Notes under the pieces: model-generated
What the model was told of the DNA's origin: nothing
The model's database searches: none
What the model saw: the letters and a program-made list of their open reading frames with translations, nothing else
Position numbers and translations under genes: made by a program
Shown here: one piece after another, positions 1-64,000 of the stretch
How the letters are laid out: the number at the start of each line of letters is the position of its first letter
Position numbering within the stretch: the stretch's first letter is position 1
Source of the DNA: Paucidesulfovibrio longus DSM 6739
GTDB taxonomy: Bacteria > Desulfobacterota > Desulfovibrionia > Desulfovibrionales > Desulfovibrionaceae
Reading direction: 5' to 3'
Assembly: GCF_000420485.1 (NCBI RefSeq)
Contig: NZ_ATVA01000012.1
Location: forward strand, 372,001 to 436,000
Length of the DNA: 64,000 nucleotides

Positions 1-360
1 CAAGGGCCGCAGCAGGGTCATGACCGGGTCGAGCAAGGCCCAGGTGATGGCCAGGGAATCCACGCCTGTTTCCGGGGTGGAGATCAGGAACGCGGCTGTG
101 GAGCCGCGGCTCGCGCCCTGCCTGCGCAGTCCCGCAGCGGCCGGAGCCACGCCGCAGCTGCAAAGGGGGATGGGCGCGCCGAGCAGCGAGGCCTTGAGCA
201 CTCCGGAAAGCCGGGAGCCGCCCAGGTGGCGGGAAACCAGGTCGGCGGGCAGAAACGCCCGCAAAAGCCCCGCGGCCAGGAAGCCGAAGAGCATGTACGG
301 CGCGGATTCCAGAAATACGTCCCACGAAGCCGCAAGGATGTTCAGGATGATGTCGGGCAC
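1..360 (-). CDS. Permease, DUF318/ArsP-like metal efflux family (partial)
   Basis: N-terminal 120 residues of a polytopic membrane protein that runs off the left edge of the window. The start is a GTG preceded by AGAAGG at good spacing; the nearest upstream ATG runs into a stop. The protein opens with a hydrophobic segment and an amphipathic stretch, then the motif PLCSCGVAPAA (around residue 72), typical of the DUF318/SO_0444-type permeases linked to arsenic, copper or zinc efflux. The gene lies 54 bases downstream of an ArsR/SmtB regulator on the same strand, with its own copy of the presumed operator just ahead of the ribosome-binding site. This supports metal-inducible efflux. Which metal is exported cannot be told from this fragment. 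Confidence 0.75.
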   Translation of the reverse strand, partial: MPDIILNILAASWDVFLESAPYMLFGFLAAGLLRAFLPADLVSRHLGGSRLSGVLKASLLGAPIPLCSCGVAPAAAGLRRQGASRGSTAAFLISTPETGVDSLAITWALLDPVMTLLRPL

Positions 361-377
361 GTTTACCTTCTTACGTG

Positions 378-391
378 TGAGCAAATGTTCA
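378..391. promoter_or_regulatory. Second ArsR/SmtB-type operator, before the permease
   Basis: The plus strand reads TGAGCAAATGTTCA. Its reverse complement TGAACATTTGCTCA matches the operator at 789-802 (TGAATAGTTGCTCA) at 11 of 14 positions, and both fit the SmtB/CadC-type form TGAa-ca-n-t-TTCA. It lies 17 bases upstream of the permease GTG and next to a GCCC-A7-GGGC hairpin (401-415) after the regulator stop codon. The permease may therefore have its own regulated promoter or a roadblock site. Confidence 0.55.
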
Positions 392-414
392 TGCAATAAG
401 GCCCAAAAAAAGGG

Positions 415-771
415 CTAGCCGTGGCGCACGTGGTCCAGACCTTCGGCAATGAGCCCGCGCACGTGATCGTCGTCCAGGCTGTAGAAGACCACCTTGCCCT
501 GCTTGCGGAAGCGCACCAGCCGGGAGGTCCGCAGCACCCGGAGCTGGTGGGACACCGCGGAAGGGGTCATCTCCAGCAGGGCGGCCAGGTCGCAGACGCA
601 CAGCTCGCCCGGAAAAAGCGCACGCAGGAGCCGCACGCGGGTCGGGTCGGCCAGCACCTTGAACAGCTCCGCGAGGCGGGCCACTTCCTGGTCCGGCAGC
701 ATGCCCTGGCGGGCGGTTTCCACGGCCTGGGCGTGCACGCAGTCAATCGAGCAGACCGGATTGGGCGTCAT
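415..771 (-). CDS. ArsR/SmtB-family metal-sensing repressor
   Basis: A 118-residue winged-helix repressor. It carries both classical metal sites of the family. The alpha3N-type site has N-terminal Cys7, Cys11 and His13 plus ELCVCD (Cys58, Cys60, Asp61) at the start of the recognition region. The alpha5 site is D101-x-H103-x10-H114-x2-H117, an exact match to the Zn-binding DxHx10Hxx(E/H) pattern. The combination resembles CadC-like sensors of Cd/Pb/Zn more than pure arsenite ArsR proteins. The start ATG follows GAGGA. The promoter has a TTGACA -35 box, and an operator-like palindrome covers the -10 region, implying autorepression. The neighbouring permease is the likely regulated efflux partner. 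Confidence 0.88.
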   Translation of the reverse strand: MTPNPVCSIDCVHAQAVETARQGMLPDQEVARLAELFKVLADPTRVRLLRALFPGELCVCDLAALLEMTPSAVSHQLRVLRTSRLVRFRKQGKVVFYSLDDDHVRGLIAEGLDHVRHG

Positions 772-788
772 TCGTCGTTCCTCATGCG

Positions 789-820
789 TGAATAGTTGCT
801 CATTCGTTCCTTTCTGTCAA
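789..820 (-). promoter_or_regulatory. Promoter and operator of the ArsR-family gene
   Basis: On the minus strand TTGACA (820-815) is followed 17 bases later by AACTAT. The palindrome TGAGCAACTATTCA (802-789) overlaps that -10 region. This is the usual position for SmtB/ArsR repression. The -10 match is weak, so its exact placement is uncertain. Confidence 0.6.
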
Positions 821-876
821 GTCGGGGTTGCCAGAGGGCTGGGAAGCGGATAAGGTTTCCTTTCGTGTTCAGCCAG

Positions 877-1063
877 CAGGGCTTCGCCCCTGTCCGACAC
901 TTGAATACTCCCGTCGTCGGCGCTGTTGTTGAGAGCGCATTTCTCGCGCGGTGAAACGCGCAGCGGAACCCGCTTTCGGGAGGTTCCGGCCGTGAGGGTT
1001 TCTGTCGGTCCGAGTTGCTGGCTCCCGTTTACAGCCGCAGGGATCCGGTCCCTGTTTTTTTTT
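877..1063 (+). other. Structured non-coding leader or small RNA candidate
   Basis: The stretch 772-1084 has no convincing gene. It contains a CAGGG/CCCTG hairpin (877-892), a GCGCG/CGCGC hairpin near 935-955 and a nested GGAACC-CCG/CGG-GGTTCC stem near 970-995. It ends in a perfect intrinsic terminator at 1038-1063, only about 20 bases before the next start codon. It could be a free small RNA or a premature-termination leader for the downstream gene. I do not recognise it as a known RNA family. Confidence 0.35.
1038..1063 (+). terminator. Intrinsic terminator upstream of the zinc-ribbon gene
   Basis: CAGGGA (1038-1043) pairs with TCCCTG (1049-1054) around a five-base loop, followed by nine T residues. 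A classical terminator just before a coding region suggests attenuation or the 3' end of a small RNA. Confidence 0.75.
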
Positions 1064-1084
1064 GCAATGCCTATCAGAATGGGG

Positions 1085-1522
1085 ATGACCGTGGAAAAGA
1101 CGTATCAGGCGGGCGAGGCGATCGAATCCAAGTGCAACCGCTGCAAGGACGTGCGCATGCACGTCATCGTGGCCATGGACGAGGGCGAGATCGTCAAGGT
1201 CCAGTGCAAGACCTGCGGCAGCCTGCACAAGCACCCCAAAGCCAAGAAGGCTGCCGTTGCAAGGCCGCGCGGCGCGCGCGCCGTGGCCAAGACCGTGAAG
1301 GCGCTCAAGAGCGCCGCCGAACAGGTCCAAGAATGGGAAGGCGCGCTCAACGGAAAGGACATGGGCGCGGCCAAGCCTTTCGGCTCTGCGGATTCCGCAG
1401 TGGAAGGCGGGCTCATCGACCACCCCAAGTTCGGAGTCGGCGTGGTTCAGAAGCTCGTGGCGCCGGACAAGATGGAAGTGCTCTTCCGCAACGGGTCCAA
1501 GCTGATGGTCCGCTCCATCTAG
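1085..1522 (+). CDS. Small zinc-ribbon protein with CarD-like C-terminal segment
   Basis: About 145 residues. The start is uncertain: in-frame ATGs lie at 1067, 1079 and 1085. I take 1085, which follows GGGG and gives an N-terminus beginning TVEKTY. The N-terminal part has two CxxC pairs (CNRC and CKTC, about 25 residues apart) that should bind one zinc. The middle is Lys/Ala/Arg-rich, and the C-terminus (DHPKFGVGVVQKLV..KMEVLF) resembles the small beta-barrel repeat found in CarD/Tudor-like and Desulfovibrio hypothetical proteins. A nucleic-acid or RNA-polymerase-related role is possible but unproven. A strong bidirectional terminator follows. Confidence 0.7.
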   Translation: MTVEKTYQAGEAIESKCNRCKDVRMHVIVAMDEGEIVKVQCKTCGSLHKHPKAKKAAVARPRGARAVAKTVKALKSAAEQVQEWEGALNGKDMGAAKPFGSADSAVEGGLIDHPKFGVGVVQKLVAPDKMEVLFRNGSKLMVRSI

Positions 1523-1561
1523 CGCACGACCTAGCCCGGCCGTTCCGGCGGCCCGGAATGA

Positions 1562-1587
1562 AAAAGCCCCTCGCACGAGGGGCTTTT
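1562..1587. terminator. Bidirectional intrinsic terminator between convergent genes
   Basis: AAAAGCCCCTCG (1562-1573) pairs with CGAGGGGCTTTT (1576-1587). The A and T tracts flank the stem, so it works in both directions. It ends the zinc-ribbon gene and the leftward nickel operon. Confidence 0.9.
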
Positions 1588-1688
1588 CTTTTGGCGTTGG
1601 CGATGCCCGGCCCGACCAGAACACCATCCTGAACGCCGTCCGGAACGCCCGGCCACATCGCCCGGCCCAGGTCCGGACCTTTCGGCGG

Positions 1689-1976
1689 CTAGTCGCGCTT
1701 CCGGCGGCTCGCGCCCCAGGCGAGCAGGCCGCCGATGCCCACGATGTAGCCGATGCCGCCCGCCACTTCCGTGGGGGTGACGCCTTCGTCCTGCATCATG
1801 GCCAGGGTCCGGTTCACCGGAGCGAGCCGCTTGGCCACGCCTTTTTCCACGATCTGCTCGATGGCCGCGAGGTCGTCCTGGTCCAGGGTGGCGGAGAAGG
1901 CCGCAGCCGGGGAAAAGGCGCAGGGCAGCAGCAAGGCCGCGCCCAGCGCGATGGCGGAAAGAGTCTTGCGCAGCAT
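1689..1976 (-). CDS. NikL-like small membrane component of nickel ECF transporter
   Basis: A 95-residue protein with an N-terminal signal or transmembrane segment (residues 5-27), a polar periplasmic region, and a second hydrophobic segment (GGIGYIVGIGGLLAWGA) before a basic SRRKRD tail. It is the last gene of a three-gene leftward operon with a NikK-like protein and NikM, 12 bases after the preceding stop, with a GAGGAG ribosome-binding site. In deltaproteobacterial nikMKLQO operons such a protein replaces NikN. The nikQ and nikO genes do not follow here; a terminator does. The functional name rests mostly on context. Confidence 0.65.
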   Translation of the reverse strand: MLRKTLSAIALGAALLLPCAFSPAAAFSATLDQDDLAAIEQIVEKGVAKRLAPVNRTLAMMQDEGVTPTEVAGGIGYIVGIGGLLAWGASRRKRD

Positions 1977-1988
1977 CGTCCGGCTCCT

Positions 1989-2339
1989 CTACTTGTATTC
2001 GGCTTCGGTCAGAACCCAGTCGCCCTGGTGCCCCTCGCCCGCGATGACCTCGATCTTCAGGTCGCCCTCGGCGTCCTTGGGCACGGGAAAGTCGCACTTG
2101 CCCTGGTCGTCGGTCTTGCCTTCGAAGACTTTCTTGCCCTCGGCGTCCGTGGCCACGATTTCCGCGCCCATGGCGGGCGAGGCCTTGCTGAAGTTGCTTT
2201 CGGTGTAGATGGTCTCGGTGTCGCTGTAGGCGAAGACCTTGACGCGGTGGGCCTGGGCCGCGGAGGCCAGGCAGAGCGCGGCCAGGACGATCAGTCCCGC
2301 CAGGGGCAGGACGCGGGACGGACGGTTCGGGCGAAACAT
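1989..2339 (-). CDS. NikK-like periplasmic protein of nickel uptake system
   Basis: A 116-residue secreted protein. A signal peptide ends near SAAQA-HRV (about residue 30), so the mature protein begins with a histidine, as is usual in this family where the N-terminal His can help bind metal. The remainder is a beta-sandwich (DUF4198/CbiL-like) with alternating GAEIVATDAEGKKVFEGKT and GDLKIEVIAGEG stretches. It sits between nikM and the NikL-like gene, with GAGGAGG before the ATG. A role in delivering Ni2+ or Co2+ to the S-component is inferred. Confidence 0.7.
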   Translation of the reverse strand: MFRPNRPSRVLPLAGLIVLAALCLASAAQAHRVKVFAYSDTETIYTESNFSKASPAMGAEIVATDAEGKKVFEGKTDDQGKCDFPVPKDAEGDLKIEVIAGEGHQGDWVLTEAEYK

Positions 2340-2349
2340 GAATGCCTCC

Positions 2350-2967
2350 TCAGGAATGTTGGGTTCGATAGACGGCCTGGATCACTTCGGGCTTGACGCG
2401 CGCCAGGAAGCCGAAGGCGAACATGGTCACGAATCCTTCCACGACCATGACGGCGACATGGCTGACGAGCAGGGCCGCCGCAGCGGTCAGGAAGCCCTCT
2501 GTCAGCGCGAGGGAACCGGCGGTGAGCAGGGCCGAGAGCAGCAGGGCCAGAAAGCCGAAGGCAAAGGCCGAGACATTGCGGACCTTGGGGCTTTCGCTCG
2601 CGAGCAGGGGCCGGAAGAGGTAGTGGCAAAGCACGGCGGGCGCGGCCATGTTGAAGGTGTTCACGCCGAGGGTGGTCAGCCCGCCGAACTGGAAGAGCAC
2701 GGCCTGGAGCAGCAGGGCCACGAGTATGGCCGGAAACGCCGCCCAGCCCAGAATGATGCCGAGCAGGCCGCCGAGCACGAGGTGCGCGCTGGTGCCCATC
2801 ACGGGCACGTGCACCAGGGAGCCCACGAAAAAAGCGGCGGAGAGCATGGCCACGGTCATGATCCGGTCGTAATCGACGCTTTTCAGCCCGATGGCGGTTC
2901 CCGCGACGGTCAGGGCTCCTCCTGCGGCCAGGATGGGCCAGGGCAGGACTCCTTCGGCAATGTGCAT
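2350..2967 (-). CDS. nikM: NikM/CbiM substrate-binding membrane component of Ni/Co ECF transporter
   Basis: A 205-residue membrane protein. I place the start at the ATG giving MHIAEG, preceded by GAGGT, because members of this family coordinate metal through the free N-terminus and His2; an upstream in-frame ATG would bury these residues. It has about six to seven transmembrane helices and conserved histidines (VHVPVMGTSAHLVLGG, SHVAVMVVEGF). It heads the nikM-nikK-nikL unit. The NikQ transmembrane and NikO ATPase partners are not adjacent, so they must be encoded elsewhere or the system works without them. The upstream region carries a NikR-like operator overlapping the -35 box, predicting nickel repression. 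Confidence 0.85.
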   Translation of the reverse strand: MHIAEGVLPWPILAAGGALTVAGTAIGLKSVDYDRIMTVAMLSAAFFVGSLVHVPVMGTSAHLVLGGLLGIILGWAAFPAILVALLLQAVLFQFGGLTTLGVNTFNMAAPAVLCHYLFRPLLASESPKVRNVSAFAFGFLALLLSALLTAGSLALTEGFLTAAAALLVSHVAVMVVEGFVTMFAFGFLARVKPEVIQAVYRTQHS

Positions 2968-2999
2968 GCGTACCTCGTTGGTTGATTCGACGATGAAGG

Positions 3000-3048
3000 A
3001 ACGTATTTTCATTTGCCTACGGTGTCAAGTAATCGGAATACGTAACAC
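3000..3048 (-). promoter_or_regulatory. nikM promoter with NikR-like operator
   Basis: On the minus strand GTGTTAC-N13-TTGACAC spans 3048-3022. It matches the GTGTTAC-N13/14-GTAACAC type of site that I recall for deltaproteobacterial NikR, with one perfect and one 5-of-7 half-site. The second half-site contains the -35 hexamer TTGACA (3028-3023), and TACGTT (3005-3000) lies 17 bases further as a weak -10. The start codon is about 30 bases downstream. Confidence 0.6.
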
Positions 3049-3212
3049 GACTGCTTGGCGCGCGTCGGTACCCACCCGTCGGGGAACGTGATATTTTTTT
3101 GTCCCACCTTGCGCCGAATCTCGCGCGGGCGTACCCTTGCGGCCATCTCCGACAATCCGGGGAGGTCGCGCGTGCAGGCGCGAGCGGCCCCGGCAAGCGC
3201 AAGGGGGCGGGC

Positions 3213-5638
<2,426 letters not shown>

Positions 5639-5642
<4 letters not shown>

Positions 5643-6232
5643 GGAGCCAACGCCAAGGGGCGTAGCGCCTCGAAGAGGAGGAGGCGCATGGGGGTCTCTT
5701 CGCCATCAAAACCACTGACGCAGGCGGTCATCCACCCCCGTTGCAGAACTGCCGGGTCGAGATCATATCCCGCCTGCTCGGCGAGCAGCATGAGAAAGTA
5801 TCGCAACGTGCGTCCGTTTCCATCCCGGAAGGGGTGCAGCACGTTGAGTTCCGTGACGTAATGGGCGGCACGCTCGGCAAAGCTCGCGGCGTCGAGCGTG
5901 CGAAGCAGATTTTCGTCGTGCAGTTGCTGAAACAGTTTTTCCGCATTGCGGGCGATGAAGGCGGGAGTGGCAAATAGATGACCTCCCTTGCTGATGGGAA
6001 CGCTGCGTTCCTCTCCAGCCCAGGTGTAGACATCCTGAAAGAGATGTCGATGCAGTGTTTTGAAGTGCGCGTAGTCGAAGTTGCCAGGAGGAGGGTCCGT
6101 CAAGGAGCGCTTGGTGACTTGTATGCGTTCAAAGCGGACGAGTTCCTCTTCCGCCCGAAGATCCGGGATGTTGATGAGGATCGAGCTGTCCTGATATGTG
6201 TAGGGATCGCTATCCGCGTAGCGGCCCGGCAT
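5639..6232 (-). CDS. Fic-domain AMP-transferase toxin
   Basis: A 197-residue Fic protein. The catalytic motif HPFRDGNGR (His133 to Arg141) is intact, so nucleotidyl transfer (AMPylation) is predicted. The N-terminus contains DSDPYTY and the flap region SVPISKGGHLFA (about 77-88), typical of the VbhT/cell-filamentation class. The ATG follows AGGA and lies within the end of the upstream antitoxin gene (23-base overlap), implying translational coupling. No inhibitory helix is seen within the toxin, consistent with class I Fic proteins that use a separate antitoxin. The pair looks AT-richer than its neighbours, suggesting acquisition by transfer. Confidence 0.9.
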
Positions 6233-6443
6233 GAGCGTCCTGCCGCAGCTTGGCTCGGATGTAGGCGTCCATCTGCTCCAGATCGCATCCGGCACGCACC
6301 ATTGTCCTGAAGACAACCGTTTCCTCGTGCGTCAACGGCATTCCTTCGATGGCCAGAGATGCCTTGGCGAATTCAAGGCGACGGCGCATGTCTTTGATAC
6401 GGGAGAATCCGGTCGCGTTGGCAGATTGTTTCAATGTCTTCAT
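6210..6443 (-). CDS. VbhA-like antitoxin of Fic
   Basis: A 77-residue protein directly upstream of and overlapping fic. It contains SLAIEG at residues 29-34, matching the inhibitory-helix motif (S/T)xxxE(G/N), in which the Glu (E33) blocks ATP binding in the Fic active site. The remainder is helical (MRRRLEFAKAS, ETVVFRTMVRAGCDLEQMDAYIRAKL), as in the antitoxin_VbhA family. The start is the only in-frame ATG, preceded by GGA at short spacing. Antitoxin first and toxin second, with overlap, is the usual order. Confidence 0.85.
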   Translation of the reverse strand: MKTLKQSANATGFSRIKDMRRRLEFAKASLAIEGMPLTHEETVVFRTMVRAGCDLEQMDAYIRAKLRQDAHAGPLRG

Positions 6444-6567
6444 ATCCAAAAAATACCTTATGAGACAGGGAAAGGCAATGTCTCCCGCCACTCCAGAAAA
6501 CTCTGCGCTGGACAAGGATTTCAGCCCGGAGCATGATGCGGCCTTCACGATTCCAAGGAGAACGCCC

Positions 6568-7227
6568 ATGCTTTTCGACGCCAATACCGCCGCCTTCGCC
6601 GCCGTGGCCCTGGTCCTGACCATCACGCCGGGCAACGACACCATCCTCGTTCTGCGCAACGCCATCCGGGGCGGCAGCCGGGACGGCATGGTCACCTCGT
6701 TCGGCATCTGCGCCGGACTTTTCGTGCACGCCACGCTCTCGGCCCTGGGACTTTCACTGATCCTGATGCATTCCGCCGAACTTTTCCACATCGTGAAATG
6801 GGCGGGCGCGGCCTATATCGTCTGGCTGGGCGTCCAGGCCCTGCGCGACGCGGTCCGGGGCGCTGGCAAGATCGAGGCCGCCGGAGCCGAAAACCACGAC
6901 GGCGCATGCGCCTCCCGGCCCGGACTCTCGGTGCGCCGCCGCCTGCTCGAAGGCTTTCTCTGCAACGTGCTCAACCCCAAGGTCGTGATCTTCTATCTCG
7001 CCTTCCTGCCCCAGTTCATCGGTCCCGGCGACCCCGTGATCGCCAAGTCCATCCTCCTGGCAGGCATACATTGGTGCATGGGCCTGAGCTGGCTCGTGTT
7101 CATCTCCTGGGGCGTGGAACTGGCCCGCAAGCAATTGACCAAAAGCGCGGTGCGCCGCAGCCTGGACGCCTTCTGCGGCGTGGCCCTCGTGGGCCTGGGC
7201 GTGCGGCTGGCCATCGACGCCGAATAA
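6568..7227 (+). CDS. LysE/RhtB-family amino-acid exporter
   Basis: A 219-residue inner-membrane protein with about six transmembrane helices. It starts MLFDANTAAFAAVALVLTITPGNDT; the TPGND(T) sequence in the first helix is the family signature. The ATG follows AAGGAG seven bases upstream. The hydrophilic loop after helix 3 contains a Cys/His pair of no known meaning, and the conserved NVLNPKVVIFYLAFLPQF follows. The family exports amino acids such as homoserine, threonine, lysine or leucine; the substrate here is unknown. It is monocistronic and followed by two hairpin repeats. Confidence 0.88.
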   Translation: MLFDANTAAFAAVALVLTITPGNDTILVLRNAIRGGSRDGMVTSFGICAGLFVHATLSALGLSLILMHSAELFHIVKWAGAAYIVWLGVQALRDAVRGAGKIEAAGAENHDGACASRPGLSVRRRLLEGFLCNVLNPKVVIFYLAFLPQFIGPGDPVIAKSILLAGIHWCMGLSWLVFISWGVELARKQLTKSAVRRSLDAFCGVALVGLGVRLAIDAE

Positions 7228-7243
7228 CGGCAGAAAGCCAGGG

Positions 7244-7332
7244 CCTCCGGCGGCCAAGGGGTCCGCGACCCCTTGGAACCCCATTTGGCGCGGGGGGCGG
7301 GCGCTGCGCGTCCGCCCCCCGCGCGAAAGGGG
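7244..7332 (+). repeat. Modular double-hairpin repeat, copy A
   Basis: The order is CCTCCGGCGGCCA, a 10-bp stem with a three-base loop (CCAAGGGGTC/GACCCCTTGG, 7254-7276), a short linker, a 13-bp stem (GCGCGGGGGGCGG/CCGCCCCCCGCGC, 7288-7324), then GCGCGAAAGGGG. Copy B on the opposite strand has the same borders and stem lengths but different stem sequences. The unit is REP-like and non-coding. Confidence 0.75.
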
Positions 7333-7379
7333 ATACCAAAGCAAGAACCACAGTCGGAAGACCTGCCAGGCATCGGAAG

Positions 7380-7469
7380 CCCCTTTCGCGCCGAAGCTCG
7401 GATGCGAAGCATCGAGCTTCGGCGCAGAGTGGGAGTCCAGAGGGCCGCGGGCCCTCTGGCCGCCGGAGG
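7380..7469 (-). repeat. Modular double-hairpin repeat, copy B
   Basis: This is an inverted second copy. On the minus strand it reads CCTCCGGCGGCCA, then the 10-bp stem CCAGAGGGCC/GGCCCTCTGG with a three-base loop, a linker, the 13-bp stem GCGCCGAAGCTCG/CGAGCTTCGGCGC with a 12-base loop, and GCGCGAAAGGGG. The termini are identical to copy A while the stem sequences differ with full compensation. About 47 bases separate the copies. Confidence 0.75.
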
Positions 7470-7485
7470 CATGCCTTCTCTTCTT

Positions 7486-9153
7486 TTATTCTACCCAATA
7501 CGGGTGCGAGATATCCTCGAACGCGGTGATGGCGGCCACTGACCCTTCGCCGATGGCGGTGACGATCTGCTGCACGCCGCCTGTGATGTCGCCGCAGGCG
7601 TAGACGAGTCTCTGGCTGGTGCGCATATTCTTGTCCACCTTGACGAATCCGGCCTCATCAAGCTCCAGGCCGAGCGCCTTGGCCAGCTCGTTGTGCGGGG
7701 TGTATCCGATGGCGATGAACATGCCGTCGAGCTGCAGTTCGCTTGTCTCGCCTGATTCGACGTTGCGCAGGGCGATGCCTGTGGCGCGGCCGTTTTCGCC
7801 GCGCACCTCGGTGACTTCCGTATTCCAGATCACTGGGATGCCTTCGCGTTCCAGCGAATCCTGAAGGTGCTTCTGGGCGCGGAAGGAATCCCGGCGGTGG
7901 ATCACGGTCACTTCGATGCCCAGGTTCTTGAGGTGCAGGGCGTCGGTGAGGGCGGTGTTTCCGCCGCCGACGATCGCGACCTTCTTGCTTTTGTAGAGAT
8001 AGCCGTCGCAGGAGGCGCAGTAGTTCACGCCCGCGCCGAAGTATTCCTCTTCGCCGGGGATGCCCAGCTTGCGGTAGGTGGCTCCGGTGGAGAGGATCAC
8101 GGCCTTGGCTCTGTAGGCTCCGCGCGGGGTGGTGCAGAGCAGGCGGTCGCCTTCGCGGGTGACGGATTCCACGCCTTCGCCTTCCTGGATGGGGGCGTAG
8201 CGCCGGGCATGGTCGGTCATGATTTCCATGAGCGCCTTGCCGGGCACGGTCTTGAAGCCGGGGTAGTTTTCCACCACGGGAGTGAGCGTGACCTGCCCGC
8301 CGATGACGCTTTTTTCGAGCACCACGGTTTTCAGGCCGCTGCGCACGGCGTAGATGGCGGCGGTGAGTCCGGCCGGACCGGCTCCGGCGATGACGAGATC
8401 GTATTCGCCGGGTTCGGCCTTGGGCAGGTCGGCCTGCCCGCTTCCCAGCACCTCTTCGGCGTCCTTGAGCGCGAACAGCTCCAGGGCGAATCGTTCCTCC
8501 GGCATCAGTCCGAGCTGCTCGTGCGCGCCGTCGTTGAAGACCGTGTGCGGCACGGACCCGACGTTGTATTCGGCGGCGAGGTCGGGATTTTCGTCGGTTT
8601 CCACGCATTCGGCGGCCACCAGGCCTGGCTTTTCCACGGCGCAGCGCACGGCGTTGAGCACTTGGCCGGGGCAATAGGGGCAGGTGGGGGTGACGAAGAC
8701 CTGGGCCTTGCGCGGCTGGTCGAGCTTTTCGAGAATCTGGCGGGACACGTCGGAAAGGCCGCTGTTCCCGGCCGAGGCGTGCAGGATGGCCGAGAGGAAG
8801 GAGCGCCCTTCTTCGCCCACGGGCGCGCCGCTGAAGCGGATCTTGTATTTGTCCGGCGCGAGCAGCACCGTGGGTGAGGCGGCCACGCCGTGCTTCTTGG
8901 CGGCCTCGCCGTCCAGGCCGTGGAAGCTCGGCTGGATGCGCTCGTCCAGGCGGGCGAGGTCGGAGACGAGCTTGGTCACGTATTCGTTGTAGGGATCGTT
9001 CAGGCCGGGCGCGGTGAAAACAGCCACCTCGACGTCGTTCACGAGGCTCTTGAACAGTTCCTTGAGTCGGGTGCGGGCCTCTTCGGGCAGGAACCACTCG
9101 TCCTTGCCCTGCTCCGGCGGGGTCTTCGCAGGTTGTTTTCGGGGATCGCTCAT
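7486..9153 (-). CDS. Thioredoxin reductase fused to N-terminal glutaredoxin-like double domain
   Basis: A 555-residue flavoprotein. The N-terminal half is a protein-disulfide-oxidoreductase-type tandem thioredoxin fold: the first fold has lost its CxxC (VAVFTAPGLND), while the second keeps FVTPTCPYCPGQ. The C-terminal half is a thioredoxin reductase with the FAD motif VIAGAGPAGLTAAIYAVRSG, active-site CASCDG, NAD(P)H motif VAIVGGGNTALTDAL and C-terminal ACGDITGG. The architecture parallels AhpF, where the first fold is also degenerate, but no AhpC gene is adjacent. It probably passes NAD(P)H electrons to its own CPYC pair and then to a peroxiredoxin or other disulfide partner. The start at MSDPRKQ follows GGAG. 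Confidence 0.88.
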   Translation of the reverse strand: MSDPRKQPAKTPPEQGKDEWFLPEEARTRLKELFKSLVNDVEVAVFTAPGLNDPYNEYVTKLVSDLARLDERIQPSFHGLDGEAAKKHGVAASPTVLLAPDKYKIRFSGAPVGEEGRSFLSAILHASAGNSGLSDVSRQILEKLDQPRKAQVFVTPTCPYCPGQVLNAVRCAVEKPGLVAAECVETDENPDLAAEYNVGSVPHTVFNDGAHEQLGLMPEERFALELFALKDAEEVLGSGQADLPKAEPGEYDLVIAGAGPAGLTAAIYAVRSGLKTVVLEKSVIGGQVTLTPVVENYPGFKTVPGKALMEIMTDHARRYAPIQEGEGVESVTREGDRLLCTTPRGAYRAKAVILSTGATYRKLGIPGEEEYFGAGVNYCASCDGYLYKSKKVAIVGGGNTALTDALHLKNLGIEVTVIHRRDSFRAQKHLQDSLEREGIPVIWNTEVTEVRGENGRATGIALRNVESGETSELQLDGMFIAIGYTPHNELAKALGLELDEAGFVKVDKNMRTSQRLVYACGDITGGVQQIVTAIGEGSVAAITAFEDISHPYWVE

Positions 9154-9302
9154 GTTTGCTCCGGGGTTGATGGGCCGATTCGTTCCGGCCACGACAAGCG
9201 GTTGGACGGATTTTCCGAAATGATACCTCATTTTTCTTGAAACGCAACCGGACGCGCGGCTTTCGAGCACACGCACGGTAGGGAATGTAGGCATTCACTT
9301 CC

Positions 9303-9386
9303 AAAAACCTCTACGAACAATCCGTTACCAAACCGATAGTTAGCAGAAGCATACGAGGCGCTGCACCTCTGGACCGAGAGGTTTTT
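9303..9386 (+). other. Inverted repeat and intrinsic-terminator-like hairpin in divergent spacer
   Basis: The spacer 9154-9465 is relatively AT-rich. AAAAACCTCT (9303-9312) is perfectly complementary to AGAGGTTTTT (9377-9386), and a local hairpin ACCTCT-ggaccg-AGAGGT followed by T residues (9365-9386) looks like a plus-strand terminator. No upstream plus-strand gene exists to end here, so a small RNA or a mutually exclusive fold is possible. Nothing else is visible. Confidence 0.35.
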
Positions 9387-9465
9387 GTATAGGGAGGATT
9401 CCTATTTACAGCCCCATGATGCTGACGTATGAAGATGATAACTCTTTCTAGATGGTAGATGTGAA

Positions 9466-9942
9466 ATGAAACTGTTTTACGCGTTGCTGCTTGGGGGCGT
9501 TTTGCTCGCGGCGGGTCTGCTGACCTACAAATGGGGCTTTGATTTCGGCTCCTTGGGTTCCAGCGGCAACCAGATTCGCGTGAAATGGACCGCGCCCGCT
9601 GTCCGGCCCGGCGGCGAGCCGCTTGAGCTGAAGCAGATGCAGCGGACCCGGCAGGCCCTTGACGAGCAGGCCCGGCACCTGAGCAGCGCGGAACTTTACG
9701 TGGACAGCAATCGGCAGGTCGCGGAAGAAATCTACGGAGCGGCCGCGCCCAAGGAAGCCCGCTATACGGTATGCCTCGTCCTGAGCGACGGAACGCGGCT
9801 GGAAGCGCGCTCCCGGCAGGCGGACTGGGCCAGGCTGGACAAGGCCATGGCCGGCACCGTCACCGAATGCCTGGAGAAGTACCAGGAGCTGCGCAAGCGC
9901 CACGGGCTGCGCGGCACGGTTCGGGAAATCACCAATTTTTAA
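9466..9942 (+). CDS. Membrane-anchored hypothetical protein
   Basis: 158 residues. An N-terminal hydrophobic segment (residues 3-20) acts as a signal anchor or uncleaved signal; the rest is soluble and probably periplasmic. The C-terminal half is helical and charged (residues 110-155) and contains two cysteines, one in YTVCLVLSDG and one in TVTECLEKY, that could form a disulfide. I do not recognise the family. The ribosome site is weak. The stop codon shares TTAA with the stop of the convergent histidine kinase. Confidence 0.6.
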   Translation: MKLFYALLLGGVLLAAGLLTYKWGFDFGSLGSSGNQIRVKWTAPAVRPGGEPLELKQMQRTRQALDEQARHLSSAELYVDSNRQVAEEIYGAAAPKEARYTVCLVLSDGTRLEARSRQADWARLDKAMAGTVTECLEKYQELRKRHGLRGTVREITNF

Positions 9943-12704
9943 TCGGGCTCCAGCCCGCACGATTGCAGCAGCGTCAGCTTCAGTTCCTGGAGCTCCACGG
10001 GCTTGGCGAGGTAGTCGTTCATTCCCGCCCTCAAAAAGTTCTCCCGGTCCCCTTCCATGGCGTGCGCGGTCAGCGCGATGATCGGAATGTTCGCGTCGTT
10101 CTTTCCGCGCTGGCCCGATCGAATCCTGCGCGTGGTTTCCACGCCGTCCATCTCCGGCATCTGCACGTCCATGAGCACGCAGTCGAAATGTTCCTCGTCC
10201 AGGGCTTGGAGCGCCTCGCGGCCTGTTTCCACGCAGCGCGCCGAGTGGCCCAGGCGTTCCAGCAGGCGCATGGCCGTGATTTTGTTCACGCGGTCGTCTT
10301 CCGCGAGGAGGATGCGGAGCTTTTTCGTGTTCGCGGAAAGAGCCGGGCGCGGGCACACGCCGTTTTGGGGGGCGTCGTCTCCCGCCGCGGGCTTGACGGC
10401 CACATGGAATCTGGCCTGCGTGCCCAGGCCCAGCTCGCTTTCCATGGAGACGTCGCCGCCCATGAGCCGCACGAGACGCCGCACGATGGACAGGCCCAGT
10501 CCCGCGCCCTGGTAGCGGCGCGTGTGCGAGCCGTCCACCTGGGTGAAGCTCTCGAAGATGTTTTCGAGCTGGTCTTTCGGAATGCCGATGCCCGTGTCCT
10601 CGACTTCGACATGCAGGTGCTGCTCGTCGTCGTCCTGCTTCAGCGATGCATGCACGCGGATGAAGCCGGCGTCCGTGAACTTGATGGCGTTGCCCACCAG
10701 ATTGAAAAGCACCTGGCGCAGGCGGCCCATGTCCGCGCGAACCTGGCAGGGCACGGAGTCGTCCACGTCGCTGGAGAGGGTTAATCCCTTGGACTCGGTC
10801 TGGGGGCGGAGCGATTCCACCACCATGGCGACGACCTCGCGCACGTCGAAATCCTCCTCGCGCAGGATCAGCCGCCCGGCCTCCACCTGGGAGAGGTTGA
10901 GGATGTCGTTGAGCAGGGCGAGCAGACTGCGGCCCGATCCCAGGGCCACGTCCACCATTTCGGCCTGCTCGCCGTCCAGGGGAGTGGCCTGGATGAGCTG
11001 GAGCATGCCGAGCACGCCGTTCAGGGGCGTGCGTATCTCGTGGCTCATGTTGGCCAGGAATTCGCTCTTGGACCGGCTGGCCTGTTCCGCCCTTTCCTTG
11101 GCCTGGGCAAGCCGCTGGTACATGTTGCGCCGCTCGGTGATGTCCGTGATGAACCCTTCGAAGACGATCTGTCCGTCCGGCGGCTCCTTGGCGGCCCGCA
11201 TGGCCTCGCTGACCCAGATGACCTTGCCGTCCTTGCGGCGCATACGGGTTTCCTGCTCGGCGACGTCCTTTTCCAGGATGGCCAGGGAGCTGAACTTCCT
11301 GCGCTGCTCCGGGTCGATGTAGAGCTGCGATCCGATGTCCGTGACGTTTTGGATCAGTTCGTGCGCGGAGGCGTAGCCGAGAATGGTCGCCAGCGCCGGG
11401 TTCGCGCTGAGAAACCGGCCGTCGGGCGTGCTGCGGAAGACGCCGACCACGGCGGTTTCGAAAAGCCGCTGGTAGCGCTGCTCCGCAGCGGCCAGGGCCT
11501 GCTGCGTGTGCCGCAGGTCCGTGATGTCCGTGGCCACCTGGAGCTTGGCCCGCCGCCCGTCGATCCATTGGATCAGGGTGTCCAGGTTCAGGAGACGGCG
11601 GCCTGTGACCGGGTTGACGTTTTCCCACGTGCAGATTTCCGGCCCGTCTTCCTGCAGGAGCTTTTGCGTGGGACACTCGGAGCATGGGCGCGATTCGTTC
11701 CTGAAGACCTCCCAGCAGGCGCGGCCTTCCAGGTCTTGTCCGAAGCGCTCGCGCATGCGCTTGTTCACGAAGAGGATTTCGTTCGTTTCCAGGTCGGAAA
11801 CGAACACGTCCGCAGGGAAGCAGTCCATGATGTGGCCGAGCATTTCGTTGGAATGCCGCAGCCGTTCTTCCAGGAGGTGCTTGTCCGATACGTCGTGGAA
11901 GATCACGGCGATGCTGTCCGGCGCGGTCTGGAAGGCGGCCACGAAGAAGATCCCCTGAAAGTCGGCCCCCTTGTACTCGAGCCGGTCCATGCGCCAGGGT
12001 TTTCCGGAACGGGCCACTTCCGCGAGCCGTTGGCGGATGTCGTCCAGGCCGGGAAAGGCTTCGTCGAAGGTGCGTCCCGCGAGGCGGCTGACCGGGATTT
12101 TCGTGACGGCCTCGGCCGCGGCGTTGCCGTCCACGAGCAGAAGCCGTCCGTCCTGTTCCAGCCGGTAGAAATAGATGCCGTTGGGGCTTTGCTCGAAAAA
12201 GGCGCGGTAGCTCTGTTCGCTTTTGCGCAGTTGCTCTTCGGTGGCCCGGCGTTCGGTGATGTCGTGCAGGATGCAGTGCGTCTGCTGGAAATTGCCTTCC
12301 TCGTCCAGCCCGATCCTGCCCTCGAAGGAGACCAGAATCGGGGTGCCGTCCTTGCGGCGCATGAGGAATTCCACGCCGTGGACTTCCCCGGCTTCCTTGA
12401 AGTTCGGAAAATTGGTCGCGAAGGTTTTCAGGAATTCCGGGTCCAGGAAATCGCCGAACCACATGCCGAGCACCTCGTGGCGCTCGTAGCCGAGGGTTTT
12501 CAGCCAGGCCTCGTTGACCTCCAGGAAGCGACCCTCCTCGTCGAGGGACTGGTAGCCCAGGGGCGCGCGCTCGAAGAGCAGCTTGAAGTACTCGCGGGAA
12601 TTGTCCAGCCGCTTTCGGAGCAGGCTGTTTTCCCGTTCCAGTTCGTTCAGCCGCTTTTGGAGGGCCTCCTGGGAGCCCGTGCCGGGATTGTCGTCGTTGC
12701 GCAT
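9939..12704 (-). CDS. Multi-PAS hybrid sensor histidine kinase
   Basis: 921 residues, cytosolic (no transmembrane segment). An N-terminal coiled coil (about 10-35) is followed by four PAS domains (roughly 37-155, 160-280, 285-405, 410-535), then HisKA with MSHEIRTPLNGV (His555), HATPase_c (DTGIGIPKDQ, GAGLGLSIVRRL) and a C-terminal receiver with phospho-acceptor Asp846 in VLMDVQMPEMDG. The third PAS has the cysteine pattern CWEVFRNESRPCSECPT, also found in the neighbouring kinase at 13508. The ATG follows CAGGAG. No output domain or cognate regulator is adjacent. Signal and target are unknown; the PAS domains suggest redox or small-ligand sensing. Confidence 0.9.
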   Translation of the reverse strand: MRNDDNPGTGSQEALQKRLNELERENSLLRKRLDNSREYFKLLFERAPLGYQSLDEEGRFLEVNEAWLKTLGYERHEVLGMWFGDFLDPEFLKTFATNFPNFKEAGEVHGVEFLMRRKDGTPILVSFEGRIGLDEEGNFQQTHCILHDITERRATEEQLRKSEQSYRAFFEQSPNGIYFYRLEQDGRLLLVDGNAAAEAVTKIPVSRLAGRTFDEAFPGLDDIRQRLAEVARSGKPWRMDRLEYKGADFQGIFFVAAFQTAPDSIAVIFHDVSDKHLLEERLRHSNEMLGHIMDCFPADVFVSDLETNEILFVNKRMRERFGQDLEGRACWEVFRNESRPCSECPTQKLLQEDGPEICTWENVNPVTGRRLLNLDTLIQWIDGRRAKLQVATDITDLRHTQQALAAAEQRYQRLFETAVVGVFRSTPDGRFLSANPALATILGYASAHELIQNVTDIGSQLYIDPEQRRKFSSLAILEKDVAEQETRMRRKDGKVIWVSEAMRAAKEPPDGQIVFEGFITDITERRNMYQRLAQAKERAEQASRSKSEFLANMSHEIRTPLNGVLGMLQLIQATPLDGEQAEMVDVALGSGRSLLALLNDILNLSQVEAGRLILREEDFDVREVVAMVVESLRPQTESKGLTLSSDVDDSVPCQVRADMGRLRQVLFNLVGNAIKFTDAGFIRVHASLKQDDDEQHLHVEVEDTGIGIPKDQLENIFESFTQVDGSHTRRYQGAGLGLSIVRRLVRLMGGDVSMESELGLGTQARFHVAVKPAAGDDAPQNGVCPRPALSANTKKLRILLAEDDRVNKITAMRLLERLGHSARCVETGREALQALDEEHFDCVLMDVQMPEMDGVETTRRIRSGQRGKNDANIPIIALTAHAMEGDRENFLRAGMNDYLAKPVELQELKLTLLQSCGLEPD

Positions 12705-12779
12705 GCCGCTCCTGTGCTGAATAAAAGCGATGTATTCAATCTAGCACAGCGGATACGGCGTGGAAAGTGGCGGGCGGCG

Positions 12780-12797
12780 AAAAAACGGCGGAGCCGT
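12780..12797 (-). terminator. Intrinsic terminator of the LysE-type gene
   Basis: On the minus strand ACGGC-TCC-GCCGT is followed by a run of T residues, starting six bases after the stop codon of the exporter gene. Confidence 0.7.
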
Positions 12798-12802
12798 GCG
12801 AT

Positions 12803-13441
12803 TCAGGGCGCTCCGTGCAGGAAGATGCGCCAGGCGTCGCGCAGGAGCAGCAGCCCGAACCCGGCCAGGGCCACGGCCAGGAATTTGAGCAGCGCGGCAT
12901 AGGCCCTGCCCCGCAGGAACGAGCGCGAGCGGGCCGTGAGCAGGGCGATGGCCACCTTGGCGCCCACGAGGCAGACATAAAAGCAGAGCAGGAAGAGCGC
13001 GGGATCGGCCGGACCGTTCTGCCTCCAGCCGCGCACGAGCAGGGGCGCGCCAACGCCGAGCCAGAAGAGGTAGGGGTGCGGATTGAGCAGGTTGGTGACG
13101 ACTCCCTTGCGCAGGGAGAAGCTGCGCACAGGCTTCGCGCCCGGCAGCGGGGCCGTGGCTTTCCATGTGTCGGCGGCCAGTCCGAGCACCACGAGCCCGC
13201 CCACCAGAGAGACTGCGGAGAGCACCGCGCTGAAGCGGCTCAGCTCCGCCAGCAGCAGGGAGCAGAGCAGGATGATGGGCGGATCCGAGAGCAGCGGCGC
13301 GAGGGCCACGCGGATTCCGGCCCGTGGTCCCGAGGTCAGCGTCTCGGTGATCACGAGGGTCAGGAGCGGTCCGGGCGCGGCTCCGGCGGAAAGGCCGAGC
13401 ACGCCGCCCGCGGCCATGCTGGCGAGCAAGGCGTCGAACAT
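12803..13441 (-). CDS. LysE-family transporter
   Basis: A 212-residue inner-membrane protein with about six helices. The first helix has LGLSAGAAPGPLLTLVITETL, with the APGP signature of the LysE family. The loop NLLNPHPYLFWLGVG matches the conserved Asn-Pro motif. I start at MFDALLAS; the in-frame codons upstream add a non-hydrophobic tail and have no ribosome site. It lies between two hybrid kinases on the same strand, with its own terminator. The export substrate is unknown. Confidence 0.82.
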   Translation of the reverse strand: MFDALLASMAAGGVLGLSAGAAPGPLLTLVITETLTSGPRAGIRVALAPLLSDPPIILLCSLLLAELSRFSAVLSAVSLVGGLVVLGLAADTWKATAPLPGAKPVRSFSLRKGVVTNLLNPHPYLFWLGVGAPLLVRGWRQNGPADPALFLLCFYVCLVGAKVAIALLTARSRSFLRGRAYAALLKFLAVALAGFGLLLLRDAWRIFLHGAP

Positions 13442-13507
13442 GCGCGGGTTATGCCCGGCCCTCGGCCCGATGGCAAGCACCTGCGGAGCGCGGCCCCGCG
13501 TTCGGGG

Positions 13508-15766
13508 CTAGTGCCGGGGCATGGCCTTGAGCAGCGCGTAGCAGAGACTGTCCATGTCCACGGGCTTGGCGAGATAGTCGTCCATGCCCGCGTCCAGGAA
13601 TACCTCCCTGTCGCCCTGCATGGCGTGGGCCGTGAGGGCGATGATGTGGGTTTGCTGGTTTTTCCCGGCCCGGCCCTCGCGGATCAGCCGCGTCAGTTCC
13701 AAACCGTTGAGCAGGGGCATCTGGATGTCCATGAGCACGGCGTCGAAGCGCTGCTTCCGGAGCATCTCCAGCGCCTCGCGTCCGTTGGAGGCGGAAAGGG
13801 GCATGTGGCCGAGCTTTCGCAGGAAGCGCTTCATGGCCAGCCCGCTGACCCTGTCGTCTTCGGCCAGGAGAATGCGCAGCGGCGTTTCCTTGACCAGCTT
13901 GCAGAGTTCCTCCCCCATGTCGCAGTCCTTTTTCTCGCGCAGCAGCGGCAGGGAGAGGTGGATGCTGGTGCCCTTGCCCACTTCGGATTCCACGGCGATC
14001 TTGCCGCCCATCATCTTCACGATGCGCCGGACAATGCCCAGGCCCAGGCCCGCTCCGCCGTAATGCCGGGTCATGGAGCCGTCCATCTGGGTGAAGTTCT
14101 CGAAGATGCGCCCGACCTCTTCTTCCGGGATGCCGATGCCCGTGTCCCGGATCGTGATCAGGACGTTGACCTGCTCGGGAGAGGAGGAGAAGGGCAACGT
14201 CTTGGCCGAGACTTCCACCTCTCCCTCGGGGGTGAATTTCACGGCGTTGCCGACCAGGTTGAAGAGCACCTGCCGGATGCGCGCGTCGTCGCCCATGAGG
14301 ATGGGCGGCACGTCCTGGCTCACGACGGAGTCGAGGCGCAGGTTCTTGATCTGGGCCTGCACCGAGAAGTTTCCGAGCACGGTGCGCAGGCTGTCGCGCA
14401 GATCGAAGGGGGCGCTGCGCAGGCGAATCTTGCCCGCTTCCATGCGGGAGAGGTCGAGCAGGTCGTCGAGGATGGCCTTGAGATTGCGGGCCGTGGACAT
14501 GGCCGTGGTCACGTATTCCGACAGTTCCGGCTCCAGTTCGGCGGTCTGGGCGAGCTGGAGCATGCCGAAAATGCCGTTGAGCGGCGTGCGGATTTCGTGG
14601 CTCATGTTCGCCAGGAATTCATCCTTGGCCTTGCTGGCCTGCTCGGCGCGCTCCTTGGCCGCGATAATCTGCTGTTCCTGTTCCTTGCGCTCGGTGACGT
14701 CCAGCACGTTGGCCACCCGGTAAAGCACGTCTCCGTTGTCGTCCCGGATGTTGGTCACATCGATCTGCGCCGGGAAGATGCTTCCGTCCTTGCGCAGGTG
14801 CGGCATCTCGAAGACGTAGCGGTCGTTTTTCTCCATCGCCTTGAGGTGTTCCTCCAGGGTCTGGCGGTAGCCCGGCGGGTAGACCGCGTCCAGGGGCTTG
14901 CCCTGGAGTTCTTCCGGCTTGTAGCCGTGCATGGAGGCATAGGCGGGGTTGACCATGGAAAGCTCGAAGCCGTTGCTGCTCACGGCGACCCCCCAGCCCG
15001 TATGCTCGAAAATCTGGCCCCAGCGCTTGAGCTCGCTTTCGGATTGCTTGCGCTGGGAAATGTCCGTGGACAGGGTCATGTGCACGCGGCGGCCGTCTCC
15101 CCAATCCAGGAAGCGGGCCTGATTCTGATACCAGCGTCCGTCCTGCTCGCTTTGCGCTTCCCAGGCCACGGAACCCTTTTCCTTGATGTCCTCCCGCTGG
15201 AGCGGACAGTCGGGACAGGCTGTTTCGCGGTTCGCGACCGCTTCCCAGCATTTGCGGCCCAGCAGGTCCGGGCCGAGTTCGCGGGCCATGCACTCGTTGA
15301 CGAACAGCACCTCGTGGGTGTCGGCGTCGGCCACGTAGAGGTGGCTGTCCAGGGCGTCGAGGGTCTTCTGCATTCTTTCGTGGGCCTGGAAGAGGCTGCG
15401 GTTGCGCGCTTCCTCCTCCAGAAGGGTTCCGGCCTTGTGCGAGGCCAGGAGCAGCGCCTGCTCCTCGCGTTCGAGCAGCACGGCCAGAAAGTCCATGCTG
15501 TTGCGCACGAGGGGAAGCTCCTCCTCGGCCACGGCCTCTTCCACCGGCCCGTCCACCGCCATGCAGCCGTATTCGCCGCTTACGGTGCGCAGCGGAAACC
15601 AGGTGCATTCGGGCGGTTCGGATTCCGGGGGATGATAGCGGAACCGGAGTTCCGGGAAGATTTCGCCCATGCTGGCGCAAAAGCTTCCAATAATGCGTTC
15701 GCGGTCGTTCAGGCCGGACAGGATGTGCATCAGGACAAATAGGTCTTGCGGCAGTCCCGCGCTCAT
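13508..15766 (-). CDS. Hybrid sensor histidine kinase with PAS domains
   Basis: 752 residues. The start at MSAGLPQD is supported by AGGAG eight bases upstream. An N-terminal GAF-like or unknown region (1-110) is followed by two PAS domains (about 125-250 and 255-375), HisKA with NMSHEIRTPLNGIFG (His390), HATPase_c (DTGIGIPEEE, GGAGLGLGIVRRI) and a receiver with Asp680 in VLMDIQMPLLNG. No membrane segment is present. The first PAS carries CWEAVANRETACPDCP, the same Cys-x10-Cys-x2-Cys-Pro arrangement seen in the kinase at 9939, pointing to a shared origin and perhaps metal or redox sensing. No response-regulator partner is adjacent. Confidence 0.9.
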   Translation of the reverse strand: MSAGLPQDLFVLMHILSGLNDRERIIGSFCASMGEIFPELRFRYHPPESEPPECTWFPLRTVSGEYGCMAVDGPVEEAVAEEELPLVRNSMDFLAVLLEREEQALLLASHKAGTLLEEEARNRSLFQAHERMQKTLDALDSHLYVADADTHEVLFVNECMARELGPDLLGRKCWEAVANRETACPDCPLQREDIKEKGSVAWEAQSEQDGRWYQNQARFLDWGDGRRVHMTLSTDISQRKQSESELKRWGQIFEHTGWGVAVSSNGFELSMVNPAYASMHGYKPEELQGKPLDAVYPPGYRQTLEEHLKAMEKNDRYVFEMPHLRKDGSIFPAQIDVTNIRDDNGDVLYRVANVLDVTERKEQEQQIIAAKERAEQASKAKDEFLANMSHEIRTPLNGIFGMLQLAQTAELEPELSEYVTTAMSTARNLKAILDDLLDLSRMEAGKIRLRSAPFDLRDSLRTVLGNFSVQAQIKNLRLDSVVSQDVPPILMGDDARIRQVLFNLVGNAVKFTPEGEVEVSAKTLPFSSSPEQVNVLITIRDTGIGIPEEEVGRIFENFTQMDGSMTRHYGGAGLGLGIVRRIVKMMGGKIAVESEVGKGTSIHLSLPLLREKKDCDMGEELCKLVKETPLRILLAEDDRVSGLAMKRFLRKLGHMPLSASNGREALEMLRKQRFDAVLMDIQMPLLNGLELTRLIREGRAGKNQQTHIIALTAHAMQGDREVFLDAGMDDYLAKPVDMDSLCYALLKAMPRH

Positions 15767-16022
15767 GGGGCGCTCCTGGTCGAAACGCCTACCGGGGCGG
15801 GCGAGGGTGTCGGCACTGCGCTGGTCAGGCTTTGGACGGATTCGGAAAGGCGCATGATCCCTCCTGGTCGGAAAACATATAGGAATCCTCAATCAGCATA
15901 TCTCAAAGAGCGTATAGAATGTCAATGCGGGGCGGGTGCGGAGGTTTCTTGACATCGCGCCGAGGAGTCCGCATTTTCCTGCCAGCCGCCGACTGTCCGG
16001 CGGAGAACAGGAGTTCCGGTAC

Positions 16023-17732
16023 ATGGTCTTGAAGCAGGGATACGTCGCGGGCGTGGACACGGGCGGCACCTTCACGGACGCCGTGATCCTCGGTCCGGAC
16101 GGGGGCGTTGCGGCCTCGGCCAAGCGGCCCACGCGCCACGACGACCTGGAGGCGGGAATCGTCGAGGCCCTGGGCGCGGCCCTTTCCGCGGCGGGCGTGT
16201 CCGGGGGCGACCTCGCCTGCGTGGGGGTTTCCACCACCCTGGCCACCAATTCCGTCGTGGAGGGACGCGGCGCCCGCGTGGGCCTCTTTCAGATCGGCGT
16301 GCGCAAGCCCGTGCGCCTGCCCGTGGTGTCCGTGGAGTTCGTGCAGGGCGGCCACGGGGTCGGCGGCGCAGAGGACGCGCCCCTGGACATTCCGGCCCTG
16401 ATGGGCGGGGTGGGCCGCTTCAAGGGGCGGGTGGATTCCTACGCCGTGGCCGCGTCCGGGAGCTGCTTCAACCCCGCGCACGAGCTGGTGGCGCAGAAGG
16501 CCATCGCCATGCTCGACCCGCTGCCCGTGTCCTGCGCCCACCAGGTCAGCGAGCTGCCTTCCCACGAGGAACGGCTGGCCACCGTGGCGCTGAACGCCGG
16601 GCTGCTCCCGGTCATGGAATATTTCGTGGAGCGTCTCCAGGCCGGGCTGGCGCGGCTGGGCGTGACCGCCCCGGTGCGCGTGGTCTGCGGCGGCGGCGGG
16701 GCGCTGACCCCGGACGAGGCCCGGCAAAAGCCGCTTTCGACCTTTGCCGCAGGCCCGGCGGCCTCGGCGCTTTACGGCGCGCGGGAGGCCGCGCTGCGGG
16801 GAACGGCCGACGCCGTGGTCCTGGACATGGGCGGAACCACCACGGACCTGATTACCGTGCGGGACGGCGAAGCCCCGGTGCGTGCCGGCGGGGCGGTCAT
16901 CGGCGGCTGGGAAACCCACGTCCGCACCGTGGAACTGCGCACGGTCGGAATCGGCGGAGACAGCCATGTGCGCGTGGAGCGCGGGTCGTCCCTGGCCTTG
17001 CGGGTCGGACCGCGCCGGGTGCGGCCTTTGGCCCTGGCCGCGCTGGATCGGGAAAACGCGGGGGCGTCCGGCCGGGCTTTGGAGCATTTCTTCGCGGGCG
17101 GCGCGGACCGCGTGGTCTTCGCGGCTCCCGGCGCCGCGCAGCGGGCGAGGGAAAGGGCCGGAAGCAGCGCGCTGCTCTCCCTGTTGCTGGAGCGGGGGCC
17201 GTCCACCGCAGAAGAACTGGCCCGCGCCCTGGGCCGCAACATGATCGACCTGGAGCGGCGTCTGGCCGAGCTGTCGCGGGAGCGGCTGCTCGTGGAGGCG
17301 GGGTTCACCCCGTCGGACGCCCTGCACGCGCTCGGCAGGGCCGATTTCGGGGACGCGGAAGCCTCCCTGCGCGGAGCCCGGCTGCTGGCCGCGCGGCTGG
17401 GAACGGGCGTGGAGGATTTTTGCCGGGCCGTGCTGGGGACGGTCCTGGACGGCGTGGAGGAGGCCCTGGTGGAGCATCTTTTGCGCTGCGAGCTGGGCCA
17501 CGACATGGCGGGGCTGATCCGCCGCCGGAAGGAGCTGCGGCTGCTGCGGCTGGACATCCGGCCCGCGGTCCCGGTGGTGGCGCTGGGCGCGGCGGCTCCC
17601 GCACTGCTGGCCGGGCTGGCCGAGCGCCTGGGCACGGAGGTGGTTTTCCCCGAGGAATACGCCGTGGGCAACGCCTGCGGCGCGGCACTGGTGGCGGCGC
17701 GAGCCGTCCGGAACATCAAGGAGGGCGCATGA
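16023..17732 (+). CDS. Hydantoinase/oxoprolinase-family protein with internal winged-helix-like insert
   Basis: 569 residues, related to the HyuA/5-oxoprolinase ATP-dependent superfamily (actin-like fold). The phosphate motifs are GVDTGGTFTDAVIL near the N-terminus and VLDMGGTTTDLITV around residue 265. HyuA proteins are usually nearer 690 residues. A segment around 380-445 (LLSLLLERGPSTAEELARAL..DLERRLAELSRERLLVE) looks like a winged helix inserted in the second half. No HyuB gene follows; instead a His/Cys-rich gene overlaps by ATGA. The ATG follows AGGAG. The true substrate is unknown; families of this kind without HyuB are often mis-named hydantoinases. Confidence 0.75.
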   Translation: MVLKQGYVAGVDTGGTFTDAVILGPDGGVAASAKRPTRHDDLEAGIVEALGAALSAAGVSGGDLACVGVSTTLATNSVVEGRGARVGLFQIGVRKPVRLPVVSVEFVQGGHGVGGAEDAPLDIPALMGGVGRFKGRVDSYAVAASGSCFNPAHELVAQKAIAMLDPLPVSCAHQVSELPSHEERLATVALNAGLLPVMEYFVERLQAGLARLGVTAPVRVVCGGGGALTPDEARQKPLSTFAAGPAASALYGAREAALRGTADAVVLDMGGTTTDLITVRDGEAPVRAGGAVIGGWETHVRTVELRTVGIGGDSHVRVERGSSLALRVGPRRVRPLALAALDRENAGASGRALEHFFAGGADRVVFAAPGAAQRARERAGSSALLSLLLERGPSTAEELARALGRNMIDLERRLAELSRERLLVEAGFTPSDALHALGRADFGDAEASLRGARLLAARLGTGVEDFCRAVLGTVLDGVEEALVEHLLRCELGHDMAGLIRRRKELRLLRLDIRPAVPVVALGAAAPALLAGLAERLGTEVVFPEEYAVGNACGAALVAARAVRNIKEGA

Positions 17733-18259
17733 CGCGGCATCACGACAACACTGGCGAACACGACGGGCACGGCCCGGACTGCGGGTGCGGCTGCGGCGGC
17801 CACGAACACGGCCATGCCGGGCATCATGAACATGGCCCGGACTGCGGCTGCGGCGGCCACGGCCACGACCATCACGACCACGACCATCACGACCGCGACC
17901 ATCACGACCGCGACGAGGGACACAAGCATTACCGTCCCGCGAGCTTCGAGGCGCTGCTGGAGGTGGTCAGCGAGAACGAAACCGCCGAGGCGGTGCACGG
18001 CTGGCTTTTCAACGGCACGGAATGGTACGCGCACGGCTGGGCCGAGCTGGAGGGCCACGTCTTCGACCTGACCGAATCCCGGCGGCCCATCGACCGCGAA
18101 ACGTACTACGCGGCCAACCATGTGCGCGAGGCGGCGCTGCGCCGCTATTCCCGGCTGGAATACTTCACCAACATGGCCGAGATGGGCCACGTCGGCCCCT
18201 TTGACAAGGAATTCTTCTTCACCACGGTGACCAAGGCCGATCCCCTGGGCGAAGGCTAG
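17729..18259 (+). CDS. His/Cys-rich metal-binding protein with uncharacterised C-terminal domain
   Basis: 176 residues, translationally coupled to the preceding gene (ATGA overlap). The first 67 residues contain 21 His and 5 Cys, in two DCGCG motifs and runs such as GHDHHDHDHHDRDHHDRD, resembling the nickel-storage tails of HypB, CooJ or UreE. The remaining ~108 residues form a compact domain (AVHGWLFNGTEWYAHGWAEL, HVFDLTESRRPIDRETYYAANH) reminiscent of transglutaminase-like or related folds, but I cannot name it. No signal peptide, so probably cytosolic. A metallochaperone or metal buffer working with the hydantoinase-like protein is a guess. Its stop shares CTAG with the convergent HAD gene. 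Confidence 0.7.
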   Translation: MTRHHDNTGEHDGHGPDCGCGCGGHEHGHAGHHEHGPDCGCGGHGHDHHDHDHHDRDHHDRDEGHKHYRPASFEALLEVVSENETAEAVHGWLFNGTEWYAHGWAELEGHVFDLTESRRPIDRETYYAANHVREAALRRYSRLEYFTNMAEMGHVGPFDKEFFFTTVTKADPLGEG

Positions 18260-18891
18260 GCGCGCTCGAGGATCACGACCTCGTCGAAGTCGCGCACGTG
18301 CGTCTGCGCGTTCAGCGCGGGATTGCGGTAGGCCCAGAAGGGGATGCCCGCGTTGCGCGCGGTCTCCTCGTCCACATGGGAGTCGCCCACGAAGAGCGCT
18401 TCTTCCGGACCGAGCCCGAAGCGGCGCAGGATGTCGCGGGAGCCGTCGGGCCAGGGCTTGCCGCGCGGCGTGTCCTCGGCCGTGACGATGTGGTCGAAAT
18501 GGTCGCGCAGGTCGAGATGTTCCAGGATGGGATGCTGCTCGGCCCCGCCGTTGGTGCAGACCGCGAGCCCGCGCCCTGCGGCGCGCAGCCGCTCCAGCAG
18601 CCTGCCTATGCCCGGCTGGGGCCGGACCAGCTCCAGGATTTCCTCCAGGTCGAAATCGTCCCAGGCGCGCTGCGCCTCGGCCCGCAGCGGCGCGGGAATG
18701 ATCAGGTCCAGGCTTTCCGGGATGGTCCGCACGAAGCAGGCGCGCTCTTCGTCCGGATTCAGGGGACCGAGGTCCACGGCGCGGCGCATGCTGTTGAAGA
18801 AATGCAGGGCCGCGTTCCAGGAGTCGATGAGCACTCCGTCGCAGTCGAAGATCACGGCGCGGGCCTGTGGAGAAACGGTGGGGTTCGGCAT
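18256..18891 (-). CDS. HAD-family phosphatase (phosphoglycolate-phosphatase-like)
   Basis: 211 residues. HAD motif I is VIFDCDGVLIDS (nucleophile Asp in DCDG), motif II AVCTNGG, the motif III lysine is in RGKPWPDG, and motif IV is LFVGDSHVDEETARNAG. A helical cap lies between motifs I and II. This is the Gph/beta-phosphoglucomutase-like subclass; the substrate is probably a small phosphate ester. There is no clear ribosome site before the chosen ATG. A 128-base gap separates it from the upstream GNAT gene on the same strand, so it is probably transcribed separately. Confidence 0.85.
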   Translation of the reverse strand: MPNPTVSPQARAVIFDCDGVLIDSWNAALHFFNSMRRAVDLGPLNPDEERACFVRTIPESLDLIIPAPLRAEAQRAWDDFDLEEILELVRPQPGIGRLLERLRAAGRGLAVCTNGGAEQHPILEHLDLRDHFDHIVTAEDTPRGKPWPDGSRDILRRFGLGPEEALFVGDSHVDEETARNAGIPFWAYRNPALNAQTHVRDFDEVVILERA

Positions 18892-19019
18892 GAAACGGGT
18901 TTGGCCCGGTTCCGTCCCGATGTCAACGTCTGCGGCAATGCCGTTCGCGGCGGAGGGACGGAACCGGGCCGGTGCCTTTCGGCACGGGTCGGGTTTGGGT
19001 AGATGGCGAAAAGATTCGG

Positions 19020-19535
19020 TTAGATCAGGACTTTTACCAGCGTGACCTTGTTGTCGCCGTCCGCGTAGAAGTCCCTTTGCAGCGCGTCCACGGCGTAGCC
19101 GTTGTGTTCGTAGAGCGCCCTGGCCGGGGCGTATTCGTCCCGCGAGGAGGTTTCGACATAGGCGCGCACCCCGCCGAGCCTGCGGATGTTGGCCTCGCAG
19201 GTGCGCAGCAGCTCCCTGCCGATGCCCAGCCCGTGAAATTCGGGAGTCACCGCGACCCAGTAGATGTCGAAGCGGCCCGGCGCGCAGCCGATGGGACCGT
19301 AGCAGCCCAGACCCACCAAGCCTTCCGGCGAATCCGCAAACAGAAAATAATACCCGCTCTCCAGGCCGCGCTCCAGGCGCTCCCGCACCAGGGACACGCC
19401 CACGCCCACTTCCTCGGCGGTGAAGACCCCCGTGGCCTCCAGGAGCGCGCGCACGGAAACGCAGTCGGCCTCGCGGGGTTCGTATCGGAAGGTCAGGCCC
19501 ACGATGGGCCGACAGGGAACCGTTGCTTCGTTCAT
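19020..19535 (-). CDS. GNAT-family N-acetyltransferase
   Basis: 171 residues. The acetyl-CoA pyrophosphate loop is seen in VAVTPEFHGLGIGRELLRTCE (around residues 93-113), and the C-terminal ARALYEHNGYAVDALQRDFY is the usual GNAT beta5-alpha4 region. It is the last gene of a tight leftward cluster (22 bases after the second ATP-grasp gene) with a lysine 2,3-aminomutase and two peptide-ligase-like enzymes. By analogy to AblB, which acetylates beta-lysine, it may acetylate beta-lysine or a product made from it. It is shorter than classical AblB, so the substrate is open. Confidence 0.82.
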   Translation of the reverse strand: MNEATVPCRPIVGLTFRYEPREADCVSVRALLEATGVFTAEEVGVGVSLVRERLERGLESGYYFLFADSPEGLVGLGCYGPIGCAPGRFDIYWVAVTPEFHGLGIGRELLRTCEANIRRLGGVRAYVETSSRDEYAPARALYEHNGYAVDALQRDFYADGDNKVTLVKVLI

Positions 19536-19556
19536 GTTCTCTCGCTTGCCGCCGGC

Positions 19557-20564
19557 TCAGGCCGGATCTTGGATCGCGGCCCGGACCACGGCGCCCACCA
19601 GGGTTTCGTAGTCCATGCCGACCCTCTCCGCCGCTGCGGCGAGGCCCGCGTCCGGCGCGATGCAGGGATTGGGGTTCACGTCGATGACAAAGGGCCTTCC
19701 TCCCGCATCCACGCGCAGATCGACGCGCGCATAGCCGCGCATCTCGAAAAGCACCCAGCAGGCCATGGCCAGGGACTTGATGTCGCGCAGGAGCACGGCG
19801 TCCCCCTCGCCGAACTCGAAGGTCCGGGGCGTGTGTCCGTAGGCGAAGGAATCCTTGTCCCACTTGGCTTCGTAGCCCAGGATGCGCTGCTGTCCGGGGG
19901 CGAAGCCCTCGAAGAGGATCTCCGCCGGGGGCAGCACGCGCGGGCGGCCGTCCGTTTCCAGCAGGGCCACGTTGAATTCCCGCCCTTCGACGAACCCTTC
20001 GGCGAAGTATTCCAGGCCGGAGGCCTTGCGCCGCTGGCGCAGGAGGTTCAGCAGCTCCGCCCGGCTGCGGATTTCCACGACCGCGTCTTCGTTCAGGCCC
20101 ACCGAGCCGTGCTCGTAGATGGGTTTGACGATGAACGTGCCGCAGACCTCGCGCTCCTCGCGGGTCAGGCGCCGGGCCGTGTACCAGGGCGGGGAGGGCA
20201 CGCCCGCGATGCGCAGCAGCTCCTTGACGCGCAGCTTGTCCGCGGCGACGAAGACCGGGTAGCTGCCGCAGCCCGTGAGCGGGAGGCCGAGCGCCTCCAG
20301 CAGGGAAGGGGCCAGATGGGCCAGCCGGGCCTGGCCGCCGCAGGACTCCACCAGATTGAAGACCAGATCCGGCGGAGCGCTGCGCAGGCTCTCGGCCACG
20401 GCGTCCAGGTCCAGGCCCAGAGGCGTCTCGCGGACCTCGTGCCCCAGGGAGCGCAGGGCCGCGCCCACGGCGCGCGCCTGGACGAGGTTGTCCAGCTCGT
20501 CCTCGCGCGCGTCCCCGTTGCCGGGGCCGGAGGGCAGGAGGTCGTGGAGCACCTCGACGATCAT
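19557..20564 (-). CDS. D-alanine-D-alanine-ligase-type ATP-grasp enzyme (second of two)
   Basis: 335 residues. The start at MIVEVLHD is supported by GGAG six bases upstream and overlaps the preceding stop as ATGA. ATP-grasp features include FIVKPIYEHGSVGL (ATP-binding lysine and glycine loop), LEYFAEGFVEGREFNVALL, and the Mg-binding C-terminus VDLRVDAGGRPFVIDVNPNPCI. The N-terminal LVFNLVES resembles the Ddl pre-ATP-grasp fold. A dedicated cell-wall Ddl is unlikely, given the pairing with a second such ligase, an aminomutase and an acetyltransferase. It probably joins an amino acid carboxylate to an amine in a small-molecule or peptide pathway. Confidence 0.85.
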   Translation of the reverse strand: MIVEVLHDLLPSGPGNGDAREDELDNLVQARAVGAALRSLGHEVRETPLGLDLDAVAESLRSAPPDLVFNLVESCGGQARLAHLAPSLLEALGLPLTGCGSYPVFVAADKLRVKELLRIAGVPSPPWYTARRLTREEREVCGTFIVKPIYEHGSVGLNEDAVVEIRSRAELLNLLRQRRKASGLEYFAEGFVEGREFNVALLETDGRPRVLPPAEILFEGFAPGQQRILGYEAKWDKDSFAYGHTPRTFEFGEGDAVLLRDIKSLAMACWVLFEMRGYARVDLRVDAGGRPFVIDVNPNPCIAPDAGLAAAAERVGMDYETLVGAVVRAAIQDPA

Positions 20565-21574
20565 GCGCATCTCCAGAGCGCGTCGTTGCGCGCCGGGGCC
20601 TTCCGGACGCGCTCGCGGGCCGAGGCCAGGATGCGCCCGATAAGCTCCTTGAAGGATATGCCGTTCATTTCCGCGAGGATGGGCAGGTCCGAATATCCCG
20701 GATGCAGCCCGGCCAGTGGGTTGATTTCGATGATGTTGGCCACGCCGTTTTCGTCCAGGCGCACGTCCACCCGGCCGCCGTCCCGGCAGCCGATGCCGCG
20801 CCAGGCGGCCAGGGCCACGGCCTCGGCCGCGCGGGCGTCCTCGTCGTCGCGCAGGAAGTAGTCCACGCGCGACTCCCAGCCTTCCTTGTTCACGAAGGAG
20901 TAGACGCCGGGCTCGGCTTCGCCGCGCAGGAGAACTTCCATGACGCCGCAGGATTCGGCCTTGTCGCCGGTCCCGGTGATGCCCACGGTGAACTCGCGTC
21001 CCGGCAGGTAGGTTTCCACGAGCACGGGCTGGCGGAAGCGCTCCAGCAGCCTGCCGCAGACCTCCTCCAGCTCGGCGCGGGAGCGGATCACGGACTTGCC
21101 GTCGATGCCCTTGCCCGTGCCTTCGCTGATGGGCTTGGCAAAGAGCGGGTAGGCCATGTCCAGCCCTTCCAGGTCCGCGGGGCGCTCCACCACGGCGAAG
21201 TCCGGCGTGGGCACGCCCTGGTCGCGGAAGACGTGCTTGGCCATGCCCTTGTTCAGGGTCAGGCACATGACCAGCGGGTCCGAGAAGGTGTAGGGCACGC
21301 CGTAGGCGTCGAGCAGCGCGGGCACCAAAGCCTCGCGGCCGTTGCCGTAGAGGCCTTCGGCGATGTTGAAGACCATGTCCCAGCGCTCCCCGGCGGCGAG
21401 TCGCTGGACCAGCCGCTGGGCGTTGCCGATCAGCTCGGCCTGGTGGCCGAGTTCCTCGATGGTGGTGCGCAGGGCCTGGATGGTTTCGGGCGAGTCGAAC
21501 TCCGCCGAATCCTCATGGGAAATGCCCATGGCCAGGTAGTCGTCGCGCAGATCGTAGGTGATGCCGATGCGCAT
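20561..21574 (-). CDS. D-alanine-D-alanine-ligase-type ATP-grasp enzyme (first of two)
   Basis: 337 residues; the start at MRIGITYDLRDDY follows GAGGA. The Ddl-like N-terminal fold has DMVFNIAEGLYGNGREALVPALLDAYGVPYTFSD. ATP-grasp motifs are YPLFAKPISEGTGKGI, VETYLPGREFTVGITG and the metal-binding RVDVRLDENGVANIIEINPLAGLHPGYSDLPI. It is more canonical in its C-terminal HPGYSDLP motif than its partner. It lies 11 bases after the aminomutase gene and overlaps the next ligase gene by four bases, so the three are surely cotranscribed. The likely reaction is ATP-dependent amide bond formation with an unknown amino acid pair. Confidence 0.87.
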   Translation of the reverse strand: MRIGITYDLRDDYLAMGISHEDSAEFDSPETIQALRTTIEELGHQAELIGNAQRLVQRLAAGERWDMVFNIAEGLYGNGREALVPALLDAYGVPYTFSDPLVMCLTLNKGMAKHVFRDQGVPTPDFAVVERPADLEGLDMAYPLFAKPISEGTGKGIDGKSVIRSRAELEEVCGRLLERFRQPVLVETYLPGREFTVGITGTGDKAESCGVMEVLLRGEAEPGVYSFVNKEGWESRVDYFLRDDEDARAAEAVALAAWRGIGCRDGGRVDVRLDENGVANIIEINPLAGLHPGYSDLPILAEMNGISFKELIGRILASARERVRKAPARNDALWRCA

Positions 21575-21585
21575 GTCGCTCTTCC

Positions 21586-22872
<1,287 letters not shown>

Positions 22873-22966
22873 GTTTTCTCTCCGTTCTCGGTTCCGGCGC
22901 GGCCATCGCCGCGTACCGGGTGATGAAAGTTGCTCTTGTCTCGACCCGTTGAGGGACGTTCGTTCC

Positions 22967-23248
22967 TTATTCCTGGGACTGGATCACTTCGATGTCTTCC
23001 ACCGTCAGGACGGGAAGCCCTTTTTCGCCGTCTTCCATGTCGCCCGAAACCCAGATCCGCTTGCCGACCATGTCTTCCAGGGCCTCGCCGCGCAGCTCCA
23101 CCGCGCCCTTGGCCTTGTCCATGAGCAGGTAGCGGCCGTCCAGCTCCGTGAGCTGTCCGCTGGCCGTGGCCAGTTCGGCCGCGGCCGGGCCGCAGAGCAG
23201 CAGCAGGAGGCATAATCCTCCGGCAAGACCTGCGAGGGTGCGTTTCAT
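22967..23248 (-). CDS. Secreted small OB-fold-like protein
   Basis: 93 residues. A clear signal peptide (MKRTLAGLAGGLCLLLLLCGPAAA) is followed by about 68 residues that alternate beta-strand patterns (ELDGRYLLMDKAKGAVELRG, KRIWVSGDMEDGEKGLPVLTVEDIEVI), like small bacterial OB folds. A cysteine falls near the signal-cleavage site, but the lipobox is not convincing. It lies 12 bases after the preceding gene and 94 bases before kamA. Its C-terminal strand pattern resembles that of the neighbour at 23261, suggesting two related proteins, one exported and one cytosolic. Confidence 0.6.
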   Translation of the reverse strand: MKRTLAGLAGGLCLLLLLCGPAAAELATASGQLTELDGRYLLMDKAKGAVELRGEALEDMVGKRIWVSGDMEDGEKGLPVLTVEDIEVIQSQE

Positions 23249-23260
23249 GTCCGCCCCCGG

Positions 23261-23563
23261 CTAATCCAGGTAGGTCATGTATTCGTCGTCCTCGCCCCCG
23301 ACCACGTCGTCGTAGTAGCGGCTGACGATGCGGTATTCCTGCACCTCGATGGTCTTCATGCCGTTCTGGCTGCCGACCTTGCCGCGCAGGGAGACCTCCT
23401 CCTGGCAGAGGTTCACGAGGTCGTCGATGTACTTGTCCGAGACGACCAGATACTCGCTCTCGTCGATGCCGGAGAGCACGACTCCGCTGATGTTCTCATA
23501 GTCGCCGTCGTAAACGGGGTAGAGAATGCCCGTGACCGTGACGGTCTTTTTGCTTTCAGCCAT
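23261..23563 (-). CDS. Small acidic OB-fold-like protein
   Basis: 100 residues without a signal peptide. I start at MAESKK, preceded by AGGGAG; a GTG two codons earlier is the alternative. The beta-rich pattern (TVTVTGILYPVYDGDYENISGV, EYLVVSDKYIDDL, EEVSLRGKV, KTIEVQEYRIV) fits a small OB-like barrel, with a very acidic C-terminus. It is the first gene after a near-consensus sigma-54 promoter, whose predicted start site is about 43 bases upstream. A GGCGGG/CCCGCC hairpin sits just before the ribosome site. Function unknown. Confidence 0.6.
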   Translation of the reverse strand: MAESKKTVTVTGILYPVYDGDYENISGVVLSGIDESEYLVVSDKYIDDLVNLCQEEVSLRGKVGSQNGMKTIEVQEYRIVSRYYDDVVGGEDDEYMTYLD

Positions 23564-23617
23564 GACCACTCCCTGGCGGGAAGTCCCGCCGTTTGTTTTG
23601 ATCGTTGCCCTCTTAAG

Positions 23618-23632
23618 GCATACGGCGTGCCA
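23618..23632 (-). promoter_or_regulatory. Sigma-54 promoter of the OB-like/kamA cluster
   Basis: The minus strand reads TGGCACG-CCGT-ATGC, matching TGGCACG-N4-TTGC at 10 of 11 fixed positions with the invariant GG and GC at correct spacing. It lies 55 bases upstream of the MAESKK start codon. Upstream lie twin palindromes and then a sigma-54 activator gene. Confidence 0.85.
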
Positions 23633-23686
23633 TGCTGAAAAAGTTCTTTATTTCAAGATGTTGCCGCGATGCCGGGAAAAGATGGG

Positions 23687-23705
23687 TCGGAACGCGGAGT
23701 TCCGA
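23687..23705. promoter_or_regulatory. Upstream activator site 1
   Basis: TCGGAAC-GCGGA-GTTCCGA is a perfect 7+7 inverted repeat with a five-base spacer, centred about 90 bases upstream of the predicted sigma-54 start site. An identical-arm copy lies 89 bases further upstream. Confidence 0.8.
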
Positions 23706-23775
23706 AACCGAAAAGGGCGGAAAGCGTGCGGAAAAGTCTAGAGAATAAAGTATGAAAAATCAAAAGGATGCAAGA

Positions 23776-23794
23776 TCGGAACAGGAGGTTCCGA
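23776..23794. promoter_or_regulatory. Upstream activator site 2
   Basis: TCGGAAC-AGGAG-GTTCCGA has the same arms and spacer length as site 1. The 89-base centre-to-centre distance is about 8.5 helical turns. A sigma-54 activator hexamer could bridge both. The rest of 23570-23937 shows nothing else clear. Confidence 0.8.
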
Positions 23795-23937
23795 AGGGGT
23801 GGAAACAGGAATCCGGAATTCTTTAAGCGCGTGACAACCGGGCGTGGCCCTTGAGCATTCCTTGGAGCCGGATGGTGTCAAATCGCGGAAAAAACGAAAA
23901 TCGTGCGCAACGGCGCAAGATGGGTAGGATGCCGGGC

Positions 23938-25035
23938 TCAGCGCTTTGGTTCGCGCCGGTCCTTGAATTCTTCCTTGTGCAGTCCGTGCTTGGTCATGAG
24001 CTTGTGCAGCTGGCGGGTGGTGATGCCCGCGTGCGTGGCGCTGTGGTCGATGCGGCCGCTGTAGCGCTCCAGAATCTGGCGCAGGTAGGCGAGTTCCACC
24101 TCTTCCACGGCCCGGCGGCGAACCTCCTCCAGGGGCAGGTCGCTGTCCAGCAGGGCCACGGGTACCATGCCTTCGGCCTGGAACATCTCGGCGGGAAAGC
24201 TGTCGCTGCTCAGGCTCGTCCCGGTCTCCAGGATCAGGGCGCGCTCCAGCAGGTTTTCCAGCTCGCGCACGTTGCCCGGCCAGTCGTACCTGCTCAGCGC
24301 TTCGAGCACGTCGGGCTCCACTTCGAGAATGGGCTCGGCTTCGCCCGGCTGGAGCCGGAGCAGCAGCGACTCCACCAGGGCGGGCATGTCCGCCTGGCGC
24401 TCGCGCAGGGGCGGAATGTCCAGGGTGAAGACGTTGATGCGGTAGAAGAGATCCTTGCGGAATCGGCCTTCGCGGCAGAGCGCGTCCAGGTCGTCGTTGG
24501 TGGCGGCCACGATGCGGATGTCCACCTCGATGTCGCGGGTGCCGCCCACGCGCTGGAAGGTGCGGCTCTGGAGCACCTCGAGGAGCTTGATCTGCGAGGA
24601 GGGAGGCAGGGTGCCCACCTCGTCCAGGAAGACCGTGCCGCCGTCCGCGACCTCGAATTTTCCGGGCTTCTGGCGCACGGCCCCGGTGAAGGCTCCTTTC
24701 TCATGGCCGAAGAGCTCGCTCTCCACGAGATTTTCGGGGATGGCTCCGCAGTGGATGGAGACGAAGGGCTTTCCCGCGCGATTGGAAAGGGCGTGGATCA
24801 GGCGGGCCACCGTGCTCTTGCCCACGCCCGTCTCGCCGGTGAGCAGCACCGTGGTCCGCGTGGGTGCGACCCGTCCCGCCTTGGCGAAGACCTCCTGCAT
24901 GGCCGGGGTGCGCGTGCGGGTGAGTTTTTGAAGGTCCGGGGCCTGGCCGTTCCCGCAGGGGTAGGCGGGGTGGCCGTGTTCGGTCCGGGCGCGGCCGTGG
25001 GGCGGCAGGATGGGAAAGCTTTCTGGGCGGTCCAT
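23938..25035 (-). CDS. Sigma-54-dependent transcriptional activator without sensory domain
   Basis: 365 residues from MDRPESFP. Only about 35 residues precede the AAA+ domain, so there is no receiver, PAS or GAF domain; activity must be set by expression or by a partner protein. Walker A is GETGVGKS (67-74), the sigma-54 contact loop GAFTGA is intact (114-119), Walker B is GGTVFLDEVG, and the arginine-finger region is RFRKDLFYRINVF. A C-terminal Fis-type helix-turn-helix (about 320-350, HAGITTRQLHKLMTKHGL) should bind the twin palindromes just downstream of this gene. The next gene on the same strand is driven by a sigma-54 promoter, so it is the obvious target. Confidence 0.92.
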   Translation of the reverse strand: MDRPESFPILPPHGRARTEHGHPAYPCGNGQAPDLQKLTRTRTPAMQEVFAKAGRVAPTRTTVLLTGETGVGKSTVARLIHALSNRAGKPFVSIHCGAIPENLVESELFGHEKGAFTGAVRQKPGKFEVADGGTVFLDEVGTLPPSSQIKLLEVLQSRTFQRVGGTRDIEVDIRIVAATNDDLDALCREGRFRKDLFYRINVFTLDIPPLRERQADMPALVESLLLRLQPGEAEPILEVEPDVLEALSRYDWPGNVRELENLLERALILETGTSLSSDSFPAEMFQAEGMVPVALLDSDLPLEEVRRRAVEEVELAYLRQILERYSGRIDHSATHAGITTRQLHKLMTKHGLHKEEFKDRREPKR

Positions 25036-25528
25036 GCAGTGCACATCCCTCAAAGCCGTGCAGCTGTCAATGGCGGGTTCGTGATGTGCGGCCGAAACGG
25101 GCACGCACGATCAAGGCGCTTTGTCAATCCGCTGATTTGGAAAGCCGAGCGGCGGGAAAAGGGGGTGAGAGGCCCTTCCGGAAGTCGGAAGGACGAGTCG
25201 AACGCACTTTTTTATATCGAATTCGGCAAGCATGAAGAAGTGTTACAATGTCGTCTCCACACTGTTCTAATTTTCACAATTTGCTTGCCAAAAAAAAAGG
25301 AACAACGTAAAGCCGCAAGGGTTTCCAGAACCGTCTGCGGGGGGCAGGCGGCAGGTCTCTTTCGCCTCCGGTTGAAGGCCCGAAGCAACTGCAAGACGCG
25401 GCCATTCTTGGCCCAACTCCCCGAACGGCAACGGAATAATGACGACGGCTGAGGCTACGTGCGCGCAACATCGGCTACGGTCGCCGAGGGGACGCGCACC
25501 CAGGCATTCATCCTGAAGCGAGGTGTCC
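25036..25528. other. Divergent intergenic region before the ech operon
   Basis: About 490 bases between the sigma-54 activator and echA. TACAAT at 25244-25249 is a fair -10 box, but I see no good -35. CCTTCC/GGAAGG forms a short hairpin near 25170. No sigma-54 promoter with correct spacing and no copy of the TCGGAAC palindrome is present. No gene is evident. Confidence 0.4.
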
Positions 25529-27418
25529 ATGTCCAACCTGCTTTTGATCCTCATCCTCCTGCCCGTGCTTGCCGCACTGGCCTGCTTCGTCGTGCGCGCG
25601 AGCGCCGTCAGGCGGCTGGTCGTGCCCGTCACGGGCGGCGTGCTCGCCGCGGCGTCGGTGGCCCTGCTCATGCAGGGACCGATCGAACCGTGGTCTCCGG
25701 GCGCGCTCTTCGGCCTGAGCTGGGACCTGATCATCACCGTGCTCGACTTCGCGCTGCTCGGAGTGATTTTCTTCTACGGTCTCAAACTCAAGAACGTGCT
25801 CATCCAGCTCTTCACCCTGGCGCAGATCGTGCTGCTGGCGGTGTTCGAGTTCGTGATGGTCGAGCACGCCGCGACCCCCGCCTTTGCGGCGGACAACCTT
25901 TCACTGATCATGGTGCTGATCATTTCCATCATCGGCTCCCTGATCTGCATTTTCGCCCTGCCCTACATGAAGAGCCATGAGGAACATCTGCATCTTGAAA
26001 AATCCAAGCAGCCTCAGTTCTTCTTCTTCCTGGTGCTCTTCCTGGGCGCCATGAACGGGCTGGTCCTGGCCAACAACGTGCTCTGGCTCTACTTCTTCTT
26101 CGAGGCGACCACCTTCTGCTCCTTCATGCTCATCGGGCACGACGGCACGGAGATCGCCACGAAGAACGCCACCCGCGCTCTGTGGATGAACAGCCTGGGC
26201 GGCCTGGCCTTCGTGATCGGCATGATGCTGGTCTACAACGGACTGGGCACCCTTTCCCTGGCCGCGATCCTTTCCGCCGGGCCGCAGGGCGCGCTCGTGC
26301 TCACGGGCATCGCCATGATGTGTCTTGCGGGCTTCACCAAGGCCGCGCAGGTGCCCTTCCAGGGCTGGCTGCTCGGCGCCATGGTCGCTCCGACCCCGGT
26401 TTCCGCGCTGCTGCACTCCTCCACCATGGTCAAGGCGGGCGTGTACGTGGTGCTGCGGCTGTCCCCGGCCTACCAGGGCACGCTGCTCTCCGAGACCATC
26501 GCCATCTGCGGCGCGTTCACCTTCCTGGCCTGCGCCGCCCTGGCCATCGGCCAGAGCAACGGCAAGAAGATCCTGGCCTACTCGACCATCTCCAACCTGG
26601 GGCTGATCATCGCCTGCGCGGGCCTGAACACCCCGCTGGCCCTGACCGCCGCCGTCATGCTGATCATCTTCCACGCGGTGTCCAAGTCCCTGCTCTTCCT
26701 CTGCGTCGGCACCATCGAGCAGGAGATCGGCAGCCGCGACATCGAGGACATGCGCGGCCTGTACGAGCGCATGCCCCGGACCTCGTTCATCGCCATCACC
26801 GGCGTGCTGACCATGCTCCTGCCGCCCTTCGGCGTGCTGCTGGGCAAGTGGATGGCCATCGAGGCCGCCGCCGGGTCCATCTGGGTCATCATCATGCTCG
26901 CCCTGGGCTCGGCCCTGACGGTCGTGTACTGGGCGCGCTGGGGCGGCGGACTGATGGGCTCGCGCGAGCCGGGCAAGCCTTCCGAGAGCCTGCCCCTGCT
27001 CATCAACCTGCCCCTGGTGCTGCTCTGCGTCGGCGCGGTGGTCCTTTCCGCCGCCACCCCGGTGATCTACAAGACGCTCATCCAGCCCATGCTGCCGGGC
27101 GTCGGACCTGCCGTGAACATCGGCATCGGCTCCCTGGGAGCGTTCGAGGTCTACGGATTGTACATCGCCCTGGGCGCGGGTCTGGTCGTGGCCTTCATGG
27201 CGGGACGCCGCGCGCCCAAGCTGCGCAAGGTCGCCCCCTACATGGGCGGCGCGAACCTGGGCCTGGAAGGATCGTTCAACGGTCCCATGAACCAGCCCGT
27301 GGCCTTCGGCGCAGGCAACCTCTACCTCTCCGAGATCTTCGGCGAGGAACGCCTGACCATGTGGGTCAACATTCTGGGCGCGGCGCTGACCGTGCTCATG
27401 ATCGGAGGGGGGCTGTAA
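25529..27418 (+). CDS. echA: Ech hydrogenase subunit A (antiporter-like membrane subunit)
   Basis: 629 residues, polytopic with about 16 helices, of the NuoL/MrpA family. Conserved family elements include the TM5-type glutamate in YFFFEATTFCSFMLIGH, the helix GFTKAAQVPFQGWLLGAMVAPTPVSALLHSSTMVKAGVY (Lys and His residues of the proton channel) and KKILAYSTISNLGLI. This subunit couples ferredoxin-dependent hydrogen turnover to ion translocation. The ATG follows GAGG; an alternative GTG lies two codons upstream. First gene of a compact echABCDEF operon, one base before echB. Confidence 0.93.
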   Translation: MSNLLLILILLPVLAALACFVVRASAVRRLVVPVTGGVLAAASVALLMQGPIEPWSPGALFGLSWDLIITVLDFALLGVIFFYGLKLKNVLIQLFTLAQIVLLAVFEFVMVEHAATPAFAADNLSLIMVLIISIIGSLICIFALPYMKSHEEHLHLEKSKQPQFFFFLVLFLGAMNGLVLANNVLWLYFFFEATTFCSFMLIGHDGTEIATKNATRALWMNSLGGLAFVIGMMLVYNGLGTLSLAAILSAGPQGALVLTGIAMMCLAGFTKAAQVPFQGWLLGAMVAPTPVSALLHSSTMVKAGVYVVLRLSPAYQGTLLSETIAICGAFTFLACAALAIGQSNGKKILAYSTISNLGLIIACAGLNTPLALTAAVMLIIFHAVSKSLLFLCVGTIEQEIGSRDIEDMRGLYERMPRTSFIAITGVLTMLLPPFGVLLGKWMAIEAAAGSIWVIIMLALGSALTVVYWARWGGGLMGSREPGKPSESLPLLINLPLVLLCVGAVVLSAATPVIYKTLIQPMLPGVGPAVNIGIGSLGAFEVYGLYIALGAGLVVAFMAGRRAPKLRKVAPYMGGANLGLEGSFNGPMNQPVAFGAGNLYLSEIFGEERLTMWVNILGAALTVLMIGGGL

Positions 27419-27419
27419 T

Positions 27420-28268
27420 ATGAAATACCTGATTCTCGCACTGATCGGCCTGATCGCCGCCCCGCTCGCGGGCGGACTGCTGGCCGGCATCGACCGCCGC
27501 ATCACGGCGCGGCTCCAGTCCCGGCAGGGCCCGCCGATCATGCAGGCCTTCTACGACGTGCTCAAGCTCTTCGGCAAGGAGCCGCTGGCCCTGAACAAGT
27601 GGCAGATCATCTGCGCCTGGGTCTATCTCATCGGCGCGGCCGCCTCCTGCGTGCTCTTCTTCATGCAGTCCGATCTGCTTTTGATCTTCTTCGTGCAGGC
27701 CGTGGGCGCGGTCTTCCTGGTCATGGGCGCCCTCGCGGGCCGCTCGCCGTACAGCCAGGTGGGCGCGCAGCGCGAGCTGATCCAGATCCTGACCTACGAG
27801 CCGCTGCTCGTGCTGGTCTTCGTCTGCTTCTACCTCGCCACCGGCAGCTTCAACGTCTCGGACATCATCGCCGTGGACAAGCCGCTGCTGGCCCGGCTGC
27901 CCCTGGCCTACATCGTGCTGACCTACGCGCTGACCATCAAGCTGCGCAAGTCGCCCTTCGACTTCTCGACCTCGCACCACGGACACCAGGAGCTGGTCAA
28001 GGGCGTGCTCACCGAGTACTCCGGCCCGTACCTCGCCCTGGTCGAAGTGGCCCACTGGTACGAGACGGTCCTCATCCTGGGCATCTGCGCTCTGTTCTGG
28101 ACCACGAGCTGGTACTGGATGGCCGCGCTGCTCGTCTGCACGTACTTCCTCGAACTCGTCATCGACAACACCATGGCCCGCATGACCTGGCGCTGGATGC
28201 TCAAGTACGTCTGGGGCGTGGGCCTGGCCATGTCGGTCGTGAACCTCATCTGGCTGTACGCGGGGTAG
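27420..28268 (+). CDS. echB: Ech hydrogenase subunit B (NuoH-like)
   Basis: 282 residues with about eight transmembrane helices. NuoH/HycD-family signatures include GIDRRITARLQSRQGPPIMQAFYDVLKLFGKE near the N-terminus, the charged loop ELIQILTYEPLLVLVF, and RKSPFDFSTSHHGHQELVKGVLTEYSGPY, which contains the conserved acidic residues of the quinone-site-like chamber. It anchors the hydrophilic hydrogenase module to the membrane. The start overlaps the echA stop region, with GGAGGGG upstream. Confidence 0.94.
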   Translation: MKYLILALIGLIAAPLAGGLLAGIDRRITARLQSRQGPPIMQAFYDVLKLFGKEPLALNKWQIICAWVYLIGAAASCVLFFMQSDLLLIFFVQAVGAVFLVMGALAGRSPYSQVGAQRELIQILTYEPLLVLVFVCFYLATGSFNVSDIIAVDKPLLARLPLAYIVLTYALTIKLRKSPFDFSTSHHGHQELVKGVLTEYSGPYLALVEVAHWYETVLILGICALFWTTSWYWMAALLVCTYFLELVIDNTMARMTWRWMLKYVWGVGLAMSVVNLIWLYAG

Positions 28269-28272
28269 GGAT

Positions 28273-28716
28273 ATGTTCAAATCGCTCATCAAGAATTCGC
28301 GCGCCAAGTCCCCGTGGATCATGCATTTCGACTGCGGGAGCTGCAACGGCTGCGACATCGAGGTACTGGCCTGCCTGACCCCCATGTACGACGTGGAGCG
28401 GTTCGGCGTGGTCAACGTCGGCAACCCCAAGCACGCGGACGTGCTGCTGGTCACCGGCACGGTGAACCATCGCAACAAGAAGGTGCTCAAGAACATCTAC
28501 GACCAGATGCCCGAGCCCAAGGCCGTCATCGCCATCGGCGCGTGCGGCACCTCCGGCGGCGTGTTCCGCGACGCCTACAACGTGGTCGGCGGCGTGGACA
28601 AGGTCATCCCGGTGGACGTGTACGTACCCGGCTGTCCGGCCAAGCCCGAAGCCATCATCGACGGCGTCGTGGAAGGCCTGAAGAAGTTCCAGCAAAAGGT
28701 GGAGCAGGCCGGCTAG
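28273..28716 (+). CDS. echC: Ech hydrogenase small subunit C (NuoB-like, [4Fe-4S])
   Basis: 147 residues. It has the four-cysteine pattern of the proximal [4Fe-4S] cluster: DCGSCNGCDIEV near residue 20, GACGTSGG near 95 and VPGCPAKPEA near 120. It passes electrons between the NiFe site in EchE and the ferredoxin-like EchF. Length and motifs match EchC/CooL/HycG proteins. It lies four bases after echB. Confidence 0.94.
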   Translation: MFKSLIKNSRAKSPWIMHFDCGSCNGCDIEVLACLTPMYDVERFGVVNVGNPKHADVLLVTGTVNHRNKKVLKNIYDQMPEPKAVIAIGACGTSGGVFRDAYNVVGGVDKVIPVDVYVPGCPAKPEAIIDGVVEGLKKFQQKVEQAG

Positions 28717-28740
28717 GCGGCTCCGCAAGGGGAATATGAC

Positions 28741-29109
28741 GTGAAAGGTAAGGAAATCGCCGTGACCCGCGACAATCTGGTCAGCGAGGTCATGAACATG
28801 AAGAACGAAGGGTACCGCCTGGTGACCATGACCACCGCCCTCACGGGCGAGGACGCGGTCGACGTGCTCTACCACTTCGACAAGGAGCTCGAGGTGGTCC
28901 ACCTCCGGCTTCCGGCCCAGTTGTCCCAGCCCGTGCCCAGCATTTCCGGCGTGTACTTCTGCGCCCTGCTGGCCGAGAACGAACTTCAGGACCTCTTCGG
29001 CATGAAGTTCGCCGGGCTCGTGCTCGACTTCAACCGCACCTTGTACCTCGACGAGGAGATCACCACCGTGCCCCTCGTGAACAACGTCAAGGTCGTGGGC
29101 AACAACTAA
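28741..29109 (+). CDS. echD: Ech hydrogenase subunit D (NuoC-like)
   Basis: 122 residues. It starts with GTG, because the nearby ATG immediately meets a stop; AAGGGG precedes at eight bases. The C-terminal NELQDLFGMKFAGLVLDFNRTLYLDE corresponds to the NuoC family signature (ERExxDxFGxxFxGhPdxRRLL), in an abbreviated form typical of EchD. It has no cofactor site and serves as a structural partner of EchE. Confidence 0.88.
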   Translation: MKGKEIAVTRDNLVSEVMNMKNEGYRLVTMTTALTGEDAVDVLYHFDKELEVVHLRLPAQLSQPVPSISGVYFCALLAENELQDLFGMKFAGLVLDFNRTLYLDEEITTVPLVNNVKVVGNN

Positions 29110-29122
29110 AAGGGGGACGAAC

Positions 29123-30205
29123 ATGGCTCGTACTGTTATTCCCTTCGGCCCCCAGCATCCGGTTCTGCCGGAGCCGATCCACCTCAAGCTGGTGGTCGAG
29201 GATGAAATCGTCAAGGAAGCCGTGCCCGCCCTGGGCTACGTGCACCGCGGACTGGAAATGCTGGTGGCCAAGCGCGACTTCCACCAGATGATCCAGGTCT
29301 GCGAGCGCGTCTGCGGCATCTGCTCCATGATCCACGCGGTCTGCTACTCGCAGACCATCGAGGAGATGATGGGCATCGAGGTGCCGAAGCGCGCCGAGAT
29401 CCTGCGCGTGGTCTGGTCCGAGCTGCACCGCATCCATTCCCACCTGCTCTGGCTCGGCCTCTTTGCCGACGCCTTCGGCTTCGAGTCGCTGTTCATGCAG
29501 CTCTGGAAGATCCGCGAGCGGGTCATGGACATCAACGAGGCCACCGCGGGCAACCGCGTCATCGTCTCGGTCAACGTCATCGGCGGCGTGCGCGCCGACC
29601 TCAGCGCCGAACAGCGCGACTGGATCGAGGGCGAGCTGAAGATCATCGAGAAAGAGGTCAAGGCCATCCAGTCCACCATGCTCAATGACTACACCGTCAA
29701 GGCCCGCACCGTGGGCAAGGGCGTGCTGACCTACGAGCAGGCCTACGAGCTGGGCGCGGCCGGCCCGACCCTGCGCGGCTCCGGCGTCAAGTCGGACATG
29801 CGCATGCTCAAGTACGGCGGCTACAGGCACCTGGACTTCGAGCCGGTCATCGAGACCAGCGGCGACTGCTGGGCGCGCGGCGCGGTCCGCTTCCGCGAGG
29901 TGCTCCAGTCCATCGACCTCGTGCGCCAGGCCATGGCCAAGGTGCCCCGGGGCGACCGCGAACTGGCCGCCAAGGTCAAGGGCAATCCCGAAGGCGAAGG
30001 CTTCATGCGCGTGGAGCAGCCGCGAGGCGAGTGCGTCTACTACATCAAGGCCAGCGGCAAGAAGAACCTGGACCGCCTGCGCATCCGCACGCCCACCTTC
30101 GCCAACGTGCCGCCGCTGCTGGCGATGGTGCCGAACTGCGAGCTGGCCGACGTGCCGGTCATCGTGCTGTCCATCGACCCGTGCATCTCCTGCACGGAAA
30201 GGTAA
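29123..30205 (+). CDS. echE: Ech hydrogenase large subunit E ([NiFe] catalytic subunit)
   Basis: 360 residues. The N-terminal nickel ligands lie in CERVCGICSMIHAVCYSQ, and the C-terminal pair in SIDPCISCTER. The protein ends three residues after the last cysteine, so no cleavable maturation peptide is present, unlike most [NiFe] hydrogenases; some Ech/CooH-type enzymes share this. HRGLEMLVAKRDF matches the NuoD-type signature. AAAAGGGGG precedes the ATG. Catalyses reversible proton reduction with ferredoxin electrons. The nickel uptake operon at 1.7-3 kb could feed this cofactor. Confidence 0.95.
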   Translation: MARTVIPFGPQHPVLPEPIHLKLVVEDEIVKEAVPALGYVHRGLEMLVAKRDFHQMIQVCERVCGICSMIHAVCYSQTIEEMMGIEVPKRAEILRVVWSELHRIHSHLLWLGLFADAFGFESLFMQLWKIRERVMDINEATAGNRVIVSVNVIGGVRADLSAEQRDWIEGELKIIEKEVKAIQSTMLNDYTVKARTVGKGVLTYEQAYELGAAGPTLRGSGVKSDMRMLKYGGYRHLDFEPVIETSGDCWARGAVRFREVLQSIDLVRQAMAKVPRGDRELAAKVKGNPEGEGFMRVEQPRGECVYYIKASGKKNLDRLRIRTPTFANVPPLLAMVPNCELADVPVIVLSIDPCISCTER

Positions 30206-30215
30206 GGAGGCGAAG

Positions 30216-30584
30216 ATGCTGTTTCTGACGCCGACCGTCCTGAAGAACCTGTCCAAGAAGCCCGCCACCCGGAAGTATCCCTTCGTGGTGCGCGAGCCCT
30301 TCGACAATTATCGCGGCGAGCTGGTCATCAATGCCTCGGAGTGCATCCTCTGCGGCTCCTGCATGCGCAAGTGCCCGTCCCTGTGCATCACCGTGGACAA
30401 GACCGCCGAGACCTGGGAATGCGACCCGTACGCCTGCATCTACTGCGGGCATTGCGTCACGGTCTGCCCGACGCACTGCCTGAGCATGAAGAACGTGCAC
30501 CGCGCCCCGGCTCCCAAGAAGATCAACATTCTGGAGCACGGCGAAGCGCCCAAGAAGAAGAAAAAGGAAGAGGGCGCCGAGTAG
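30216..30584 (+). CDS. echF: Ech hydrogenase subunit F (2x[4Fe-4S] ferredoxin-like, NuoI-like)
   Basis: 122 residues. Two CxxCxxCxxxCP motifs are seen: CILCGSCMRKCP near residue 46 and CIYCGHCVTVCP near residue 76. These hold two [4Fe-4S] clusters that accept electrons from reduced ferredoxin. The C-terminus is a Lys/Glu-rich tail (APKKKKKEEGAE) of unknown role. AAGGAGG precedes the ATG. Last gene of the ech operon. Confidence 0.93.
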   Translation: MLFLTPTVLKNLSKKPATRKYPFVVREPFDNYRGELVINASECILCGSCMRKCPSLCITVDKTAETWECDPYACIYCGHCVTVCPTHCLSMKNVHRAPAPKKINILEHGEAPKKKKKEEGAE

Positions 30585-30596
30585 CGCCCCCTTGTC

Positions 30597-30625
30597 GGCG
30601 GGACCGCCTTGGGGCGGTTCCCGCC
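30597..30625 (+). other. GC-rich hairpin after the ech operon
   Basis: GGCGGGACCGCC pairs with GGCGGTTCCCGCC a few bases after the echF stop. It lacks a T-run, so it may stabilise the mRNA end or act with Rho rather than as an intrinsic terminator. The remaining 220 bases before the next gene contain no further clear element. Confidence 0.45.
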
Positions 30626-30846
30626 GGCTTTCCGGAATCATACGAGCGCCCGGCCCCGGCATTGACGTCCGGGTGCGGGCGCTTTCTCCGTCCGCGTTCG
30701 TCGTTCGCTCTCGGCCTCGGCGCGAAAACGTTGCACGCCCGGCGCGGAAACTCCTCCCGCAACCCTTGCCGTTCCTGTACTTGTGGGGTAGTGAATCCCT
30801 TCGCTTTCTTTCCTACCAAATAAGTATGAAATAGGAACCTCCACAC

Positions 30847-31212
30847 ATGCAGTTGAAGTTTTATCCGGGCACGAACCGGATCGTTTGCCGTTGGACCGAA
30901 CAGGTTCCCTTTGTCATGGGCGAGAAGCGCGGGACCATCGAGAAGGTGCGCAGCATCAACCTGCGCGTGAACAAGGGCGGCAGCCTGCGCTCCAAGGACG
31001 TGCAGCGCCACGGCTCGCACCCGCTGTTTCAGGCGGTGCAGGATTTTTGTCAGGAGCTGCGCCGCTGCGGCGTGCTCCAGGGCGAACCCGAAGAGCAGCC
31101 CTGCGTGCATTGCGGCGCGCTCACGGACGTGGTCCCGTTCTACGATCCGGGCCGGGGGCGCATGGTCTGGGCCTGCGCCGAGCCGGACACCTGCGGCCAC
31201 GGGCGGCAATAG
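30847..31212 (+). CDS. Hypothetical protein with C-terminal zinc-ribbon-like cysteines
   Basis: 121 residues, soluble. The N-terminal part is basic (GEKRGTIEKVRSINLRVNKGGSLRSKD). The C-terminal part has CVHCGALTDVVPFYDPGRGRMVWACAEPDTCGHG, a CxxC plus two more cysteines and a histidine, suggesting a zinc ribbon. AGGAACC precedes the ATG. It lies between the ech operon and a DUF3467-like gene on the same strand. Function unknown. Confidence 0.6.
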   Translation: MQLKFYPGTNRIVCRWTEQVPFVMGEKRGTIEKVRSINLRVNKGGSLRSKDVQRHGSHPLFQAVQDFCQELRRCGVLQGEPEEQPCVHCGALTDVVPFYDPGRGRMVWACAEPDTCGHGRQ

Positions 31213-31289
31213 CGCGCCGCGCGGTTGCGCCCCGGCGCGCGCTGGGGCAGGATGCCGCAGCAAGCGGAAAGCAATCAACGGAGCGGAAT

Positions 31290-31586
31290 ATGAGCGATCA
31301 CAGAATCATCGATCCGGCGTCGCGGCAGATGCGCCTCCAGGCCGATCCCGACCTGGAGTATATGTATTATGATGTCTTCAACGTCTTCGTGAGTCCGGAA
31401 GAAGTGGTGGTGGAACTCGGCAACCGCCACCGCGGCCAGCCGGACAGCGGAACCGTGCACCAGCGCATCGTGCTCTCCCCGAACACGGCGCGCCGCCTGG
31501 CCCATACCCTGAACCAGGGCCTCCAGACCATGGAGGAGCAGGTGCGCACCGCCCTGGCCGAGGCCTCGCGGGGCAAGGCGAACTAG
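31290..31586 (+). CDS. DUF3467-like small protein
   Basis: 98 residues. The pattern YYDVFNVFVSPEEVVVELGNRH followed by RIVLSPNTARRLAHTLNQGLQ matches my recollection of the DUF3467 family, small beta-alpha proteins of unknown function. CGGAGCGG precedes the ATG. It is 77 bases downstream of the zinc-ribbon gene and probably cotranscribed. Its stop shares CTAG with the stop of the convergent AOR gene. Confidence 0.6.
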   Translation: MSDHRIIDPASRQMRLQADPDLEYMYYDVFNVFVSPEEVVVELGNRHRGQPDSGTVHQRIVLSPNTARRLAHTLNQGLQTMEEQVRTALAEASRGKAN

Positions 31587-33340
31587 GCGCCCGGTTCCTG
31601 CGCGGGCCAGCCCCGGAGGCGGTAGTATTCCTCGGTCATGCGGGCCATCTCCTGCTCGGTGACGCGCTTGCCGTCGGGCAGTGCCTCGCGGGTCAGCCGC
31701 CCGGGCAGGCGGTCCGCGTCCGGGGACATGCCTTCGCGCAGGTTGAACGCGCGGGTCAGGTCGACCACCCGCCGCGCGATCCTTTGCAGGCGCGCCTTGT
31801 CGCCCGGAAGCCCCGTGAGCAGCTCCACGAGCTTGCCCAGCTCTTCCCAGGAATACATGTCGCGGTAGAAGCGGCAGAGCACCAGGCAGTCGAAGAGCGC
31901 GAGCCGGTCCTCGAAGTCGATGAGCATTTCCGCCTTGCCCTCGATGCGCTCCGGCGGAATCATGCCGGACAGCTCCGGCTTGTAGAAGGTGGTGCGCAGG
32001 TGGCAGGCGCCCCGCGCCGTGGTGGCGTAGGTCAGGCCCATGCCCTTGAGCGCGCGCGGGTCGTAGCCCGGCGGCTCCATGCCCTTGACGTGCACGGCGA
32101 TGTCTTCCAGGCCCCATTCCTGCGCCGCGTGGCGGATGCCCTCGGCCAGCACCGCGCCGTGCCCTTCGCGCGCGGCGATGGAGCGCAGCAGCGCGGCGCA
32201 GCCGTCCGGGTCGTTGTAGCGCACCACGGGCTCGATGCGGCCGCGCAGTCCGGCCTCGATGGCCAGCCCGCAGAGGTTGCCTCCGGTGATGGTGTCCAGG
32301 CCCAGGCGGTCGCAAAGATCGTTCAGGTACGCGATCTCGGCCATGTCCTCGATCATGCACAGGCCGCCGAAGGCGTAGATGGTTTCGTATTCGGGGCCTT
32401 CGATGCGCAGCCCGTCGCGGCGTCCCCCCTTGATTGTGGTCAGCCGCCCGCAGGCCATGAAGCATTTGCGGCAGGCGTTCGGAGTGACGTCGTGCTCCGC
32501 ATGGTAGGCTTCCCCGGCGATCTTTTCCCAGTGCTCGCACGTTCCCTGGCTCCAGTAGCGCGCGGGAAAGGCTCCCGCCGTGTTCATCAGCGCCACCATC
32601 ATGGTCGTGCCGAAGCGCTTGTAGGCCTTGACGCCGGGATTATCCCGCCCGGACGCGGCAAAGCCCTTTGCCTGGGCGGCCATGCCCTTGGGATCGGCCA
32701 GGGGGCGCTTGCGGTCCCCGGCGAAGACCACGGCCTTGAGATTCTTGGAGCCCATGACCGCGCCCGTGCCGCCGCGCCCGGCGCTGCGCCAGTAGTCGTT
32801 TTCGATCAGGGCGAAGCGGACCCGGTTTTCCCCGGCAGGGCCGATGACCACGGCGCCGGGCCGGGAAAAGCCCACGGGCGCGAAGCGCTCCCTGGCCTCG
32901 TCCTCGGCCTCGTAGGTTTCCATGCCCCAGAGGTCGCGGGCGAGGTGGAAATCCACGCCGTAGGGATGCACGCCCAGAACCATGGGACGATCGGCGCGGC
33001 CTGAGATGACGATGGCGTCGTATCCGGCGGAATCCATGGATTCCGGCACTTTTCCGCCCGCATAGGACTCGCAGTAGAGCCCGGTCAGGGGCGACTTCGT
33101 ATAGACGCCGTAGCGGCTGCCGCCCCAGGCCGGACCGTTGCAGGCCGGTCCCGTGGCGAAGATGAGTCGGTTTTCCGGGCCGAGCGGATCGGCTCCGGGC
33201 GGGTTTTCGTCGAGCAATAGGCGCGTGCCCAGCCCCTTGCCGCCCAGGTGGTCGGCCAGGATTTCCTCGGCCAGGGGGACGACGTCGAAGCAGCGTTCGG
33301 TCAGATCGACCTTGAGCACTCGCCCGTAAAATCCATACAT
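31583..33340 (-). CDS. aor: Tungsten-containing aldehyde:ferredoxin oxidoreductase
   Basis: 585 residues. AOR-family elements include the N-terminal MYGFYGRVLKVDLT, GGKGLGTRLLL, pterin-binding AWGGSRYGVYTKSPLTG, and the [4Fe-4S] cysteines in NACRKCFMACGR plus a late Cys in DCLVLCRFYRDMYSW. It oxidises aldehydes to carboxylates with ferredoxin as acceptor. It is the last gene of a leftward cluster with two aminotransferases, so the aldehyde may come from transamination of a terminal amine. Reduced ferredoxin could be consumed by the adjacent Ech hydrogenase. AAGGAG precedes the ATG. Confidence 0.92.
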   Translation of the reverse strand: MYGFYGRVLKVDLTERCFDVVPLAEEILADHLGGKGLGTRLLLDENPPGADPLGPENRLIFATGPACNGPAWGGSRYGVYTKSPLTGLYCESYAGGKVPESMDSAGYDAIVISGRADRPMVLGVHPYGVDFHLARDLWGMETYEAEDEARERFAPVGFSRPGAVVIGPAGENRVRFALIENDYWRSAGRGGTGAVMGSKNLKAVVFAGDRKRPLADPKGMAAQAKGFAASGRDNPGVKAYKRFGTTMMVALMNTAGAFPARYWSQGTCEHWEKIAGEAYHAEHDVTPNACRKCFMACGRLTTIKGGRRDGLRIEGPEYETIYAFGGLCMIEDMAEIAYLNDLCDRLGLDTITGGNLCGLAIEAGLRGRIEPVVRYNDPDGCAALLRSIAAREGHGAVLAEGIRHAAQEWGLEDIAVHVKGMEPPGYDPRALKGMGLTYATTARGACHLRTTFYKPELSGMIPPERIEGKAEMLIDFEDRLALFDCLVLCRFYRDMYSWEELGKLVELLTGLPGDKARLQRIARRVVDLTRAFNLREGMSPDADRLPGRLTREALPDGKRVTEQEMARMTEEYYRLRGWPAQEPGA

Positions 33341-33358
33341 CGAAACTCCTTGTTTTCC

Positions 33359-34660
33359 TTATGCTTTGATTGCGCGCAGCCCGTCTTCCATGATGGAGAG
33401 CCCGCGCTCCAGTTCCTCGTCGCTGATCACCAGCGGCATCAGCGTGCGGATCACGTTGCCGAAATTGCCGCAGGCCAGGATGATCAGGCCCTTTTCGCGG
33501 CAATAGCCCACCAGGGCCTTGGCCTTGTCCGTTGCCGGGCGTTTGCTCTCCCGGTCTTCCACCAGCTCCAAGGCCAGCATGGGGCCTTTTCCGCGCACGT
33601 CGCCGATGATCTCGAATTCCCTTTGCATTTCCAGGAAGCGGCTTCGGAGGGTTTTGCCGAGCTGTTCGCCGCGACGCAGCAGGCCGTCCTGCTCCAGGGC
33701 GTCGAGCACGGCCAGGGCCGCGGCGCAGCAGAGCGGGTTGCCGCCGTAGGTGCCGCCCAGGCCGCCCACATGCGGGTCGTCGAGCAGCTCGGCCCGGCCG
33801 ACCACGCCGGAAAGCGGCATTCCCCCGGCCAGGGATTTGGCCACGGTGATCATGTCCGGGGCCACGTCCCAGTGGTCGATGGCGAAGATCTTCCCGGTCC
33901 GCCCGAACCCGGTCTGGATCTCGTCCACGATCATCTGGATGCCGTACTTGTCGCAGATGGCCCGCAGCTTGGGGAAGTATTCCGGCGGCGGGGTCACGAA
34001 GCCGCCTTCGCCCTGCACCGGCTCCACGAGAAGCGCCGCGACTTCCTCGGCGGCCACGTAGGAAACGAAGAACTCTTCGAGATAGTCGGCGCAGGCCACG
34101 GAACAGCGGGGATATTCCAGCCCCAGGGGGCAGCGGTAGCAATAGGCGTAGGGCGCGCGGTAGATTTCCGGGGCGAACGGACCGAAACCGAACTTGTAGG
34201 GCTTGGATTTGCTGGTCAGGCTCATGGTCAGCAGGGTCCGGCCGTGAAAGGCGTTCTGGAAGGCCACGACAGCCGGGCGCTTCGTCTTGTAGCGCGCGAT
34301 CTTGACGGCGTTCTCCACGGCCTCGGCCCCGGAATTGAGAAAAAAGGACTTCTTGGCGAAGTCGCCGGGAGCCAGGGCGTTGATGCGTTCCGCCAGCTCC
34401 ACGTACGATTCGTACATGAAGACGTGGAAGCAGGTGTGCAGAAAGCTGTCCGCCTGCCGTTTGATCGCCTCCACCACCCTGGGGTGGCGGTGGCCCGTGT
34501 TGAGCACGCCGATGCCGCCCGCGAAATCGATGTATTCGTTTCCTTCCACGTCCGTGATGCGCGCGCCTTCGGCTTTCGCGGCAAAGGCGGGAACGGTGTT
34601 GAAGGGACCGCGTGGCACGGCCTTTTCGCGGCGCGCCAGGAGGCTCTTGTTGTCGGCCAT
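33359..34660 (-). CDS. Class III aminotransferase (4-aminobutyrate-aminotransferase-like)
   Basis: 433 residues of fold-type I PLP enzyme. The family pattern is complete: FFLNSGAEAVENAVKIAR, AFHGRTLLTMSLTSK, VEPVQGEGGF, MIVDEIQTGFGRTGKIFAIDHW and the PLP lysine in ITVAKSLAGGMPLSG. A CYRCPLGLEYPRCSVAC insert with several cysteines is shared by some GABA/omega-amino-acid aminotransferases and is also present in the fusion enzyme at 38614. It is placed 18 bases before aor, suggesting omega-amine to aldehyde to acid steps. AAGGAG precedes the ATG. Confidence 0.9.
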   Translation of the reverse strand: MADNKSLLARREKAVPRGPFNTVPAFAAKAEGARITDVEGNEYIDFAGGIGVLNTGHRHPRVVEAIKRQADSFLHTCFHVFMYESYVELAERINALAPGDFAKKSFFLNSGAEAVENAVKIARYKTKRPAVVAFQNAFHGRTLLTMSLTSKSKPYKFGFGPFAPEIYRAPYAYCYRCPLGLEYPRCSVACADYLEEFFVSYVAAEEVAALLVEPVQGEGGFVTPPPEYFPKLRAICDKYGIQMIVDEIQTGFGRTGKIFAIDHWDVAPDMITVAKSLAGGMPLSGVVGRAELLDDPHVGGLGGTYGGNPLCCAAALAVLDALEQDGLLRRGEQLGKTLRSRFLEMQREFEIIGDVRGKGPMLALELVEDRESKRPATDKAKALVGYCREKGLIILACGNFGNVIRTLMPLVISDEELERGLSIMEDGLRAIKA

Positions 34661-34714
34661 GTCCTTCTCCTTGGTTTATCTCCTTCAGAAGATGCTGTTA
34701 TCGTTTGCTTTCGA

Positions 34715-35923
34715 TTAAATCTTTTCGATGATGGCGGCCACGCCCTGCCCCCCGCCGATGCAGGAGGCCGCGCAGCCCAGCCTGCCGTTCTCCGCCTGGA
34801 GGATGCGCGCCAGGGTGCCCACGAGCCGGACGCCCGTCGCGCCCATGGCGTGGCCCAGGGCCAGTCCCCCGCCCTTGACGTTGACCCGCCCGGCAGGCAG
34901 GCCCAGCTCGCGCATGGCGTGCAGCACGACCACGGAAAAGGCTTCGTTGATCTCCCAGAAATCCATGTCCTCGACTTTGTAGCCGCCTTTTTCCAGGGCC
35001 ATGCGCGCCGCCGGAACAGGAGCCGCGCCCATGATCGTGGGATCCACCCCGGCAAAGCCGATGGAGCGGATCGCGGCCAGGGGCTTGATGCCCCGGCGCT
35101 CGGCCTCCTCGCGCGAGAGCAGCAGCATGGCCGCGGCTCCGGAGTTCAGGGGCGAGGCGTTGCCCGCGGTGATGCCGCCGTTCTCCTTGTCGAAGATGGG
35201 CTTCAGCCCGGCCATGGATTCGAGGTCCGCGCCTTCCCGCACGGCCTGGTCGCGGTCCACGCGCAGCACGCTGCCGTCGGCCTGGGGCGCGTCCACGGGC
35301 AGAATTTCGCCGTCGAAGAATCCCTCCTCGCGCGCCAGGGTGGCGAGCCGGTGGGAGCGCACGCCGAACTCGTCCATCTCCTCCCTGGTGATGGAACCCT
35401 GCTTCCAGAGCTTCTCCGCGGTCAGGCCCATGACCATGGTGGTGTCCATGTCCCAGTGCGCGTAGCGCTCCTCGCGGAACAGGGCGGGGTTCATGCTGAT
35501 GGTGCCTTCCTGGAAGAGCTTCGGACCCATGGGCACGCGCGTCATCTGCTCCATGCCGCAGGCCAGGACCGCGTCGGCGTAGCCGGAGGCGATCTCCAGA
35601 TAGCCCATGTGCACGGCGGCCATGCCTGAACCGCATTGCTGGTCCAGAAACCGCGCGGGCACCGAGGCGTCGAGGTTGGCCTGGAACACGGGCGTGCGGC
35701 CGCCGAAGGTCCAGTTCTCGGTGACGCCCAGGGCGCAGCCCACCAGAAAGTCGTCCAGGTCGGCGGAATCGAATGCGGCGCGTTCCAGCAGGGCCGGAAT
35801 CACGGCGCAGAGCAGGTCGTCGGCGCGCAGGGCGTGGAACCAGTCCCGCTCGGGGTCTTTGGGCCGCGCGCGGGATTGCGCGGTGCGCAGGTATCCGGCG
35901 ATGACCACTTCTCTCGTTTGCAT
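34715..35923 (-). CDS. Acetyl-CoA acetyltransferase (thiolase)
   Basis: 402 residues. The nucleophilic cysteine is in FLDQQCGSGMAAVHMG, the histidines in WEINEAFSVVVLHAMRELGL and GGGLALGHAMGATG, and the second cysteine in SCIGGGQGVAAIIE. A thiolytic role, cleaving a 3-oxoacyl-CoA to acetyl-CoA, fits the adjacent CoA-transferase genes. The start at MQTREVVIAG has AAGGAG nine bases upstream. The gene is internal to the leftward operon. Confidence 0.92.
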   Translation of the reverse strand: MQTREVVIAGYLRTAQSRARPKDPERDWFHALRADDLLCAVIPALLERAAFDSADLDDFLVGCALGVTENWTFGGRTPVFQANLDASVPARFLDQQCGSGMAAVHMGYLEIASGYADAVLACGMEQMTRVPMGPKLFQEGTISMNPALFREERYAHWDMDTTMVMGLTAEKLWKQGSITREEMDEFGVRSHRLATLAREEGFFDGEILPVDAPQADGSVLRVDRDQAVREGADLESMAGLKPIFDKENGGITAGNASPLNSGAAAMLLLSREEAERRGIKPLAAIRSIGFAGVDPTIMGAAPVPAARMALEKGGYKVEDMDFWEINEAFSVVVLHAMRELGLPAGRVNVKGGGLALGHAMGATGVRLVGTLARILQAENGRLGCAASCIGGGQGVAAIIEKI

Positions 35924-35946
35924 CGAAATCTCCTTGCAGGGCTTGT

Positions 35947-37230
35947 CTATTCGACCAGGCCGCACCAGCGCGCCGCGAACAGGGCGTAGGCCTTGGCCGT
36001 GTGCGTCACGCTCGAGAGCAGCACGCGCTCGTCCGCGCCGTGGATGCGCTCTGCCACGGGACCGTAGCAGCAGCCGCGCGCCGAGCCGTAGTCGTAGAAG
36101 GCGCGCAGGTCCGTGGTGCAGGTGGAAACATATTCTTCGACCGGCTCCCCTGTCAGGGCCTCGTGGCACTGGGCCAGGGCCTCCAGGGGCTGGGCGTCCC
36201 GGCGCTGCACGTGCCCGTCCGAGCGGAACCCGTAGAATTCCACGACGGGCGGATTTTCGGCCAGCCAGGGGTCGGCCTTGGCCGCCCTGGCCACGGTCGC
36301 CTCGATCTGCTTGCGCACGTCCTGGAAGCGCTGCCCCGGCAGGTAGGCCATGCGGCAGCGCAGCGTGGCCGAGGCGGGCACCGTGGAAGGCCAGTCCCCG
36401 CTCTGGAGCGCGCCGACATTGAGGTTCAGGGGATGCTCGAATTCGTCGTAGGGCGCGGGCAGCGGTCCCTGGTTCATTTCTTCTTCCAGCTCGCGCAGGG
36501 CCTGGATCAGCGGGAAGCATTTTTCCAGGGCGTTGGCTCCGGCCCCGGCCTCCTGCACGTGTACGGGCCTGCCGCCCACGTCGATGCGGAACCAGAGCAC
36601 GCCCACCTGGGCGGTGTAGAGCCGGGGGCCGAAGGGTTCGGGGATGAGCACCGCATGGGCGTCCACTCCCGCCACCCGGCAGGCCAGGGCGCCGTTGCCG
36701 GAACACTCCTCCTCGATGACCGCTTCCAGAGTCAGGGGCGAGGCCAGACCGAATCCGGCCTTGCGCAGGGCGTAGGCCGCGTAGGTCATGGCCGCGACGC
36801 CGGATTTCATGTCGCCCGCGCCCCGCCCGTACATCCAGCCGTCCTCGACGACCGGCTCGAAGGGGTCGCGGCTCCAGAGGCCCAAAGGCTCCGGGCTGAC
36901 CACGTCGAGATGGCCGTTGAAAAGGGCGCTCTGGCCGCCGATGCCTTCGGGGGCGGTGGGCTCGGCCTCGATGCGCGAGACCACGTTCCAGCGGTTTTGG
37001 GCGGCCCAGGGCACGGGCGCGAAGCCCGGATGCGTGCGCAGCACGTCGTAGTCGATGGGCACGAGCCGCATGGGCAGGCCCAGGCGGGTCAGCTCGTCGG
37101 ACATGAGCCGCAGCGCGCCTTTCTCGTTTTCCAGGGTGCTCGGCTCGGCCACGAGCCGGGCCGTGAAGTCGAAAATGTCGTCGGCGAGGGATTCCACGGT
37201 TTCGACGATTTTTTGTTCCTGTGCGTTCAA
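35947..37230 (-). CDS. M20-family metallo-deacylase (ArgE/DapE-like)
   Basis: 427 residues. There is no ATG near the conserved N-terminus; a TTG preceded by GAAGGA at six bases is the best start (LNAQEQKIVETVESL). Di-zinc ligands are visible: LFNGHLDVVSPEP (His and Asp), YGRGAGDMKSGVAAM (Asp), VIEEECSGNGA (catalytic Glu pair) and a late SSVTHTAKAYALFA (His). It hydrolyses N-acyl amino acids or short amides. Within this catabolic operon it may free an amino acid from an acylated precursor. The exact substrate is unknown. Confidence 0.85.
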   Translation of the reverse strand: MNAQEQKIVETVESLADDIFDFTARLVAEPSTLENEKGALRLMSDELTRLGLPMRLVPIDYDVLRTHPGFAPVPWAAQNRWNVVSRIEAEPTAPEGIGGQSALFNGHLDVVSPEPLGLWSRDPFEPVVEDGWMYGRGAGDMKSGVAAMTYAAYALRKAGFGLASPLTLEAVIEEECSGNGALACRVAGVDAHAVLIPEPFGPRLYTAQVGVLWFRIDVGGRPVHVQEAGAGANALEKCFPLIQALRELEEEMNQGPLPAPYDEFEHPLNLNVGALQSGDWPSTVPASATLRCRMAYLPGQRFQDVRKQIEATVARAAKADPWLAENPPVVEFYGFRSDGHVQRRDAQPLEALAQCHEALTGEPVEEYVSTCTTDLRAFYDYGSARGCCYGPVAERIHGADERVLLSSVTHTAKAYALFAARWCGLVE

Positions 37231-37253
37231 TTCGGTTCCTTCGGATAATGGAT

Positions 37254-37904
37254 TCAGAATCTCGGAATCTCCCCCTGGGGCGCGATGATCTGGGCCTCGG
37301 TCTTGGCGCGCACTTCCTCCAGCGTGACGCCTTCGGCCAGCTCGCGCAGACGCAGGCCGTCCGGTCCGGGGTCGAGTACGGCCAGTTCCGTGATGATGCG
37401 GCTGACGCAGCCGCGCGCGGTTACGGGCAGGGTGCATTCGCGTAAAATCTTGGGTGCGCCGGAGCGCGTGGTGTGCGTGGTCGTGACGATGACCCGCCGG
37501 GCCTTCTGGGCAAGCTCCATGCCCCCGCCGATGCCGGGCGCGAACTTGCCCGGAATGATCCAGTTGGCGAGGTCGCCGTTGCCCGCCACTTCCAGCGCGC
37601 CGAGCACGGCCACGTCGAGACGGCCGCCGCGCACCAGGGCGAAGGAAAGGGCCGAGTCGAAGAAGGCGGCTCCGCTCCGGGTGGTGATGTACCCGCCGCC
37701 GGAGTCGATGAGCGCGGGGTGGGCGCGGTCCATGCCGCAGCGCGGCCCCATGCCGAGCACGCCGTTTTCGCTGTGCACGTAGATGTCCAGGTCCGGGGGC
37801 GTGTGGTCCAGGAGCAGGGTGGGCAGGCCGATGCCGAGGTTGACTACCTCGCCGTTTCGCAGCTCGGCCGCGGCCCGGCGGGCTATCTTGAGCTTAGAGG
37901 ACAT
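37254..37904 (-). CDS. 3-oxoacid/acetoacetate-type CoA-transferase subunit B
   Basis: 216 residues. The catalytic glutamate lies in VHSENGVLGMGP, which forms the glutamyl-CoA thioester in family I CoA-transferases. NLGIGLPTLLLDH and GGGMELAQKARRVIVTTTHTTR are also typical. It overlaps subunit A by 11 bases (translational coupling). With thiolase downstream, it should activate a 3-oxo acid, for example acetoacetate, and then split it to acetyl-CoA units. Confidence 0.92.
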   Translation of the reverse strand: MSSKLKIARRAAAELRNGEVVNLGIGLPTLLLDHTPPDLDIYVHSENGVLGMGPRCGMDRAHPALIDSGGGYITTRSGAAFFDSALSFALVRGGRLDVAVLGALEVAGNGDLANWIIPGKFAPGIGGGMELAQKARRVIVTTTHTTRSGAPKILRECTLPVTARGCVSRIITELAVLDPGPDGLRLRELAEGVTLEEVRAKTEAQIIAPQGEIPRF

Positions 37905-38589
37905 GATGCTTGAGCACTCCGTAGGCTTCGTTCCTGGTGTCGGCGGGCACGACGTGGTCCACGAACGCGCCGGGCAGGTGCACGGCGTCCGGGTCCAGCG
38001 CGCCGGTCTCCACGATTTCCAGCGCCTCCACGATGACCAGGTCCGAGGCCGTGGCCATGAGCGGGTTGAAATTCCGGGCGGTCTTTTCGAAGACCAGATT
38101 GCCCCAGCGGTCGGCCCTGGCCGCGTGGATCAAGGCCGCGTCCGCGCGCAGGGACGGCTCCACGATGCAGGTCCGGCCCTGGAACTGGATGGTTTCCTTC
38201 TGCTCGCGCAGGATGGTCTCCAGGCCGATGTCCGTGAGCAGGCCGGGCAGGCCCGCACCGCCCGCGCGAATCTTCTCGGCCAGCAGTCCCTGGGGGTGCA
38301 TCTCCACCTCCAGTTCGCCCCGGTTCATCATCTCGATGACCGCGCCGTTCAGGCCCATGTGCGAAACCACGAACCGCTCCGCGCAGCCCGCTTCGATGAG
38401 CGTGGAAATGCCGATTCCCTGTTCGTTGGCATCGTTCTTGATCAGCGTGAGCCCTGTCAGGCCGCGCGCGAGCAGCGCCCGGATCAGGGTGAAGGGCGTT
38501 CCGGGCGAGCCGAACCCGCCGAGCATTACGGACGCGCCGCCGCGTACGTTCGCCAGCGCCTTGTCCGCCGTCGTCGTCTTGTCGATCAC
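37894..38589 (-). CDS. 3-oxoacid/acetoacetate-type CoA-transferase subunit A
   Basis: 231 residues. It starts with GTG, with CGGAG upstream. The glycine-rich CoA-binding loop SVMLGGFGSPGTP and LTLIKNDANEQGIGIS match the AtoD/ScoA family. It forms the heterodimeric enzyme with the overlapping subunit B. It lies 24 bases after the transposase-aminotransferase fusion, which heads the operon. Confidence 0.92.
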   Translation of the reverse strand: MIDKTTTADKALANVRGGASVMLGGFGSPGTPFTLIRALLARGLTGLTLIKNDANEQGIGISTLIEAGCAERFVVSHMGLNGAVIEMMNRGELEVEMHPQGLLAEKIRAGGAGLPGLLTDIGLETILREQKETIQFQGRTCIVEPSLRADAALIHAARADRWGNLVFEKTARNFNPLMATASDLVIVEALEIVETGALDPDAVHLPGAFVDHVVPADTRNEAYGVLKHHVL

Positions 38590-38613
38590 TTGCTTCTCCG
38601 TCCCGGAGGGGGC

Positions 38614-40944
38614 TTAGCGGTAATAGGGCGTGGCCGCGGTGGCTCCGCTGCTCCGGGTGTCCAGCAGCGACGCCTCCAATTCCTTGAGCTGGGCTGCGGT
38701 CCGCGCGAGGGCGCGGTCGAGCTTTTCCAGCAGCTCGTCCACCTGCGCCTCGGTCACGATCAGCGGCGGGGCCACGAGAACGTGGTCGCCGTAGAGTCCG
38801 TTGATGGAACGGCGCGGGTAGATCAGCAGTCCGTCCGCAAAGGCGTTGTCCGTGAGCAGCATGGCCGTGTTCCATTCCGGGGGGAACGGCTCGCGGGTCT
38901 TGCGGTCGCGCACCAGCTCCAGGGCCGTGAGCAGCCCCAGGCCGCGCACCTCGCCGATGATGGCGTGGCGCTTTTCCAGCTTGCGCAGCCCGCGCATGAG
39001 GATTTCGCCCATGCGGGCGGCGTTTTCCGGCAGCCGCTCGTCCAGGAGCACGCCGAGCACCTCCAGCCCCACGGCGCAAGCCATGGGATTGCCCGCGTAG
39101 GTGTGGCCGTGGGCGAAACCGCCGCGCCGCACCACCACGTCCACGATCTCGTCCGTGGTCAGCACCGCGCCGAGCGGGTAGTAGCCGGAGGCGATGCCCT
39201 TGGACAGGGCCACCACGTCCGCCTCGATGCCCCAATGCTCGTAGGCGAAGAGCTTTCCGGTGCGGCCGAACCCGGTCATGACCTCGTCGAGGATCAGGAA
39301 GATGCCGTACTTGCGGCAGATGTGCTGGATGATGCCGAAATATTCGTCCGGCGGCACGAGCGCGCCCGTGCTGGCCCCGCCTACAGGCTCGACCACGAAG
39401 GCCGCGATGTTTTCCGGCCCCTGCTCGACCACGGTCTTTTCCAGCGCCCAGGCGCACTCCAGTTCGCAGTCCGGGTAGCGCTTGTGGTAGACGCAGCGGT
39501 AGCAGGTGGGCGAGGGGATCTTGGGATTCTCCTGGACCATGGGCTTGAAGGCCACTTCCAGCGGGGCATAGGAGGTCAGGGAAAGCGCGCCGAGCGTGGC
39601 TCCGTGGTAGGCGGGCACGCGGCTGATGAACTTGTAGCGCGAGCCCTCGCCCAGATTGAAGAAATACTGCCGACAGACCTTCATGGCCGACTCCACGGCC
39701 TCGGACCCGCCGGAAACGAAGAAGACGCGGTTCAGGTGCGGGGCCGAGTTGTGCACCAGGGCGCGCGCCAGCTCCTGCGAGGGAAAGCTGTCGAACTGGG
39801 TCCGGTAGGCGAAGAAGGTCTGGCGGGCCTGTCGCTCCACCGCGGCGATCACGCGCTGGTTGCCGTGGCCGATGTTGTTGACCACCGCCCCGGAACAGCC
39901 GTCCAGATAGCGCTTGCCGCGCGTATCCCACATGTAGAGCCCCTCGGCCCCGGCGATGACGGGCTGCTCCTTCTTGGTCTGGTAAAAGAGGTATTTTTCC
40001 TGGTCCGGATAGGCGGCCATCTCCGCGGGGTGGCGCTTGAAGAGGTCCGGCCTGCTTTCGTGAAAGCGGGCCAGCTTTTCCATCGGGGTCAGGCGGCCCA
40101 TGGTCACCAGGGGAATGTTGTTGTTGTAGACGTAGGCGTGCCCCAGAAGCTTCTTTTCGATTTCCTCGGAAGAGGCGAAGGGCGAGGGGTAGGGCGCGCA
40201 CGCGCCGGGATTGTCGTCCGACGGCTGGAACGGCTCCTCGGAGCGCGGCGGATAGGTCGTCTGCACGATGCCCAGCTCGCGGCAGGTCTCGGCAAAGGCG
40301 TGCGCTTCGCCTCCCTCGGAAACGAAGACCGGACTGGCCGAGGTCAGGGCGCGGCGAAGATGGAACGGGGCCGCGTCCGAAAGGTTGCGCAGGAACTGGG
40401 CCGCGCTTTCCGGCGAGCCGTCCGGGTGCGCCTCCATGAACAGCCAGCCCGAGGAGCGGTCCACCGCGATGAAGAGAATCTTATTGAACCGCTCGCACTG
40501 CACCTTCGGCAGGGTGCGGGCATGGACGCGCACGAAGCCGGGGAGATAGGTCTTGTATTTCCGGAGCACTTCCCGATGCTCGACCGGGTCCGGAACGAGG
40601 TCGGCCACGTGCTGAACCTGCCTGCGCCGCAGGAGGCGGTCCAGCGAGGAGCGCGAGCAGGAAGGCTGGATGAACATGCGCACCACGGTGAGCAGATCGT
40701 CCAGGGAAAGGATCATGGTGCGCCGGATTTCGACGATGAGGTTTTCCTGGTCCGGCGTGAAGGCCGTGCGCGAGGGCAGGGCCCGCCGGGTTTCCTCGTA
40801 GCCCTCGGCCCGTTTGCGCCATTTGCGCACGGTGGATTCGCTGAGGCTCAGCTCGCGGGCGAGTTCGGATACGGATTTTTGGGATTCCCGGATGTATTTG
40901 CGGATGGCTGGGGTGGTGGTATTTTTCCGAAATGTAAAACCCAT
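38614..40944 (-). CDS. Domesticated IS481-type transposase fused to class III aminotransferase
   Basis: 776 residues in one open frame; the start at MGFTFRKN has GGAG seven bases upstream. Residues 1-308 follow an IS481-type transposase throughout: helix-turn-helix (25-46, ELSLSESTVRKWRKR), the SLDDLL/SRSSLDRLLRRR region, the retroviral-integrase core, and the C-terminal YNNNIPLVTMGRLTPMEKL..DLF region. All three DDE positions appear lost: D1 is replaced by His141 (GFVRVHARTLP), D2 by Ser202 (ALTSASP), and the E region by a divergent stretch after TYPPR (231 onward). Residues 309-776 are a complete aminotransferase with HGATLGALSLTS, LILDEVMTGFGRTG and PLP lysine Lys582 in ALSKGIASG. It probably combines DNA binding with an amino-donor-sensing or catalytic domain, similar in concept to GabR/MocR regulators but built from a transposase. 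Confidence 0.85.
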   Translation of the reverse strand: MGFTFRKNTTTPAIRKYIRESQKSVSELARELSLSESTVRKWRKRAEGYEETRRALPSRTAFTPDQENLIVEIRRTMILSLDDLLTVVRMFIQPSCSRSSLDRLLRRRQVQHVADLVPDPVEHREVLRKYKTYLPGFVRVHARTLPKVQCERFNKILFIAVDRSSGWLFMEAHPDGSPESAAQFLRNLSDAAPFHLRRALTSASPVFVSEGGEAHAFAETCRELGIVQTTYPPRSEEPFQPSDDNPGACAPYPSPFASSEEIEKKLLGHAYVYNNNIPLVTMGRLTPMEKLARFHESRPDLFKRHPAEMAAYPDQEKYLFYQTKKEQPVIAGAEGLYMWDTRGKRYLDGCSGAVVNNIGHGNQRVIAAVERQARQTFFAYRTQFDSFPSQELARALVHNSAPHLNRVFFVSGGSEAVESAMKVCRQYFFNLGEGSRYKFISRVPAYHGATLGALSLTSYAPLEVAFKPMVQENPKIPSPTCYRCVYHKRYPDCELECAWALEKTVVEQGPENIAAFVVEPVGGASTGALVPPDEYFGIIQHICRKYGIFLILDEVMTGFGRTGKLFAYEHWGIEADVVALSKGIASGYYPLGAVLTTDEIVDVVVRRGGFAHGHTYAGNPMACAVGLEVLGVLLDERLPENAARMGEILMRGLRKLEKRHAIIGEVRGLGLLTALELVRDRKTREPFPPEWNTAMLLTDNAFADGLLIYPRRSINGLYGDHVLVAPPLIVTEAQVDELLEKLDRALARTAAQLKELEASLLDTRSSGATAATPYYR

Positions 40945-40985
40945 GTGCGGCTCCGAAGGAGTAAATGCGCTTGTAGCGCTTCTGA

Positions 40986-41008
40986 TGATTCCAATATGGC
41001 GGGAATCA
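40986..41008. promoter_or_regulatory. Inverted repeat, candidate operator for the fusion protein
   Basis: TGATTCC-N9-GGAATCA is a perfect 7+7 inverted repeat 42 bases upstream of the fusion gene start. A single GGAATCA half-site recurs at 41264-41270 in the same divergent spacer. The remaining spacer (40945-41431, AT-rich compared with the genes) contains no gene that I can support. Confidence 0.5.
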
Positions 41009-41333
41009 ATGTGGAGATTTCCGCTGTTCGTGGCTTTTTTTGGACTTTTGAGCATTGAATGCGTCCATGTCGCCACGATGACAGATTATGCAAGCCGACG
41101 TGCCGCACCCGGAAGCGGGTTTGGCAATAAAAATGAAATATATCAGATTAGTCCGTTTCATGCAAACCTGATTATGCGACATCCTTCCTGAATTTCATTC
41201 GTTTATACCGTGATGATTGGAGAAAACTGATCTCATTTCCGTGGAAATCGCGTTTCGAACTGAGGAATCAGAACATGCAGGAGGTGAAAACAACATATTA
41301 TCATAACGAGAATTCAAAATTTGGATAAGTACC

Positions 41334-41362
41334 TTGACTTCATTCGGATTTTAAACTAGGAA
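41334..41362 (+). promoter_or_regulatory. Candidate sigma-70 promoter of the ABC importer operon
   Basis: TTGACT (41334-41339) with a 17-base spacer to TAGGAA (41357-41362), about 70 bases before the first permease start. A short AGCCC/GGGCT hairpin (41398-41414) lies in the leader. The -10 match is modest. Confidence 0.45.
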
Positions 41363-41431
41363 AAGAACATCTCATTCACAAATATGTAAGTTGAGAAAGC
41401 CCGTCCCAAGGGCTGAAGAGATGTTTATTCC

Positions 41432-42301
41432 ATGAATGAAAATTTGAAAGGAGGCTGGAGGCCCTGGGCGCTTCTGGCTCCGTCCCTCAGCGCGGTATTC
41501 TTCCTGCTCGTGGTTCCGGTCTGCTTCATCGTCGTCTACAGCTTCTGGCTGCGGGCTCCGTCCGGAGCGGACGTGGCGGCCTTCCAGTTCGGCAACTACG
41601 GCAAGCTCTTCCAGGACTTTTTCTACCCGTCGATCCTGCTGCGCACGATCCGGGTCAGCCTGGAGTGCGTGGCCCTCTGCCTGGTCATGGGCTACATCCC
41701 GGCCTATTTCTTCTACCGCACCCGGTCGAGGTTCAAGCCGTTCCTGATGCTCCTGATCATGCTGCCGTTCTGGATCAGCTTCATCATCCGCACGCTCTCC
41801 TGGATCAACATCCTCGGCGACACGGGCCTGATCAACTATCTCCTCGTCTCGTCCGGCATTCTTCAGGAGCCGCTGGGCATGCTCTACAACGAGGTCGCGG
41901 TGCTCATGGGCCTGATCCAGTACCTGCTGCCCTTCATGATCCTGAACATCTACGTGAGCCTCGAGGGCATCGACCAGAGCCTGCTGGAGGCGGCGCGCTC
42001 CATGGGCTGCACCGAGTGGCAGGCTTTCCGCGAGGTCACGCTTCCGCTCTCCCTGCCGGGAGTCAGCGCGGGCAGCCTGCTGGTCTTCGTGCTTTCGGCG
42101 GGAACCTACCTGCCGCCCATGATCCTCGGCGGCCCCGGCAACGAGATGATCGCCAACCTGATCTTCAAGCGGGTCATCGGCACCCTGGACTGGCCCTTCG
42201 GCTCGGCCATCAGCGTGATCCTGCTGCTGCTCGTGGGCTCCATCGTCTGGACCTACAACCGCTACCTGGGCATCAACCAGGTCTTCAAAGCCATGCAATA
42301 G
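41432..42301 (+). CDS. ABC transporter permease, spermidine/putrescine type (PotB-like)
   Basis: 289 residues with six transmembrane helices. The EAA loop that docks the ATPase is seen in SLLEAARSMGCTEWQAFREVTLPLSLPG (around residues 188-215). Family context (PotABCD-like) suggests import of a polyamine, amino acid derivative or similar cation. It is the first gene of a rightward operon running through 48451 and is divergent from the aminotransferase-fusion operon. Catabolic genes on both sides suggest one shared substrate. Confidence 0.9.
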   Translation: MNENLKGGWRPWALLAPSLSAVFFLLVVPVCFIVVYSFWLRAPSGADVAAFQFGNYGKLFQDFFYPSILLRTIRVSLECVALCLVMGYIPAYFFYRTRSRFKPFLMLLIMLPFWISFIIRTLSWINILGDTGLINYLLVSSGILQEPLGMLYNEVAVLMGLIQYLLPFMILNIYVSLEGIDQSLLEAARSMGCTEWQAFREVTLPLSLPGVSAGSLLVFVLSAGTYLPPMILGGPGNEMIANLIFKRVIGTLDWPFGSAISVILLLLVGSIVWTYNRYLGINQVFKAMQ

Positions 42302-42313
42302 GGCGGGTATTTC

Positions 42314-43105
42314 ATGTTCAAGATTTCCGGCTGGTCCCTGATCCGCATCTATACGACCCTTGTGTACGTCTTCATGTTCGCGCCCATCGCCGTGGTCGTG
42401 ATCCTCTCCTTCAACCCGCAGCAGTTCGGCTCCTTCCCCATGGACGGGTTCAGCCTGCGCTGGTACGCCAAGCTCGCCGGGAACGAGGACATCCTCCAGG
42501 CCTTCCGCAATTCCCTGGTCCTCGGCAGCCTCACGGCCATCTGCACCACGGCCGTGGCCATTCCCGCGGCCATGGCCTTCGTGCGCTACGAGTTCCCGGG
42601 CAAGAACAGCCTGAACACGCTGCTCCTCGCGCCGATCATGGTCCCGGAGGTCATCCTCGGCGTGGCCCTGCTGCTGTTCATGCGCTGGCTCCAGCAGCCC
42701 AAGAGCTTCGCCCTGCTGCTCATCGGCCACGTGGTCATCACCCTGCCGTACGTGCTCCTCGTGGTGCAGGCGCGGCTGGTGGGCATCCGCACGGACTACG
42801 AGGAAGCGGCGAAATCCCTGGGGGCCGGGCCGTTCCAGACCTTCCGCGAAATCACGCTCCCGCTGCTGATGCCGGCGATCCTGGCGGGTTCGCTGTTTTC
42901 CTTCACCATTTCCTTTGACGACATCACGGCGACGCTGTTCTGGGCCACGGCCCGGAGCCAGACCGTCCCCGTGAAGATATTCGGCATGCTTCGCAACTCC
43001 ATCAGCCCGGAAATCAACGCCCTCGGTGCGGTGATGATCCTGCTCACCGTGGCCACGCCGCTTCTGGCGGGCTATCTGGCTCGTCGGTTCAGCAAGGGGA
43101 GTTGA
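42314..43105 (+). CDS. ABC transporter permease, spermidine/putrescine type (PotC-like)
   Basis: 263 residues with six transmembrane helices. The EAA loop is DYEEAAKSLGAGPFQTFREITLPLLMPAI. The PotC-type C-terminal region is SFDDITATLFWATARSQTVPVKIFGMLR, where SFDD is characteristic of PotC/YdcV-like permeases. It lies 12 bases after the first permease with GGGCGGGT before the ATG. Forms the heterodimeric channel with the upstream gene product. Confidence 0.9.
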   Translation: MFKISGWSLIRIYTTLVYVFMFAPIAVVVILSFNPQQFGSFPMDGFSLRWYAKLAGNEDILQAFRNSLVLGSLTAICTTAVAIPAAMAFVRYEFPGKNSLNTLLLAPIMVPEVILGVALLLFMRWLQQPKSFALLLIGHVVITLPYVLLVVQARLVGIRTDYEEAAKSLGAGPFQTFREITLPLLMPAILAGSLFSFTISFDDITATLFWATARSQTVPVKIFGMLRNSISPEINALGAVMILLTVATPLLAGYLARRFSKGS

Positions 43106-43108
43106 CGG

Positions 43109-43180
43109 CCGGGCATCGCCCGGAGAGGCAAAGCGGCGACGCCCGCCCGGCGGGCGCAACGCAATCCCGGTTGATCCGGG
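43109..43180 (+). other. Three intercistronic hairpins before the binding-protein gene
   Basis: CCGGGC-atc-GCCCGG (43109-43123), GCCCG-cccgg-CGGGC (43141-43155) and CCCGG-ttgat-CCGGG (43166-43180) lie in the 98-base gap. None has a T-run. Such hairpins commonly stabilise or segment mRNA so that the binding protein is made in excess of the permeases. Confidence 0.55.
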
Positions 43181-43203
43181 CCAACCCCAGAGGAGGAGAA
43201 ACC

Positions 43204-44361
43204 ATGACCAGAGAATGGAACAAGCGAGTGGACGAGGTCCAGGAACTGCATGAGGCCGGGGGGCTTTCCCGCCGCGACTTCATCCGCTTCGCAGGCATCG
43301 CGGGCGCCGCCCTGGGCCTTTGCGGCGGTCCCTTCGGGCTGGTGAGCGCGGCCATGGCCGCGAAATCCATCCGCTTCGACGGCTGGGGCGGCACCACTTC
43401 CGAGGCCTTCCGCAAATACGCCTTCGAACCGTTCAGCAAGGCCACCGGCATCGAGGTCATCGACGGCGAATTCGGCGACATGGATTCCTATCTCACCCGC
43501 GTGAAGGCTTCCTTCCCGCCGGGCGGCGAATTCAATCTGGCGCATCTTTCCGGCGTGTTCGACTACGCCCGCTACGTGGGCCTGGGCTACGAGTCCGTGC
43601 TGGACGAGTCCAAGATCCCCAACCTGGCCAACGTCATGACCGCCATGGTCGAGCCCTACCGCAAGATCACCCCCAAGGGGCTTTCCGCCGTGCCCTACGA
43701 CCTGGGCCAGACCGGCATCGCCTACAACACGAACAAGATTTCCAAGGACAAGGCCGAGAAGCTCGGCGCGGGCCTGCTCTTCGACGAAAGCCTCAAGGGC
43801 AAGCTCGGCTCCTGGACCGACTGGCGCACGAACATCTGGTACGCGGCCCTGGCCACGGGACAGAATCCCAACGACATCGAGAATATGGACAAGGTCTGGT
43901 CCGCGCTCCGCAAGCAGCGCGACCTGATCAAGAAGTACTGGGGTTCCGGCGCGGAGCTGATGAGCCTTTTGGCCAACGAGGAGATCTACGCCACTCCGGC
44001 CTGGTCCGGACGCGTGGCCCATCTCCAGGACCAGGGCCATCCCATCGGCTTCCTCCAGCCCGAAGGCACCTATTCCTGGCAGGAGTGCATCTTCGTGCTC
44101 AAGGGCTCGGACGCGGACACCGCCCAGAAGCTCCTGAACTACATGCTCGCGCCCAAGGCCGCCGTGGCCGTGGCCGAAGCGCAGAAGTATCCGCCGTCCC
44201 TGGACCCGACCAAGGTCGAGATGCCGGAATCCGTGCGCAAGCTGCCCGCCTTCGATCCCACGGGCCAGCTCAAGGGCTACCTCTTCGGCGTGCCCGACTA
44301 CTGGAACGGCCACCAGCTCGAATGGGCCGAGATGTGGGACCGGGTCATGGCCGGAGCGTAG
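43204..44361 (+). CDS. ABC transporter substrate-binding protein with Tat signal (PotD-like)
   Basis: 385 residues. The start at MTREWNKR has GAGGAGG upstream. A twin-arginine signal (SRRDFIRFAGIAGAALGLCGG) predicts export of a folded protein through Tat. The mature domain is PotD/PotF-like (SIRFDGWGGTTSEAFRKYAFEPFSKATGIEV, YNTNKI, GYLFGVPDYW). It captures the ligand in the periplasm and hands it to the two permeases. The ligand is not identified; the flanking genes suggest an amine- or amino-acid-related compound. Confidence 0.9.
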   Translation: MTREWNKRVDEVQELHEAGGLSRRDFIRFAGIAGAALGLCGGPFGLVSAAMAAKSIRFDGWGGTTSEAFRKYAFEPFSKATGIEVIDGEFGDMDSYLTRVKASFPPGGEFNLAHLSGVFDYARYVGLGYESVLDESKIPNLANVMTAMVEPYRKITPKGLSAVPYDLGQTGIAYNTNKISKDKAEKLGAGLLFDESLKGKLGSWTDWRTNIWYAALATGQNPNDIENMDKVWSALRKQRDLIKKYWGSGAELMSLLANEEIYATPAWSGRVAHLQDQGHPIGFLQPEGTYSWQECIFVLKGSDADTAQKLLNYMLAPKAAVAVAEAQKYPPSLDPTKVEMPESVRKLPAFDPTGQLKGYLFGVPDYWNGHQLEWAEMWDRVMAGA

Positions 44362-44454
44362 CTCCCGGCCTCCGGGCCTGATTGAAACGTGAACGGCGGC
44401 GCGGTTTCGCGCAGAGCGGAACCGCGCCGCGACAAGCAAGCAAAGGACGAAGAA

Positions 44455-45621
44455 GTGGAAAACCTCAGCCCTGAAACCGCGCACCTGGAACAGAACGCCG
44501 CGCCGCACGCCGACCCGACAGCGGAACCCGCCGTCAGGCTTACGGGACTGATGAAGCGTTTCGGCAAGACCGTTGCCGTGCAGAAGACCGACCTGACCAT
44601 CGAAACAGGGGAGCTGGTGACCCTGCTCGGTCCTTCCGGCTGCGGCAAGACCACCATCCTGCGGATGATCGCCGGGCTGGAAAAGCCCACCGAGGGCGAC
44701 ATCTACATCAAGGGCAGACGCGTCAACGACACGCCGATCCACAAGCGCAACCTGGGCATGATCTTTCAGAACTACGCGCTGTTTCCGCACAAGAATATTT
44801 TCGACAACGTGGCGTTCGGGCTCAAGTATCGCGGGGTTCCCCGCGAGGAGATGGCCGAAAAGGTCGTCCATGCCCTGGAAATGGTCCGCCTGCCCGGCGT
44901 GGAATCGCGGTTTCCCTCCCAGCTTTCCGGCGGCCAGCAGCAGCGCATCGCCCTGGCCCGCGCCATCGTCATCGAGCCCGACGTGCTGCTCATGGACGAG
45001 CCGCTTTCCGCCCTGGACGAGAAGCTGCGCGAGGAAATGCGCATGGAGATCGACAACATCCAGCGCACGCTGAACCTGACCACCCTGTTCGTGACCCACG
45101 ACCAGCGCGAGGCCCTGTCCATGTCCAACAAGATCGTGGTCATGAAGAGCGGCAGAAAGCAGCAGGAAGGCACGCCAGAGGATGTCTACGACTATCCCGC
45201 CAACTATTTCGTGGCCGATTTCCTGGGCCACTCCAATTTCTACGACGCGCGCGTGCTGGAATCGCTCAAGGGCGACCTCGTGCGGGTGCGCACCGACGAG
45301 GGGCTGGAGTTCTTCGCCGAGCACCAGGGCGTCTGGAAGGAAGGGGAGCAGGTCCGGCTGGTGGTCCGCGCCCAGAAGATCAACGTGACCTCGCCCGACC
45401 TGGCCGAGGAGGAGCTGGAATCCACCGAGATCAACTGCTTCCCCGGACGCATCTACGACCGCAGCTACATGGGCGGCGAGACGAGCTATTTCGTGGAGCT
45501 GGAAAAAGGCGTGCGCGTGCACGTCATCAGCATGGTCCGGCGCAGACCGCACAAGATCGGCGACGAGGTGGTGCTGCACGTGCCCGCCCGCCATTGCGGC
45601 CTGCTCCGCAACGAAGACTGA
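44455..45621 (+). CDS. ABC transporter ATP-binding protein (PotA-like)
   Basis: 388 residues from a GTG start with AAGGA seven bases upstream; an earlier GTG at 44389 is possible but lacks a good ribosome site. Walker A is GPSGCGKTT, the Q-loop is FQNYALFPH, the signature LSGGQQQR, Walker B VLLMDEPLSALD, and the switch His is in TLFVTHDQREAL. A C-terminal TOBE domain (about 285-388) is present, as in PotA/MalK-type importers. Completes the importer with the three genes upstream. Confidence 0.92.
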   Translation: MENLSPETAHLEQNAAPHADPTAEPAVRLTGLMKRFGKTVAVQKTDLTIETGELVTLLGPSGCGKTTILRMIAGLEKPTEGDIYIKGRRVNDTPIHKRNLGMIFQNYALFPHKNIFDNVAFGLKYRGVPREEMAEKVVHALEMVRLPGVESRFPSQLSGGQQQRIALARAIVIEPDVLLMDEPLSALDEKLREEMRMEIDNIQRTLNLTTLFVTHDQREALSMSNKIVVMKSGRKQQEGTPEDVYDYPANYFVADFLGHSNFYDARVLESLKGDLVRVRTDEGLEFFAEHQGVWKEGEQVRLVVRAQKINVTSPDLAEEELESTEINCFPGRIYDRSYMGGETSYFVELEKGVRVHVISMVRRRPHKIGDEVVLHVPARHCGLLRNED

Positions 45622-45707
45622 CCGGCGCATATTTTCACAGATCAGGCGCGCCGCACCGTTGACCGGGCCCAAGGGCCGGGGCAGTGCGGCGTTTCATGTG
45701 AGGGACG

Positions 45708-46775
45708 ATGGACCTGACCCGCATCGAGGGCGTGTTTTCCGGGCGCTGGCCCGGAGGCATCCTGACCGTGGACTCCCACACCGCCGGGGAAGGCACCCGG
45801 CTCATCGTGGGCGGGCTGCCCCCGCTGCCCGGCGCGACCATGGCCGACAAGCGCGCGGCCTTCGAGGCCGCTCACGACGACGTGCGCCTGCTGCTGACCC
45901 GCGAGCCGCGCGGCCACCGCGACCTGCTCGCCGCCGCCGTGACCGAGCCCTGCACGCCCGGCGCGGACTTCGGGCTCATCTACATGGACGCCCGGCGCTA
46001 TCCCTTTCTCTGCGGCCATGCCACCATCGGCGCCGTGACCACGCTCATCGAGTGCGGTGCGCTCCGGGTCCAGGCCGGGGACGAGGTCCGCATCATCGTG
46101 GACACTCCCTCCGGGCCCATGCCCTGCGCCGCGCGGATGCGGTCCGGCCGAGTCGCGTCCGTGGCCTTCCGTTCGGTGCCGTCCTTCGTCTGGGAGCGGG
46201 ACGTGCCCCTCGACCTCTCCGGCATCGTGCTGCCGGGAGGAATCCGGCCCGGAGTGGTGCCCGTGGACCTGGTCTGCGTGGGCGGCTACTTCGTGATGAT
46301 CGACGAGCGCGCCCTGGGCCTGGAATTGAGTCCGGAAATCAGCCGGGCGCTGATCGAGCCGGGCATGCGCATCATCGAGGAGGCCAATCGGCAGCTTGCG
46401 GTCCGCCATCCCCTGCGGTGCGAGGTGAACAGCGTGGACGTGGTCGAATTCCACGGTTCGAGGAAAACGCCGCATGGTTCCGTGGGCGTCAACGCCGTGG
46501 TCTACGGCGAGTCGCACCTGGACCGCTCGCCCTGCGGAACCGGAACCACGGCCAAGGTGGCGCTGCTGCATCGGCAGGGCAAGCTCGCATCGGGCCGGAA
46601 ATTCCTGAACAACAGCTTTCTCGGCTCGACCTTCACGGGCATGGTCGTGGAGGAAAGCGAAATCTGCGGACTGCCCGCCGTGGTGGCGGAAATCGAAGGC
46701 AGCGCCCAGGTCACGGGCCTGCACCGCTTCGTGCTTGACGAATCCGACCCCTTCCCGCAAGGCTTTCTATTGTGA
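45708..46775 (+). CDS. Proline racemase-family enzyme (hydroxyproline epimerase-like)
   Basis: 355 residues. Both catalytic cysteines of two-base epimerases are present: FLCGHATIG (near residue 101) and DRSPCGTGTTA (near residue 268), so racemisation or epimerisation is predicted rather than dehydration, in which the first Cys is replaced. TVDSHTAGEGTRLIVGG at the N-terminus is typical. The substrate may be proline, 4-hydroxyproline or a related cyclic amino acid. It lies between the importer ATPase and an amidohydrolase with which it overlaps (TGATG). Confidence 0.9.
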   Translation: MDLTRIEGVFSGRWPGGILTVDSHTAGEGTRLIVGGLPPLPGATMADKRAAFEAAHDDVRLLLTREPRGHRDLLAAAVTEPCTPGADFGLIYMDARRYPFLCGHATIGAVTTLIECGALRVQAGDEVRIIVDTPSGPMPCAARMRSGRVASVAFRSVPSFVWERDVPLDLSGIVLPGGIRPGVVPVDLVCVGGYFVMIDERALGLELSPEISRALIEPGMRIIEEANRQLAVRHPLRCEVNSVDVVEFHGSRKTPHGSVGVNAVVYGESHLDRSPCGTGTTAKVALLHRQGKLASGRKFLNNSFLGSTFTGMVVEESEICGLPAVVAEIEGSAQVTGLHRFVLDESDPFPQGFLL

Positions 46776-48451
46776 TGCAACCCAACCTGATTCTCTACAA
46801 CGGCGTCTTCCGTACCCAGGATTCCTCCCCTGTCGACGATTTTTATCCACGGCGGGACGGCGTTTCCCGGACCGGGGAGGCGCGTCCCCTGCCGACGGCC
46901 CTGGCCGTGGCCAACGGGCGCATCCTGGCCCTGGGGGACGACGACGAGGTGCGCGCCCTGGCCGGTCCGCAGACCCGGCTCTACGACATGCGCGGCAGGC
47001 TCGGCCTGCCGGGGTTCATGGATTCCCATTTCCATTTTTACGACTGGAGCCTGTTCAGCGATCTTTCCAAGGTGCGCAGCTTCGCGGGACTGGAACAGAC
47101 CCTGGCCGAGGCCGCGGCGGACCGGACTCCGGACGCCTGGATCCTGGGCCAAGGCTTCAACGAGACGGACTGGCCCGACGGGCGCATGCCCGGCCGGGGC
47201 GACCTGGACCGCGCCGTGCCGGGACGGCCCGTGATCATCTGGCGCTGCGACCTGCACCTTGCCGTGGCCAGCAGCCGCGCCCTGGAGCTGGCCGGCGTGG
47301 ATGCGAACACGCCCGATCCCGCGGGCGGGGTCATCGCCCGCGACGAGCGCGGCGCGCCCACCGGGGTGCTGCGCGAAAACGCCATCAATCTCGTGCGCGA
47401 CGTCGTCCCCGCGCCCACGGATCAGGAACTGGCCACGGCCATGCTCGCGGCCCAGGCCCGGCTGCACGCGCTGGGCATCACCGGCCTGCACGACGTGCGG
47501 CTCTTCAACGAGGCCGCGGCCCCGCGCACCGTGCGCACGCTGGAGCAGCTCAACGCCGAGCGCCGCCTTAAGCTGCGCACGTGGACCAGCCTGCCGGGCG
47601 AATTGCTGGACGCCGCCGTGGGCATGGGCCTGCGCACGGGCTTCGGCAATTCCGTGCTGCGGCTCGGCCACGTCAAGTTCTTCACGGACGGGGGCATGGG
47701 CGCGCGCACGGCCTATCTTACGGGAAGCTATCTGGACGCCGGGCGCGGCCTGTTGCAGATGCCGCCCGATGAGATCGCCCGCAAGCTGCAACAGGCGGAC
47801 GCGGCCGGGCTGGCCGTGATGCTGCACGCCGTGGGCGACGGCGCGGTGCGCCACGTCATCGAGGCCTTCGAGGCTCTGGAGCATTGGCGCGGCAGCCCGG
47901 AAGCCGCGCACCTGCCGCATCCCCGGCAGATGCACCGCGTGGACCACGCCCAGATGATCCAGCCCGAAGACCTGGCCCGGCTGGGCAAGCTGAACGTGGC
48001 CGTGGGCATGCAGCCCAGCAACATGGTGCTCGACTTCAATCTCATCGACCGTTGTCTCGGCCCGGAAGGGCGGCATACCTATGTCTTCCGCAGCATGCTC
48101 GACAGCGGGGTCTTGACGCTCTTCAATTCGGATTGCCCGGTGAGCGACCCGAACCCGCTCCTGGGCATCCACGCCCTGGTCACGCGGCAGCGGCCCGACG
48201 GCACGCCCGAAGGCGGCTGGCATCCCGAGGAACGCATCTCCGTGGCCGAGGCCGTGCGCGGCTACACGCGCTCGCCCGCTCAGGCCTACGGCTGCGGAAA
48301 CGAGCTGGGCGTGCTGGCTCCGGGCCTGCGCGCGGACCTCTGCGTTCTGGATCGCGACATCTATTCGCTGCCGTCTGCGGAAATTGCGGAATCAAAGGTG
48401 GATTTGACGGTTTTCGCCGGGGAGCCCGTGTTCGAACGTCCAGGTTCCTGA
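46775..48451 (+). CDS. YtcJ-like metal-dependent amidohydrolase
   Basis: 558 residues. The start codon overlaps the preceding stop (TGATG). The amidohydrolase HxH metal motif is GFMDSHFHFYDW (around residue 85). Later elements are LHAVGDGAVRHVIEAFE, HRVDHAQMIQPED and SDCPVSDPNPLLGIHALV, characteristic of the YtcJ/amidohydro_3 family. No signal peptide, so cytosolic. It hydrolyses a C-N bond in an unknown substrate, presumably the imported compound. An intrinsic terminator follows 27 bases later. Confidence 0.88.
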   Translation: MQPNLILYNGVFRTQDSSPVDDFYPRRDGVSRTGEARPLPTALAVANGRILALGDDDEVRALAGPQTRLYDMRGRLGLPGFMDSHFHFYDWSLFSDLSKVRSFAGLEQTLAEAAADRTPDAWILGQGFNETDWPDGRMPGRGDLDRAVPGRPVIIWRCDLHLAVASSRALELAGVDANTPDPAGGVIARDERGAPTGVLRENAINLVRDVVPAPTDQELATAMLAAQARLHALGITGLHDVRLFNEAAAPRTVRTLEQLNAERRLKLRTWTSLPGELLDAAVGMGLRTGFGNSVLRLGHVKFFTDGGMGARTAYLTGSYLDAGRGLLQMPPDEIARKLQQADAAGLAVMLHAVGDGAVRHVIEAFEALEHWRGSPEAAHLPHPRQMHRVDHAQMIQPEDLARLGKLNVAVGMQPSNMVLDFNLIDRCLGPEGRHTYVFRSMLDSGVLTLFNSDCPVSDPNPLLGIHALVTRQRPDGTPEGGWHPEERISVAEAVRGYTRSPAQAYGCGNELGVLAPGLRADLCVLDRDIYSLPSAEIAESKVDLTVFAGEPVFERPGS

Positions 48452-48478
48452 TCGGGTTCATATCAATGAAATGCTTGA

Positions 48479-48508
48479 GGTCGCGGGGTGTTGCTCGCGG
48501 CCTTTTTT
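48479..48508 (+). terminator. Intrinsic terminator of the importer/amidohydrolase operon
   Basis: GGTCGCG (48479-48485) pairs with CGCGGCC (48496-48502), including one G-T pair, followed by six T residues. Confidence 0.75.
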
Positions 48509-48530
48509 AATGCCGGGCGATTCGGCCGGG

Positions 48531-48568
48531 CATGCCGCGTTCGGGCCGACCACCCGAAACGCGGCATG
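48531..48568. other. Long imperfect hairpin between convergent operons
   Basis: CATGCCGCGTTCGGG pairs with CCCGAAACGCGGCATG across a seven-base loop with a single bulged base. No T-run is present on either side. It may separate converging transcription or be a fossil repeat. Confidence 0.45.
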
Positions 48569-48618
48569 GTTAGAGTGTGTATGGCTGAAGCTATTGGTCC
48601 GGCCGACTCCGGTGCGGA

Positions 48619-49449
48619 TCAGGCTGTCCCGCGCGGGGGGGCGTCGGTCTGCGTGTCCATGGTGCGGGCGACGTGGAAGTCGTGCCGGATCGGCAGCGAG
48701 CCTTCCACCAGGGTGGCCGAATATTCGGCCCGCACTTCCAGGGCCTGCACGAATGCGATGTGATCCAGGTTTTCGTCGAGCAGGGCGAGCTTGTCGCCCT
48801 TTTGGATTCCTTGGGCCGTGCCCAGCCCGAACACGACTTCCCATTCCTGGCCGCGCCGGGCGAGCTTGTAGATGGGGCCGATGCCCCGGCTGCGGAGTCG
48901 GGCTTCCTCCCGGCCGGTAACCATGAAGGACAGGGCCAGAAGCGCGACGCTCACGGGCAGGAGGCCCGCCGCGACCCACCAGGCCTTGATGCCCAGCAGG
49001 CGCAGGAACAGGGAGTGGAAGCTGGCCCGGTAGGACGCCTCGTCGGCGAATACGGTCAGGGAGAGGGATTCGGCGTTCTGTCCAGGCGGCACGAGCCGTT
49101 CGTGCACCCAGAAGATGCGCTGGCCCGGCAGGCAGTCCGGCTCCACGTCGATGTCCGCCCTCCAGATCGTGCCGACCACTTCCTGAAAGCGGAAGGTCAG
49201 ACCCTGCGTGTCGCCGGAAACCTCCATCAGGATGTTCGGATCGTAGGCCGCGTCCGTGGGACCGCTTGCGGTCTGCCCTCCGAGCACGGGGTCTTCCAGC
49301 TTTCCGGAGGCGTGGACCACGTCTCCGGGCAGCGCGCTGAACTCCGTGCTGGAGGTCAGCAGCCGGGAAACCGTGGCGTCGAGCACTGCCGCGGCCAGGA
49401 TCAGCATCAGCGGCACGGCCAGAAGATTGAGTTTGCGGCGGGCGTTCAT
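48619..49449 (-). CDS. Hypothetical membrane protein of TauE/SafE cluster
   Basis: 276 residues. A first transmembrane segment (about 8-26) is followed by a periplasmic domain of ~120 residues containing an isolated cysteine (VEPDCLPGQ). A second membrane span (about 158-178) precedes a cytosolic C-terminal domain (KLARRGQEWEVVFGLGTAQGIQKGDKLALLDE) with a small-barrel look. I do not recognise it. It is the last gene of the leftward cluster led by a sigma-54 promoter at 51741. Confidence 0.65.
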   Translation of the reverse strand: MNARRKLNLLAVPLMLILAAAVLDATVSRLLTSSTEFSALPGDVVHASGKLEDPVLGGQTASGPTDAAYDPNILMEVSGDTQGLTFRFQEVVGTIWRADIDVEPDCLPGQRIFWVHERLVPPGQNAESLSLTVFADEASYRASFHSLFLRLLGIKAWWVAAGLLPVSVALLALSFMVTGREEARLRSRGIGPIYKLARRGQEWEVVFGLGTAQGIQKGDKLALLDENLDHIAFVQALEVRAEYSATLVEGSLPIRHDFHVARTMDTQTDAPPRGTA

Positions 49450-49461
49450 GCCGGTTTCCGA

Positions 49462-49575
49462 TCAGGCGTCGCGGGCGGCCTTGCGGGCCTCCCGACGGGT
49501 GCGCAGCGCTCTGGTGAGCAAGGCCCCGCAGGCCAGTCCAAGCACGCAGCTCATGAAGAACATCAGGTATGCCAT
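49462..49575 (-). CDS. 37-residue single-pass membrane peptide
   Basis: Short open frame MAYLMFFMSCVLGLACGALL, then a basic tail (TRALRTRREARKAARDA). GGGAG precedes the ATG. It is placed 12 bases before the next gene and 13 after the previous one, so its spacing fits a real gene in the operon. One hydrophobic helix with a positive cytosolic tail. Function unknown. Confidence 0.6.
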   Translation of the reverse strand: MAYLMFFMSCVLGLACGALLTRALRTRREARKAARDA

Positions 49576-49588
49576 GGTTCAGCTCCCG

Positions 49589-49867
49589 TTAGATGTTGTC
49601 GAGAATGCCGCTCTCTTCGCCGCGCGCCGGAGCCGGGTCGCGGAAGCGCCGCGCCAGGAGCACCCCCCCGATGAGCGTGGGCAGGAACATGGGCACGTAA
49701 CACTTGATGAAGGTGGCCGAAAGATTGTCCGGCTCGAGGTAGGCCAGCCAAAGGCAGAAGGTCAGCTCCACCAGGAGCAGCACGTCCATGCCCAGGAGCA
49801 CCAGCTTCTGCCGGGTGTTGAAGCCCATGCTGGCTTCCTCGATGGCCTTGAAATCGGGTCCGATCAT
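49589..49867 (-). CDS. Small two-helix membrane protein of TauE/SafE cluster
   Basis: 92 residues. Two transmembrane helices (about 20-44 and 53-72) connected by a short loop, with soluble ends. GGAGAAAC precedes the ATG. It is conserved only in context as far as I can tell; it sits between a secreted protein gene and the 37-residue peptide. Function unknown. Confidence 0.65.
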   Translation of the reverse strand: MIGPDFKAIEEASMGFNTRQKLVLLGMDVLLLVELTFCLWLAYLEPDNLSATFIKCYVPMFLPTLIGGVLLARRFRDPAPARGEESGILDNI

Positions 49868-49949
49868 CTTGTTTCTCCTGGCGTTGTTTCGTCCCTTGAT
49901 TGCCCGCCCGGAGCGGGAGGTGCTCCGGGCGGGTCGGAAGGGGCGAGGA

Positions 49950-50279
49950 CTACTTCTTGGACAAGTCCTGCTTGGAGACGTTCATGACCTTGATGGCGTG
50001 CTTGGCATTGCCCTTCACGTCGTAGGCGATGCGCAGGATGTCGCCCGGCTCGGGCGGAATGCCGATCTTGGCGGCTGCCAGGTCGAAGGAACTCTCGATG
50101 CCGGTGGGGTTGCCGTAGTTCTTGTTCTCCGGGGTCTTCACCAGGTCGAATTCCTCGATCACCAGCGTCTGGGCGTCGATGCTCACGCAGCGTCCCTGGG
50201 CCACTTCCCCGGCCAGCGCCGTGGTGGCGAAGGCGGCCAGGAGCAGCAGGGTGGTGATGGTGGCGATGGTCTTTTTCAT
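49950..50279 (-). CDS. Secreted small protein of TauE/SafE cluster
   Basis: 109 residues. A clear Sec signal peptide (MKKTIATITTLLLLAAFATTALA) is followed by a small beta-rich mature domain (GRCVSIDAQTLVIEEFDL, GDILRIAYDVKGNAKHAIKVMNVSK) resembling OB-like or PCu-type small folds. One cysteine remains in the mature part. AAGGAGAA precedes the ATG. It lies directly after the TauE/SafE gene. Function unknown, possibly periplasmic ligand handling. Confidence 0.65.
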   Translation of the reverse strand: MKKTIATITTLLLLAAFATTALAGEVAQGRCVSIDAQTLVIEEFDLVKTPENKNYGNPTGIESSFDLAAAKIGIPPEPGDILRIAYDVKGNAKHAIKVMNVSKQDLSKK

Positions 50280-50309
50280 TTCGCTATTCTCCTTCTCTCG
50301 GTGCCGTGG

Positions 50310-51329
50310 CTAGGACTGGCGCTGCTTCTTCTCGCGCAGCTCTTGAATCGCGCCCTGGATCATGATCTTGCAGATGTACAGGCAGATCAGGCCGATGGTG
50401 GACAGGATCAGCGTGGCGGAGGCCGCGTTATACTTGTACTGCTTGAGGATGATGGAGATCATGCAGCAGAGCACCGCGATGCCGAAGGCGATGCGGATGC
50501 CGTAGCCCTTGGAGTACTTGGTGGCCACGGTGCCGATCTGCGCGCCGATGGCTGCGCCGGTGAGCATCACGAACACGGCCACGATTTCGATGCGGCCCTT
50601 CATGGCGTAGGTGAACGCGCCGTAGAGACCGGAGATCATGACTTCGAAGAGGTCGGTGCCGACGGAGACGTGGGTCGGCGCGCCGATCAGGTAGACCAGG
50701 GCGGGCATGCGCAGCAGGCCGCCGCCGATGCCCAGGAAGCCCGCCAGGATGCCGGTCATCAGGCTGACGAGGATGGGCAGCCAGGCCGAGCAGGTGATGC
50801 CCGCGCGCTGGAAGTGCATCATGGGCGGGATGTTGATCTTGTGCAGGGTCTTGTACCAGGTGATGCCCTCGGTGCCGTGCTCGCCGACGATGCCCTTCTT
50901 CTTGTTGGAAACGGCCTTGGCGTAGTCGTAGAAGACCATGAAGGCGATCAGGGCCAGGAAGCCGACGTAGACCCAGCGCACGACCGACCCGACAATGCCG
51001 AGTCGTTCGAGCTGCATGACGATCTGCGCGCCTATTTCAATGCCCACCATGGTTCCCACGAGCATGACGATGCCGAGCTTGTAGTCCACGTTGCCGAACT
51101 TGGAGTGCCGAATCGTGGAGATCATGGACTTGCCCGCGATGTGGGCCATGTCCGTGCCGATGGCGAAGGCCATGGGGAAGCCGAGGATGTTCAGGCCGGG
51201 CGTGACCATCCACGCGCCGCCCATGCCGAAGAATCCGCCGATGACGCCCACCGAGAAGCCGATGAGCACCAGGCCGGGCCAGAATACTTTCACGCCCGCG
51301 ATGGGCATGTACATGTACAGGAATTCCAT
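50310..51329 (-). CDS. TauE/SafE-family anion exporter
   Basis: 339 residues with about eight transmembrane helices. Two internal-repeat signatures are seen: GVIGGFFGMGGAWMVTPGLNILGFP near residue 30 and GILAGFLGIGGGLLRMPALVYLIG near residue 195, the Gly-rich re-entrant segments of the sulfite/sulfonate exporter family. AGTGCC-type spacing aside, a GGAG ribosome site precedes the ATG. Together with several small membrane and secreted proteins it probably forms a multi-component transporter for sulfite, an organosulfonate or another small anion. Confidence 0.88.
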   Translation of the reverse strand: MEFLYMYMPIAGVKVFWPGLVLIGFSVGVIGGFFGMGGAWMVTPGLNILGFPMAFAIGTDMAHIAGKSMISTIRHSKFGNVDYKLGIVMLVGTMVGIEIGAQIVMQLERLGIVGSVVRWVYVGFLALIAFMVFYDYAKAVSNKKKGIVGEHGTEGITWYKTLHKINIPPMMHFQRAGITCSAWLPILVSLMTGILAGFLGIGGGLLRMPALVYLIGAPTHVSVGTDLFEVMISGLYGAFTYAMKGRIEIVAVFVMLTGAAIGAQIGTVATKYSKGYGIRIAFGIAVLCCMISIILKQYKYNAASATLILSTIGLICLYICKIMIQGAIQELREKKQRQS

Positions 51330-51354
51330 CTCTCTTCTCCTTTGTTGGCGCGGT

Positions 51355-51645
51355 CTAGTGTTCGACGATCTTGCGCGAGGTCAGGTCGAGGCCCGTGCGG
51401 CTCATGACGAAGTCCATGAGAAAGCCCAGCAGGGCGCCGTACATGGCCGTGAGCACCGTGGCCCAGAGCGCGAAGAGCACGATGTTGGTATTGTAAAGGT
51501 CCGCGAAGTAGAGCATCCATCCGGAAAGCACGCGGGTGTCGGCCACGACAACCAGTTCGCTTGCTCCGCCGCCCGCGGCCAGCGCGAGCCCGGGCAGCAG
51601 GGCCAACCCCAGGAGCGTCGCCAGTGTGAGCATCGTCTTTTTCAT
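51355..51645 (-). CDS. Small membrane protein heading the TauE/SafE cluster
   Basis: 96 residues. An N-terminal signal or helix (MKKTMLTLATLLGLALLPGLALAAGGG) precedes a long hydrophobic span (NIVLFALWATVLTAMYGALLGFLMDFVM) and a charged C-terminus. AAGGAGGAAG precedes the ATG. It is the first gene downstream of the sigma-54 promoter at 51741-51756, with a leader of about 85 bases. Function unknown. Confidence 0.68.
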   Translation of the reverse strand: MKKTMLTLATLLGLALLPGLALAAGGGASELVVVADTRVLSGWMLYFADLYNTNIVLFALWATVLTAMYGALLGFLMDFVMSRTGLDLTSRKIVEH

Positions 51646-51740
51646 CGTCTTCCTCCTTTTTCCGTTTCCGTTCTTCCGGACTTCGCCGCCCGTCCGCCGG
51701 GCGCAGTCCGGTTTGCGTGCATGTTCGTCGCAGAGAAGAG

Positions 51741-51756
51741 AGCAACCAGCGTGCCG
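51741..51756 (-). promoter_or_regulatory. Sigma-54 promoter of the TauE/SafE cluster
   Basis: The minus strand reads CGGCACG-CTGG-TTGCT. It matches TGGCACG-N4-TTGCW with only the first T replaced, and the invariant GG and GC are correctly spaced. GGAAG-GG-CTTCC (51771-51782) and AATGAT-N18-ATCATT (51820-51849) lie upstream and are weak candidates for activator sites. Confidence 0.85.
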
Positions 51757-51905
51757 AGTGCGCGATTTTCGGAAGGGCTTCCCGATTGCGATGAAAAGTC
51801 GGAAAAAGTCAGGTGTGATAATGATTGACAGCTATCGCGAAATATCATTTCTCGTATGCGTGATCGGGAAAAACCGTCGTGTTGGAGAGTGGAGGGAATT
51901 TCGCG

Positions 51906-54536
51906 ATGAATCTTTTCTTCCGTGATTTCAAGCTCAAGAAAAAGAGAAACAATGGGCTGGCGTCTGCGCGAAGCTCGCTGCGCTCGAAATTGCTCCTGAC
52001 GCTGATTCCCCTCGCGGTTTTCATCGTCATGGTCACGGGCGCGGCCACGTATTCCTTCTCGCGAATGTTCCTGGAAACGGCCCAGGAGCGGGCCTTGACG
52101 GTCACGGCCTACGGCATGGCCCGCGAGCTGGAGAGCGCGCTGGAAAGCACGCGGCGAAGTCTGCTCTACGCCGCGGCCGGACCGCTCGACGAAGCCAGCA
52201 TGCGCGATTTCCTGAAAAGATCGAACCACAGCGGCCGGATTCCGTTTCGCGAATTCGCGCTCATTTCTCCCATTCCGGGGCAGTCCATCTTTCTCGTGAC
52301 CAGCGGAAACGACGTTTTCCGCATCAGCATGCCGGAAATCCCCTCCGCCGAGATGCTCTTCCGCCACAGCGGATCCAACATGGCCCTGCGGCCGGGCGAC
52401 GCCTCCCTCACGGGCATCGAAAAGGCGGAGTATGTCCTGCCCCTGGGCAACAGCACGCGCAACAAGGTCTTCTCCCGCGTGATCCGCATGGTCTCCCCGG
52501 CCGTGGACCACGACGGGGCCTACGTGATGTTGTCCATCGACGCCATTTCCCTGCGCAACATCCTCTCCAAGGCCAACTCGGCGCGCTCTCCGCTCTGGTC
52601 CACCTCGCCCGTGTCCGACGCGCGCTTCTGCTTCCTCTTCGACCTCAGCGGCTGGATGCTTTTCCAATCCAACAGCCCGGACGAACCCGAAGCTCCGCTG
52701 ATGACCAGCCTCGCGCGCGCGGGCATGGACGGAACACTGGGACGGCCCGGCCATCCGGAAGCCTTTCAGCCCGCAGCCGGGGTCGGCAGGTTCTGGAACA
52801 TGCTTTCCGAGGTGCAGAAGGGGCACTACGGCGTCCTGCCGGACACGGAAGGCTTCGTCTCGGGCATCGGCGGAGCCTCGCGCCATTCCCTGGCCTACTG
52901 GCCCGTGACCTTCCGGAACCGCTACGACGCCGCTCCGGGGATCTACGGCGGGCTGGCCTTCATGGACTATTCGAGCCTTTCCCTGCGTGCGGGCTACAAG
53001 CAGGTGGACGTCATCTTCGTCATCTCCCTGGCGGCCACGGCCCTGCTCTCGCTGGCGATCTTCCTGGTCAGCCGCACCCTGACCCGGCCCCTGCGCCTTC
53101 TGGCCCGGCGGGTCCACGCCCTGCGCGAAAGCGGCACGCTCGAGCCGCTGAACCTGCGCCTGGGCGACAGCGAGACGAGCGCCGTGGCCGAGGCCATCAA
53201 CAGCCTCGTGGATACGGTCCGGCGGCAGATGGACGAGATCCGGGCCAAGGACGAAGCCATTCTCATGGCTTCGCTCCAGGAGCGCGCCTGCCTGGACGAC
53301 ATGCTCGACGACCTGCCGCCGGGCACGCTCAACCATGTCATCCCGGAAATATTCGGCACGGGGCCGCGCATCGAGAAGCTCAAGTCGGAAATCCTCAAGG
53401 CTTCCGGCGTTTCCGCCGACGTGCTTCTCGAAGGCGAAACAGGAACGGGCAAGCAGCTCACGGCCGAGGCCATCCACAAGCACAGCGCCCGTTCGGAAGG
53501 GCCGTTCATCTCCATCAACTGCGGCGAGCTGGACGAGAACCTGCTGCTCGACTCCCTGTTCGGCCACGTCCGGGGGGCCTTCACCGAAGCGCGCAGCGAC
53601 CGCAACGGCGCATTCGTCGAGGCCAACGGCGGCACGCTGTTCCTGGACGAGATCCAGTCCGCCTCGCCCAAGGTGCAGCAGGCGCTCCTGCGCGCGCTGG
53701 CCATGCGCGTTGTCCGGCCCCTGGGCAGCGACAAGGAGGTGGATGTGGATGTGCGCATCGTGGCCGCGTCCAACGTGAATCTCAACGAGCTGTCCGAAGC
53801 CGGGAAGTTTCGCAGCGACCTCTACTACCGTCTGCGGGTCTTGATGATCCGCACCCCGGCCCTGCGCGACCACCGAGAGAACATCCCCCGGCTGGCCCGT
53901 CATTTCATGGACCATGCCCAGGCCCTGACCGGACGCGGCCGCGTGGACCTCAGCCGGGGGGCCATGGAACGGCTGATGAATTACGACTGGCCGGGCAACG
54001 TGCGGGAGCTGCAAAACTGCATGATCATGACCGTAACCATGTGCGAGGGCGACGTGATCCAGGCCGCGGACCTGCTTCTGGAAGGGGCCTCGTCCCGTCG
54101 GGCGGAGAACGCCCTGGTCTACCTGGGCGGCGGCTCTCCTCCGGAACAGGCGCAAGCGTCTCCGGGCGCGCCGTTCGTCGGCGGAGCCGGGCGCGAAACC
54201 GGCGTCGCTCCGGGCCAGGAACCGCCTGCCGCGCCTGCTTCGCCTGTTCCGCAAGCGCCGTCCCCGCCGGGCCAGGCCGCTGCGGGCGGTCAGGCCGAGG
54301 CCGATAACCTTCCTCCCGCAGGGCTGAACGTCCGGCAGCTCCGCGCCTGGGCGCGAATCCTGGCCGAGGGCGAGATCAGCCGCTCCCGCTACGAGGAGCT
54401 TGCGGGCGGGGACGTGTCCTCGCGCACGGCCATCAACGACTTGCAGGATCTGGTGGACAGGGGCGTCTTGCGCAAGGTCGGGCGCGGCCCGGCCACCCGC
54501 TACGTGGTCGCGTCCGGCAGACGCGGCAGGGCTTGA
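51906..54536 (+). CDS. Membrane-bound sigma-54-type activator with GAFTEA loop and winged-helix C-terminus
   Basis: 876 residues; start MNLFFRDF with GGAGGG upstream. Transmembrane spans at about 30-50 and 368-390 enclose a periplasmic sensor of ~315 residues (Cache-like). HAMP (about 390-440) and a helical linker follow. The AAA+ domain has Walker A GETGTGK (510-516), a sigma-54 contact loop of GAFTEA (557-562, not GAFTGA), Walker B TLFLDEIQ, and RSDLYYRLRV. A Pro/Ala/Gly-rich linker (740-805) leads to a C-terminal winged-helix-like region (about 807-870, SSRTAINDLQDLVDRGVLRKV) instead of a Fis helix-turn-helix. It should sense a periplasmic signal and activate the divergent sigma-54 promoter. 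Confidence 0.9.
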   Translation: MNLFFRDFKLKKKRNNGLASARSSLRSKLLLTLIPLAVFIVMVTGAATYSFSRMFLETAQERALTVTAYGMARELESALESTRRSLLYAAAGPLDEASMRDFLKRSNHSGRIPFREFALISPIPGQSIFLVTSGNDVFRISMPEIPSAEMLFRHSGSNMALRPGDASLTGIEKAEYVLPLGNSTRNKVFSRVIRMVSPAVDHDGAYVMLSIDAISLRNILSKANSARSPLWSTSPVSDARFCFLFDLSGWMLFQSNSPDEPEAPLMTSLARAGMDGTLGRPGHPEAFQPAAGVGRFWNMLSEVQKGHYGVLPDTEGFVSGIGGASRHSLAYWPVTFRNRYDAAPGIYGGLAFMDYSSLSLRAGYKQVDVIFVISLAATALLSLAIFLVSRTLTRPLRLLARRVHALRESGTLEPLNLRLGDSETSAVAEAINSLVDTVRRQMDEIRAKDEAILMASLQERACLDDMLDDLPPGTLNHVIPEIFGTGPRIEKLKSEILKASGVSADVLLEGETGTGKQLTAEAIHKHSARSEGPFISINCGELDENLLLDSLFGHVRGAFTEARSDRNGAFVEANGGTLFLDEIQSASPKVQQALLRALAMRVVRPLGSDKEVDVDVRIVAASNVNLNELSEAGKFRSDLYYRLRVLMIRTPALRDHRENIPRLARHFMDHAQALTGRGRVDLSRGAMERLMNYDWPGNVRELQNCMIMTVTMCEGDVIQAADLLLEGASSRRAENALVYLGGGSPPEQAQASPGAPFVGGAGRETGVAPGQEPPAAPASPVPQAPSPPGQAAAGGQAEADNLPPAGLNVRQLRAWARILAEGEISRSRYEELAGGDVSSRTAINDLQDLVDRGVLRKVGRGPATRYVVASGRRGRA

Positions 54537-54553
54537 TCCCTTCGGGAGGCGGC

Positions 54554-57169
54554 ATGGACTTTTTCGGTCTTCTGGAGCGGCGCCGCAACAGGCGGCGTCA
54601 GGCGCGGGAAAAGGCCCTCGAAGGCTTTCGCAGGCGCTACGTGAGCTTTCTGGAACTGCTCGAATCGAACTCGAACCTGCTCGGCATCATCGGCGACATG
54701 GAGGAAAAGCTGCGCGGGGACGAGCTGTTCGGCATGTCCTACGTGCGCTCGCGGGCGACGCGCGCCCTGTTCCACGCCCAGCGCATGGCCCGCAGCTACG
54801 ACGTGCTCTCCGGCGGCATGGGCGGGGCGGTCCTCGACGCCCTGGAAGGCATTCGCGGGCGCATTCTGGCGCTGCTGGAGGACAAGGTCGGCGAGGAGCC
54901 CACGGAGCTGGTCCTGCCCTTCGAGCGCGCCGGCAAGGACATGCTCGACTTCGTGGGCGGCAAGAGCGCGCACCTGGGCGAAATGGTCCGGGCGGGAACT
55001 CCGGTCCCGCCGGGCTTCGCCGTGACGACGGCTGCGTTCCGGGCGCTTCTGGCCGCGCCGCTGCCCGGAGGCGGGGAGCTGCGCGCCGAAATCCGCCGCC
55101 ACCTGCTGGCGGTGGACCCGGCCCGGCCCCAGTCCGTGAACGAGGCCGCCGACGAAATCGCGGCCCTGTTTGCGCAGGTGCCCCTGCCTGCCCGGATAGC
55201 CGAGTCCCTGGACCGTGCCTGCGCGGAGCTGGAATCCACAACGGGCGGGCCGGTGCTTCTGGCGTTTCGGTCCAGCGCCGTGGGCGAGGACAGCGAGCTG
55301 AGCTTTGCGGGACAGTATCTTACGTTGCTCGGCGTGCGCCGCGAGGATGCGGGCCGGGCCTGGCTGCGCGTGGCCGCCAGCCTGTTCAGCCCCCACGCCC
55401 TGACCTACCGCCTGCACAAGGGCGTGCCCTTCGAGGATACGGCCATGGCCGTGGCCTGTCTGGTCATGGTCCCTTCCGTTTGCAGCGGCGTGCTCTACAC
55501 GCGCCACCCCTACGAGCCCTTGGACCCGCGCCTGCGGGTGGACGGGGTCTGGGGGCTGGGACCGTATGCCGTGGACGGCGTGGTCGAGCCGGACGCCTGG
55601 CTGGTGGAGCGCGATCCCCTGCGCGTTTCCGAATTCGCCGCCGGCGACAAGCACGCCCGGCTGGTGCTCGGCCCGGACGGCGCTCCGCAGGAGGAGTCCG
55701 TTTCCGGCGAGGAGCGCCTTCGCCCCTGTCTGGAAAATTCCGTGGTGCTGGAGCTGTGCCGCCTGGGACTGGAACTGGAAAGGCGTTTCGGCGCGCCCCA
55801 GGATATCGAGTGGGCCATGCACCCGGACGGACGGATTCTGATCCTGCAATCGCGGCCGCTGCGCGCGGGCGGCGGGGGCATGGCGGCCTCGCCGCCCGTG
55901 CCCGGACGTGAAGTGCTGCTCTCCGGCGGGCGCACGGCCTGCCCCGGCGTGGGCTGCGGCGTGGTCCGCAGGGTTCGCGAGGGCGACGACCTGCTCGATT
56001 TCCCGGAAGGGGGGGTGCTCGTGGCCGAACGCTCCTCGCCGGGCTACGTGCTCGTCTTTCAGCGCGCCCAGGCCGTGGTCACGGACGCGGGCAGCGTCAC
56101 CGGTCACATGGCCTCGCTCTGCCGCGAGTTCGATCTGCCCGCCGTTCTCGGCATGAAGGGGGCCGTCCGGACCCTGCGGGACGGCATGGAGGTCACGGTG
56201 GACGCGTTTTCCGGCCGGGTCTACGCGGGCCGCGTGGACGAGCTGCTGGCGCTGCGCCGCGAACGCGCCGTGCTGATGACGGGTTCGCCCGTGCACGAAA
56301 CCTTGCGCGCCCTGGCCGAGCTGATCACGCCCCTGCATCTGACCAACCCCAAGGCGCCGGAATTCGGGCCGCAGGGCTGCACGAGCCTGCACGACGTGAT
56401 GCGGCTGATCCATGAACGCTCCTACGAGCGGATGTTCCTGGTCAGCGACCAGGCTTCGGATGTTTCAGGCCTGTCCGTGAAGCTGGCCGCGCAGCTGCCC
56501 CTGGACCTGCACGTCATCGACCTGGGCGGCGGCCTGGACGACCCGGACGTGTCCGACGTCGTGACGGTCGAGCAGGTCACGTCCGCGCCGTTCAAGGCGC
56601 TCCTCGCGGGCATGCTCGACGGCAACCTGCGGGGCGGAGAGCCCCGGCCCGTGAGTCTGTCGGGCTTTCTCTCCGTGATGAGCAGCCAGCTCCTGACCCC
56701 GCCGGAAGCGGGCGGGCAGCGCTTCGGCGACCGCAGCTACGCCATCGTCTCGGACAAGTACCTGAACTTCAGCTCGCGCGTGGGGTATCATTACTCCATT
56801 CTGGACGCCTACGCCGGGCAGAACGTGAACAAGAACTACGTCAGCTTCGAGTTCAAGGGCGGCGCCGCGGCCGAGGAGCTGCGCGTGCGCCGGGTCCGGG
56901 CCATAGCCCGCATCCTGGGCGTTCTCGGATTCGTGACGGAAACGCGGGGGGACCGGGTCGTGGCCCGGCTGCTCAAGCGCGAGCGCGGAGAAATCCTGGA
57001 TCGGCTCGAGGCGGTGGGCAGGCTGCTGATCTTCACGCGGCAGATGGACATGCTCATGACCAGCGAGGCCCGCGTGGACCTGCTGGCCGAGAGCTTCCTG
57101 AACGGGGACTACCATTGCTCCGGCCTGCGCGGCCCGTGCCCGGAGGAGCGTCCCGGCGGCGAGTCTTAA
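54554..57169 (+). CDS. PEP-synthase-like protein with uncharacterised C-terminal domain
   Basis: 871 residues, 17 bases after the activator gene with GGGAGG. An N-terminal helical region (1-115) precedes a PEP/pyruvate-binding ATP-grasp domain (GGKSAHLGEMVRAGTPVPPGFAV, AFRSSAVGEDSELSFAGQY, EWAMHPDGRILILQSRP). A swivel phosphohistidine domain has DAGSVTGHMASLCREFDLPAVLG with His518 in place of the usual CHA context. The PEP-utilising barrel is absent; residues ~570-871 form a domain I do not recognise (FLVSDQASDVSGLSVKL, YAIVSDKYLNFSSRVGYHYSILDAY). A phosphotransfer function with a novel acceptor is plausible, perhaps signalling to the transporter cluster. Its stop shares TTAA with the next gene. 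Confidence 0.82.
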   Translation: MDFFGLLERRRNRRRQAREKALEGFRRRYVSFLELLESNSNLLGIIGDMEEKLRGDELFGMSYVRSRATRALFHAQRMARSYDVLSGGMGGAVLDALEGIRGRILALLEDKVGEEPTELVLPFERAGKDMLDFVGGKSAHLGEMVRAGTPVPPGFAVTTAAFRALLAAPLPGGGELRAEIRRHLLAVDPARPQSVNEAADEIAALFAQVPLPARIAESLDRACAELESTTGGPVLLAFRSSAVGEDSELSFAGQYLTLLGVRREDAGRAWLRVAASLFSPHALTYRLHKGVPFEDTAMAVACLVMVPSVCSGVLYTRHPYEPLDPRLRVDGVWGLGPYAVDGVVEPDAWLVERDPLRVSEFAAGDKHARLVLGPDGAPQEESVSGEERLRPCLENSVVLELCRLGLELERRFGAPQDIEWAMHPDGRILILQSRPLRAGGGGMAASPPVPGREVLLSGGRTACPGVGCGVVRRVREGDDLLDFPEGGVLVAERSSPGYVLVFQRAQAVVTDAGSVTGHMASLCREFDLPAVLGMKGAVRTLRDGMEVTVDAFSGRVYAGRVDELLALRRERAVLMTGSPVHETLRALAELITPLHLTNPKAPEFGPQGCTSLHDVMRLIHERSYERMFLVSDQASDVSGLSVKLAAQLPLDLHVIDLGGGLDDPDVSDVVTVEQVTSAPFKALLAGMLDGNLRGGEPRPVSLSGFLSVMSSQLLTPPEAGGQRFGDRSYAIVSDKYLNFSSRVGYHYSILDAYAGQNVNKNYVSFEFKGGAAAEELRVRRVRAIARILGVLGFVTETRGDRVVARLLKRERGEILDRLEAVGRLLIFTRQMDMLMTSEARVDLLAESFLNGDYHCSGLRGPCPEERPGGES

Positions 57170-57564
57170 AGCAGGCGGCGCAGGGCCTGGGCGCGTTCGA
57201 CCACGGACTCGATGCGCGCCGCGATTTCGTCGGGCTCCACGGGCTTGAGCAGATAATCGCTGACGCCCTCGCCCGCGAGGTCCGCGGGAAGTTCCGGCAG
57301 GGCGTGCCCCGTGAGCACGATGACCTCGGTTTCCACTCCGGCGGCGCGCAGCCCGCGCAGCACGTCCAGCCCGGAATCCTCGCCGAGGCGCATGTCCAGC
57401 AGCACCGCGTCGAAGGTCTCCTCGGCCACGGCCAGCAGAGCCTCGGCCGCCGTGGCCGCTCCCCGCGCCTCGATGCCCTTGAGCTTCAGGATCTTGATCA
57501 TGATCGACCGGAAGCGGTCCTCGTCGTCCACGAGCAGCACCTTGGGCCGGTTCGTTTCGCTCAT
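57166..57564 (-). CDS. Single-domain response regulator
   Basis: 132 residues, a receiver only. Acidic pocket DDED near residue 13, phospho-acceptor Asp in VLLDMRLGEDSG (near residue 57), Thr in VIVLTGHA, and Lys in YLLKPVEPDE. A ~25-residue helical tail follows; no output domain. AAGGAG precedes the ATG. It converges on the PEP-synthase-like gene with overlapping stop codons. The kinase partner is not adjacent. It may act by protein-protein contact. Confidence 0.9.
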   Translation of the reverse strand: MSETNRPKVLLVDDEDRFRSIMIKILKLKGIEARGAATAAEALLAVAEETFDAVLLDMRLGEDSGLDVLRGLRAAGVETEVIVLTGHALPELPADLAGEGVSDYLLKPVEPDEIAARIESVVERAQALRRLL

Positions 57565-57655
57565 GCGGTGTTCTCCTTATCCCCTATGCCGGGACGATTC
57601 CCGATGTTTCACCATGCGACGGGCCGCTGCGGAACGCAAGGGGATGAGAATGGGC

Positions 57656-59611
57656 CTACTCCGAGGACAGCGCCGCGACCGGGTCGAGCCGGGCGGCCTT
57701 GCGCGCGGGCAGGTATCCGAAGAGCAGCCCGGTGCCCACGGAACAGAGGAAGGCCAGCACCGCAGGGGCCGTGGAGAAGGCCACGTTCGCGCCCATGAGC
57801 TTCGCGACCAGGGCCGTGGCGAAACCGAGGCCTACGCCGATGATTCCTCCTGCGCCGCAGACCACGAGCGCTTCGGTGTTGAACTGGAGCATGATGTCGC
57901 GCATGCGCGCGCCCGTGGCCATGCGGATTCCGATTTCCCGCGTGCGTTCCGTGACGCTCACGAGCATGATGTTCATGACCCCGATGCCGCCCACGAGCAG
58001 GGAAATGGCCGCCACCGTGCCGAGCAGCATGGTCAGGGTGTTCTGGGTCGCCTCGGCCATGGCCATGAGCGAGGCCGTGTTGCGCAGCTGGAAGTCCTCG
58101 GTGCGGTGCCGCTTGAGCAGCAGGCTGCGCACGGCCTCCTGCGTCTCGGCGATGCGGTCCTTGTCCTTGACCTTGATCATCAGATGGCCCACGTAGTGCT
58201 GGCCGAAGAGCCGCATGAACCCGGTGGTGATGGGCAGCAGGACCACGTCGTCCTGGTCCGAGCCCATGGCGTTGGCGCCTTGTTCCGCGAGCACGCCGAT
58301 GACCTCGAAGGGCACGTTCTTGAGCAGCACGTACTTTCCGATGGGACTTTCCCCGCCGGGGAAGAGGTTTTTCTTCACGGTGTTGCCCAGAACCACCACG
58401 GGGGCGTAGCCCTTGAGATCTTCCCCGGTGAAGAAGGTTCCCTCGGCCAGGCTCCATTCCTTGATGTCGAGGAAGGAAGGCCAGACGCCGTTCAGGGAGG
58501 TCTGGTAGTCGATGTTCCGGTAGCGCACGGTCTGCTGCGAGCTGCGCTCCGGCGTGACGGATTCCACGTTATCCACGTCCCGGACGGCCTCGGCGTCGCC
58601 CGTGGTCAGGGTCACGATTTCGCCTGAGGGGCGCATTCCGGGCGCGCCAGGCATGACGATCATCAGCCGCGTGCCCATGGACTCGATGCGCTTCATGACC
58701 GATTCCTTGCTGCCGTTGCCCACGGCGAGCATGGCCACCACAGCGCCCACGCCGATGACCACGCCGAGCAGGGTCAGGGCCGTGCGGAAGATGTTCGCCC
58801 GCAGCGAGCGCCAGGCCATCTTCACGGCTTCCATGCTCTGGGCGGTCATGGCGCTGCGTTCGGACCCGCCCGGAGGGGCCGGGGGGCGGCCAGCGTCATC
58901 CGCGCCTGTCCCGCCCCGCCGTTCGTCGGAAAGAATCCTTCCGTCGCTTATGGCGACGGTGCGCTCCGCATGCTCGGCCACGGAGGCGTCGTGCGTGATC
59001 AGGATGATGGTCCGGCCCTGGGCGTGCAGCTCCTTGAGCAGGGCCAGGACTTCCTGGCCGCTCTTGCTGTCCAGCGCGCCTGTGGGCTCGTCCGCCAGGA
59101 TCACGGCCGCGTCGTTCATCAGGGCGCGGGCGATGGACACGCGCTGCTGCTGGCCGCCGGAAAGCTCGCCCGGCCTGTGGTCCGCGCGATCGCCCAGGCC
59201 CAGGGAGGCCAGCAGCGCATGGGCGCGCCTGCTGCGGTCAGCCTTGCCGAGACCGGCGTAGATCGCCGGGATTTCCACGTTTTCAGACGCGGTTGCCGTG
59301 GCGAGCAGGTTGTAGCGCTGGAACACGAACCCGAAGGTGTCGCGCCGCAGCGCGGCCAGCTCGTCCGGGTCCAGGGCGGCAACGTCGCGGCCCTGCACGC
59401 GGTAGGTTCCCTCGCTGGGCCGGTCCAGGCAGCCGAGGATGTTCATCAGCGTGGATTTTCCCGACCCGGACGTGCCCATGACGGCCACGAACTCGCCGCG
59501 TTCCACGCTCAGGGAAACGTTGTCCAGCGCGCGCAGCACCTGGCTTCCGAATCCGTAGATCCGGCTGACCCCGCGCAGCTCGATCAGCGGCGGTTTACCT
59601 GATCCGTTCAT
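57656..59611 (-). CDS. macB: MacB-type ABC transporter (ATPase-permease fusion)
   Basis: 651 residues. The N-terminal ATPase has Walker [10 protein letters not shown], signature LSGGQQQR, Walker [12 protein letters not shown] and an H-loop in [12 protein letters not shown]. The permease part starts with one helix near residue 275 ([23 protein letters not shown]), a large periplasmic domain, then three C-terminal helices, the MacB_PCD + FtsX arrangement. It overlaps macA by ATGA. With MacA and a distant TolC it exports peptides, siderophores or macrolide-like molecules. No outer-membrane channel gene is adjacent. Confidence 0.93.
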
Positions 59612-60768
59612 ATCTTCGGTCCCATCATGCCCGGAGGGCCTTGTTCCTTCGGCTGCGCGGCATCCGCTTCCGCGTTCTGCCCGGTGACGATCAGGTCGCC
59701 TTCCTGCGCGCCGGAGACGATTTCCGCCTCGGTGCGGCCTTCCACGCCGACCTGGACCTCGGACAGCCGCACCTTGCCGTCGCGCAGCAGCGGCAGGTAG
59801 GTCTTGCCGTCCTGCTGCCTGAGCGCGGAAACCGGAGCCGTGAGCGCGTTCCTGGCCTCGCTGATGACGAAGAAGACCTGGGCGGTCATTTCGGTCATGA
59901 GCACCCCGTCGTCGTTGGGCACGTCGATGAGAACGTAATAGAGGACCACGTCGTTTTCCGTTTCCGGAGTGGGCTTGACCTGCCGGACCGTGCCCTGCCA
60001 GCGGCGGTCGGGCAGGCCCAGGGTGGTGAACCAGGCGGTCATGCCGGGTCTGATCTTGACCACGTCGGCCTCGGTGACCTCGGCTTCCACGGTCATGGTC
60101 TGCACGTCCGCGATGCGCAGGATTTCAGGCGCGGACTGGTTGGCGTTCAGGGTTTCGCCCTCCAGCGCGGTCTGGTCGATGACCGTGCCGGACATGGGCG
60201 CGTAGATGCGGGTGTATTCAAGGTTGGTCTGGGCGCTGGAAAGGCTCGACTCCGCCTTGCGGATCTGGGCCTTGAGCGCGTTGATCTTGGCCTCGGCCAC
60301 GCGCAGCTCGCTCCGGGAGGTGTCCAGGTCGCTCTGGCTCACGGCGTCCGCCTCGCGCAGCTTGGCGTTGCGCTTGTACTGGAGCTGGGCCAGTTCCAGC
60401 TCGGCCTGCTCCTGGGCCACCTGGGCGTTGAGATTGGCCAGCTCGGCCTTGTCCCCTTCCACCTGCGCCCGGTAGGTCGAGTCGTCGATGACGGCCAGGA
60501 GCTGTCCCTTTTCCACATGGTCGCCGATGTCCACGAGAACCTGCTTGAGCTGTCCGCTGACCTGCGCGCCCACGTCCACGTAGTCCTTGGGCTGGAGCGA
60601 TCCGAGACAGGTCACGGTGTTTTCCACGTCTCCCCGGCTGACCGGGATCGTCTCCCATTGCGGGGCGTCCGCTCCCGGCCGGAAGCCGAAGCCGAAGCCC
60701 GCGGCCGCAGCCAGCAGGAGCGCGGCGAATGCGCCGAGGCGAAGCCTTTTCTTTTGCGTCTTGGTCAT
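59608..60768 (-). CDS. macA: MacA-type periplasmic adaptor protein
   Basis: 386 residues. An N-terminal membrane anchor (KKRLRLGAFAALLLAAAAGFGFGF) is followed by the biotinyl-lipoyl half (VGAQVSGQLKQVLVDIGDHVEKGQLLAVID), a long coiled coil (about 90-165), the second lipoyl half (RIYAPMSGTVIDQTALEGETL), a beta-barrel, and a Gly/Pro/Met tail. GGAG precedes the ATG. It docks MacB to a TolC-type channel. Divergent from the ECF sigma gene, with a 270-base spacer that shows no clear promoter to me. Confidence 0.92.
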   Translation of the reverse strand: MTKTQKKRLRLGAFAALLLAAAAGFGFGFRPGADAPQWETIPVSRGDVENTVTCLGSLQPKDYVDVGAQVSGQLKQVLVDIGDHVEKGQLLAVIDDSTYRAQVEGDKAELANLNAQVAQEQAELELAQLQYKRNAKLREADAVSQSDLDTSRSELRVAEAKINALKAQIRKAESSLSSAQTNLEYTRIYAPMSGTVIDQTALEGETLNANQSAPEILRIADVQTMTVEAEVTEADVVKIRPGMTAWFTTLGLPDRRWQGTVRQVKPTPETENDVVLYYVLIDVPNDDGVLMTEMTAQVFFVISEARNALTAPVSALRQQDGKTYLPLLRDGKVRLSEVQVGVEGRTEAEIVSGAQEGDLIVTGQNAEADAAQPKEQGPPGMMGPKI

Positions 60769-61038
60769 CTTGTCTCCGGAAATCCGTCCGGCGGGGAGCC
60801 GGGGTGGCGTGCAAGCGTGGTTGTCATGCCGTCTTGAACGAAGGTTGCGCCGCATTCCGTCGTGAGCGGCGCGACGAATTCTCCGCGACGGAATCATCGC
60901 GGCGGGGCGTATCAGGGGAGAACGCGACCCGGTGAGGCAGTCCGCAGGCTGGCAGGAACGGGCGCATTGGATTATCATCGGGCTGCCGTTTTGCGGGGGC
61001 GCACGGAGCGCGCCCCGGCGGCCTGGAACCGGAGTGAA

Positions 61039-61623
61039 ATGCCGAGCGGATTGCAGCAGCGCGCCCCGCGGACCGACCCCGATCTGGAGTTCGTCCGCCG
61101 CGTGGCCCAGGGAGACGGCGCGGCCTGCGCCGAACTTGTGGACCGGCACCTTGGCCGGATCACGGCCTTTGCCGCGCGCATGCTCGGCGAGCGCGCCGAG
61201 GCCGAGGAGGTGGCGCAGGAGGTCTTCTTGCGGGTCTGGAAGCACGCGGACAATTGGGAACCGGGACGTGCCCTGTTCAGCACCTGGCTGCACAAGGTGG
61301 CCTTGAACCTCTGCTACGACAGGCTGCGCCGCAGGCGGGAAACGGCCCTGCCCGAGGGCTTCGAGCCGGAAGGCCGCGAGGACTCGCCCGAAACGGCCCT
61401 GCGCCGCAAGCAGCGCTCCCACCGCGTGGCCCGCGCGGTGGCCTCCCTGCCGGAGCGGCAGCGGGCGGCCATTGCGCTCTGCCATTACCAGGAGCTGGGC
61501 AACATCGAGGCCGCCGGGATCATGAACGTGTCCGTGGAGGCCCTGGAATCGCTGCTCGCGCGGGGCAGGCGCAGGCTGCGGGAATTGCTTGAGGAGGAAT
61601 ACTCCTCGATGGCGTCGGATTGA
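61039..61623 (+). CDS. ECF-family RNA polymerase sigma factor
   Basis: 194 residues. The start at MPSGLQQR has GGAG five bases upstream. Region 2 covers about 20-90 (AEEVAQEVFLRVWKHADNWEPG, STWLHKVALNLCYDRLRRRR), and region 4 about 130-185 (ASLPERQRAAIALCHYQELGNIEAAGIMNVSVEALESLLARGRRRLRE). The -10 and -35 recognition helices look intact. It is followed by a single-pass protein of the kind often found as anti-sigma factor, and by a periplasmic metal-sensor-like protein; a CnrH-like metal or envelope response is the likely role. Confidence 0.92.
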   Translation: MPSGLQQRAPRTDPDLEFVRRVAQGDGAACAELVDRHLGRITAFAARMLGERAEAEEVAQEVFLRVWKHADNWEPGRALFSTWLHKVALNLCYDRLRRRRETALPEGFEPEGREDSPETALRRKQRSHRVARAVASLPERQRAAIALCHYQELGNIEAAGIMNVSVEALESLLARGRRRLRELLEEEYSSMASD

Positions 61624-61671
61624 TGCGCGGGCGGCGCAGGGAACGCGCCGCCAAACGATATGGAGGGAGCC

Positions 61672-62136
61672 ATGAACGGACCGATGACCAGAAACAGGTT
61701 GGCCAGAATCCTGGAAGCCTACGGCGGGAACCCCAGCCGCTGGCCCGAAGCGGAGCGCGCCGCGGCTCTGGCGCTGCTCGAGTCGCTGCCCGACGCGCAA
61801 CAGCTCCGGGAGCAGGCCCTGAGGCTTGATCTGCTCCTGGACGCCTCTCCGGAAACGGAGCCGAGCCCGGAACTGCGGACCGCGGTGCTGTCGGCGCGGC
61901 CGCGCCGGAGCGCTCCGCGCTTCAGGCTGCTGCCCTGGCGCGACCGGATCGCCGACCTTTTCGGCGAGATCGTCCCCGGCCTTCCGGCAAGACGCATGGC
62001 CGCGACGGTGCTGGCCGCGTCCTTCCTCTGCGGCGCGGCCCTGGGGGCGTTCGGCGGCAATCCGGACGCGACCGCGGCGGCCAACGGCGAGTATTGGCCC
62101 GGAGCCTACATCGCCTCAATCTATCAAAGCTATTGA
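61672..62136 (+). CDS. Putative anti-sigma factor, single-pass membrane protein
   Basis: 154 residues. The start is taken at MNGPMTRN, with GGAGGGAG upstream; an ATG four codons earlier is possible. The cytosolic N-terminal half (LARILEAYGGNPSRWPEAERAAALALLESLPDAQQLREQAL) matches a small family that regularly follows ECF sigma genes. One transmembrane helix (about 111-130) leads to a short periplasmic tail (~25 residues). It probably holds the sigma factor at the membrane until a periplasmic signal arrives. Confidence 0.72.
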   Translation: MNGPMTRNRLARILEAYGGNPSRWPEAERAAALALLESLPDAQQLREQALRLDLLLDASPETEPSPELRTAVLSARPRRSAPRFRLLPWRDRIADLFGEIVPGLPARRMAATVLAASFLCGAALGAFGGNPDATAAANGEYWPGAYIASIYQSY

Positions 62137-62142
62137 GGCGGG

Positions 62143-62640
62143 ATGGACATGGCCGAAAAACGTCGCACTCTGACAGGCTATCTGCTGATCGGCTCCCTGG
62201 CCGTGAACCTGCTCCTGGGAGGATACTTCATCGCCGGGCTGCTGCGGCACCCCTTCCATCCGCCGAATCCTTTTGTCGGGCTGCCCAACCCGCACCAGAT
62301 TTCCGCCGTGCTGCCCGAAGACAGCAGGCCCTTGATCCGCTCCGTTCTGGATGTTCACGAAGGCGAGGTGCGGACCGCCATGACGCGTCTCTTCACGACG
62401 CAGAAGCAGGTGGCCGCAGCCATGCGGGCCGAGCCGTTCGATCCGGACCGCCTGCGCGCGGTCCTGGACGAGTATTCCGCGCGGCAGATGGATTTGATCG
62501 TCGCGCACCAGCATACCGTGGCGGACCTCGTGGGCAGGCTGGACGCGCAGGGCAGGGCGAACGTGGCCGAGCTGCTCAAGCTTCCGCCGCCGCCGAAGAA
62601 TTTCAAAGGCAAGTTTCCTCCTCCGCCGCCCCAGGATTAA
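62143..62640 (+). CDS. Periplasmic heavy-metal sensor-like protein (CnrX/Spy-type)
   Basis: 165 residues. An N-terminal membrane anchor (residues 9-32, LTGYLLIGSLAVNLLLGGYFIAGLL) is followed by a helical hairpin domain (RPLIRSVLDVHEGEVRTAMTRLFTTQKQVAAAM, FDPDRLRAVLDEYSARQMDLIVAHQHTVADLV) of the Metal_resist type, with several histidines (HEGE, HQH). The C-terminus is Pro-rich. Seven bases after the anti-sigma gene. It likely inhibits the anti-sigma/sigma pair until metal or misfolded protein binds. Confidence 0.78.
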   Translation: MDMAEKRRTLTGYLLIGSLAVNLLLGGYFIAGLLRHPFHPPNPFVGLPNPHQISAVLPEDSRPLIRSVLDVHEGEVRTAMTRLFTTQKQVAAAMRAEPFDPDRLRAVLDEYSARQMDLIVAHQHTVADLVGRLDAQGRANVAELLKLPPPPKNFKGKFPPPPPQD

Positions 62641-62649
62641 GCATACTTG

Positions 62650-62680
62650 AGACGCCCCGACCGACGGGGCGTCTTTTTTT
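62650..62680 (+). terminator. Intrinsic terminator after the ECF operon
   Basis: AGACGCCCCG (62650-62659) pairs with CGGGGCGTCT (62665-62674), followed by a T-run through 62680. It separates the sigma operon from the EF-hand gene. Confidence 0.92.
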
Positions 62681-62741
62681 GCGCGTTCGACTCCATGAAA
62701 CACATTGCGCGCAGCGCAGAACCAACGCGGAGGAAAACGAA

Positions 62742-63185
62742 ATGAGAATTGGAAAACGTGTCGGCGCGGCCATGCTGCCGCTGATCTTGGCGACGGGTCT
62801 GTTCCTGTTGGCTCCGGCGGCCTTGGCGGGGCAGGGCGGGCCGGAAGGACCCGGCGGACACGGTCCTGGTTTCGGGCCCGGCATCGCCGTGGAGAAGATC
62901 GACGCGGACAGCGACGGTCGGATCAGCCAGGACGAGATCAGCGCCTACGCGGCCCGGCAGGCCACGGAAATCGACACGGACAAGAACGGCAAGGTCAGTA
63001 TCAAGGAATTGCGCGATCTTGAGGAGCGTCGCCGCGAGGCCATGCTGGAAAAGCGGTACCGCGCCATGGACAAGAACAATGACGGCGTGGTCAGCGTGGA
63101 GGAATACGAGCAGGCGCTGAAGGCGCGGTTCGAGTTTGTTCCGGCGGGTCGCGGCGGTCCCGGCGACATGCCCCCCCGGCAGTAA
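62742..63185 (+). CDS. Secreted EF-hand calcium-binding protein
   Basis: 147 residues. The signal peptide (MRIGKRVGAAMLPLILATGLFLLAPAALA) is followed by a Gly/Pro-rich stretch and three EF-hand loops: DADSDGRISQDE, DTDKNGKVSIKE and DKNNDGVVSVEE, each with acidic residues at positions 1, 3, 5 and 12. GGAGGAAA precedes the ATG. A periplasmic calcium-binding role is predicted. A terminator separates it from the ECF operon, but some read-through or ECF control is possible. It ends before a strong terminator. Confidence 0.85.
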   Translation: MRIGKRVGAAMLPLILATGLFLLAPAALAGQGGPEGPGGHGPGFGPGIAVEKIDADSDGRISQDEISAYAARQATEIDTDKNGKVSIKELRDLEERRREAMLEKRYRAMDKNNDGVVSVEEYEQALKARFEFVPAGRGGPGDMPPRQ

Positions 63186-63208
63186 GCAGGGGAGGATGGC
63201 CTTGATGC

Positions 63209-63248
63209 GGGCGGCGATGGGGAGAAACCCCGTCAGCCGCCCTTTTTT
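63209..63248 (+). terminator. Intrinsic terminator of the EF-hand gene
   Basis: GGGCGGC (63209-63215) pairs with GCCGCCC (63236-63242) outside an inner GATGGGG/CCCCGTC stem, followed by six T residues. Its 3' arm overlaps the stop codon of the convergent histidine kinase. Confidence 0.9.
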
Positions 63249-64000
63249 CGCGTCGATCCGCCGTCCGTCGTCGAAGCGTCCGCAGACGCGGTTTCGGGCG
63301 GGCGGGCGTTTCGGGGAGGGGCGGACTCGTTGGCGGGGAAGGCGACGGTGATCACGGTGCCGCGCCGGTCCCCGGTACGCACGGTGATGGTCGCCCCGTG
63401 CGTCCGGGCGATGAGCGCGGCGGAGTACGTGCCCAGTCCGGTGCCGTCCTCCTTGCCGTGGGTGACGTACTTTTCGAAAAAGCGGCTGCGCACGGGCGCG
63501 GGCACGGGAAGGGCGTTGCGGATGGAGATGCGCGTGCGCGTTCCCCGCCGGATATGGACCTCCACCGCGTCGCCGGGCCGGGATGCCTCGATGCCGTTGA
63601 CCAGCAGGTTCCGGAACATGGTGCAGAGCAGCCCTTCCTCGCCTTCCAGCAACAATTGCTCCGTGCCCTGGACCTCGCGTCCGTCCAGGCGCATGCCCAG
63701 GCGCACCTTGCGCTGGAGCAGCAGGGGGCGCAGCTCGTCCTCCAGCCCGCAGAGCAGCTGCACCGCGTCCACGCGCCCGGCCCGCAGGCGGTAGATGCCC
63801 TTTTCCATCTTGAAGAGGTCGAGCTGGTGCCGGATCATGTCCAGCATGCGGTAGCCCGCCGCCTCGATGCGGTGCAGGCATTCCCGGTGCTCGTCCGTGA
63901 GCCCGCCCAGGCGCAGCATCAGCTCCGGATAGCCGATCACGAGGTTGAGCGAGGATTTCAGGTCGTGGCTGTTGATGCGCTCGACCTCCTCGCGGATCAT
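63233..64000 (-). CDS. Sensor histidine kinase, C-terminal part (partial)
   Basis: The last 255 codons of a kinase whose N-terminus lies beyond the right edge; the methionine at the edge is probably internal. The phospho-acceptor His is in INSHDLKSSLNLVIGYPELML. The ATPase domain follows with N-box LLVNGIEAS (Asn), a reduced G-region DGTGLGTYSAALIARTHG and TVITVAFPAN. The classic DxGxG segment is poorly preserved. A Ser/Thr/Lys-rich tail ends the protein. The signal and partner cannot be judged from this fragment. Confidence 0.82.
   Translation of the reverse strand: MIREEVERINSHDLKSSLNLVIGYPELMLRLGGLTDEHRECLHRIEAAGYRMLDMIRHQLDLFKMEKGIYRLRAGRVDAVQLLCGLEDELRPLLLQRKVRLGMRLDGREVQGTEQLLLEGEEGLLCTMFRNLLVNGIEASRPGDAVEVHIRRGTRTRISIRNALPVPAPVRSRFFEKYVTHGKEDGTGLGTYSAALIARTHGATITVRTGDRRGTVITVAFPANESAPPRNARPPETASADASTTDGGSTRKKGG

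Follow-up and report, generated by a model that had tools for sequence, protein, structure and literature searches.

An IS481-type transposase without its DDE catalytic residues is fused to a class III aminotransferase in three genomes of one bacterial genus

What is a transposase doing at the head of a metabolic enzyme? In the window, the stretch of 64,000 nucleotides analysed here, a single open frame of 776 codons plus a stop (38614-40944, minus strand) encodes an IS481-type transposase-like half that runs into a class III aminotransferase. An earlier note had read it as one 2331-base frame joining a transposase (residues 1-308) to an aminotransferase (residues 309-776), and the profile matches agree with that division.

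The N-terminal half (40021-40944, minus strand) aligns over residues 18-290 with positions 9-283 of the 284 positions of the NCBIfam IS481 model NF033577 (E 4.7e-29). The score of 101.8 bits lies under the curated cut-off of 224, as do those of the copies in two other species, and by that cut-off the N-half is derived from the IS481 family rather than being a member of it. The C-terminal half (38617-40020, minus strand) is matched by Pfam Aminotran_3 over residues 328-746 (E 1.8e-98, profile positions 11-403 of 403). This is the sole aminotransferase family among the 21 Pfam families matched by the fusion at E up to 1; within the same set HTH_Tnp_1 is the best helix-turn-helix (HTH) family and GntR is absent. 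In an alignment the aminotransferase half begins at about the point (near residue 309) where standalone relatives outside the genus start. It retains the lysine noted earlier, K582 (39199-39201, minus strand), in an SKG motif, which we take to be the PLP lysine; its equivalent is kept in all 11 aligned standalone relatives (L025-L035; L036 was left out of the alignment). Within each genome the fused aminotransferase has no other close copy, the best remaining match being 38% identical in the window's genome and 39% in each of the other two fusion genomes. The start of the fusion at 40944 is supported by a GGAG Shine-Dalgarno box (40951-40954, minus strand) found in all three fusion genomes, and by strong conservation across the three species that sets in at that ATG.

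The fusion lies at the same locus, with the same junction, in all three genomes examined of the genus (the window's genome, G000, together with G001 and G002), and a divergent transporter operon adjoins it in each. The window's protein shares 81% and 83% identity with its counterparts in the other two species; within the genus, the figure is 73% in the transposase half and 86-90% in the aminotransferase half. In G002 a contig end cuts the fusion off at residue 725, and residues 697-776 are matched by a piece on another contig. The recurrence at orthologous loci that the earlier note proposed to look for is thus found, and both chance and the assembly error that it considered are ruled out, since three separate genomes keep the frame at dS values of 0.69-1.16.

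Outside the genus, all 12 of the closer relatives (L025-L036, 56-69% identical) are standalone aminotransferases, with no N-half on the DNA examined, which reaches at least 2 kb upstream. Relatives of the query are encoded at 21 genome-contig loci in all, which comprise a fusion genome (L037), the 12 at 56-69%, and eight remote aminotransferases at 30-35%; the scan used short peptide patterns and hence is not a full census. Three long matches that were candidates for further fusions (L027, L028 and L035) are actually two adjacent aminotransferases each. A search of viral contigs with the full protein confirmed no relative.

The N-half has matches in 11 of 348 genomes of the order, the three fusions included (a class-level search covered the same 348 genomes with the same tally), and in 12 of 395 genomes of a phylum sample, the window's own included. 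The N-half search found no other match within G000. In the non-fusion genomes that match, the open frames are of 418 aa or less, too short for both halves, with the exception of L052. There (L052 2-2158, minus strand, genome G027) an IS481-type transposase with an intact DDE triad reads in frame into autotransporter-looking sequence, in a frame of 719-722 aa that is still open at the end of the stretch. This second in-frame fusion from a related transposase is possibly a fresh insertion. In a plasmid collection, ISGlo3 of Trichlorobacter lovleyi ranks first among the matches of the N-half, with 37.6% identity over 97%. We also note that G000 contains 13 matches to the IS481 model, the fusion included, on contigs C4, C5, C7, C11, C12, C15, C16 and C19; several of the others are at contig ends, so that another multi-copy IS481 group probably breaks the assembly.

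A model of residues 1-311 has a mean pLDDT of 76.7 and a pTM of 0.56. The full-length model was poor (pLDDT 54.2); two alignments that set transposases wrongly against the aminotransferase (A3 and A6) were kept out of folding. In a Foldseek search of the PDB the N-half model matched the IstA transposase 8b4h first (E 1.9e-08), followed mostly by retroviral integrases. The TM-scores to IstA are 0.39 and 0.35 over the whole chain, and at such low values the match is one of domains. The model contains a first HTH at residues 12-44 (40813-40911), where Pfam places HTH_Tnp_1 (PF01527, residues 13-59), a second three-helix unit at residues 64-107 (40624-40755), and an RNase H-like core at residues 137-276 (40117-40536) with a low-confidence loop at 235-252, all on the minus strand. 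Both the N-terminal HTH and the RNase H-like core of IS481 transposases are therefore found in the fusion. The claim that the HTH is kept is borne out, as both units are strongly conserved, with 29 of 33 positions of the first and 39 of 44 of the second identical across the three fusions.

The catalytic site has fared differently. In a 16-row alignment the DDE positions read H/S/D in the window's species and H/A/P in each of the other two, and D, D and E are intact in all 13 of the non-fused relatives aligned, rows that were hand-chosen for the count. H141 (40522-40524, minus strand) replaces the first catalytic Asp and is His in all three fusions; S202 (40339-40341, minus strand) replaces the second and is Ala in the two other species. 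D243 (40216-40218, minus strand) aligns with the catalytic Glu and is Pro in the other two, in a loop that aligns poorly. Relatives with stops or frameshifts or present only as fragments (such as L050, L051, L083 and most of L058-L080) were left out of the count, as were the remote L054-L057 and L070; the frames of L050 and L051, outside the count, show D, D and E. DDE enzymes carry their first two catalytic residues on beta-1 and just after beta-4. In our model the first two positions fall on beta-1 and just past beta-4, and the third falls in the low-confidence loop 235-252. The replacement of all three residues claimed in the earlier note thus holds in three species, with H141, S202 and K582 each found where it had placed them, the third column now assigned to D243, and intact catalytic residues ruled out. 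A simple search of the 160-200 bases flanking ISGlo3 (L099), L062, L082-L088, L100 and L101 on either side gave no convincing terminal inverted repeats; among the IS481 relatives, candidate inverted pairs occur at L050 (47 bases, 83%) and L053 (14 bases, 86%).

The transposase half is under purifying selection. By the NG86 method the three pairwise values of dN/dS for residues 1-306 are 0.179, 0.167 and 0.070, at dS of 1.10, 1.16 and 0.69, and those for the aminotransferase half are 0.12, 0.09 and 0.05. The values are lower in the first HTH (0.118, 0.065 and 0.023) and in residues 254-306 (0.088, 0.050 and 0.023), and the most relaxed stretch is residues 191-253 (0.299, 0.400 and 0.311). The pattern of identity is similar: 44 of 51 positions are the same in all three fusions in the C-terminal helices (256-306), 13 of 37 in residues 196-232, and eight of 23 in residues 233-255. 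A simulation of unconstrained substitution over the distance between G000 and G001, corrected 1.3-fold by our own choice, left 0.2% of 2000 runs free of stops, with a mean of 6.1 stops; the real frame has none. A single locus across species, purifying selection and catalytic loss are features of a domesticated transposase, and all three are found in the fusion. Given the recurrence throughout the genus, the loss of the DDE residues and the purifying selection, we are in very little doubt that the transposase half is domesticated, together with the fusion itself, rather than being a decaying insertion sequence or an assembly error.

The gene had been proposed to head a catabolic operon, and the NCBIfam families identified downstream bear this out. 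On the minus strand the fusion is followed by the A and B subunits of a 3-oxoacid CoA-transferase (37894-38589, TIGR02429; 37254-37904, TIGR02428), an ArgE/DapE family deacylase (35947-37239, NF005306), an acetyl-CoA C-acetyltransferase-like thiolase (34715-35902, NF005033) and a second class III aminotransferase that is GABA-transaminase-like (33359-34660, TIGR00700); the frame after that is presumably an aldehyde ferredoxin oxidoreductase. The CoA-transferase pair and the deacylase accompany the standalone aminotransferase in 10 of 12 loci, being absent from the DNA examined at L031 and L036. On the other side of the fusion, on the plus strand, is a potBCDA-type ABC transporter operon (41432-45621), with matches to PotB-, PotC- and PotA-like families below the equivalog cut-offs and no NCBIfam match for the potD-like member at 1e-30. 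A proline racemase or hydroxyproline epimerase-like gene, assigned by family search, follows the transporter genes (45708-46775, plus strand). At L025 and L033 the transporter genes and the aminotransferase are on the same strand.

Other frames of the window were noted in passing. An open frame of 1091 codons (37783-41058, plus strand) overlaps the fusion and the CoA-transferase A gene on the opposite strand; between species, variation in the fusion is greatest at third codon positions, and the open frame therefore looks like a shadow frame of GC-rich DNA. By eye, a KamA-like radical SAM frame and two ATP-grasp (D-Ala-D-Ala ligase-like) frames lie in a row at 19557-22872 (minus strand), and frames elsewhere in the window read as sigma-54 regulators.

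The divergent intergenic region (40945-41431) is of 487 bases with 42% GC, and its length is 487-490 bases across the three genomes. It contains a palindrome, TTNACANNNNTGTNAGTT (41375-41392, plus strand), the pattern of which has one match in each of the three genomes, and none for a reversed-pattern control. The palindrome is about 40 bases before potB and more than 400 from the start of the fusion. Near that start there is no palindrome-like site with two or fewer mismatches, and one with three in G001 only. Of the 21 loci L025-L045, only L037, itself a fusion genome, gave a match to the 16-base form, and the other 20 gave none; among the non-fused loci only L025 and L033 have transporter genes, so this control is small. 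The palindrome was chosen after inspection and its statistics are post hoc: it failed at the first threshold set, where one of 400 shuffles passed, and at a threshold fitted to it, it is equalled by two of 1000 full column shuffles and by 19 of 1000 local ones. It is thus a candidate operator, and a lead rather than proof that the fusion protein acts there. By eye, in the three-genome alignment, it sits just past the hexamers TTGACT-17-TAGKAA, which in the window are the sigma-70-like boxes TTGACT-17-TAGGAA upstream of the transporter operon (41334-41362, plus strand), with a weak -10; the promoter scanner did not report these boxes beside the palindrome.

In two of the three species the leader of the fusion gene has a terminator-like hairpin followed by a T run (L046 14038-14061, minus strand, and the same place in L047), with eight pairs in L046 by the scanner and seen in L047 from the sequence. 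A scan of the window's leader found no such hairpin. It is a possible attenuator, which would be another way of controlling the operon. Searches of L046 and L047 against Rfam returned nothing at the gathering score, and the window's spacer gave two chance-level matches (E 0.17 and 1).

How might such a gene have arisen, and what would it do? We suggest that, in an ancestor of the genus, an IS481-type element inserted in front of the aminotransferase gene. Loss of the transposase stop codon and of the right end of the element would have joined the two frames at about the native start of the aminotransferase, where the alignment places the junction. The transposase half has since lost its three catalytic residues, whereas the two HTH units have been kept by the purifying selection seen above, as have the strands of the core and the helices at the C-terminus. 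The product would most likely be a functional aminotransferase able to bind DNA as well, enzyme and regulator in one protein. Its aminotransferase dimer would bring two HTH heads to the palindrome beside the divergent transporter gene, and the fusion would adjust uptake, and possibly the catabolic operon too, in response to substrate or PLP state. As a whole, a captured IS481 transposase that is now the DNA-binding half of an aminotransferase regulator or enzyme is the best explanation, and we put its chances slightly above even. The regulatory role taken by itself, predicted from sequence, we judge to be evenly poised. The fullest form of the proposal is put forward tentatively: the dead DDE transposase would be the DNA-binding half of an active catabolic aminotransferase that senses its own substrate and, at one palindrome dedicated to it, controls the divergent uptake operon. 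If this were true, a MocR-like regulator would have been assembled a second time, from different parts.

The conservation of the transposase half might instead be structural, the half folding onto the aminotransferase, oligomerising it or stabilising it, with DNA binding gone. Conservation in the helices at 256-306, beside the junction, is about equal to that in the HTH, and the weakness of the operator evidence points the same way. Yet both HTH units keep recognition-helix residues that would hardly be needed structurally (the stretch SESTVRKWRK is identical in three species, at a dS of 0.76-0.97 over the HTH stretch), and the 12 closer relatives all do without any such extension. On balance we consider a purely structural role unlikely.

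We think it improbable, more so than a structural role, that the frame yields two products, with translation also beginning internally to give a free aminotransferase besides the fusion, so that the regulator and the enzyme would be in part different proteins. All three species have a start codon at residue 309 (ATG, TTG and TTG), at about the point where the standalone relatives begin, but Shine-Dalgarno pairing there is weak (0.1, -1.9 and -1.7 kcal/mol, against -5.8, -6.1 and -6.1 kcal/mol at the start of the fusion). All three have ATG or GTG at codon 288, where the pairing of -3.9 kcal/mol in G001 and G002 falls to -2.4 kcal/mol in the window's species; a GTG at 329 with a pairing of -5.6 kcal/mol occurs in G002 only.

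There is a very small chance that the palindrome belongs to another, unlinked regulator and that the fusion has some other place of action, for instance as an enzyme tethered to the nucleoid. The site is closer to the transporter gene than to the fusion, and the sigma-54 regulator frames read by eye would offer candidates, but a single site per genome would be unusual for a regulator with several targets. Hardly to be entertained is a recent IS remnant, open by chance and drifting, or an assembly artefact, for although stops are rare in GC-rich DNA and G000 has other IS481-model matches, several at contig ends, the junction is the same in three of three genomes, dN/dS is well below 1, the frame lacks the stops expected from simulation, GC3 in the N-half is 0.84 against 0.86-0.92 in seven neighbouring genes, and the N-half is without another match in its own genome.

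A captured transposase as the proposed DNA-binding half of an aminotransferase invites comparison with known systems. If the regulatory reading is right, the fusion would follow the same logic as the PLP-dependent transcription factors MocR/GabR. These regulators, like the fusion, have an N-terminal HTH and an aminotransferase-like domain; their genes are often divergent from those that they regulate and are tied to the use of amines and amino acids (PMC5320631). They have a GntR winged helix where the fusion has an entire transposase, containing two HTH units and an RNase H-like core, and their aminotransferase domain is of the aspartate aminotransferase (class I/II) type rather than class III. 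Moreover, the aminotransferase half of the fusion is a relative of the operon enzymes, not a dedicated sensor as in MocR/GabR. With no GntR domain and another class of aminotransferase, the fusion lies outside that family. It resembles IS481 transposases such as ISGlo3 in its full-length sequence match, HTH, core and C-terminal region, and differs from them in that D, D and E are all replaced, it is joined to an enzyme, and it occupies the same locus in three species.

In the host-transposase fusion transcription factors of eukaryotes a host gene has captured the DNA-binding part of a transposase; the present fusion is bacterial, keeps the whole transposase and has a metabolic enzyme as its partner. 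Trigger enzymes such as PutA are catabolic enzymes that also bind DNA. Their DNA-binding part is not derived from a transposase, and the dual activity of the fusion is a prediction. TldR proteins derive from TnpB and have lost its nuclease activity; as proposed for the fusion, they are mobile-element proteins kept as regulators without that activity. They differ in not being DDE transposases, in lacking a fused enzyme and in being RNA-guided regulators of bacteria (PMC13418256). Xre and antitoxin regulators are among the co-opted proteins named by a review of mobile elements recruited in prokaryotes; the review makes no use of the term DDE, and no transposase-enzyme fusion was found in the sections consulted (PMC8987985). 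Among the matches listed from open-licence full-text literature, judged by title or the start of the abstract, no bacterial transposase-aminotransferase protein is described; most subscription papers lie outside this scope.

The fusion is real, conserved and unusual. Eukaryotic transcription factors have arisen by the capture of transposase DNA-binding domains, and a bacterium appears to have done likewise with a metabolic enzyme and a whole transposase. Since the catalytic site has been degenerating while the DNA-binding parts stay, and three species can be compared, the route of domestication is open to study. The locus points to an enzyme that acquired, from a mobile element, a half for binding DNA and perhaps for regulating genes. 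Should the regulatory role be borne out, the combination of HTH and aminotransferase known from MocR would have originated a second time here.
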